From Brachyhypopomus gauderio (taxonomy: Eukaryota > Chordata > Actinopteri > Gymnotiformes > Hypopomidae), in NCBI RefSeq assembly GCF_052324685.1, contig NC_135214.1, positions 1,942,817-2,006,816 of the forward strand: a stretch of DNA of 64,000 bases. Direction: 5' to 3'. Position numbers and translations under genes: made by a program. Shown here piece by piece: positions 1 to 64,000 of the stretch (its first letter is position 1; each line of letters opens with the position of its first letter). The notes beneath the pieces are model-generated. The model had not been told where the DNA came from, searched no databases, and worked only from the letters and a program-made list of their open reading frames with translations.

Positions 1-69
1 ACCACACAAAGAAGTTGTCATGGAAACTCCTACGTGAGCCCCGTGAGAGGTACAGTCTCGGGCTTATGC

Positions 70-76
<7 letters not shown>

Positions 77-110
<34 letters not shown>
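77..110. repeat. CA microsatellite
   Basis: CA run of about 17 units in dcbld2 intron 3. The stretch from 111 to about 464 is AT-rich with no recognised feature. Confidence 0.93.
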
Positions 111-113
<3 letters not shown>

Positions 114-464
114 CACAGCGCAATAACTCTAAAGATCCATGCCAATAGACTTTACTTCCAGTTGAACAACCCATAAACTAAAATGTAGTTGTAGTTTATG
201 ACCAGTCATTTGCATATTATTTGTACTACACAAAGAGTTCTGTCTTCATGTAGGATGTTTTAGTGTTTGTGCCACTTAGTAAGAAAAACTGCTTTGAACG
301 CTTAAAATTGACACCCAAACCTAACTTTATAAACACAGCATACTCATACAAATAGCATTTATACAATAAATGACCATTCTTTTAAATTTTTTATTACGAT
401 GTTATAGAATAGCTATGCACAATCAGTTACTCCAAAAGTACAGAAAAACTGATGAGGATTTATC

Positions 465-912
465 CTGAATAAGTGGGGATCTACTCTGAAGACGTGAGGA
501 TCTAGTCTGAAGAAGTGGGGATCTACTCTGAAGAAGTGTGGATCTACTCCAAAGACATGATGATCTAGTCTGAAGAAGTGTGGATCTACTCTGAAGATGT
601 GAGAATCTAGTCTGAAGATGTGAGGATCTAGTCTGAAGATGTGGAGATCTACTCTGAAGAAGTGGATATCTAGTCTGAAGAAGTGGAGATCTACTCTGAA
701 GAAGTGGGGATCTACTCTGAAGACGTGAGGATCTACTCTGAAGAAGTGGGGATCTACTCTGAAGAAGTGGGGATCTAGTCCGAAGAAGTGGGGATCTAGT
801 CCGAAGAAGTGGAGATCTACTCTGAGGAAGTGGGGATCTACTCTGAAGAAGTGGAGATCTACTCTGAGGAAGTGGGGATCTACACTGAAGACGTGAGGAT
901 CTACTCTGAAGG
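465..912. repeat. 21-bp minisatellite in dcbld2 intron 3
   Basis: About 21 tandem copies of a 21-bp unit of the type GATCTACTCTGAAGAAGTGG plus one base, with variants such as GATCTAGTC and GAGGAAGTG. Because the unit is a multiple of three, the minus strand stays open for about 190 codons as a seven-residue repeat rich in Leu, Gln, Ser and Arg. It begins about 45 bp inside the intron that follows exon 3 of dcbld2. It has no resemblance to DCBLD2 protein, so I treat it as intronic repeat. Confidence 0.85.
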
Positions 913-956
913 AGGATGTAGCCAGGTGTGTAGGGTGTAGAGGGCGGAGCTGTTAC

Positions 957-3900
957 CTGGCTGCTCACTGCTAGCGTAGGAGAGGAAGAACCCACGCCCG
1001 TGGCTGTGTGGCCCACTCATGAACTGCACCGTCACCTGGTGGCTGGCGGCCTCCACCACCCTGGGCCCACTCACATCTCCATGGCAGAGTTTCACTGTGT
1101 GGGGGGGCAAGAGTGGACCAGCGCTCGTTATTAGGTGTGGTGTAGCCTACTGAAGTGGTTCACACAAGCTTAAATGTGTTACTGCTAATTTAGAACAAAC
1201 GTCCAGCCTGGTGAAGTGAATGTCTGTGATTATGAGCCTGAGGTAAAACGAAATGGCAGGCAGAGCTCGACAGCACAGAACACCATAAGGTAACGCCCCA
1301 CCTGCCCCATGGGGTAACGCCCCACCTGCCCCATGGGGTAACGCCCCACCTGCTAACAGCAACACCCAACAACAGCAGTGTATAAACTGTGCTCAAACTA
1401 GCCCAGCTGTTATCATGTAACCTGTTCAAACTAACCTGGCTGTTCTCACATGAGCAAGCTGAAGTATTTTCAGGCTGAATTTGTGATGGAATTGGATCAG
1501 TTTAAAAACATGTTCACTGAAATCCGAAACACGGTTTCATTATCAGAATGCTCCTTAAAAAGAACACGATGCTACACTTCTACTAAACATGACACAGCCA
1601 ATGTACTCACGACCAACAGAGATAAAATATCTAACTCTGCTCTTTTGTCATATGCTAAAACATAGTGGTGAACTCTGGATGTAGCTTAAAGACCAGCCTG
1701 CATTACTTTGATTCATGTTTGTGGGAGCATGTGAATGTTGTGCCTGATTAAAACACCCACTGGGGGCTGAAGGCGATATCAGTACTACAGGGGCCACAGG
1801 GGCTATATCGGCGATATCAAGAGTACAGGGGCTATATCGGCGATATCAGGACTACAGAAGCTATATCAGCAATATCAGGACTAAAGGGGCTATATCGGCG
1901 ATATCAGGACTAAAGGGGCTAAATCAGCGATATCAGGGCTACAGGAGCTATATCAGTGATATCAGGACTACAGGGGATATATCGGCGATATCAGGACTAC
2001 AGGGGCTATATCGGCGATATCAGGACTACTGGGGCTATATCGGCAATATCAGTATCGGTGATATCGGAACTACAGGGGCTATATCGGTGATATCAGAACT
2101 ACAGGGGCTATATCGGTGATATCGGAACTACAGGGGCTATATCGGTGATATCAGGGCTACAGGGGCTATATCGGTGAAATCAGAACTACAGGGGCTCTAT
2201 CGGTGATATTAGGGCTACAGGGGCTATATCGGTGATATCAGAACTACAGGGGCTGTATCGGTGATATCAGAACTACAGGGGCTATATCTGCGATATCAGA
2301 ACTACAGGGGCTATATCGGCGATATCAAAACTACAGGGGCTATATCGGTGATATCAGTATTACAGGGGCTATATCGGTGATATCAGGGCTACAGGGGCTA
2401 TATCGGTGATATCAGGGCTACAGGGGCTATATTGGTGATATCAGAACTACAGGGGCTATATCGGTGATATCAGGGCTACAGGGGCTATATCGGTGATATC
2501 AGGGCTACAGGGGCTATATCGGTGATGTCAGGGCTACAGGGGCTATATCGGTGATATCAGAACTACAGGGGCTATATCGGTGATATCAGGGCTACAGGGG
2601 CTATATCGGTGATATCAGAACTACAGGGGCTATATCGGTGATATCAGTACTACAGGGGCTACATCGGTGATATTAGAACTACAGGGGCTATATTGGTGAT
2701 ATCAGGGCTACAGGGGCTATACCGGTGATATCAGAACTACAGGGGCTATATCGGTGATATCAGAACTACAGAGGCTATATTGGTGATATCGGGTCCAACG
2801 AACCACCCTGCTCCCCTGCCACATGTTAATTCTCATCACTTCTCTCAGTCCTACTTTCTCACGTATGATCTTTGTTCTGTCTGCAAGGTCACAGGTGTAG
2901 CAGCCAATGACCACGACTGCAGTGCAAGAGCAGAAGAGTGAAGAACAACTCCCTCACCGATCTCGGTCCGGGCCGCGCCGATCCCGTTGAACAGCCGCAG
3001 GTACGACACCTGGCAGTTTTGCGTGTCGATGTCGAGGTCGGCCACACGCAGGATGAGTGTGTGTCCCGCCGTCTCAGTGATCTCCCACTCACACACCGAA
3101 TGGGTGGGGTAAGAGAGGGGGTAACCCAGGGAGGCCAAGCTGCCGCTGCCCCGGCCGAACACCGTGTGACCACAGCCATCCCCTACAACATACATGGAGG
3201 CAATACAAATAGAGTCATAGAAAAAGGGCACAGAGAGACCTGACACACAGAAGTCACAGAAACAGAATTCACAGATGCATTAAAGTGAAGGCAGGAATCA
3301 CAGAAATAATGCAGAAATATGCATTACAGTGTAGGAGTCAAATGTTTGTTCACTGTAAAAATACTATCTATACCACAGTATAGTAGTATACTTTGAATGC
3401 ATGAAGATCTGTATTGAGATTGTTGAAGAAACATTGTCATTTTCCCTTAACAGTATGACTTCTAATCAATGATGAGAAAAGATCTGAAATTAAAATTATA
3501 GACAATGAAGACAAACTACATTTCTCCATCAGCAGAGTGGTGGGAAATGGATTTTAGCATTAGCTAATGGTGTCATGAGGCCTACATCTGTAGTGACCTT
3601 CCAATTAAATTTTACTGCCCGTCTTGTACAGCTGAACGAAGCGATCACACGGTCAAATGTTATTGGAGACATTTACTGCAACATCAGCGCAATGCATTGT
3701 TAAGTGGGTATCACGTTTCGGTTTGTGCCGGAGACACACACACACACACACACATACACACACACGCTAGCGAGGTCGCAGCTGATCGCACATCGTTTAC
3801 ACACCGAATCCTCTCGCGCTGTAGTTACGTAACCGGTACTGGACGATCTCCAGAAGCCCAAAGCAAAAACATCCTCACCTACCTTTCAAGGTCTCTGCTC

Positions 3901-4607
3901 ACCACAACACACACAGATACACACTGAAATGCACATGAACACACACTAAGAACCACATGTTCACTTTTTTATTGTACAACTAGAGAATAAACACGCGACA
4001 TTGTGGATAATCTATTATTGACTTGTGCTTGACATGCAAAATGACTATTTGTTGGGTGGACAGAACCGTTCCGCAATCCAGGGCGAATCTATTACGTTGT
4101 TTCCCGTTATCGAACCCAGCCGAACCCCCCCCCCCCCCCCCATCCCGTCCCGTCCCTCCCCCGCTGGGAAGTCGAGCAAATGGTGCGACCCCCTCTTGTG
4201 ATCACCTGAAACCCCCTTTCACAAAACACACTTCTCCTGCAGGTCCGCGGGACTCTTTGATCCTCCTGGACCTGGTGTCCGGTCCAGCCTCGCAAGAGCT
4301 GCCGCTGCTGCATATTTGGGCTAGTGGAGAAAGTGCTGTCGGTCCATGTAAGGTATTCAGCGGAGAGGCACCACGGTGTGACCACTATCTCACCGGAACC
4401 GCAACAGTGCGGCGGGCTGGGCGGGCAGCACCGATGCGGGGGTGGACCGTTCCGGGCCCGTTCGAGAAACTTTCACCAACTCCGGGGAAACTCCGCGCGA
4501 AGTGCACACGTACCTTTCTGCGCCCGGGAGCCTCTCGCGGAGAGGAGGAGGAGGAGGGTGATGATAAGGACGAAGATCGCAGCCCCTCCGGTTCCTCTCC
4601 CCACCAT
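957..4607 (-). CDS. dcbld2: dcbld2, 5' part: coding exons 1-3 (signal peptide and CUB domain)
   Basis: DCBLD2 is a single-pass membrane receptor with CUB, LCCL and discoidin domains. Three minus-strand exons are visible. Exon 1 (4607-4514) encodes a start methionine and a strongly hydrophobic signal peptide (AIFVLIITLLLLL), ending at a GTACGT donor. Exon 2 (3182-2958) begins GDGCGHTVFG and carries CEWEI and YLRLFNGIG, typical of the first half of the DCBLD2 CUB domain. Exon 3 (1094-957) carries VQFMSGPHSHGRGFFLSY, the end of the CUB. Exon lengths of 94, 225 and 138 nt join in frame with GT-AG boundaries, giving about 152 residues. Four CUB cysteines are present (DGC, SVC, QNC, KLC). The LCCL, discoidin, transmembrane and cytoplasmic parts must lie left of position 1. 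The match to human DCBLD2 rather than DCBLD1 is from memory of the family; a fish-specific paralogue is possible. Confidence 0.88.
1289..1352. repeat. Short 24-bp tandem repeat
   Basis: About 2.7 copies of a 24-bp unit beginning GGTAACGCCCCACCTG in dcbld2 intron 2. The rest of 1100-1770 in this intron shows no recognisable feature. Confidence 0.85.
1773..2790. repeat. 29-bp minisatellite in dcbld2 intron 2
   Basis: About 35 tandem copies of a 29-bp unit made of GGGGCTATATCGGTGATATC followed by AGAACTACA or a variant (AGGGCTACA, AGTACTACA). Left-end copies tend to carry CGGCGATATC and right-end copies CGGTGATATC, so the array has a sequence gradient. Each unit contains the palindrome GATATC. 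The array ends about 165 bp before the donor of exon 2. Confidence 0.9.
3183..4513 (-). other. dcbld2 intron 1
   Basis: Intron between the signal-peptide exon and the first CUB exon, bounded by a GTACGT donor at 4513 and a TTGTAG acceptor at 3183. It contains a short CA repeat near 3735-3765 and a 17-C homopolymer at 4125-4141. No other feature was recognised. Confidence 0.8.
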
Positions 4608-4860
4608 TAGCGATGCATCCATCCCAGCCTGCAGTCCGAATGCATAATGCACACTGCACGAGCGGGCCGGACGGTGAACGTGCGCGAGACAGGCCCGAAC
4701 CGCGGGCGTCGTTAGTCGCCGTCGGTGATCTCCGTGTCGCTGCCGCTTTACCAGATATTCCGGTGTCCGTCGCAGCTTTTAGCGGCGCTCCGTCAGGTAA
4801 CGGTTCTCGCTCGTTCTTCAAATCAGACACATCCCCGATCTGTTAAAGGACTTCCTCCAC
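4140..4860 (-). promoter_or_regulatory. dcbld2 promoter / CpG-rich first-exon region
   Basis: This GC- and CpG-rich stretch surrounds the first coding exon of dcbld2 and contrasts with the AT-rich and satellite DNA on both sides. No TATA box is evident. A three-codon upstream ORF (ATG at 4618, Met-His-Arg-stop) ends in a TAA whose last A is also the first base of the main ATG at 4607. The transcription start is not determinable here. The 13-kb satellite begins about 75 bp beyond the right edge, so any more distal promoter element lies beyond the array. Confidence 0.55.
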
Positions 4861-4934
4861 TTCCGCTCCTCCCACCGCACAGCGGCCCCTAGTCGGGGGG
4901 GTTGTGGTGGGCCGACCACTCACGGGCTGCCATG

Positions 4935-7900
4935 CCCTACACACTGATCATAACACACCCTACACACTGATCATAACACCCTACACACTGATCATAACAC
5001 ACCCTACACACTGATTATAACACACCCTACACACTGATCATAACACACCTTAAACACTGATCATAACACACCCCACACACTGATCATAACACACCCTACA
5101 CACTGATCATAACACACCCTACACACTGATCATAACACCCTACACACTGATTATAACACGCCCTACACACTGATTATAACACGCCCTACACACTGACCAT
5201 AACACCCTACACACTGATCATAACACACCCTACACACTGATTATAACACACCCTACACACTGATTATAACACACCCTACACACTGATTATAACACGCCCT
5301 ACACACTGATCATAACACACCCTACACACTGATCATAACACACACTACACACTGATTATAACACACCCTACACACTGATCATAACGCACTCTACACACTG
5401 AGTATAACACACCCTACACACTGATCATAACACCCTACACACTGATTATAACACACCCAAGACACTGATCATAACACACCCTACACACTGATCATAACAC
5501 CCTACACACTGATCATAACACCCTACACACTGATCATAACACACCCTACACACTGATCATAACACACCCAACACACTGATCATAACACACCCTACACACT
5601 GATCATAACACACCCTACACACTGATTATAACACACCCTACACACTGATTATAACACGCCCTACACACTGATCATAACACACCCTACACACTGATCATAA
5701 CACACCTTACACACTGATCATAACACACCCTACACACTGATCATAACACACACTACACACTGATTATAACACACCCTACACACTGATCATAACGCACTCT
5801 ACACACTGAGTATAACACACCCTACACACTGATCATAACACCCTACACACTGATTATAACACACCCAACACACTGATTATAACACACCCTACACACTGAT
5901 TATAACACGCCCTACACACTGATTATAACACGCCCTACATACTGACCATAACACCCTGCACACTGATCATAACACCCTACACACTGATTATAACACACCC
6001 TACACACTGATCATAACACACCCTACACACTGATTATAACACGCCACACTGATCATAACACCCTACACACTGATCATAACACACCTTACAGACTGATCAT
6101 AACACACTACACACTGATCATAACAAACACTACACACTGATTATAACACACCCTACACACTGATCATAACACACACTACAAACTGATTATAACACGCCCT
6201 ACACACTGATCATAACACACCCTACACACTGATCATAACACACCCTACACACTGATTATAACACGCCCTACACACTGATCATAACACACCCTACACACTG
6301 ATCAACACACCCTACTCACTGATCATAACACACCCTACACACTGATCATAACACCCTACACACTGATCATAAAATCCTACACACTGATCATAACACACCC
6401 TACACCCTGATTATAACACACCCTACACACTGATCATAACACACCTTAAACACTGATCATAACACACCCTACACACTGATCATAACACACCCTACACACT
6501 GATCATAACACACCCTACACACTGATCATAACACCCTACACACTGATCATAACACACCCTACACACTGATCATAACACCCTAAACACTGATTATAACACA
6601 CCCTACACACTGATTATAACACACCCTACACACTGATTATAACACGCCCTACACACTGATCATAACACACCCTACACACTGATCATAACACACACTACAC
6701 ACTGATTATAACACACCCTACACACTGATCATAACGCACTCTACACACTGAGTATAACACACCCTACACACTGATCATAACACCCTACACACTGATTATA
6801 ACACACCCAACACACTGATCATAACACACCCTACACACTGATTATAACACACCCTACACACTGATTATAACACGCCCTACACACTGATTATAACACGCCC
6901 TACACACTGACCATAACACCCTGCACACTGATCATAACACCCTACACACTGATTATAACACACCCTACACACTGATTATAACACGCCACACTGATCATAA
7001 CACCCTACACACTGATCATAACACACCTTACAGACTGATCATAACACACTACACACTGATCATAACACACACTACACACTGATTATAACACACCCTACAC
7101 ACTGATCATAACACACACTACAAACTGATTATAACACGCCCTACACACTGATCATAACACACCCTACACACTGATCATAACACACCCTACACACTGATTA
7201 TAACACGCCCTACACACTGATCATAACACACCCTACACACTGATCAACACACCCTACTCACTGATCATAACACACCCTACACACTGATCATAACACCCTA
7301 CACACTGATCATAAAATCCTACACACTGATCATAACACACCCTACACCCTGATTATAACACACCGTACACACTGATCATAACACACCCTACACACTGATC
7401 AACACACCCTACTCACTGATCATAACACACCCTACACACTGATCAACACACCCTACACACTGATCATAACACCCTACTCACTGATCATAACACACCCTAT
7501 ACACTGATCATAACACACCCTACACACTGATCATAACACACCCTACACACTGATCATAACACCCTACACACTGATCATAACACCCTACACACTGATCATA
7601 ACACACCCTACACACTGATCATAACACACCCAACACACTGATCATAACACACCCTACACACTGATCATAACACACCCTACACACTGATTATAACACACCC
7701 TACACACTGATTATAACACACCCTACACACTGATTATAACACGCCCTACACACTGATCATAACACACCCTACACACTGATCATAACACACCTTACACACT
7801 GATCATAACACACCCTACACACTGATCATAACACACACTACACACTGATTATAACACACCCTACACACTGATCATAACGCACTCTACACACTGAGTATAA

Positions 7901-10900
7901 CACACCCTACACACTGATCATAACACCCTACACACTGATTATAACACACCCAACACAATGATCATAACACACCCTACACACTGATTATAACACACCCTAC
8001 ACACTGATTATAACACGCCCTACACACTGATTATAACACGCCCTACACACTGACCATAACACCCTGCACACTGATCATAACACCCTACACACTGATTATA
8101 ACACACCCTACACACTGATCATAACACACCCTACACACTGATTATAACACGCCACACTGATCATAACACCCTACACACTGATCATAACACACCTTACAGA
8201 CTGATCATAACACCCTACACACTGATCATAACACACACTACACACTGATTATAACACACCCTACACACTGATCATAACACACACTACAAACTGATTATAA
8301 CACGCCCTACACACTGATCATAACACACCCTACACACTGATCATAACACACCCTACACACTGATTATAACACACCCTACACACTGATCATAACACACCTT
8401 AAACACTGATCATAACACACCCTACACACTGATCATAACACACCCTACACACTGATCATAACACACCCTACACACTGATCATAACACACCCTACACACTG
8501 ATCATAACACCCTACACACTGATCATAACACACCCTACACACTGATTATAACACACCCTACACACTGATTATAACACACCATACACACTAATTATAACAC
8601 GCCCTACACACTGATCATAACACACCCTACACACTGATCATAACACACACTACACACTGATTATAACACAACCTACACACTGATCATAACGCACTCTACA
8701 CACTGAGTATAACACACCCTACACACTGATCATAACACCCTACACACTGATTATAACACACCCAACACACTGATCATAACACACCCTACACACTGATTAT
8801 AACACACCCTACACACTGATTATAACACGCCCTACACACTGATTATAACACGCCCTACACACTGACCATAACACCCTGCACACTGATCATAACACCCTAC
8901 ACACTGATTATAACACACCCTACACACTGATCATAACACACCCTACACACTGATTATAACACGCCACACTGATCATAACACCCTACACACTGATCATAAC
9001 ACACCTTACAGACTGATCATAACACCCTACACACTGATCATAACACACACTACACACTGATTATAACACACCCTACACACTGATCATAACACACACTACA
9101 AACTGATTATAACACGCCCTACACACTGATCATAACACACCCTACACACTGATCATAACACACCCTACACACTGATTATAACACACCCTACACACTGATC
9201 ATAACACACCTTAAACACTGATCATAACACACCCTACACACTGATCATAACACACCCTACACACTGATCGTAACACACCCTACACACTGATCATAACACC
9301 CTACACACTGATCATAACACACCCTACACACTGATCATAACACCCTACACACTGATCATAACACACCCTACACACTGATCATAACACACACTACAAACTG
9401 ATTATAACACGCCCTACACACTGATCATAACACACCCTACACACTGATCATAACACACCCTACACACTGATTATAACACACCCTACACACTGATCATAAC
9501 ACACCTTAAACACTGATCATAACACACCCTACACACTGATCATAACACACCCTACACACTGATCATAACACACCCTACACACTGATCATAACACACCCTA
9601 CACACTGATCATAACACCCTACACACTGATCATAACACACCCTACACACTGATTATAACACACCCTACACACTGATTATAACACACCATACACACTAATT
9701 ATAACACGCCCTACACACTGATCATAACACACCCTACACACTGATCATAACACACACTACACACTGATTATAACACAACCTACACACTGATCATAACGCA
9801 CTCTACACACTGAGTATAACACACCCTACACACTGATCATAACACCCTACACACTGATTATAACACACCCAACACACTGATCATAACACACCCTACACAC
9901 TGATTATAACACACCCTACACACTGATTATAACACGCCCTACACACTGATTATAACACGCCCTACACACTGACCATAACACCCTGCACACTGATCATAAC
10001 ACCCTACACACTGATTATAACACACCCTACACACTGATCATAACACACCCTACACACTGATTATAACACGCCACACTGATCATAACACCCTACACACTGA
10101 TCATAACACACCTTACAGACTGATCATAACACCCTACACACTGATTATAACACACCCTACACACTGATCATAACACACACTACAAACTGATTATAACACG
10201 CCCTACACACTGATCATAACACACCCTACACACTGATCATAACACACCCTACACACTGATTATAACACACCCTACACACTGATCATAACACACCTTAAAC
10301 ACTGATCATAACACACCCTACACACTGATCATAACACACCCTACACACTGATCGTAACACACCCTACACACTGATCATAACACCCTACACACTGATCATA
10401 ACACACCCTACACACTGATCATAACACCCTACACACTGATCATAACACACCCTACACACTGATTATAACACACCCTACACACTGATTATAACACACCCTA
10501 CACACTGATTATAACACGCCCTACACACTGATCATAACACACCCTACACACTGATCATAACACACACTACACACTGATTATAACACAACCTACACACTGA
10601 TCATAACGCACTCTACACACTGAGTATAACACACCCTACACACTGATCATAACACCCTACACACTGATTATAACACACCCAACACACTGATCATAACACA
10701 CCCTACACACTGATTATAACACACCCTACACACTGATTATAACACGCCCTACACACTGATTATAACACGCCCTACACACTGACCATAACACCCTGCACAC
10801 TGATCATAACACCCTACACACTGATTATAACACACCCTACACACTGATCATAACACACCCTACACACTGATTATAACACGCCACACTGATCATAACACCC

Positions 10901-13900
10901 TACACACTGATCATAACACACCTTACAGACTGATCATAACACCCTACACACTGATTATAACACACCCTACACACTGATCATAACACACACTACAAACTGA
11001 TTATAACACGCCCTACACACTGATCATAACACACCCTACACACTGATCATAACACACCCTACACACTGATTATAACACACCCTACACACTGATCATAACA
11101 CACCTTAAACACTGATCATAACACACCCTACACACTGATCATAACACACCCTACACACTGATCGTAACACACCCTACACACTGATCATAACACCCTACAC
11201 ACTGATCATAACACACCCTACACACTGATCATAACACCCTACACACTGATCATAACACACCCTACACACTGATTATAACACACCCTACACACTGATTATA
11301 ACACACCCTACACACTGATTATAACACGCCCTACACACTGATCATAACACACCCTACACACTGATCATAACACACACTACACACTGATTATAACACAACC
11401 TACACACTGATCATAACGCACTCTACACACTGAGTATAACACACCCTACACACTGATCATAACACCCTACACACTGATTATAACACACCCAACACACTGA
11501 TCATAACACACCCTACACACTGATTATAACACACCCTACACACTGATTATAACACGCCCTACACACTGATTATAACACGCCCTACACACTGACCATAACA
11601 CCCTGCACACTGATCATAACACCCTACACACTGATTATAACACACCCTACACACTGATCATAACACACCCTACACACTGATTATAACACGCCACACTGAT
11701 CATAACACCCTACACACTGATCATAACACACCTTACAGACTGATCATAACACCCTACACACTGATCATAACACACACTACACACTGATTATAACACACCC
11801 TACACACTGATCATAACACACACTACAAACTGATTATAACACGCCCTACACACTGATCATAACACACCCTACACACTGATCATAACACACCCTACACACT
11901 GATTATAACACGCCCTACACACTGATCATAACACACCCTACACACTGATCAACACACCCTACTCACTGATCATAACACACCCTATACACTGATCATAACA
12001 CCCTACACACTGATCATAAAATCCTACACACTGATCATAACACACCCTACACCCTGATTATAACACACCGTACACACTGATCATAACACACCCTACACAC
12101 TGATCAACACACCCTACTCACTGATCATAACACACCCTACACACTGATCAACACACCCTACACACTGATCATAACACCCTACTCACTGATCATAACACCC
12201 TACACACTGATCATAACACACCCTACACACTGATCATAACACACCCTACACACTGATCATAACACACCCTACACACTGATCATAACACCCTACACACTGA
12301 TCATAACACCCTACACACTGATTATAACACCCTACACACTGATCATAACACCCTACACACTGATCATAACACACCCTACACACTGATTATAACACACCCT
12401 ACACACTGATTATAACACACCCTACACACTGATTATAACACACCCTACACACTGATCATAACACACCCTACACACTGATCATAACACACACTACACACTG
12501 ATTATAACACACCCTACACACTGATCATAACGCACTCTACACACTGAGTATAACACACCCTACACACTGATCATAACACCCTACACACTGATTATAACAC
12601 ACCCAAGACACTGATCATAACACACCCTACACACTGATCATAACACCCTACACACTGATCATAACACCCTACACACTGATCATAACACACCCTACACACT
12701 GATCATAACACACCCAACACACTGATCATAACACACCCTACACACTGATCATAACACACCCTACACACTGATTATAACACACCCTACACACTGATTATAA
12801 CACGCCCTACACACTGATCATAACACACCCTACACACTGATCATAACACACCTTACACACTGATCATAACACACCCTACACACTGATCATAACACACACT
12901 ACACACTGATTATAACACACCCTACACACTGATCATAACGCACTCTACACACTGAGTATAACACACCCTACACACTGATCATAACACCCTACACACTGAT
13001 TATAACACACCCAACACACTGATTATAACACACCCTACACACTGATTATAACACGCCCTACACACTGATTATAACACGCCCTACATACTGACCATAACAC
13101 CCTGCACACTGATCATAACACCCTACACACTGATTATAACACACCCTACACACTGATCATAACACACCCTACACACTGATTATAACACGCCACACTGATC
13201 ATAACACCCTACACACTGATCATAACACACCTTACAGACTGATCATAACACACTACACACTGATCATAACAAACACTACACACTGATTATAACACACCCT
13301 ACACACTGATCATAACACACACTACAAACTGATTATAACACGCCCTACACACTGATCATAACACACCCTACACACTGATCATAACACACCCTACACACTG
13401 ATTATAACACGCCCTACACACTGATCATAACACACCCTACACACTGATCAACACACCCTACTCACTGATCATAACACACCCTACACACTGATCATAACAC
13501 CCTACACACTGATCATAAAATCCTACACACTGATCATAACACACCCTACACCCTGATTATAACACACCCTACACACTGATCATAACACACCTTAAACACT
13601 GATCATAACACACCCTACACACTGATCATAACACACCCTACACACTGATCATAACACACCCTACACACTGATCATAACACCCTACACACTGATCATAACA
13701 CACCCTACACACTGATCATAACACCCTAAACACTGATTATAACACACCCTACACACTGATTATAACACACCCTACACACTGATTATAACACGCCCTACAC
13801 ACTGATCATAACACACCCTACACACTGATCATAACACACACTACACACTGATTATAACACACCCTACACACTGATCATAACGCACTCTACACACTGAGTA

Positions 13901-16900
13901 TAACACACCCTACACACTGATCATAACACCCTACACACTGATTATAACACACCCAACACACTGATCATAACACACCCTACACACTGATTATAACACACCC
14001 TACACACTGATTATAACACGCCCTACACACTGATTATAACACGCCCTACACACTGACCATAACACCCTGCACACTGATCATAACACCCTACACACTGATT
14101 ATAACACACCCTACACACTGATTATAACACGCCACACTGATCATAACACCCTACACACTGATCATAACACACCTTACAGACTGATCATAACACACTACAC
14201 ACTGATCATAACACACACTACACACTGATTATAACACACCCTACACACTGATCATAACACACACTACAAACTGATTATAACACGCCCTACACACTGATCA
14301 TAACACACCCTACACACTGATCATAACACACCCTACACACTGATTATAACACGCCCTACACACTGATCATAACACACCCTACACACTGATCAACACACCC
14401 TACTCACTGATCATAACACACCCTACACACTGATCATAACACCCTACACACTGATCATAAAATCCTACACACTGATCATAACACACCCTACACCCTGATT
14501 ATAACACACCGTACACACTGATCATAACACACCCTACACACTGATCAACACACCCTACTCACTGATCATAACACACCCTACACACTGATCAACACACCCT
14601 ACACACTGATCATAACACCCTACTCACTGATCATAACACACCCTATACACTGATCATAACACACCCTACACACTGATCATAACACACCCTACACACTGAT
14701 CATAACACCCTACACACTGATCATAACACCCTACACACTGATCATAACACACCCTACACACTGATCATAACACACCCAACACACTGATCATAACACACCC
14801 TACACACTGATCATAACACACCCTACACACTGATTATAACACACCCTACACACTGATTATAACACACCCTACACACTGATTATAACACGCCCTACACACT
14901 GATCATAACACACCCTACACACTGATCATAACACACCTTACACACTGATCATAACACACCCTACACACTGATCATAACACACACTACACACTGATTATAA
15001 CACACCCTACACACTGATCATAACGCACTCTACACACTGAGTATAACACACCCTACACACTGATCATAACACCCTACACACTGATTATAACACACCCAAC
15101 ACAATGATCATAACACACCCTACACACTGATTATAACACACCCTACACACTGATTATAACACGCCCTACACACTGATTATAACACGCCCTACACACTGAC
15201 CATAACACCCTGCACACTGATCATAACACCCTACACACTGATTATAACACACCCTACACACTGATCATAACACACCCTACACACTGATTATAACACGCCA
15301 CACTGATCATAACACCCTACACACTGATCATAACACACCTTACAGACTGATCATAACACCCTACACACTGATCATAACACACACTACACACTGATTATAA
15401 CACACCCTACACACTGATCATAACACACACTACAAACTGATTATAACACGCCCTACACACTGATCATAACACACCCTACACACTGATCATAACACACCCT
15501 ACACACTGATTATAACACACCCTACACACTGATCATAACACACCTTAAACACTGATCATAACACACCCTACACACTGATCATAACACACCCTACACACTG
15601 ATCGTAACACACCCTACACACTGATCATAACACCCTACACACTGATCATAACACACCCTACACACTGATCATAACACCCTACACACTGATCATAACACAC
15701 CCTACACACTGATCATAACACACACTACAAACTGATTATAACACGCCCTACACACTGATCATAACACACCCTACACACTGATCATAACACACCCTACACA
15801 CTGATTATAACACACCCTACACACTGATCATAACACACCTTAAACACTGATCATAACACACCCTACACACTGATCATAACACACCCTACACACTGATCAT
15901 AACACACCCTACACACTGATCATAACACACCCTACACACTGATCATAACACCCTACACACTGATCATAACACACCCTACACACTGATTATAACACACCCT
16001 ACACACTGATTATAACACACCATACACACTAATTATAACACGCCCTACACACTGATCATAACACACCCTACACACTGATCATAACACACACTACACACTG
16101 ATTATAACACAACCTACACACTGATCATAACGCACTCTACACACTGAGTATAACACACCCTACACACTGATCATAACACCCTACACACTGATTATAACAC
16201 ACCCAACACACTGATCATAACACACCCTACACACTGATTATAACACACCCTACACACTGATTATAACACGCCCTACACACTGATTATAACACGCCCTACA
16301 CACTGACCATAACACCCTGCACACTGATCATAACACCCTACACACTGATTATAACACACCCTACACACTGATCATAACACACCCTACACACTGATTATAA
16401 CACGCCACACTGATCATAACACCCTACACACTGATCATAACACACCTTACAGACTGATCATAACACCCTACACACTGATTATAACACACCCTACACACTG
16501 ATCATAACACACACTACAAACTGATTATAACACGCCCTACACACTGATCATAACACACCCTACACACTGATCATAACACACCCTACACACTGATTATAAC
16601 ACACCCTACACACTGATCATAACACACCTTAAACACTGATCATAACACACCCTACACACTGATCATAACACACCCTACACACTGATCGTAACACACCCTA
16701 CACACTGATCATAACACCCTACACACTGATCATAACACACCCTACACACTGATCATAACACCCTACACACTGATCATAACACACCCTACACACTGATTAT
16801 AACACACCCTACACACTGATTATAACACACCCTACACACTGATTATAACACGCCCTACACACTGATCATAACACACCCTACACACTGATCATAACACACA

Positions 16901-17958
16901 CTACACACTGATTATAACACAACCTACACACTGATCATAACGCACTCTACACACTGAGTATAACACACCCTACACACTGATCATAACACCCTACACACTG
17001 ATTATAACACACCCAACACACTGATCATAACACACCCTACACACTGATTATAACACACCCTACACACTGATTATAACACGCCCTACACACTGATTATAAC
17101 ACGCCCTACACACTGACCATAACACCCTGCACACTGATCATAACACCCTACACACTGATTATAACACACCCTACACACTGATCATAACACACCCTACACA
17201 CTGATTATAACACGCCACACTGATCATAACACCCTACACACTGATCATAACACACCTTACAGACTGATCATAACACCCTACACACTGATCATAACACACA
17301 CTACACACTGATTATAACACACCCTACACACTGATCATAACACACACTACAAACTGATTATAACACGCCCTACACACTGATCATAACACACCCTACACAC
17401 TGATCATAACACACCCTACACACTGATTATAACACGCCCTACACACTGATCATAACACACCCTACACACTGATCAACACACCCTACTCACTGATCATAAC
17501 ACACCCTATACACTGATCATAACACCCTACACACTGATCATAAAATCCTACACACTGATCATAACACACCCTACACCCTGATTATAACACACCGTACACA
17601 CTGATCATAACACACCCTACACACTGATCAACACACCCTACTCACTGATCATAACACACCCTACACACTGATCAACACACCCTACACACTGATCATAACA
17701 CCCTACTCACTGATCATAACACCCTACACACTGATCATAACACACCCTACACACTGATCATAACACACCCTACACACTGATCATAACACACCCTACACAC
17801 TGATCATAACACCCTACACACTGATCATAACACCCTACACACTGATTATAACACCCTACACACTGATCATAACACCCTACACACTGATCATAACACACCC
17901 TACACACTGATTATAACACACCCTACACACTGATCTTAACATCTTACACACTGATCAC
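4935..17958. repeat. 13-kb minisatellite, 23/21-bp unit with higher-order structure
   Basis: A continuous tandem array whose basic unit is CCCTACACACTGATCATAAC followed by ACA (23 bp) or A (21 bp), with a rarer 20-bp form lacking ATA (TGATCAACACA). By length it holds roughly 580 units. Variants (GATTATA, ACGCC, GAGTATA, CTTACAG, CACTAATTATA) recur in a fixed order, giving higher-order repeats. The truncated unit ACGCCACACTGATC occurs at about 6041, 6983, 8149, 8961, 10068, 10878, 11688, 13187, 14129, 15295, 16402 and 17212. The unit length is not a multiple of three and stops occur in every frame, so there is no coding potential. It ends in degenerate units before GGGGGG at 17959. Confidence 0.97.
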
Positions 17959-18641
17959 TGGGGGGTTTATAAGCTTTTGTTGGGCGAACGATTGAAGTCG
18001 TTACACTTGTATAATTTTTTTATCTGACGTTCTGAGTTCAAGAAGTTCTAGGATGTATCTCCACTGTCATTAATTACAAATAACTACAGTGGGCGTCTTG
18101 ATACATTTTGAACTTTTCTGACTGTAAGAGAACAAACTTGTCGCGTCGGGTTGCCATTAAGCTCTTCGTGAGTAAGGTGTGTTTATAATATAGAATGCAA
18201 GAACTACTGACGTGTTTACAGACATGTAAAAGATCAATTCTTTAACACCTTACAGAACAAGAATTTACAGACACGTCGCGAGACGCACGTGTCTGCACAG
18301 AACAAGCACATCAGAGGCGTGCGAGAGGTGCTGTAGGTAAACTGAACTGGCAGCTTAATTTAGTTTCAAATGGAATAAACCACCATTATTAAATTTAATT
18401 CATGAACCAGAAAGCCTCAGAGTCGGACACGAAGCATATGATATTACCACCTAGACGTTCTTGTTATTTTTCTTTAAAGAGCATCTGTATTTTAACAAAC
18501 AGTTCACTATAGAAATTTGTCCTACAGGTAGAGGACAAAATACCAGCCTGGTATTTATGAGGAGAGAAAAAATGCGCAGGTTTAATGGACATCTTTATCA
18601 AAGACCCCGACACGAACAATTACTGTCTCTTCCACAGCAAA

Positions 18642-18685
<44 letters not shown>

Positions 18686-18776
18686 CTTGACATGCTTCTA
18701 TAGTGAATCAGAGTCCTTCAGCCACAAGTGCTATCTTATCAGTTTTGTTGAAGTCTCCACACAGCCACAGAAAGAC

Positions 18777-18857
<81 letters not shown>

Positions 18858-21282
18858 TGAAGACAGAATGAGAGAGGGGAAGAGAACGTGCACAGCAACA
18901 CACACAGTGGTACATCCATTGCAACATCTGATGCCCTCGTGTGGTTCGAGTCTTTGATGTACCGTCTTCAATGACACATGAGCGCCACACAGTGGAAGTG
19001 CCATGAACTGCAGTATGCAAATCTTCAATCAAAGATGTTGATTACACTTTCCTGAATTATCCATTCACGAGCCGTCGTGAATCCCTTCTTTAAATATGTC
19101 TGTCTGTGTTTTTTTATGCATCTGCACTGCAACACACAGTAAAGCTCCTCTAAACTGCTATATGTTGCTCTGTACTCCACTGGTCTAATAGAGACCAAGC
19201 ACTTTGCTCTTAGTCACTTCCATTTTACTACTGTGCAACATAATGGCTCCAGAAGCCTTCAAACACACTGCCAAGCCCAGTGTTAGCATGCTTTCACCGC
19301 CTCGGTGCACCTACTAGAACTAATAATTAACTGATTAGTTGAAGTGTGTCTCTGCAGCAAAATCCCAGTAGTAGTGCTGGACTCCTGCCCTCCAGAAGCA
19401 GAGCTGGCCAAGGCCTCGCCATAACACGTGTGTGTGGTGGGCTGTTTGATTGAGCTGTCTGTGCTTCCTCCTGCTGATTTCCTACAAATCCAGGTGTGAA
19501 ATGTCTCAGCCAGCAGTCCACCGTGGGTCTACAACAGGAAGAGTGGAGGTCAGACATGCCGTCTTCTTGTCAAGTGGGGCATCGTGGCGAGGACACTGAC
19601 TGCGGGTCATTTGCGTCTGATCCTTGGGGATAGGAGAGACAGCCAGCAGAGAAAACATGTTTCGTCTGTCTCTCTGTCTCTCCCAAAGCCTGGCCGTCTA
19701 GATGCATACGTAGCTGCTGCAACGTCTGTGTTCATCTTTCTGATGTCCACCCACTCTGTGTAGGGAAAACGGAGGAGGAGAGAAATATGAGATGACTGTG
19801 TTCTCCAGATCTGATCACTGCTCTCTGGAACAACTCTGTTTCTCAGATACTATGGTTAAGATGGCCGCAGAGTAAACATTGTCTTTCATTCCAAATAAGT
19901 ACTTATTCTTTGCTCATATAGAGGAATGTGAAGTTATCCCAGAATGTTTCATTAGTGTTTTAAAAATGTGAATACGATGGAAATCTATGTTGCACACTTG
20001 GAAATGTTTCCAAACCCAAGGGACAGTAATAAATGTACTTACATACTTACAAGTTATTTACTGTTTGGAACAATTAATTGAAAATTACAGAAGGGCAATA
20101 TCAGCTGTCAGCTCAAATTCATAGTGAGATATTTACATACATTTGTTCCTGTTTTGTGTAGGTGGCCGTTGTTAGGGGTCAGTTTGCAATAACATGCTGA
20201 GTGGCTTAATTGATTATTCTGTAAACTACTCCTGTTCTTTAAGTCTTGCAGATGTTTCAAAACTCTGCACGCTATAAAAGAAACAGCTCCCTCAAGTGGA
20301 CTAGTATTGGTATTACAAAGACATCTGAACAGGTTGCAGTAGTAGGCTATAGACTGACATTTATGGGCTTCAACGTGAGCTGCTCTGTTAGAAAACATAT
20401 TTGTTTTGTGTGAGCTTTGAGGCAATATTTTAATTCCTTATTTTAATATTCTGGCTAAAATTACATACATATTCTCTGTAAGGTGTTTGCAGTAAATGGA
20501 CCTCCATGCTGTCAAACGTCTTCTCTCCTATTGTGTCTCTGTGACAGTGATCAGACAGGATCCTCTGAGAGTCTGACACTCAGTTCAGTCAGCCGTGCCT
20601 CAGAAGCCAACGAGAGCTCCTTCATATAGTCTACAGCGTGGCATTGACACAGAGCCGGGAGGTGTAGACACCTCAAAACACTGCTCCACACACTGAAGGG
20701 TGTTATGAAAGCACTGATTACACAAGGAACATCTGAAATGAACTGAAACTAGTCTGTACAAAAGGCTGGATTACAGAGGATGTCTCTGTTTCCTTCTGTG
20801 TGTGTATGTGTGAGTGTGTGTGTGTGTATGTGTGTTAACCTGCCTTTTGTTGAAGGTTTGTTTGTAGAAGTAAGCTTTCAGCTCAAGTCTTAGTCGTGGT
20901 TTTCGTTAACCTGTAGTGATTATTAAGGTTAGATATTAGTTGAGGTTGTTGGCAAAGGTTAGGCTTCAGGTTAAACATTATGTTAGTTTGTGGTTAGTTT
21001 CAAGTGTATGATTAAAGAGATTGAGTTAAGCGAACACTCTGACAGATATAGCCACAGATGTGCATGTGTTTGTGTCTGCTTGTCATATAAGCACGGGGTG
21101 GTCCGTCTCTGCCTCTTCAAATAAACATTTGAGGCGTATGATGAGACAAAGTGTAAATTAAGCTAGACACATTGGGTGATCTGGAGTCAATGCACCCCAC
21201 ACACGTGTGCACACATGTAAATATCCTCTTTATCTCTGAGATCACTCTACAAGAATTGAGAGTAGCCAATTGCCCTTATTCT

Positions 21283-21336
<54 letters not shown>

Positions 21337-21744
21337 GCTGGGGAAATCAGTGGCAAAATGGATCTTTTCACAGTACCTGTGCTTGAAGATCAAAGGCCTT
21401 ACTCCCTTCATTCACAGATTGCTGTGTATTGGCCAGTATCAGCAAATTATTTAGCATTACATTTTTCATTTCTACAGGGATTAAAAGATTGTATGAGATA
21501 TCACATATGGGAATAATGTTCTTGTGTTTGAGGGACAGTGATGCCCAGTAAAGTGGATTTTTTTCCATGGGGTTTTTCCCTTCACACATGTCCCGTAACC
21601 ATAACGACATATTCAGCAATACCTCAGTCTCAACAACCCCAGAGACCATTACACCTCAACCAAAATGACCTCCACAGCCATTCAACAACTACTCAATCAG
21701 TCAAACCAGCCTAACAACTACCACCACAACTACATAATTCTTCA
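17959..21744. other. Intergenic DNA, no gene recognised
   Basis: Unique-looking, moderately AT-rich sequence. It holds a CT tract and a TG tract (listed separately), a weak TG-rich stretch near 20801-20834 and a CA run at about 21289-21334. ORFs here are short or are read through microsatellites. I saw no exon with plausible splice sites and no RNA gene. Confidence 0.6.
18646..18856. repeat. CT and TG microsatellites
   Basis: A pure CT run at 18646-18682 and a pure TG run of about 39 units at 18779-18856, separated by about 100 bp of unique sequence. Confidence 0.95.
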
Positions 21745-22381
21745 ACTACAACCAGAGGTGGGTAGAGTATTCAACAATTTTACTCAAGTAAAAGTACAGT
21801 TACTTGAACCAAATGTTACTCAAGTAAAAGTAAAATTATGCATCCCAAAAATTTACTTGAGTAAAAGTAAAAAAGTACTTTGATTAAAAGCTACTCAAGT
21901 AGTGAGTAAATGCATGAGTACTGTCTCGTGTCAGTAAATTACATCATGGGAAATTGAATTACGGGAAACAATGACTTTTAATGATAAAAATAATTTATTA
22001 TAAATAAATATATATATATATAAATTATTTATTATAAATAATGTGTATTTTTGTTTGTTCCTAATTATTAGGCCTGTGTAACTTTAATGTGTTCCACAAA
22101 GGCACTAACTGATGAGACTGTCAGCCAATACGTGTAGCTACAACTTGACACCAACTGAATCAATTTGTAGCAGACTTAATCATCCTATATTGCTAGTGTG
22201 TACAATCAGTGTGAGAACTGGTTTTTAGTATTGCACTGCGTTACATTTAATAATTACATCATACAAATGTTATGCCTCAGAGATATAGCATTACACAAAA
22301 TTATACATACAGCAAACTCATATTTGATGTTGAGTTCTTGTAGGCTGAAATGTCCACACGTTTGCAGACACAATTGGCAGC

Positions 22382-22695
22382 GCCAAGGTTGCAAACTCTC
22401 ACGCATTGAGCGTGAGACACACGCATTTGGCTGTCTTCACACGCTTACACGACACACATCCGAGTTCTCACCCCGAAAAAAATCTAGTTTATTTACCTCT
22501 GATCCACATCTATGATTCAATGAGTTACTAGTTCGCTCTGGCGCCAACCACTGACGATCGATCGCGATATAATACTTAATTTGTGTCCATTTTACACCCC
22601 CCCCCTCAACAATTTACGTTCACCACCCAAACCCCCACCCCCCACCCCGGTTTAAATCTCACTAAAAGTGATCTTGAAAACTTGGCAACCCTGCA
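22382..22695. mobile_element. Nested DNA-transposon-like repeat, copy 1
   Basis: The left end reads CCAAGGTTGCAAACTCTCAC and the right end TTGGCAACCCTG, an approximate terminal inverted repeat. The left 220 bp, containing GCATTGAGCGTGAGAC and GAGTTACTAGTTCGCTCTGG, is closely repeated at 40926-41146. No clear target-site duplication could be fixed, and the superfamily is unassigned. It is inserted in the 1.5-kb hAT element. Confidence 0.55.
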
Positions 22696-22749
22696 GCACA
22701 TTATACAGCTGTCCTTTTACACGTTTGTAATGTAAACATTGGCTGTATG

Positions 22750-22920
22750 CAGTGGCGGACTTAGCAGTTTGGGGGCTCAAGGCGAATTTAGCTAGGGGGC
22801 CCATCAACATTAATATGCGAGAAATAAGTCAGCTAATCAGGGGGCCCCTATACAGTGGACTGCAGTGGGAGGGGCCCAAGGCAGTTGCCTAGCCACGCCT
22901 CTATGCAAAGACCGCCTCTG
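22750..22920. mobile_element. 171-bp hAT-type MITE nested in the larger element
   Basis: It begins CAGTGGCGGAC and ends GACCGCCTCTG (imperfect terminal inverted repeats) and is flanked by a perfect 8-bp duplication GCTGTATG at 22742-22749 and 22921-22928. It contains GGGGGCCC-type motifs and has no coding capacity. It lies inside the 1.5-kb hAT element, so it inserted later. Confidence 0.8.
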
Positions 22921-23285
22921 GCTGTATGAGGTCAGGGATGCTCGGTAGGTTTTTCTGTCACTTTCTTGCTACGGTGGAGAAAGTTTGCGTATGTGATCAT
23001 GTGATTGACCGGCTTCATTTGATTGGTCACTCATACTCTGGTGACGAACGTTGGTCAGTCCACTGAAAAGACTAATTATTTACAAAACGAAAGTAACGGT
23101 AGAGCGCGGCGCAAATCCGATTGTAGGAGTAAAAGTCGCGTTTTTCTCACCACATATTTACTCAAGTAAAAGTAGAAGTCTTTCATATTAAAACTACTCC
23201 TACAAGTACATTTTTGTCCAAAAAGCTACTTGAGTAAATGTAACAGAGTAAATGTAACGCGTTCCTACCCACCTCTGACTACAAC

Positions 23286-24480
23286 TACCCCACAAATATC
23301 TATTAACAAGAATTACCCAGCTGAATATCCTCCATCCAAAGCAGCCAAATACCCCTTCAGTCTCAGATAAATAAATGTAATGTAATGTAATTTTAGGTTA
23401 AACAGCATTTAACATCAGTTAACAGAATTTCAGGATTTTATATTATCCTATCAGCCAAATTGCCCACAACAACTACCCCTGAGATAAATACCCCCTTAGC
23501 CGCATTGATTAACAATAATTTTATAACTTCAGCTGTAAAGATTTGCCATTTTCGCCATATTGATTTACTATGACCAATCACCAAACTGCATACTGATGAT
23601 ACTCCTCTATTCAACACTTCTATCCTTTCATTAATCCCATCATTCTTGGACTGATGTTGTGCTAACGTTTTTGCAATGATGTGAAAATATTGTTGTCAGG
23701 ATACATTACACTAATGTTCTTGGGCTAATGGTACACTAATATTTTCACACTAACATTAAACTAATGTTTTTGCACCAGTGTTAAAGTAACATTCTTGGAC
23801 TATGCCAACTCCACTCAACGTTTCACCCTCACTCTGCTGCCAGCTAGGGCACTTCCTGCCAGCTAGGGCACTTCCTGACAGAGCGGTTCTCGCCACCTCA
23901 CGCTTTCTACTGTCTCTCCTTCAACAAAGCATCTGCCTTTCTGCTGTAGACATTCATTATGAATGTCAGTAAGAGATGGGGAATATATTTGGGTTATCAT
24001 TATCATCTGACATGAGGTTTAAATTAAGACTTTGTATTTCTGTACAATCTTTGTAGCTCTTAGAAAGGCGAGAAAGGGGAAAATAGGAATAGTATCAAAG
24101 CTTGAACACTGCTAGAAGTTTGAAGCATTTGAAGTTTAAAGGACATTCTCTATATATGTTACAAGAATGGACTTTTACTGCAGAGTTTTTCCCTTGGTGA
24201 GAGTTGGAATAACCTCGTCAGCTGTGAGTGGGCTCTGATTGGGCTCTGACTAGGTTTGAGAGAACAGGTGGGAGGCCTGTGTGATATGGCTCAACCATTA
24301 CTGACATCTCTGCTGCCCAGTCCTGCTCTGCCTGACGATCCACCCATGGCTCCAGACAGCAGTGGCGGCTGTAGCGTGTTTGAGCCAGTCAGCTCCAGGC
24401 CCCTGCTAACTGGTCCCCCTTACCCTTTGGAATATGGACTGTGACCTCTGAACCTGAGACAAGGAACAGCTGGCCCCAGA
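23286..24480. other. Intergenic DNA, no gene recognised
   Basis: AT-rich sequence with loosely repeated phrases (ACTAATGTT and CTTGGACTAATG variants near 23640-23800) and a direct duplication of CAGCTAGGGCACTTCCTG at 23840-23880. No gene or clear mobile element was recognised. Confidence 0.5.
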
Positions 24481-24492
24481 TCAACTATCAAT

Positions 24493-25705
24493 GTGAATTT
24501 AGGTACGTCTGAGGAATCAGACGGTCTAATGTGGATGGATAGTTCGGCTTTTAATACAATCTTGCCCAGCAAGCTATTTTATAAGCTGCAGCAGATGGGA
24601 ATTCATAATTCCCTCTGTAATTGGATTCTTGACTTTTTAACACAGAGATCACAAGTGGTCAAAATCCATAATAACACCTCAGAGGTCAGATTCATAAGCA
24701 CTGGTGCCCCTCAGGGATGTGTGCTATCACCTCTTTTATATTCTCTGTACACAAATGATTGTAAATCACACACTGAGTCTGTTAAAATGATAAAATTTGC
24801 GGATGATACTACAGTAGTAGGTCTAATTTCGGATGATAATGATGATTCTGCATATAGGAACGAGGTACAGGCACTTATGCAATGGTGTGACATCCATAAT
24901 CTAGAGGTAAATGTAGCTAAAACTAAGGAGCTAGTTGTAGACTTCCGCAGACAAAAGAAGGCATCTCAGCCCCTGTACATAAACAGTGTGAAAGTGGAAC
25001 GAGTGAATAGTTTTAAAATCCTAGGCACAACAATAGAATCTTCCCTGAAATGGGACCAAAATCTTAATTGTATCACCATAAAAGCTCACCAGAGACTCTT
25101 CTTCTTGCGTCAGCTGAGGAAGTTTGGGGTGGCCCGTGAGGGGATGTTGCAGTTTTACCGTGCAGCTATTGAAAGTGTTCTGACCTTTTCTATCACTGTC
25201 TGGTATGGCAACTCCACGGTCCAGCAGAGGATGCAGGTAGACAAGGTAGTTCGCACAGCCTCAAAAATCATTGGCTGCAAACTTCCCTGCATCTCTAGCA
25301 TTTACAAAACACGCATCTGTCGGAAAGCACTGAAAATACTACATGATCGATCACATCCAGCTAACTCCTTCTTTAGCGTCCTCCCATCAGGTAGGAGGTT
25401 GAGAGCCACAACATCTAAAACATCACGTTTTCTCAACAGCACATACTGCAGCGCCATCAGGCACTTAAATAGCCTCCCTACCCTGCACCAACACCTTAAA
25501 TTAAACCACTGTGACTGACATATAGTTGTTAATACTTTTATTTGATATTTGCTATATATATTTATTATGTATCTTGTGCGTAATATGTTATTTATGTCTT
25601 TTACTGTGTTTTTATGTTTCTTGTCAAATGAGCACACTGAAACAAATCCCTAGCAACTAGCACAAGTTGCATGGCAATAAAGTATTGAATCTCGAATCTC
25701 GAGTC
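24493..25705 (+). mobile_element. 5'-truncated non-LTR retrotransposon with reverse transcriptase domain (L2/CR1 group)
   Basis: An uninterrupted 341-residue frame (24493-25518) encodes the C-terminal two thirds of a reverse transcriptase. [20 protein letters not shown] and the catalytic FADDTTVVG are visible, followed by [14 protein letters not shown] and a C-terminal LPSGRRLRA region. The endonuclease and the N-terminal part of the RT are missing, as expected of 5' truncation during target-primed reverse transcription. The 3' end carries GCAATAAAGTATTGAATC followed by a short TCGAATCTCGA tail, typical of L2-like elements. It cannot encode a complete retrotransposon. Clade assignment rests on motif style from memory; a related group such as Rex1/Babar is not excluded. 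Confidence 0.85.
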
Positions 25706-26009
25706 ACCCCCTCTCTCCATGGCGTAGTGCCTTTCAAGATAGAACTCTTAGGTATGGGTACACTTAGTCATTTCACTTCTGAAAAACATGCTTGGTTCTC
25801 ATATCTTCAGCGGGGGTCTGCAGAGCCCGTTTGCCATTAGTCAGGTCATGTATGGTGAATCATACCTAGTTTACAGTATGTACCTCAGATTAGGGTCTAG
25901 GGAATATGGAATGGAAGAGAAAAAACAGATATTCATAGCCATTTTTTCTTGCCGGTATGGATAAAATAAACCTTTAAAAAGTATTCCTTTATTTGGTAAC
26001 AAATGATTT

Positions 26010-26081
26010 AGCCTTTCATGGGACTCAAACCCAAGTACAGAAGCAGGTAAATATGAGCTCTGACCACTGGGCCAAAGAGCC
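26010..26081 (-). repeat. tRNA-like sequence, probably a SINE head
   Basis: On the minus strand the stretch contains TGGCCCAGTGG, which fits the Pol III A-box consensus TRGCNNAGYGG, and 32 nt later GGTTTGAGTCC, a B box with one mismatch. The ends do not form a convincing seven-base acceptor stem, so a functional tRNA is unlikely and a tRNA-derived SINE fragment is the better reading. Confidence 0.45.
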
Positions 26082-26099
26082 AACTCCTTACAATTGAAG

Positions 26100-27050
26100 C
26101 AAGAGCATATTTGGTCTTCATAAGTGATGGTCCATCACACCATCCTCCTCTTCAGAGAGTGATGGTCTTCGTTGACACTCCAACAGCTTCAACTACCCGA
26201 ACGCAGGAGAAGAAAAGAAGCCCAATTCTTCTGTTCTGGAGTTAAGTGACAGAGCCCAGGTGTTGGTGGGAGCCACTGCATTAGAGTTCATAGTGGTAGA
26301 TAAGTGGATTGCCTTAATGAGACTATCAGAGTGGAATCAAGGTAAAAAGTACCTTGGGCCGGAGGTCAATGATCCATTTTGTAATCGTATCAGATGAGGC
26401 CGTATGTTCTGGAAGAGAGAGGAAGAGCTGTCAACTGATCACCATTTGGTGGTGAGCTGGATTCATCAAAAGTGGTTTCTGCCAGATATACCTGGTAAGC
26501 TCATGACGATCGTGGTGGCTTGCGAACATCTGGCAACCTCTGGTCTCTTCACTTTGTGGGAGAACATTTTGACTTCTACCATACCGGAGTAAGGGGACCC
26601 AGAGTGTGAATGGACCAAATTCTCATTCACGGATGCAACACCAAGAGGCTTTGACCCAAAGGATGAGCGTGCTTGTAATGACAGCAATCCTATGCTCACA
26701 AGATATGTGTAGCGACTGAAAGACTAAGATAGACAGTTTCTAGGGTTATTGGACTCTCGCTTCATGTTAGGGTGGAAAAGCAGTGCATTCTGGGAAAGCC
26801 TCAAAGCAGGGCCACTGTTCCTCAAGGTTGAGATGTGACAGTTTGGGCATCTTCTAAGGATTCCTGCTGGTTGGGTCCACTACAACCACACCAGGCACTT
26901 CCTGCTGGACGGAGACCCAGAGGCAGACCAGGACCTGCTGGGGGGATCATATCTTGCAGCTGGTCTGGGAATGTTTGGGTCTCCCATAGGAGGAGCTGGA
27001 ATCTGTCTCAGGGAATAGAGAAGTCAGGACAAATCTCCTCAGACTGCAAA
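26100..27050 (+). mobile_element. Degraded interspersed retroelement fragment
   Basis: The stretch resembles the 3' portion of a repeat that is common in fish genomes. One frame reads STDHHLVVSWIHQK, another LPAGRRPRGRPGPAGG, and the DNA contains GCAGCTGGTCTGGGAATG and GGAGGAGCTGGAATC. Frameshifts and stops separate these pieces, so no intact protein remains. I infer a non-LTR element from the RRPRGRP tail. The family is not certain. Confidence 0.4.
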
Positions 27051-27209
27051 CCACAGAGACCTTCACCAGGAAAAAGTGAAAATGAGATGAGATTCACTGT
27101 ATGAATGTGTGTTAAGGCCGTTGTTCAAATTATCCGCTGGCAAATGTGAACTTCTGTCCACTTTGTGCTTATTGAACATCCCAGTCATTTCCTCCCCATA
27201 CGGACACCA

Positions 27210-27213
27210 GTGT

Positions 27214-27258
<45 letters not shown>
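27210..27258. repeat. TG microsatellite
   Basis: TG run of about 20 or more units with one interruption at its left end. A CT run follows at about 27603-27647. Confidence 0.9.
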
Positions 27259-27260
<2 letters not shown>

Positions 27261-27601
27261 CATGTTTGCTTGAGATTCAGTGCTTGGAATGTGTATGGAA
27301 TGTTTTGTTCATTTGGTTGTAGTATGACAGTAAACACACTTTCCTGTTGTATACAGTGTTAGTATTCTAACCTGCCAATGTGTCTGTAAGTGTCTGTCCA
27401 TCACTGACAAAATAGATTTGGACAACAATCTAATCTAGAAAAAAACTAAAACGAACCAGTGGGAATGTGTCATCTGTCAGTACAGCTAAATCTCATAAAT
27501 AAAGTCTGTGAAGACTGTCTAGCCACTAACTGTACTAGAAGTAGACTTAAACTATCTTACAAAGGGAAGCATTCAGATATATTTGACATACACCGGAAGT
27601 C

Positions 27602-27648
<47 letters not shown>

Positions 27649-28194
27649 TTCTCCTTCTCTTTCCCTCTTTCTCATTTTTCAGGATTCTGCCGGCATGTAC
27701 TGTGTATTTTCCTTACCAATCGGTGTGGGTTCCCACAGCATACTAAAGTCCTGTGAAGACACACAGGTTATGAACAAGCACACACACAGATGTTAAATTT
27801 CATTGTAGACTGAGTGATGGAGACTCCTCACCTGTCAGTCAAATTCCATATTCTTTTCCTGTTTCATGGTCTTGTTTTGATGTGTGCAAATATTCCACAT
27901 GAATTACAACCATGGATTTATGGCTGTTTTTTTTTTACCGCTGCTCCTGAAGGCTGAATCTGTGTGTAACATTGTAAAGTGTGTAAAGAGTGTAAAGTTT
28001 GACAGGAAGAGGAAGTAGCAAAACAAAATAGTGCAGCAAAAAGTGTTGTCTGTTAGAAAATAAAGATTTAAGTTCAAAATACAAATGCCTTCTAATTTTA
28101 TGCCTGACCTTACTATAGTTAGTTGAAGTGACGTTACTTTGGGGTCAAAGCTGAACCCAACCCCCTCACACCTGCATGAAGCACATTACAGTGC

Positions 28195-28551
<357 letters not shown>

Positions 28552-31500
28552 TTATATTCTTGTTTGCCTTGTTTTGCCTGCAGTAGCTATGGTGGTCCAT
28601 GTTTGGTTTATAACCCGAGAAACAGAGACTATTGTTTGCTGAGTCATTGATGGCCCCCATTTTGTGAATAAACACACACCACATTCCATGGGATAGCACT
28701 GGTTCATCTGGATCAGGCATCTCTGGTTAGTTGATAAGCCTAATGAGATCGGCAATAGTTCCTTTACCACCGTGTTCCTGCCCTGTGCCTTTACTTTGTT
28801 GTAATCTTTGTCGGCATTGTGTTAGTTCTGTGATTTCTCTGTCATACCTTGTAAGCCCCTTTGGGTTATTGAAAAGTGTTTTATAAGTAGAATGTAAATC
28901 TAATCTAAGCAAAACATATGAAGAGTGAATTATAATGGTATCTGTCACCATTAACAACCATACTAGTCTCCATGTTGTACAGACGCAGTTTCAAAAATAA
29001 TCACGTATAAACGTAACCCACTAGACTTTCCAGTCAATATACAATTGAATTCATTATTTGAAAACGTTATGAAAGTTATTGCATAGGTAGTGGAATTCTG
29101 TTCTTACCCAGTTTCTCTGTTGGTGCCGTGTACCTACTACGGTCTACCATTAACATCTTATGGCTTAAACCCAAGAGAATGATGGAGCACAGACACCATC
29201 CTGCTCCCACTTAGGTTTTGCAGAAGTGGCTCGTTAATAAAATATATCATAAAAAAAGACACAGAAAGCGTATCATAAGTCTCCTTATTAAAAAGTTTTA
29301 CGCTAGTTTAGCGAGAGCTAATTTTTTGGCATCATTTCATTTAAACACTCAGCGTCACAAGGAGACACGTCATGCTGTAACATTCAAACCGTATGTGGTT
29401 TGCTGAATTTTTGCTTAACCCAAAATTGACTCTGACTTTAAGAACAGCTCCGTCTCCGGGACCTTCTCCTCAGAATGAGCACAATGACTGCATGGAAACC
29501 CAACGGACAAAAGAGCCGTAAAACAAAAACAGTGTTTGTTTGGTGCAAGAGTTGTGGGAAGGGCAGATGTTCCCAACCAGCAGAACGAATACAGACCAGA
29601 CGGAAAAGTGATGGTAGCCGATTTTAATGCAAAAATTTTAATGACGTTAAAAAACGTGCGTTGGGGGAGATTCTTTACGTTGGTGAATACCTTCACCATC
29701 AGCTCCTTTTCTCTAACAGTTATCAGGAACACACAGTCCCTGGCAGTGCTGGGCCTGGGCACCGGCCCCGTGCTCGCATGGCACGAAATGAAAAAGAGCA
29801 AACAGAGGCCGTCTACGCAGGGGACGATCTTTAATGCCGACCCCTGTTTCACCCACCACTCACGTCGTGTAGCTGCAGTGCCCCGAGCTTCAACCAGACG
29901 CCCACTGTGTGGATTATTGCTGATTATGTTTGCATCCACGTGCGTAAACACAGATATTGTGAGTGTGTGTGTGTGTGACGGAGTGTCATTGTCCCAGGTA
30001 AACATACTGAGCATTCTTCACATTTCTTCACCTCTGTGTTACCAAGAATCCTCCTTCTCTTCCAAGAGGCCAATTTTATTATCCACAATGTATGTGTGAG
30101 AGTGTGTGTAAGTGAGGGGAGGGCTGCTTATGAGGTACGTTTTGGCTTGCAGATTCTGTATGAACCTAATTTTTATGTGGAAAGGGCTTATTATGCATAG
30201 AAAATCATCTAGTTTGCTTGTGTCTAGAAATTCCTGAGATGCCTCTAAGTTTAACTATAAGCTAACATGATCAAGAAGACAATGTAGCTGCTCATTTGCT
30301 ATATGTGTTGCTTTTCCTGCAATATACAGGATATATAGAAGAGACGCCTAAGACAGTTTCTGAGTGCAAGAATGAGTGTTGAGAGGCATGTTTGTATGAG
30401 CCAGGATAGCTGTTGACCTTTGACCTGTCAGTGTAGCATCACGGAGATGATGTCATTTCTCCTCTTCCTTTCTAAAAGAGCTATTTTAAAGTCTGACTTT
30501 TCCAAATGTCCTCTGGCATTTTCCGTTCGTCTTTCATGGTTCTTTCCTTCATTCTTTCTATTTCTCCTACTTGTCAAAGTCTCCTCGGATGCATTATTTT
30601 GGACTCATGAAACCATAGTAAAAAAGACGTCAGCATAGCCATAACATACAAAGAAGTCGCTTGTCAACAAAAACTATATGGAGTCTATATGGAGTCATCC
30701 TGCATCACGTCAAAATGCCAGATCTGTCACATGCTTAGCAGACCACTGAACCAGGGCAAGTGGGTAAACACCATACTACACACCTGAATTCAGAGAGTGA
30801 CCATAACACTCCCCCTCCCCAGACACACACACTCACAGACAGACAGACACACACACACACACACACACACGGGCATATGAGGAGTTTAAGGTGTGTACTT
30901 TACAGCTTTGCATTGGAAAGCCTCCATATATGTTGTCACATACAGCTGTGAGGTGTGAATCTGGTGTCTGCTTGTGTCTGTGAGATGAGATGGTCAGTGT
31001 GTATCTCCAGACGGTATCTCACCTTTCCTCCAACACACATTGTCTGCCTATATATTCAGTCACATTTCTATACCTAATGATAAATGTTATGCAAGTGCTA
31101 CTAAATCGACTGGAACCTGAAACCTGGATGAATAATCTGATGAGTGATCTAGCAGTCTGATGAGCGGTCTGATGAGCTATCTGGTCTGAAGACACGTTTA
31201 TCACTCTCTTGCCCACTGTTAAATGTACTGGAAGATTCATAATGACATGGGAAGCCATCTTGTGGACGTCACGAGGCTTAGTGATAGCTCTGCATGGAAA
31301 TATAATGGATGAGGAATGTAAGGCCAGACATAAACTCTATTTTCATTTTCCTACGGATAAGAGTACAAGAGAGTAATACTGCGTGCTGCTCCGGTCCCTC
31401 AAGAATGAGTTTATACACACACTTGGCCTGGGTCTTCCTTCGCCCTCACCATCACCAGGCTGGGATCTACAGAGTACTGATCCATTCTAGGACATTTGGG

Positions 31501-32721
31501 AGATGTTCCTCATATCCTCCAAAGAATTCGCTCCTTGAATAATGGTCCAGTATCCCAATGTTGGATGACAGAATCTCAAATGGTACTGAAACTCTTAAGA
31601 AGGTAAAGGTTAGCCCTAATGTTTTTATTTGAAGCAACTTGATATTACTTGATATTGTTCGTTTCTTACCATTTATTCATATATGTTTTAAATTATTTCT
31701 ACCTTCTGAATGGGTTTACCTTTTCTGAATCTACTGGTTCTTCACAGAAAATGAACAGTTTCTAGTGACAAGTGTCGACTGGAATAACAAAATCCATGAT
31801 CTCGATAGGGTACGCCATGTTCAAGCTGGGAGTTTCTCAGTGCCATGGAACAGCATACATAGACATCATGTTAATCTTAGGTGATATAGGAATTGAAAGT
31901 ATGGTGGAAGAAATTAAATAACTCTACATCCCATAGATGCAAATGATAGATGAGATGCTGTTGGATAATGTGTAGAACATATTCTTAGCTATAATTTGTT
32001 AGCAGAATTTATATTTTGGGAGATGTGTTGCTTTAACAAATGGAACGAAACACACAATGTCTGTGTTCATGCATGTGTTTGTGTATGTATGTGTGTGTTT
32101 GGAGGACTGGAGGGGAAAGGCAAGAGGTTAATCTGTCTGGTCTAAATGGAGCTCGACGACCAATTCCACGCTCCTCTGACAGCTGTTTCTTACACACCAC
32201 AGGACAGGAGCCCACACACACACACACACACACACACACATAATGTCCAAGATTAGAATATGCGTGTTGCTTCTAACATGAGCATGTTGGTTACCTTTCC
32301 AAATTTCTGTGTCAAATTACAACCTGCAACATGACTGATGGATTTGAGAGGGCTCCTGGTAGTAACAGATGTTTTCACATGCACATATCCATCCAATCAC
32401 AGACAACCCAAAGGAGCCATGATCTTACAGGCCACACAGTGTGGCACAGGAGTGTATGAATGTCTGTTAGGTTTATCATAATAGTCATAAGAGGCATTTT
32501 ACTGTATCACAATGAGGATACAGGAACCTGTCCGATGTGGCTACGCTGTCTGCTCAGGCAGTGACAGAATGATGATGTCATTGTCCCCAATGCTGGAATG
32601 TTACGGGTTGTTGACCGAGGCTGAGGATTATGGGTAGTGTGCATGGAAGAACCTGAGGGTGTGAGGAAGAGCCCAGCTGCCTGACTAAGCACTTACAGCT
32701 AAACATACATCTCACCCACAC

Positions 32722-32761
<40 letters not shown>

Positions 32762-32922
32762 CTTAGACATTCTTGCATGCTTTCATACAAATTAGTCTCA
32801 TTCCGAAGAGACCCGACATACCCAACATAGATATAAAATACATCCTGCAATATTCTGTTACTGGATTTCAGTCACTGCTGGATAAATAGCAAGAAAGATA
32901 AATGAAGAAAATAACAGTGATG

Positions 32923-32923
<1 letters not shown>

Positions 32924-32988
<65 letters not shown>
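32924..32988. repeat. TG microsatellite
   Basis: Pure TG run of about 32 units. Shorter CA runs lie nearby at about 30847-30870, 32215-32240 and 32728-32758. Confidence 0.93.
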
Positions 32989-32989
<1 letters not shown>

Positions 32990-35979
32990 TGTAGGAGTGG
33001 TGAACTAACACTGCTTTGCAAACTGCATCAGACTCCTACTCATTGTACACACACACACGCATACACACACGCAAACACACATAATCAGTGTCTCTGTGAT
33101 TATAAAAGGAGCGTTTACAAAGTTTTACAGATGAATAAGAATGACGCAGATGACGTATTAATCAGTAGTTTAAAGTCACCGCCAAATCACACCCATGTAT
33201 CAATGTCCCAACCTTACTGTCTGTGTCTATAGTTACACTGTTATGTCTGAAATATTGATCTTAGCTAAGTACTGAGCACACCCTTTCCAGCACAGTAGCT
33301 ATATTTAATATTTAATAAGAAGCATTAAGTCTTTTGAGATAGGTGAGGGCCCTTGTAGTATTTATTAATATGTTTCTATAAAACATTTCAATAGATCATT
33401 ATTGTTTTTCATAAAATGGCACTGCATGGGGTAATCTTTTAAATAATTTCACGAGTTTGTAATATGTACTTCTGCAACAAGCATGTTTCCTGTCTATGGT
33501 TGATACACTGGACAGTGTTTATGAGGTATACCTGCACACTCCGGGGTTATTTTTACAAACACAGCAGAAGAAACCTCCACTGTCTGAACATTTTTAAATG
33601 CTCTCTGGGACTTCTAAATCTCCTGAGTGACAGGTTTAAGTCACCATGGCAATAGTTTTACTGGTGCTGAATCAGTCTGTCCGGACTCCCCAGTAGGGAC
33701 AGGACCTTGGAGAACAGCAGAACCATGGTGGGGGGGGGGGGGGGGGCGGCAGACCACACACATACATACACACAATATGTGCAAATATGGCCCGAGACAA
33801 GAGAAATACCTCTAACTGAATCATTTCAGCATTCGTAACAAAACTGTGTCTGTCTGACCATTTAGTCGAGCTGTGTGTGTGTTCATGTGTCTCGGGGTCG
33901 GTGTATGTGTGGCCATACGCATGTATATTTAGAGAAGTAATGTTCTGAGGACTCTGAATGATGTGAGCTGCACTCCCTAATGGGGTCGCTCACTGTCCTG
34001 CGGCAGGTTCCTATGGTGATGGACGGCTGCTGGTGCCTTCCCAGAGTTCTCTGCGGCAGGGCTGTGGCGGTGGGGGAGGTAGTGTTCACATGGTTTTACA
34101 GCCACCACTGATCATACAGGCCCTGAACCTCCTGCGCCCCGGGCAACCAAACCAACTCCTGCCAATTTGACATAACCGACCATAAACTGTACAAATGTTT
34201 ATGTGGGAACAACTGTGACAGTCAGCTGCCATGTTTCAGCACACCGCATTTATGAAATGGGGTCCTTTTGATGCGAAAACGTGTTTCTATCACACAATCA
34301 AAAACCACGATACATTCTAAGTCAAAAACGCAAATTAATTTCTCCTCATCATGGTTTTAGTGCATTTTCAAGGCTTCCTCTAATTCAGCTAAAAACACAA
34401 CTTCCCCTTCCCTAAAAAAATCTTTTATCTACGTCATACTTTCACATGCATTTTTTATTCCTCTCCTCCTTGTCCACAATGGGCCATGGGAGGGAGTTTC
34501 AACCACAACAGCCTGAGAAAACAAAGGGATACGTGCCATTAACACTGCTTGTCATTTATATTCAGCAAAGACACTTGAAAAATGGGACAGTCACAGCCTC
34601 TTCTCATCCTGAACTCACCGTGCCTCGCTCTCTCACCCAGACCTCGGCTTCTCACCCCTGCAGTCAAACAAAGAAACAGATGCCGGGCCCAGTGTGTTTG
34701 GTGGGCAAACACACTCACGGCTAATTGAGTTTGGTGTGTGTGTGAGAATGTGCATGTGCACATGGGGGTGTGTGCATTACTGGGGGAAGGTGTGGTCTCC
34801 TGGTGGGTGGTGTTCTTGTTCCCCACTGCCATTGTGGTAGCCTCCGTTTTAATGGGCTGTTTAATGTTTTGCAGATCTGTGTCGTCTGGTGATGTTGATT
34901 TTAATTCGTTGAGTACTGAAGTTTTTGCGTTATTCGTAACAACGTGTTCGCCCGGTTATGAGGCGGCTTCCGGGGTCAGGCACTAAAAATTTAGTGTGAG
35001 AATGAGTTGCCTAAAAAAAGAATGGGTGTGTGAGTGAGGAAGTGATTTAAGAGCTGTACGCAGGAGAAAGTGGCAGCTGGACACCCAGTAAAGATCTCAC
35101 GTTCTCTCCCACCCTTCTGGAATGGGCTACGTCCACCCTAGCCTGTGTTAGCCTTCACGGCTTCTGGTGCCTGTTCATTCATACCACACTACCGTTTACC
35201 CAGATTAACACCCATTTTTAGCCCAATATCTCATTTACTCAGTGGACCAAGAAGAACCACACAATAATCACCTCCTGGACCTGGACCTGATGTTCACATC
35301 ATTCCTGCTCCAAACTCCACGCGAAATGCCACTCGTCATCACTGCCATGATTACCCAGAACCCTCGCTGCCCATCTGGCTGGCAGGGCCTGAGGGAGTGA
35401 TGTTCAGGCTTGAACTACTCACCTAAGAGGTCCAGATCACAGCTGTTCGATCAGAATTGCTGCTCGCTGTTTTCAATTTCACGAGGCTGATACAGCGCTA
35501 ATCGCTGGGAGATGAGGCCAGTTGGAAAGAGCTGTTATTCTGCTCCTGTTCACTTTGCTTCTCTCTGTGGTAGCTAATAATAACAGCAGAGCACTGATCA
35601 GGCAGCTACACCCCATACAGTACATCAGGCCAACCAGTTATTGGCTTATTACATCCTCCTAATAATGTGAACCCTAACCCTAACCCCAGAAGAGTTCGCT
35701 TCAGTCACCCACTGAATAGACTGTATGCAGTTGTTTCATTTTACAGTGCATACTGTAACTGTCTATAGAATCGTCTAAACTGACATTCCTTTGTTTTTAA
35801 TGAGATAAAGAGGGAATCCCAGATTCACTGAATTCAGTCTCAGGATATTATAGCACTGTGAGGATGTGAGGAGGTTATACTGCAGTGATTCTGGAACATT
35901 AGATGAATGAAGCAAAAATTGAAGAGGTATAAAATGTAATCACATCCATACACTGAAAACTCCACCCTTACGCGCGCGT

Positions 35980-36099
<120 letters not shown>

Positions 36100-36604
36100 C
36101 CACCCCTGTACACTGACCCCTCCTTACTGATGATATAAGGTGAGTGTGTGTAGGGTGCTGAGTGTTTGGGTTCAACAATCCAGTCGTGAGGGGGTGTTGG
36201 TAGTCTGTGTGCAGGACTGTGTGTATCCCGGAGATTATTCCCAGTACGGCCTCGCTCACACAAGTGAAGGTAAGTCACATTTCATCTCACTTTCTCTCCC
36301 ACATACACAAAATTCTTGTCTCACTCTGTGATTTGGTCCTATTAAACTGTAGCCTTATTCTGGTTAAAACAATTGGTTTATGCACTGTGTAAACTGGCAA
36401 ATCCAGACTGTTTGCTAATAATAATTGGTATTGTGCTAATTGGATTAGTATTGGTTAGTATAACCCTAACAACATTATACATCTGCATGAAGGAGCTCCA
36501 TGCTCCTTTCTACTGGAAAATAAAATGTTTATTTCGGTGATACAGCACAACACTGCTATGTGTTTTCTTTAGCCGAGTCGTTTAGATTTACTGTGACCTA
36601 GGAA

Positions 36605-36631
36605 GACCTGTGTGAGATCTTCACACAGGTC
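36605..36631. repeat. Perfect inverted repeat, 11-bp arms and 5-nt loop
   Basis: GACCTGTGTGA, then GATCT, then TCACACAGGTC. The arms are exactly complementary. There is no U-rich tract or gene context, so a function is not evident. Confidence 0.8.
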
Positions 36632-37689
36632 ACGGCTTCTCCTGCTGGATCTTAACAGTGGAATGCAACATGTGTGATCTGTCTAATCACAACACATGGA
36701 AAACAACCACCCATAAGTGTCTAATATAACTCGCAGTGAAATACATGAATGAAATTTTACAAATGGATGTGAAATAAGAGGCATTTCACAATTATTGTCT
36801 TTCACAATCATCCTGATAATTACACACAAATGTCAAATGTCTCTGTTTACTGTAATGATAGAATAATCTGGCCTGTGCGATAGCGCCCCCTCTGGCCATA
36901 GGCAAAGGCCGCCATTTTATTTTTTCAATTAGCCAGTGAGCTAAGCGTGCGTGCGCATGTGCGAGGTGGACTGTGGGTTTAGAAACTAACAGAGATGGTG
37001 AGCTAATGTCCACTAGAAACAGAGAGGTGTGATACACAATATGTTGTCCAATACCTGAGTGCAGTCATTTAAGCAGCAAGCTGACAGATGATGACTGTAA
37101 ACATGACGGTCTTCTTCTTTATCTGAAGGATCACGCTGACTGTAGATTACGACTCTTCCCCTGGAGGTTAAGAACACGCAGGATCAGTAAATCAGAGGGT
37201 CCCGGCTGCTGGTTATCAGGCTTGTGATTGCAGCCACAGTTTTCCACAGTTTACATTGTATCTACAGCACACCCACGTGGAGAACAGATAGCAGAGATGT
37301 GATGTTTATTTTGCTGTTGGCTGCAGTTAGTAGCATCAAAGTGCACCACAATGGCACAGACTTAGGGGATTAGGTGGACATCTGGACACGGACAGAAAGA
37401 GATGTGCACAAGTGCACGCACAACACACACACACAAGAGAGGCTAACAGGCACCTGCTGAAATTTTCACTCTTATTAAGAGTCTGCTGTGAAAATGCTCA
37501 TCACTAAGTGAATGAATGACGAGACAGTCAGGACCCTGTTGCGTGTCAGGATGCCTTGGCTGCTTGGCTGGATACACTCATTACGTCTGGACATACAGAC
37601 GTTACCGTTCCTATCCCAGGACTATTGCCCTCTTGGTAGTACTTTCTATCTAGCACTATTCCATCTGGAATACTAGTGAAGAAGGCACA

Positions 37690-37720
<31 letters not shown>

Positions 37721-38153
37721 CAAGCACGCCATTCCCAGTCTTTGCTTGATTTGTCCCAGTTAAAGCACTTATCAAAGAACAAAGAACAGTGTCAGAGTGT
37801 CAGAGCACATGTGGCTGCAGTGGTTTCCAGTGTGCTGCAGGGATGATGAATCTAGGCCTTGGTTACAACACCACGCCTACACAGAACATCATCATCATCC
37901 TCATCATCACTAACTCCTGAACAGCACATTAGTTCATTATCCAGAGCACCAAACCAGCCAGAAGTAATGTCTGCAGCATTGAAAACAGGACTCACTGTTA
38001 AAACTGTACCCTGTAAGTTATTTCAAACAAACGAATAGTCTTCCATAGATGATTGAGAATGGGATGGTGTATGTTTGTTCCAAACATTGATTTGACATGC
38101 AGAGGCAACGTAAGTGAGAGAAGACGAGATGAGAGATGAGAGAAGATGCTAAT

Positions 38154-38155
<2 letters not shown>

Positions 38156-38209
<54 letters not shown>
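38156..38209. repeat. TG microsatellite
   Basis: Pure TG run of about 26 units in the gene-poor interval. Confidence 0.93.
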
Positions 38210-38211
<2 letters not shown>

Positions 38212-38700
38212 ATCTTTTTGTCAGATTATATTTGTAGAACAGTGACCATCAAAAGATTCTTATGTGCCTTATTCTTTATTTATTCCTGAAAAACAATTCT
38301 CCAGTCGTCAGATAGAGGAAGTGGGAAAGACAGAAGGGAAAGATTCTCTCATTCATTTCAGTTAATCAATGTATGTAAAAGAAAAGGAAAAGAAGTCACT
38401 TCTTCACAAAGTTGGGTTCACTTTTTCTATTTTCTGTTTTTTGTATTATCCTGTACATGATTAATGTTTAGATGGTGTGCCACGTTGGTAATATGATGTA
38501 AGGATCATGTGCATTTTAATTTGTTTTGCTGATTAGCTTCTCTTATATACTTATATAGGAGAGTATTAGAATGTCGGAATATTTTAAATATTTAATATTT
38601 ATTTTTCTAGAGAAGCCTCTAGAATTATTTCTTATATTTCTTATCTCTTCTAGCTGCTCTCATCTGGACATTATATGTTTTCATTTTGTTCCATCAGACA

Positions 38701-38708
38701 TGCGTGCG

Positions 38709-38784
<76 letters not shown>
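38701..38784. repeat. CG-to-CA microsatellite
   Basis: A short TGCGTGCGCGCGCGCG lead passes into about 39 CA units and ends CGTGTGTG, so the edges are partly self-complementary to the core. Confidence 0.93.
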
Positions 38785-38786
<2 letters not shown>

Positions 38787-39362
38787 TGTGAGTACGTAAG
38801 AACCTGGTCTTCCCATGTGGGGTGCACTGTTCCAAGCAGGAAATGAGTTTTGTTCAGTTTTAGCAGTACTGTCATCACTGAACATATGTAGGTCAAAGGT
38901 TCATGTCTTTCCACAGCTCATAATGTTTGAGGAAGACTATGGCAATGCTGTACAAAGAGTACATCAGGATAATAAATGCAAAGTTCAGACGATTCTCCTT
39001 ATCTGTATATGTTTTTAATATTTACATATTATTAAAGTTAGATTGTTGAAACTCTAGAGGCCAAATTCAGCAATGAACAAATTTTCTGGGGTAGTATCTT
39101 GTCTGTGAAACTGAAAAAACATTAATCCTTAACTTGATCAGGTTTGAGTTAGAATATAAATACTGAATAAGTCTTTTGTGCAAGTAAAAATGAAGATTCC
39201 AGCGTGTTATAGTGAGAGATTCAGGGGTACAAACTACAGTACCATACAAGATTTCTAGAGAAGTGCTACAGACAATGAAGAGAATTCTTCTGAAACTCTG
39301 TGTCTCTTTGTAAACCATGTTTATTACACTTCAACTGTTGTAAACACGCTGAAACATGTGGT

Positions 39363-39439
39363 GAATGTAGTCACAACATGGCCAGTCAAACACAGACACA
39401 CACACATCCATGTTGGCCATCTATATTGTGACTACGTTC
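39363..39439. repeat. Imperfect hairpin with arms of about 22-26 nt
   Basis: The left arm (39363-39384) contains GTAGTCACAA and ATGGCCA. The right arm (39414-39439) contains TGGCCAT and TTGTGACTAC, the exact complements in the right order, with a small bulge in the right arm. The loop is about 29 nt and CA-rich. It may be a small foldback element; a hairpin RNA is possible but unsupported. Confidence 0.6.
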
Positions 39440-39978
39440 GGCCTGCACCTTGTCTATGGACATCGCTGCTTCCTCTTAAAGAGCCAAAAATCCTGGAGTG
39501 ACTGTGGCATGCCTGTGTGAAAATCACCATTTGCCTGACAAAGGTCAAAGGTCAAGGCTGTTACTCAGAAATTCTGATTCATCACCGCTTTGCAGCTCCT
39601 GACAATCCTACATCAAAGCAAATATCAAACCTACATCAGACTAAACACTGTCAGTCTAAATCCAAATGTGAAGCAAATTTAATACTAGCCTTCAGCAAAA
39701 ACATTTATACTGCAGGCAAACTGGCAAAAACAAGAATATGGAGTTCTTACGAAGTAAACTTGATTATAGTAAAACTCCCTATGAAATAAATAAATAGACT
39801 CCTTCAAAGTGTGTGAGAAGAGAAGAGAAGAGACGAGAAGAAGAGAATTTGCAGTGGATGGTTCTGGAAGGTGTTCTGGTTTGTTAGGAATGACTTCCTG
39901 TGCTGGTCATGGTGTGACATTCTCTAAATGTCCCTGTCCATTCAACCGCATATGGCAGCATTTGCAGCCCACATGCCA

Positions 39979-40026
<48 letters not shown>

Positions 40027-40068
40027 ACAGACCTACACACACACACACACACACACACACGGACACAG

Positions 40069-40132
<64 letters not shown>

Positions 40133-40202
40133 ACAGACCTACACACACACACACACACACAGACTTACACAGACATACACACACACACACACACACACAC
40201 AC
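39979..40202. repeat. CA-rich compound tandem repeat
   Basis: Long CA runs interrupted at intervals by ACAGACCTACAC, ACGGACACAGACATAC and ACAGACTTAC blocks, suggesting a minisatellite that grew out of a CA microsatellite. Confidence 0.92.
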
Positions 40203-40381
40203 CAACGTTCAAAGGTTGGTGTATGCTGTGTCACTGGAGTGTAAGTGAAGAGAACTTCCGCTTGTCCTGGACTGTCTAATTGTATAGCATTTGTCAAATC
40301 TCTCAGTTCAGTAAAACACTTTCTCTTCCTCCCTCCCTCTCTCCCTCTCTCTCTCTCCCTTTCTGTGTGTGACCTTCTCTT

Positions 40382-40385
<4 letters not shown>

Positions 40386-40463
<78 letters not shown>

Positions 40464-40613
40464 AAAGCCCATGGCTGCTCGGTCTCAATTTGAAACTGAA
40501 ATTCAAAGAGAAATAGACAAATTCACAGCCATGTTCCATATCTGGCAGGAGCAAAGATGAAAGGAAATGTCACAAAAAGTCAGGCAGAAACGGGGCTTAA
40601 CTACCCGCACACA

Positions 40614-40672
<59 letters not shown>

Positions 40673-40685
40673 ACACACACACACA
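40386..40685. repeat. CT run followed by CA run
   Basis: A CT run at 40386-40461 of about 37 units, then about 150 bp of unique DNA, then a CA run with few interruptions at about 40608-40685. Confidence 0.93.
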
Positions 40686-40925
40686 GGCTAAAACAGCCTG
40701 TATTTGATCAATATTCAAACTGTGAAGAAAGCCTTTGACTAAAGAGAAACTTTTGTTGTTTGATTGACCTCTCTGTCATTGCTTCAATCACTGAATATCT
40801 TTTAGTGTTGCATATGCAAAAGGCCTCTCAATCCATCTATTTGTATTGAATGTCCTTTAATTGTAATCAAAGTTGTCTGTGTGAGGCACAATAATGTAGT
40901 ATCACTTGCATAATAATAACATAAT

Positions 40926-41146
40926 CCCAGGGTTGCCAACTCTCACGCATTGAGCGTGAGACACACACATTTGACCGTTTTCATACGCTCTCACGCCACA
41001 CTTCCGATATCTCACGCCGAAAAAAAAAATCTAGTTTATTTACCTCTGATCCACATCTATGATTTAATGAGTTACTAGTTCGCTCTGGCGCCAAAACCGG
41101 CGATCGATAGATCGCGATATAATACTTAATTTGTGTCCATTTTACG
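40926..41146. mobile_element. DNA-transposon-like repeat, copy 2 (partial)
   Basis: It starts CCCAGGGTTGCCAACTCTCA and shares almost the whole left 220 bp of the element at 22382-22695 (GCATTGAGCGTGAGAC, CTAGTTTATTTACCTCTGAT, GATCGCGATATAATACTTAA). After about 41146 the two copies diverge and the expected TTGGCAACCCTG right end is not seen, so this copy is truncated or a different subfamily. Confidence 0.65.
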
Positions 41147-41860
41147 TTGCCCCCCATCGCGGTGCGCGATTTCAAAATAACAGCGGATAATGCGATTGAA
41201 AAAAAGATTCCTAAAAAAAACACTTTTCAAAACAGCCCGTGGGCCGCTATTTGAGTATGGGGGGTTTACATTTTATAAAGGCATTGACATGCTGTACTCT
41301 TGATGACCACCAGAGGGGGCTGTTGTTCCAAATGTACTATAATGAGTTATGAACGGTGCTATATTGTAGGCAGGTTGTGCTGTTGCATACTTCTGTCGTT
41401 TGTCACTATCCAATTTCCAAAACAAGATCATTGCTGTTTGTTTTATTTCTTTCTTTTTAATTTAATTTTATTTTAGTGGAATCTGCGATGCAGAATTGCA
41501 GCAGTCAAAAACAGATGTTGCAGTAAAATATATTAACATTGAATTAAAATACAGTATTTAAAATATATTACTGTTCATTTGTTGAAAAAGCAACAATATG
41601 ATAAAACATACATATTTGGAATACATATTTGGCAAAATCATTCAATAAAACTTAAAAAAGAAGAGTTAAAGAAGCTCAAAAATTAATTGGCACAATTAGA
41701 CATAAACTTGATATTACCATTATAAATTTGAGAAATCTGCTGTTGGATATGACAAAGCAAACTATCCCCTTTGTTTAGTACCAAAAACAATATATTATTA
41801 GCATGTACACAGATTTTATTGCGTGTTAGAGTAAAAGATGAAAAATTTAACAATTGTGTC

Positions 41861-41930
<70 letters not shown>
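41861..41930. repeat. GATA tetranucleotide microsatellite
   Basis: About 17.5 perfect copies of GATA, followed by diverged TGATTGATT repeats. It lies about 240 bp upstream of the first col8a1 coding exon, in AT-rich sequence. Confidence 0.95.
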
Positions 41931-41931
<1 letters not shown>

Positions 41932-42172
41932 TTGTTTATTGATTGATTTGTTCATTGATTGATATGATTAACTGATGTTTTGCTTAACTGATTTATTTTA
42001 TTTTTTTTATGAGATGTCCAGCAAACTGGATACTGGCTCAAAAGTTTTAATCTAATAATATATTAATTAATAATTATATTATAAATATATTAATTATTAA
42101 AATATAATATAAATATAATTATGTTTAAGTAATTGACTGATGATGTTGCTGGTTGATTCATTTCCTCAGGCC

Positions 42173-44414
42173 ATGGCTGTTGTTCCTCTCTTGGTGGTCT
42201 TGGTGCAAACTGCATTGCTGCCAAAAGTTTTTGGAGGGGCATATTATGGTCACAAACCACATCACCCTCAACACCAGCAACACCAGCCAATACCACACAT
42301 GCCTCACATGGGCAAGGAGCTACCTCACATGCAGTACCCACATTACCGGAAGGAGATTCCACAATTACCTATGTATATGAACAAAGGCAAGGACAAAAAA
42401 GGTATGTATGATTGAGTTTAATTAATCATTCTTCAATTTATTTGTCTTGTACACAAGAAATATAATCTTACTTTTCTTGCATAAAGGTGAGACCATTCCC
42501 AGAGGTGAGCAGGGTATTCCAGGTGAAATTGGACCTCAAGGGCCTCCAGGACCCCAGGGACCTCCAGGCCCTCCTGGCCTACAAGGCAAAGGTATGCCAG
42601 GCTCTCCAGGAAATCCAGGCCCACCTGGCCCTCCGGGACTGCCTGGAGTTGGTAAACCTGGATTGCCTGGCCTGCTAGGAAAGCCAGGTGATGTGGGACC
42701 TCCTGGACCACAGGGCGAACAGGGACCTGGCGGAGAAGAAGGACGGCCAGGTATATCAGGACCACCAGGTCCCCCTGGACCACCAGGTCTCCCTGGAATC
42801 GGGAGAACAGGTGGACAGGGCTTGCCAGGACCACCAGGAGGCAAAGGAGAACCAGGCCACAAAGGTTTACCTGGACTTCCAGGCTTGCCTGGGCCAAAGG
42901 GGGATAAGGGAATTGGACATCCTGGGCCACATGGACCAAAGGGCCCGGCTGGACCACCGGGACTCCCTGGACATAAAGGACTGCCAGGAATTGGCAAGCC
43001 TGGCATGCCTGGTTTACCAGGCCCTATAGGTACACCAGGAAAACCAGGACAGCCCGGATCACCAGGCCCAGAGGGACCTGCTGGTAAGGATGGCGAACCA
43101 GGGCCTCAGGGGCCACCTGGCATTGGGAAACAAGGAGATAGTGGACTAGCAGGCCAACCTGGCATTCCTGGTGATAAGGGGCTACCAGGGCCGCCAGGAT
43201 TGCCAGGAAAGCCAGGTTTACCTGGATTTGGCAAACCAGGCTTCCCAGGACCAAAAGGTGATAGAGGAATGGGAGGACAACCTGGTGCTCCGGGTCCAAA
43301 AGGAGACAAAGGATACGAAGGTCCGCCAGGTGTGACAGGACCTCCAGGACCAGGTGGTCCTTCCGGCCCTCCAGGACCAATGGGACCTCCAGGTGGCACA
43401 GGTGCACCAGGACCTAAAGGAGAAGACGGTGAAGGTGGAGCAAAGGGGGAACAGGGACCCATAGGAGAACCAGGACCTACAGGACTGCCAGGCCAACCGG
43501 GTCAACAAGGTGAGGACGGTGAGCCAGGCCCACGGGGACCGTTGGGACCTATCGGCCCCAAAGGAGAAGGAGGAGACAAGGGTGAACCTGGGCTTCCTGG
43601 CCCTCCTGGCATACCTGGCCTAAAAGGAGAAGAGGGTGTATCTGGTCCAGAAGGACCACAAGGACCTAAAGGCATACCAGGAATCACAGGACCAGGCGGA
43701 CCGATTGGACCCCCTGGACCTCCTGGGCCTAAGGGAGAGGGTGGGTCACCTGGCCCTGCTGGTCCTCCAGGGGAGGGAAGTCCTGGTGCTCTTGGTCCTG
43801 TTGGTCCACCTGGTGCACCAGGTCCAAGTGGATCCCCAGGCCAGCCAGGTACCCCAGGTCCCCCAGGCCCTCCAGGACCCCCTGGACCATCAGCCCTGTC
43901 TCCTGACCTGATGGGTGTCCTGCCTGAGATGGGGCCAGCCCTTGATGGAGTGAAGGCTAGTGGCTATAAGAAAGGAAAGTACGGAGGTGGAAGTGATGTA
44001 ATGGGTGCCGGTGGTTTAGAGATGCCTGCTTTTACTGCTCAGCTGACCACGCCCTTCCCGCCAGTTGGCACCCCAGTGGTGTTCGACAAGATGCTGTACA
44101 ATGGCAGACAAAACTACAATCCCCAGACAGGAGTGTTCACCTGTGATCTTCCTGGAATTTATTACTTCTCATACCACGTGCACTGCAAGGGTGGCAACGT
44201 ATGGGTAGGTCTGTACCGAAATGGAGAGCCCTTGATGTACACATATGACGAGTACAAGAAGAGCACTCTGGACCAGGCGTCGGGCAGCGCCGTGGTTCCT
44301 CTACAACCAGGAGACACGGTTCATATTCAGCTACCATCTGACCAGGCTGCTGGACTCTATGCAGGCCAATACGTTCCCTCTTCTTTCTCTGGCTTCCTTC
44401 TCTACCCCATGTAG
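42173..44414 (+). CDS. col8a1: Collagen type VIII alpha 1 chain
   Basis: This is a secreted short-chain, network-forming collagen of basement-membrane-type matrices. Two coding exons, 42173-42401 and 42487-44414, join in phase 1 (GT donor at 42402, AG acceptor at 42485-42486) to encode 718 residues; human COL8A1 is 744. A signal peptide covers about residues 1-21. A His/Pro-rich N-terminal segment runs from GAYYGHKPH to about residue 82. The Gly-X-Y triple helix spans about 83-544, with characteristic short interruptions such as GVGKPG, GIGKPG and GFGKPG. After a linker, the C1q trimerisation domain (589-718) begins MPAFTAQL, contains [13 protein letters not shown] and [11 protein letters not shown], and ends SGFLLYPM. 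The start is chosen because an acceptor at 42169 lies just upstream and MAVVP begins the signal peptide. COL8A2 is the main alternative, but the N-terminal GAYYG and location next to tfg favour COL8A1. Confidence 0.95.
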
Positions 44415-45078
44415 ACCAACAGAGACCCAGAGAGAAGGAGGATGTGATAGAGAAAGTCACAACCAGGGGAAAAAAGAGGAGATGGATGATATAAACTGTT
44501 ACACATGTTACACTGTTACACATTTTTGTAAACATCAGCAGAAACATCCAGAAACAGGAGAAACAGATCCAGGGACTCTACACCTGCCAAGCTCATACAC
44601 AGATGAAAGGATTGTATCAAGACACCATATCACCTGTACAAAAATTCTACAGACAGCCAAATATTTGTTTCAGGCCTTACAACACAGAAGTTTATACAGC
44701 TATGATAATTTAATGTATTAGTGTATTTGTTTAACACATTTACCCTAATGGAGTTTGAACTTTAGTGCGTTTAGGACACTTGGAATAATTTCCTATTTTA
44801 TGACAATGTGCCATATATAAATCGTAGTGGCAGCTGCCTACTGATGTCAAAGCAAACTTATTTTCAACAGTATGAAAATTCTACATGAATTCTTACCACG
44901 TGACTTTGTACTGAAATATATTGAGATCTTACGCAAAACGTGGCAAAGTACCTTTCAAGAAAACATGTTTTTTTCTTTATAACTAAAAGTACTGTTTTTG
45001 CACGTCCATATTTTCAAACATGTGCTGAGCAAAATTGTGGTTATAGAATGTACAATGTGCATGTGTGTGTATGTGTGA

Positions 45079-45156
<78 letters not shown>

Positions 45157-45660
45157 ACGCGCACTTGCGTCTATGCACATAAGACAAGAGTGCATACTTC
45201 GTCACAACCTGCTTGTATTTTGTTACCCTTTTTTTGAGAGAACCCCTCCCATCCCAAACTGCAAGAGCTCACTTGAAAACCACTGTTATGTAATCTCAGA
45301 TGTGACGTATGAAATGTGATGTTTGAATCTGAGCCCCTTTCACACACTCACAACCATGTGTTTCATCTCACATCATGTGCATATTCATGCATCTTCAACC
45401 TTTTACAATCTCCTTTACAGCCTTCGACATTTTTTCAAAACATACATGTAATATGTATTTTTTCACCTGCTCATGCTGACTACTGATTGGTTAATTCAAA
45501 TGGAAAAAGGGCTGGAAAAGGAAAAACAATGTTTTCAATGGTTCATGTTGCCCCCTTTGCATAAATTGTGCTAAAATTATATAATCCAAACAGAAATTTG
45601 AGCGTTTTTATTGTTACCTTTGTTGTCTTTTTTAAATAAAGGATTTACATCCATAACAAT
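44415..45660 (+). other. col8a1 3' UTR with poly(A) signal
   Basis: Non-coding sequence after the stop codon. The first clear AATAAA in a suitable context is at 45635-45640 (TTTAAATAAAGG). A TG run of about 38 units lies inside at about 45080-45155, so it would be transcribed as part of the 3' UTR if this signal is used. Confidence 0.6.
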
Positions 45661-45954
45661 GTGTATTTTCCTTTAACAAGTAACCAAAAACGTACGAGTG
45701 TAAAGTGCAAAAAATATGAAAGTTCATTTTGGTGAATATGTTACCAAAAATATGGTAATATATTATAAATATTATAATATGGTAAGATGTTTTTTCCACT
45801 AAATCAACCAGGTATTTTTCCATCAAATATCTTGTGAAATCAGATTAAATGTTTGCTGGCATGTTTGCCTTCACATAAACGTTTTTGAATATAAAAAATA
45901 TATTTTATTGCAAAACTGAACAAAATAAAAATATATCTGTAGTAATATTTAAGA

Positions 45955-46201
45955 TAACAGTGTAACAGCTCTTGGTAGACATATAACGGGCTTGCCCCGT
46001 GAAGTAGCTGCTCGAACCAGGATGCTGCGAGGTCAAACCGCATCACTTTAGGGGCGGAGAGCTTTACTACAGACTTTGCGTTGCGCATGTGCAGAACTGT
46101 CTGCCTCCATTGACAGAAACGCTATTGTGCCGCACCATCTCACATTTCCTCAGATTTATCTTCTACAGCCTCGGCAGTCTTCGTGAACATTTCCGCAAGC
46201 A
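45955..46201 (+). promoter_or_regulatory. jagn1 promoter and putative non-coding first exon
   Basis: A locally GC-rich stretch contains GGGGCGGAG (a GC box) and TTGCGCATGTGC (one base off the palindromic NRF1 site). It is followed by pyrimidine-rich sequence and a donor GCA/GTAAGT at 46202. The coding exon of jagn1 begins behind an acceptor at 47103, so an upstream untranslated exon is required, and this is the best candidate. Confidence 0.5.
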
Positions 46202-46883
46202 GTAAGTAGCATTTTCGCATTTATTAGTGTGTCACGTCTCGTGCTCGTATAAACAAGAACAGTAATTTAAAAGTCTCTCCGTTTAATCCATGAATGTGTG
46301 GTGCGCACACACAGACTACGATATATCCGTCCTGCAACACTATGCCTGCGATACACATTAAACTTGCTCCAAACACCAGAAGTGTGAACGACATTCAGCA
46401 GCATGCCATGTTCCTTCAGTTTGAGATACTTGTGTAGGTAACATATAAAAACAAGCTACGCTTCATCATTTCAAAATAATCTACGCTGCTGTGTCATTTA
46501 TAGCCCATATGTGCTACCCAGTAGCCAGCTGTGTAGTGTTATTTCTAATATCTAGATATACAACATTTCCTGTCAAATATTTTTTTACAAAGTATGATTA
46601 AGTTCAGCTGCCTTTTAATGTGGCACGAAACGTTTGATAAAAGTCCTGAATTAGACACTGTTTTCCTGTTGTTCCTCTATATAATATAAAATGTCCTTGG
46701 GAGGTTCATATAGCTTTAATGTCTTTAAATAGCTTAGTTTAAATAGCACCTTCTTGTCCAAATAAGATACTCAGTTACAAATGTGATGTAATTTCTATCC
46801 ACGGGCACCATATTTATGAGATATCTATATTTGCTCTTAAGTGGAAAAAAGTGTCTTATTGATTATTTTTCCACTTAGGGTGT

Positions 46884-46945
<62 letters not shown>

Positions 46946-46961
46946 CCGCGCGCACGCGTGT

Positions 46962-46996
<35 letters not shown>

Positions 46997-47103
46997 TGAC
47001 AATGCTACTGATGTACATCACTGCACCTTGCATGCGTTATAGAGCTCGTTATAGAGCTGTATGTGAATTTTTTGGCACTGGTGAGAAATGTCATTTTATA
47101 CAG
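46202..47103 (+). other. jagn1 5' intron
   Basis: Candidate intron between the untranslated exon and the start-codon exon. It contains a TG run at about 46880-46944, a CG/CA-rich spacer and a second TG run at about 46965-46993. The acceptor is TTTTATACAG. No other feature was recognised. Confidence 0.5.
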
Positions 47104-47112
47104 GAGCTAGTG

Positions 47113-48016
47113 ATGACATCACGGGCAGGGCCACGAGCAGCAGGGAGTGATGGGAGTGACTTTAAGCACAGAGAGAAGGTGGCGTCCCACTACCAGATGA
47201 GGTAAACTGCAACAAACCTTACAAGATCTGTTCTTATTCCTTTTTTAATCAGATTTCTTGTCATTGGATTCCAAAGTATATGGGAAACAGGATTGGCCTG
47301 CTTTCACTGAGATACATAATTCAAAACTGTTTGGGAACAGCATGCTATACATATAATAATTAGATACATGTGTGCGGGGTTCCGTGATCTAACATCTGTT
47401 CATTCAGAGGGAGCAATGCTCTAGGCATGTTTAATCAGTTCTTACTATTTGATCTCTTTTCTGCCTTTGATTTAAACAAAGATAGTTCAACAGACAACAG
47501 CGTCAGCTCCAGAGGCGTGATCACGCACTCAGTTAAGTCTTGCTCTGTTGCAGTGCTTCAATGAAGTCCGAAATCAAGAAACTGACCCTCGTGCACCTGA
47601 TCCTATGGGCGCTGATAGCAGCCCAGGTGACCGTGTCCCACCTCAAGCTTCTCTCCCACGACGTGGTGGCGATGCCCTACCAGTGGGAGTACCCGTACCT
47701 CCTCAGTCTGCTGCCCTCCCTGCTGGGTGCCATGGCCATGCCCAAAAACAACATCAGCTACCTGGTGATCTCCATGATCAGCGCCGGCCTGTTCTCCGTG
47801 GCGCCGTTGATCTTCGGCGCCATGGAGATGTTCCCCGTGGCTCAGCAGCTCTATCGTCATGGCAAGGCGTACCGCTTCATCTTCGGGTTCTCCGCCGTGT
47901 CGGTGATGTACCTGCTCATGGTGGTGGCCATCCAGGTTCACGCATGGCAGATCTACTACAGCAAGAAGTTACTGGACGCTTGGTTCAACTCCACACAGGA
48001 GAAGAAGAAGAAGTAA
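47113..48016 (+). CDS. jagn1: Jagunal homologue 1, ER membrane protein
   Basis: JAGN1 is a four-pass endoplasmic-reticulum membrane protein needed for ER organisation and vesicle trafficking, best known in neutrophil biology. Two coding exons, 47113-47201 and 47554-48016, join in phase 2 (AG/GTAAAC donor, TTGCAG acceptor) to give 183 residues, the same as the human protein. Exon 1 encodes [17 protein letters not shown] and [12 protein letters not shown]. Exon 2 continues with [10 protein letters not shown], the conserved [45 protein letters not shown] and a lysine-rich C-terminus (EKKKK), consistent with a dilysine-type ER retrieval signal. Hydrophobic segments alternate with short loops as expected. 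The start was fixed by the [11 protein letters not shown] match, not by an in-frame upstream ATG at 46996 that lies in the intron. Fish have jagn1a and jagn1b; I cannot say which this is. Confidence 0.95.
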
Positions 48017-48091
48017 TGGAGGCCACATTATTCTGATATGCTCACCATTCAGACATGCATGGAAATATAAAAAGGGATTAATCCGCGCGTC

Positions 48092-48149
<58 letters not shown>

Positions 48150-48445
48150 TAGGCTGTGTTTATTTACAGCTTATTGGTACCACCTTTAATATACATTATT
48201 ATATGTAATCCATCAAGTTATTGTTATGTTTCTACTGAATGGGGGACTGTTGAGTGTCTACTGAGATGTGCTCTATGGAATATGTGTGTATGTTTCTGAA
48301 GAGTGTGTACGCGTGCCTGTAGAATATGCAACATAAAGGCCATTGTTGCGTTGCATTATACTGTTCCACCATTTCATGGCCTTTTTACCTCACTGGTCTT
48401 TCTAATGCTATGGAAATAAAATACGAGTAGCATTATTTAACAACA
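48017..48445 (+). other. jagn1 3' UTR with poly(A) signal
   Basis: Contains a CA run at about 48094-48145 and AATAAA at 48415-48420 (GGAAATAAAATACG). The interval from here to about 49640 is AT-rich with no recognised feature. Confidence 0.6.
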
Positions 48446-49639
48446 TAGTAATTGTAATGTCTTTCAAACTGCTGATGTAACAACGAGGATATGTCTTTGG
48501 TTTATGTAAATGAGATAAAGTGCTGAGTACCTAAGGACTATGTATTTAGTGCAGTTGGTGATGAATCAGTCCTAAGTATGTCATGTAGAGATACTGCATC
48601 TACAGTAAACCCAAACCAAGTGGTGTGCAGCATACACTAAATGTTGCTGGCAAGATTATCCATTTAAAACCTACTGGTGTAATACAGATCAATATGAGAA
48701 AAGTTCTTGTTTATGGTTGATTGTGATGATGAATTGGAGCAGAAGGCAAGACCTGTCTGTGGAAACCCAATATCTTCAGGCCAGGTCCAGTTCTTCAGGT
48801 CACACTCGCAACTGCCAGTCTTGTGTAAATTAACTATTGTGTACAGTGGTTTTAAATGGGTTTACAAGAAACTGTTGGCACCTATCCTCAAGGGATCCCC
48901 AAGACAAAAGGAAGACATCAGACTGACAATTTAGAAACAAGTCTGAGTTTCAAAATAGTTAAACAGTATGGGATTCAAAATGATGCAAAATACATACATC
49001 ATGTTTAAGGTGACTGAGAAAAGTCATGTTTGTCAAATATAATCTGACATATACATTCAACCAAGTAGATTATTAACTTCTTATATTAAAAATAACAATA
49101 TTTTGATATATGAGCATTTAGAATTAAAATATAGATAAATAGATCAAATATGATTTGCAAACAAAAAACTTCACCTGGCACACAAGCAGAATAAGATTAA
49201 ATAAGATTTAAAACATATATTTTAAAATAAAAACAAAAAAGATCTGTGTACCCTAAACCAGATTTAAGGGTTCACACTGATATTCCTGACACTGATATCT
49301 CCTGCCCAAGGTGCTGTATTCAATAATCATGTCACTTTATCTTGATTTATGTGACTTTACAGAAGTATAGTGTTTATTTGTTAATGCATTTATGTTATCC
49401 ATTGTAGGTTGCTTTAGGTTCCATTGATGAAAAATGTTTTATTATAATCTGTCAGTCTACATCATCCACGTTATAAAAACAATACTGTTGAAGAAACAGC
49501 GATGAACTCTCTACGTCGGAGGCATGGAAAAACCTTGAAAATTGTTTCACGTCCTGTAGTCTTAGACAGTGAGATCTACTGTTAGGACTGTCTTGTTCAT
49601 TCATTCATCCACAAACCAACTCCCTTTAATCCACAATCA

Positions 49640-50427
49640 GCAGCAGTCACCCCACCGCGCATGCGCCCCTGCCTTTGCCACGTACAGGTCGAGGTACTTC
49701 CGGACGTGCGGCGCTAGTCGGTGCTGGTCCGTGGGAGCTCGGGTCTCTGCTCAGTCGGCTGGTCCTGCGAAAACATTCTTTACCACCGCGGGATCGAGAT
49801 ATTTCAAACACCAGGTACCGCAGTATCGCTACGGGAATGTAATAGCTGGTGGTTTCGCGCATATGTTCGCGTGACATGTACGTGAACGCGCCTCAGTCTG
49901 TGGTGAACCGCTGGCTGTCCGAGCCACTTGTTGGTCACGTGATGTAGCTGGCGAGCTAACGAGTGCTAGCGTCCATTATCTATAAAAATGGGGCAAACAA
50001 AAAAAACAAGACGCTGTTTGGCCGAAATGAAAGAATTACACTATTAGACAGTTATGTAAATGTAATAAGTACATATGATTCTGTAATGAGTGGTTAAGAT
50101 AGTGTGTTGGGGCCGGTTTTGAAGGGTTAGCTCCCCGCTAGCTCGCCTACTTTGACGCCGGCACAAGACGAGTTAGCTAAACGGAGCGCTTTCTGGCAGG
50201 AAGTCGGTGTAACGCCCGCCGACGGCGCCGCGCACGCATCGCGAGCGGATCACTATGTGGCAGGGTGAAACATCCGGCCAGTGACGCAGGGGAAACGGGC
50301 CCGACCGAACCGCGGAGTGTTGCGCGCTGATGTGAAACTTCTTCACCCTTCACCGCTTACCATATATATTTTTTTCAAAGTAATCGTCGATTTTTGGGTC
50401 GTTTAAAGTAGTCGGCTGTCAAATAAG
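49640..50427 (+). promoter_or_regulatory. tfg CpG-rich promoter and putative untranslated exon
   Basis: GC- and CpG-rich DNA lies between AT-rich flanks. It includes the perfect palindromic NRF1-type site GCGCATGCGC at 49657-49666. A donor-like AAATAAG/GTAAAA at 50427-50428 could end a non-coding exon that splices to the acceptor at 51593. A TG run at about 50513-50563 follows. The transcription start cannot be fixed from sequence alone. Confidence 0.5.
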
Positions 50428-50508
50428 GTAAAAACGGCCGTACTGGCCGGTGTGATAACGTAACCAAAGTGCATCTAACCTCGCCCATCTAGCTGTCAGC
50501 TAGCGCGG

Positions 50509-50565
<57 letters not shown>

Positions 50566-51477
50566 TGTTGTGGCACTGGGACGTGAGTGTTCACGTCTCA
50601 CCACACTGACAACCTTTAAAACGCCGTTTAACTGCGTGTTTACCTTGTTTACTAATCGCTGGAGTGACGAGGTTGCCATGTATTGATTTATCGTGCTCAA
50701 GACGAGGTGACACAGCTATATTAACTAATATAACCACTCGCAGTGATTGGGCATATACCACAGACTTGATTAGGATAATAATAAAATATACTCAAAGTTA
50801 TCCCGAAGTTATCTGCTAGAATATCCACTTTTAATTAATTCTTGAGTCACTCGAATGTGACGTTAAACCTTTATCAGTGGCACTGTCATTCTATTCAGGA
50901 ATCAAGTCCAGTTTCAGTTGGTTTACCCCCTGGACTATGTTAATGTCAATGTAAAGGGCCAAAGTCTGTGTTGGGAAACTGCACTTGGACTGCCAAATCA
51001 CTCTTTCTCCCCTGACCCTTAGACTGTGCTATAGAGTTACAGTAGGCCGGTGTGGTACTGTATCAAAGCAGCATCTAACTTGTCTATGGTCGACGGATCA
51101 GATTACTTGGTTCCTATGGTCTTGATATCCTTGCTACCATTTCAGCGGGCCGTTATGCATATTTTATTGTTTTTGCTAGGGTTCCATGGTCATCAGATCT
51201 TAACAGCATATTTACTAGGGCAGAGGAGCCACTGAGTGCCCATACATTTCAGAGGCATCAGTTTCTTAAGGTACCTAATTTAGAATTCACATAACATTCA
51301 TCTAATTTGTTTGGAATGATTGCTTCACTTTGACACACTCTGAGACTGTGAGCCTAGATTAAATGGTTTCGTAGTGATGTTTGTTTGCTGGGAGGTGTGT
51401 TTTTTTTTTTCTGTTGCTCCTTTCACAGCACCACTGGCACTGAGAAGGTTTGTTTAGAGGCCACAACATGCGTATAA

Positions 51478-58539
<7,062 letters not shown>

Positions 58540-59135
58540 AACCCAGCGGCTCCGATTTGCTCTTGAGCACAGCTCATTAAGCCTGAACACCCTATATTTG
58601 ACGTCGTAGTGTGCGTGACCATTGTAGAAGAAAGCACGTGAATGTGTGTGTGTGTGTGCGCGAATGCCAAAAAAAAAAATAAGAAAGCAAACAGATGGTG
58701 AGAAACTGAATTTGTGTATGGCTGCACAGATGAGACCAAAGTGTTGGAGTGGGCTTCTGTGCACGTGTGTGATGAGAGTTAGATGAGGGTGTGTGTGTGC
58801 GTTTGTGTGTTGGGGTGTGCGCGCGTTTTATTTCATCGCTCGTCTTCTGGTTGGTGATAAATCATAAGTTGGCTTTCTGTTAAAACACTAGATATCACAT
58901 CTGAAGGAAATTACATTATTTAGATTTCTTTATCCCTTGTTTCTTCATGTTTTTCCATTTCCTTCCGTGGGTTTGTTTTTTTTGTTTGTGTGTGTTTTTG
59001 GTTTTTGTTTTTGTTTTGTTTGTTGTTTTTTTACTAATCCCTGACTGGTCCTCTGCTGTGTCACAAGCCATTATGTAAAAACTGTAACATTTTGTTTTCT
59101 GGAGGTGAATAAAGACTTTGAAACTAAAGATCTGA
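58540..59135 (+). other. tfg 3' UTR with poly(A) signal
   Basis: GT- and T-rich non-coding sequence with AATAAA at 59108-59113 (GTGAATAAAGACTTTG), a typical transcript end. The stretch from there to about 59790 shows no recognised feature. Confidence 0.7.
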
Positions 59136-59789
59136 CATGCTGCTTGTGGGTGTGATGTAGAGGAAAAAGTAAGTTCATCTTTCATTCCATTGGACCGTGC
59201 GTCCTTTAGCATTTTTTGGTGTCCGTTGAAAGAAAGTGCCATTTTTATTCTAATGAGTAAATATTTGGCAGTGTAATTAATGCAATTGGTTATTTTTTAA
59301 AGAGCTTAAGAAGAGAACATTTATTTCCTCTTGCGTTTTCACACACAAATAAAACATAGGAAAACAATGATATTTTGAATCATTACTGTTGCAAACTGTT
59401 TTTGTGTCAAAAATAGCTATTGAAATGCCTGTAAAATAATCAAAAAAGAAAAGAAAAGCCCTGACTGCTAATTTCCCATAGAAAACATTCGTTTGCTTTC
59501 ACTGCTACATGTTCAGATGTCACATCTAAGAGCACATTTCCATAAATCTGTGCTCATTTTAGTCTGCAATTTCCCTGGACAACCTAAGTGTTCATCCCAA
59601 AACCTGCATTGCTCAAAGGGAGAAAGAAAAGTCATTCTTCAAGATGTACATGTATATTTCATACTGTGCAAAATGCAGCATGAAGCCAAGATGCAATACC
59701 TGTAGATTAGAGATAATGCATTATATGCACTATATGCATTAATATTAGCTGCACCGTTGGGAGGTGGATTGTGGGTTTTGCTTTAACCA

Positions 59790-60037
59790 CCTCTTTATTT
59801 CAGAGGTTTGTAAACCACTATATTATGCCCAGCCTCCTGATAAATAATATACGTTTTTTTCAACCAATCAGGGAGCCTGCTACCCCGCTCTCTCATAAAC
59901 TTCAATTTCTTTATTCTGTCTAGACGCGCAATAAATTTATAAATAACAAATTCTCGAATGTCCTGTCTGATAATGTGGTTCTTTTTGTTTCTCAAGCATA
60001 CGTTCTTCTCGGGTCTGTTCAGACGCCTGCAGAGATC
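59790..60037 (-). other. Putative abi3bp 3' UTR
   Basis: AT-rich sequence after the abi3bp stop codon. Minus-strand AATAAA occurs at 59915-59910 and 59799-59794, and either could be the poly(A) signal. It converges on the tfg 3' end with about 650-800 bp between the candidate signals. Confidence 0.4.
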
Positions 60038-63448
<3,411 letters not shown>

Positions 63449-63574
63449 CTGGTGAGAAAGGAGGGACGAACGATGGAAGTGTGGCTTCATGGTTCTGGAA
63501 GTTTTAGCAACCATTGTTATTTCAAATTTTTTGCACATTACTTCTGTGTCTCTAAAGAGAAGTGTGCACGCTTC

Positions 63575-63619
63575 CACACATCCACACACACACACACACT
63601 TCCACACATTCACACACAT

Positions 63620-63683
<64 letters not shown>

Positions 63684-63920
63684 CCACACATTCACACACA
63701 TCCACACACACACACATGCTCCCACACATCCACACACACACACACATACTTCCACACATTCACACACATCCACACACACACATGCTCCCACACATCCACA
63801 CACACACACATACTTCCACACATTCACACACATCCACACACACTCCCACACATTCACACACATCCACACACACACACACACACACACACTCCCACACATC
63901 CACACACACCCACATCTGCC
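63575..63920. repeat. CA-rich minisatellite in an abi3bp intron
   Basis: Alternating modules CTTCCACACATTCACACACA, TCCACACACACACA and TGCTCCCACACATCC recur in order around one pure CA run (about 63620-63680). The modules form a higher-order unit of about 65-85 bp repeated several times. Confidence 0.88.
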
Positions 63921-64000
63921 GATCCTCAGTGCTTCTCTTAAATGTGCCCTCATCACCGTCAGCCTCTTTGAGGAAGCAGGAAATTGCAGAGCAAGTTTTT

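Follow-up and report, generated by a model that had tools for sequence, protein, structure and literature searches.

A 13-kb fish minisatellite with irregular higher-order repeats and a near-complete doubling

Irregular higher-order repeats (HORs) of 1.6 and 2.5 kb have been reported for an 18-kb human array of a 61-bp VNTR, according to the section on that locus (PMC2588610). In the haploid human Y minisatellite MSY1, as in the fish array analysed here, the mutation history can be read from how variant units are ordered, and the part of the study concerned invokes synthesis-dependent strand annealing (PMC2599865). Some alleles of house-mouse minisatellites carry duplicated blocks of several units, as stated in the relevant portion of that report (PMC1929145), and the CACNA1C 30-bp VNTR (TRACT) is likewise a large gene-associated minisatellite (3-30+ kb). 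Because human VNTRs with irregular HORs are published, the fish array adds to a kind already known and is a further example of it. A literature search by title and abstract start found no paper on this array itself.

The window analysed is a stretch of 64,000 nucleotides from Brachyhypopomus gauderio (GCF_052324685.1, NC_135214.1, positions 1,942,817 to 2,006,816). Tandem Repeats Finder returned one array at 4935-17957 with a period of 23, 579.7 copies and 89% matches. Our own decomposition of 4935-17958 yielded 579 units of 36 types, with lengths of 23 bp (436 units), 21 bp (131) and 19 bp (12), which agrees with the roughly 580 units and second periodicity reported in a first-pass annotation. 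The landmark ACGCCACACTGATC occurs 12 times within the array, at successive spacings of 942, 1166, 812, 1107, 810, 810, 1499, 942, 1166, 1107 and 810 bp; all eleven values had been counted correctly by hand. The decomposition resolved a single array of nested blocks, with a third level beyond the two previously recognised: the array is nearly wholly doubled (5297-12410 versus 12443-17934). Its parts, all on the forward strand, are as follows.

4935-17958 (+): entire minisatellite, 579 units (23, 21 or 19 bp); CTGATCATAACACACCCTACACA is the commonest unit
4935-5296 (+): left edge, 362 bp, outside the large duplication; two once-seen unit types (h, i)
5297-12410 (+): superblock copy 1, 7,114 bp
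6049-6990 (+): 942-bp block, 42 units; identical copy at 13195-14136
6991-8156 (+): 1166-bp block, 52 units; identical copy at 14137-15302
8157-8968 (+): 812-bp block, 36 units; equivalent 812-bp stretch absent from copy 2, exact place ambiguous
8969-10075 (+): 1107-bp block, 49 units, the 812-bp type plus 13 units; identical copy at 15303-16409
10076-11695 (+): pair of identical 810-bp blocks with 36 units apiece; a single identical copy lies at 16410-17219
11696-13194 (+): 1499-bp composite block, 67 units, containing the superblock junction
12411-12442 (+): superblock junction, 32 bp, between copies 1 and 2
12443-17934 (+): superblock copy 2, 5,492 bp, 0 substitutions relative to copy 1; lacks one 812-bp and one 810-bp block
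17935-17958 (+): right edge, 24 bp; degenerate last unit (type j, seen once)

The head-to-tail arrangement, a unit length within the minisatellite range and a discrete locus, as far as counted, identify the array as a minisatellite. As in HOR arrays, ordered divergent monomers are repeated as blocks, and identity is higher between blocks than between monomers. HOR arrays have regular block lengths, whereas the landmark spacings here range from 810 to 1499 bp, so that these are irregular higher-order repeats. Blocks of 810-1166 bp have been duplicated whole, the 1107-bp type is the 812-bp type extended by 13 units, and almost the entire array has been doubled.

Unit order departed strongly from chance. 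The longest repeated run spans 140 units; 200 shuffles never exceeded 13, a further 500 never exceeded 9, and 200 first-order Markov strings never exceeded 13. Together with the identical block copies, this confirms the earlier observation that variant order is kept inside blocks and that duplication took in entire blocks of about 810 bp or more. Lempel-Ziv parsing of the unit order gave 101 phrases, compared with minima of 322 in 200 shuffles and 192 in 200 Markov strings. Unit identity was raised at many lags at or above block size (including 36, 49, 85, 246, 282 and 318 units) but not at lag 1, and the mean difference between neighbours (1.89 edits) was no smaller than that between all pairs (1.86 edits). 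Since neighbouring units are no more similar than random pairs, growth proceeded by block copying and not by one-unit slippage. Eight of the ten pairs of block types (942, 1166, 812, 1107 and 810 bp) differ at 0-1.0% of aligned columns, gaps uncounted; the 1.4% and 2.9% in the other two probably reflect forced alignment around large gaps. Divergence thus falls as the level rises, from about 2 edits between units through 0-1% for most block types to 0 between superblocks.

Taken together, these patterns make it likely that a single-locus, non-coding minisatellite (a VNTR by kind, represented by one assembled allele) grew by out-of-register recombinational repair. The route could have been synthesis-dependent strand annealing, or else sister chromatids or alleles could have undergone unequal exchange, with copied stretches ranging from a few units to several hundred. 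We infer the order and direction of the copying events. We also suggest that the copies arose through repair and not through template switching during replication, and that the last doubling may have united two alleles, or two sister arrays, with a difference of two blocks between them. In a toy simulation of array growth (eight settings of 30 runs each, with every step size run under two mutation settings), steps of 1-3 or 5-15 units produced repeated runs of at most 48 units, and step sizes that could extend to the entire array produced runs of 57-286 units. The long-step simulations retained 3-19 unit types versus the 36 observed, and the observed 101 phrases fell within the range of just one of the eight settings (55-108 phrases; log-uniform steps, higher of the two mutation rates); the model is therefore qualitative. 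Counting against repair, 0 of 27 tandem-repeat de novo structural variants lay at recombination breakpoints in a human pedigree study, in the part that reports them (PMC12240836). Replication slippage was linked to tandem-repeat diversity in a human long-read study, a link that would favour small steps (PMC10502081).

The top-level doubling might instead be an assembly artefact, in which two haplotypes of one array were joined end to end or the assembler gave the array one round too many; the lower levels would be real regardless. The superblocks match over 5,492 bp without a single mismatch apart from the two absent blocks, the block differences are such as two alleles might show, and no second allele of the array was found elsewhere in the assembly, all of which would fit such an error. 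However, no unique flank is doubled, and the junction, just 32 bp long, falls within the array. The base immediately left of copy 2 is A (12442) and that immediately left of copy 1 is G (5296), a new junction variant not expected from a plain misjoin of identical overlaps, although a consensus error or a second allele with that base could still produce it. The unit order reads gBACCCAECFGBb at the junction and start of copy 2 versus iACCDAECFGBb at the left edge. On balance we regard the artefact as unlikely. We give almost no probability to the array being an island, beside a gene, of a satellite family that is otherwise dispersed or centromeric, even though HORs are typical of centromeric satellites such as alpha satellite in the section describing them (PMC2588610). 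The canonical 23-bp unit, searched with up to 2 mismatches, gave at least 436 genome matches in an assembly that may be without centromeres, equal to the array's own 436. The unit therefore seems confined to this locus, and all of the first 100 of the 436 matches listed lie inside the array. The landmark has 15 genome matches, three of them outside the array (C4:14115994, C5:12268358 and C10:2156019), and in 2 kb of sequence at each of these three the strand carrying the landmark had no copy of the unit core (CTGATCATAACA or CTGATTATAACA). A CENP-B-type box had 0 matches on either strand; the box is not required in every species. Protein-domain exons flank the array on both sides, and the genome search with unit and landmark does not support a satellite.

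Further features of the window are:

4001-5000 (no strand): CpG-island-like stretch adjoining the array; GC 0.58-0.63 and CpG observed/expected 0.83-1.0 in 500-bp windows
4514-4607 (-): likely first coding exon of a DCBLD2-like gene, signal-peptide-like with a donor site, as read from the sequence
2962-3183 (-): CUB-domain exon (Pfam CUB, E 2.9e-11)

The gene beside the array, which we take to be DCBLD2-like, reads away from the array, and the CUB exon is probably part of it. Solved structures matched by this exon comprised 28 distinct sequences, with cubilin the best match; the DCBLD2 name is therefore not derived from the structure search. The array could be a constrained regulatory tract of this promoter (a binding-site array, chromatin boundary or transcribed repeat) with its block order under selection. 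It abuts the CpG-island-like stretch about 330 bp from the predicted start codon, is strongly strand-biased (GC skew about -0.7) and is predicted to form weak TGATCA hairpins in the single strands of one 116-base piece (z -2.6, both strands). Yet no Rfam family matched in the window at gathering score, which also speaks against a structured RNA. The longest open stretch in any frame of the array is 62 codons, and a coding repeat was rejected. Variant units and unit lengths are freely mixed along the array, and recent copying suffices to explain the kept unit order, so we consider a functional element of this sort very improbable and retain recombinational repair as the preferred reading.

Other origins were also considered. 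TTAGGG occurs just twice on the array's G-rich strand, which does not indicate a telomere-like origin. Insertion as a mobile element was likewise rejected: the 120-bp flanks share direct words of up to 8 bases, the greatest length tried, where the shared word is a run of G, and inverted words of up to 6 bases. A 16-base pattern had single matches in each of 28 viral-contig stretches and one in a Paenibacillus contig, which we take as chance.

In MS32/CEB1-type hypermutable minisatellites, germline mutation concentrates at the end next to a recombination hotspot, and CpG-island-directed breaks have been reported for fish with partial PRDM9. Meiotic breaks in this fish might be directed to CpG-island promoters, with large nested-block minisatellites as their scars and this array, among the largest, as a live hotspot reporter; we hold this idea to be quite doubtful. 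In some fish, the salmonids, full-length PRDM9 places hotspots, contrary to this idea (PMC11703093). Across 264 kb, six of ten arrays had a CpG island no more than 2 kb away, where 2.5 were expected on average (p 0.017 under random placement and 0.030 under circular shift), in a small test chosen after the data were seen and not evidence on its own; at a limit of 1 kb the count was two of ten (p 0.60 and 0.59), and at 3 kb it was again six of ten (p 0.057 and 0.085). For these counts overlapping array rows were merged and array L040:7217-7588 was dropped together with the island that it forms by itself; the end of the 29-bp array is overlapped by a further island, at about 2700-3200 of the window. 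If promoter-directed recombination held, such arrays could help to map fish hotspots without crosses.

Elsewhere in the window, the two further arrays of this type that were tested, of 21 bp (465-911) and 29 bp (1796-2790), showed unit order not above shuffles. About 100 kb away, a 27-bp array of this genome also repeats at block scale, though less strongly: 58% of its units are identical at a 29-unit lag, 77% of its bases match at an offset of 862 bp, and its longest repeated run is 8 units versus at most 5 in 500 shuffles. The annotation had called such hierarchy, known from centromeres, unusual in a gene-flanking minisatellite; the hierarchy stands, but this neighbour and the human VNTR, in the section on it, are precedents against its rarity (PMC2588610).

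The array is a clean multi-scale record of minisatellite growth within one allele, from which the size range of copying events can be read, and it speaks against growth here mainly by slippage of single units. The blocks duplicated in house-mouse alleles comprise few units and not kilobases, in the part of the report describing them (PMC1929145). The CACNA1C TRACT is human, intronic and known from many alleles, whereas the fish array lies upstream of a coding start and is seen in one. Length mutants of MSY1 change by 1-3 units, and the array studied there consists of long single-type runs, in the portion concerned (PMC2599865); the fish array has no neighbour runs, and stretches of tens to hundreds of units in it were copied. 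Alpha-satellite HORs likewise consist of divergent monomers in ordered, near-identical blocks, as the section on them describes (PMC2588610), but the fish array is a single short locus with a 19-23-bp unit, irregular block lengths and no CENP-B-type box. The human 61-bp VNTR at Xp22.33 is also a short-unit, non-centromeric array with irregular kilobase HORs in a complex arrangement; it differs in unit length and sequence and in being pseudoautosomal, and near-whole-array doubling, which marks the fish array, is not described in the section on it (PMC2588610).

Splitting the minisatellite at its CTGA core yielded 579 units of 36 types, with lengths of 23 bp (436 units), 21 bp (131) and 19 bp (12). 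Tandem Repeats Finder reported a single array at 4935-17957 with a period of 23 bp and 579.7 copies. Both counts agree with the roughly 580 short units of the first-pass annotation, and all 11 of its hand-counted spacings between landmark units, a shortened variant occurring 12 times in the array, proved exact. The array lies ~1.95 Mb from one end of its 37.0-Mb contig (C4:1942817-2006816 for the window, in an assembly of 796.5 Mb and 840 contigs) and is by far the longest in the 264 kb comprising the window and the 200 kb to its left (arrays of ≥300 bp, periods 7-500). Searching the 796.5-Mb assembly for the canonical 23-bp unit at ≤2 mismatches gave 436 matches, with 0 on the opposite strand; the first 100, which are listed, lie in the array. 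The array itself holds 436 such matches, which leaves none outside it, repeat counts being lower bounds.

Level 1 of the repetition is the unit, random pairs of which differ by a mean of 1.86 edits. At level 2 stand the blocks delimited by the landmarks, which divide the array into 13 stretches of 1105, 942, 1166, 812, 1107, 810, 810, 1499, 942, 1166, 1107, 810 and 731 bp in order, the first and last bounded by the array edges. With gaps excluded from the count, 8 of 10 block-type pairs (types 942, 1166, 812, 1107 and 810) differed at 0-8 of their 787-942 aligned columns (0-1.0%), and the remaining two had 13/940 and 32/1,103 columns mismatched. Pairs involving edge stretches or the composite block had more (up to 44/1,074 and 40/729), probably because global alignment paired non-corresponding units. 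The 812-bp and 1107-bp types are the same apart from 13 additional units in the latter. Level 3, absent from the first-pass annotation, is a doubling in which 5297-12410 (7,114 bp) and 12443-17934 (5,492 bp) are copies of each other with zero substitutions, for which the rule of three on 0/5,492 bounds divergence at ~0.055%. The second copy is without one 812-bp and one 810-bp stretch present in the first, at positions that are ambiguous (629,500 equivalent placements). Outside both copies lie 362 bp on the left, a 32-bp junction and 24 bp on the right.

The longest run of units occurring twice in the array measured 140 units. Longest repeated runs in controls reached at most 13 units in 200 shuffles, 9 in 500 further shuffles and 13 in 200 first-order Markov strings. 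A greedy parse of the unit string required 101 phrases; none of 200 shuffles needed fewer than 322, and none of 200 Markov strings fewer than 192. The top-level doubling could nevertheless be an assembly product, as the zero divergence of the superblock copies and the single allele seen in the assembly would allow; against this, no unique flank is duplicated, the junction base is A at 12442 but G at 5296, and the unit order at the junction is absent from the left edge. Levels 1 and 2 rest much less on correct assembly at the top level, because the block types differ from each other in their own ways.

Neighbouring units were no more alike than random pairs, being identical in 12% versus 13% of cases and differing by 1.89 versus 1.86 edits, and unit identity was raised at many longer lags, including 36, 49, 85, 246, 282 and 318 units. 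In MSY1, a haploid minisatellite of humans, length mutants are reported to shift by 1-3 units (PMC2599865). By analogy, one-unit slippage would produce runs of similar neighbours, which MSY1 has, in contrast to the array here. In a toy growth simulation (eight settings, 30 runs each), steps of 1-3 and 5-15 units gave longest repeated runs of at most 43 and 48 units, whereas with step sizes ranging as far as the whole array the values were 57-286 (observed, 140). Among the eight settings, only the combination of log-uniform steps and the higher mutation rate (55-108) covered the observed 101 phrases; 5-15-unit steps at the lower rate narrowly missed this count (102-195). Long-step simulations retained too few unit types (3-19 versus 36 observed). 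Since the phrase count fits one setting and long-step settings lose unit types, the simulation's support for a mixture of long and shorter steps is qualitative only.

The array starts ~330 bp upstream of a predicted start codon and adjoins a CpG-island-like stretch. The surrounding features are as follows.

4607-4514, minus strand: signal-peptide-like first exon with donor site, read from the sequence, left of the array
Left of the array, minus strand: CUB exon
L057:6482-6901, minus strand, further left: match to F5/F8 type C, discoidin-like (E 0.00045, under the family cut-off), in 1 of 3 stretches scanned
24529-25518, right of the array, before the collagen gene: reverse transcriptase stretch (Pfam RVT_1, E 1.5e-20)
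Right of the array, beyond the reverse transcriptase stretch: collagen-C1q gene
Right of the array, after the collagen-C1q gene: Jagunal gene
Right of the array, after the Jagunal gene: PB1-domain stretch, marginally below its own cut-off

The first exon, CUB exon and discoidin-like stretch suggest a DCBLD2-like gene on the left. We take the neighbours to be DCBLD2, COL8A1, JAGN1 and TFG, a neighbourhood presumably resembling human 3q12. Gene content and repeats together point to a bony fish as host. The RVT_1 stretch at 24529-25518 belongs to a LINE-like element and is open across its full length. Minisatellites of 21-bp (465-911) and 29-bp (1796-2790) units lie beside exons of the DCBLD2-like gene, neither with higher order above its own shuffles; these two and the main array lie or start within 5 kb of each other. 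Long dinucleotide runs (AC/GT, CT) are very common in the window, including 39981-40202 and 56542-56721, the longest being 222 bp (84% matches) and a perfect 180 bp. A 36-bp motif repeated 2.6 times at 21776-21872 gives the impression of belonging to a dispersed element.

The array contained no long open frame, no RNA family at gathering score and no CENP-B-type box, and hairpins were weak in the single 116-base piece folded. Most simply, the array would be a by-product of DNA repair next to a putative promoter, the copying process probably being out-of-register repair or exchange. Template switching during replication would be expected to leave a similar trace. Diversity of tandem repeats has been linked to replication slippage in a human long-read study (PMC10502081). 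Crossover between homologues is not to be assumed, since in a human pedigree study none of the 27 tandem-repeat structural variants that arose de novo is reported to lie at a recombination breakpoint (PMC12240836). Where fish carry a partial PRDM9, recombination is described as elevated around transcription starts and close to CpG islands (PMC5519329; PMC11703093), with salmonids among the fish whose full PRDM9 places hotspots (PMC11703093). By analogy with the former, growth might be tied to recombination at the CpG-island-like stretch; we consider this improbable. A small proximity test of arrays and CpG islands across 264 kb was suggestive at 2 kb alone, with neither 1 kb nor 3 kb giving such a signal.

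The first-pass annotation called such a hierarchy unusual for a gene-flanking minisatellite, a view that is not supported. A 27-bp array ~100 kb left of the window (L048:1253-3428, ~81 copies, 2,176 bp) has 58% unit identity at lag 29, and the longest run occurring twice in it is 8 units versus at most 5 in 500 shuffles; its base identity of 77% at an 862-bp offset ranks fifth, behind one- to four-unit offsets. Among published cases, the 18-kb human VNTR at Xp22.33, with 61-bp units, resembles the present array in its higher-order repeats, reported as irregular and of 1.6 and 2.5 kb (PMC2588610), and the CACNA1C VNTR in the reported duplication of long stretches of its 30-bp units (PMC13131567). 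Mouse minisatellites are likewise described with duplicated blocks, but of few units each (PMC1929145). Together with the block-scale repeat of the 27-bp array, these human and mouse cases show that such nesting is found at other loci too.
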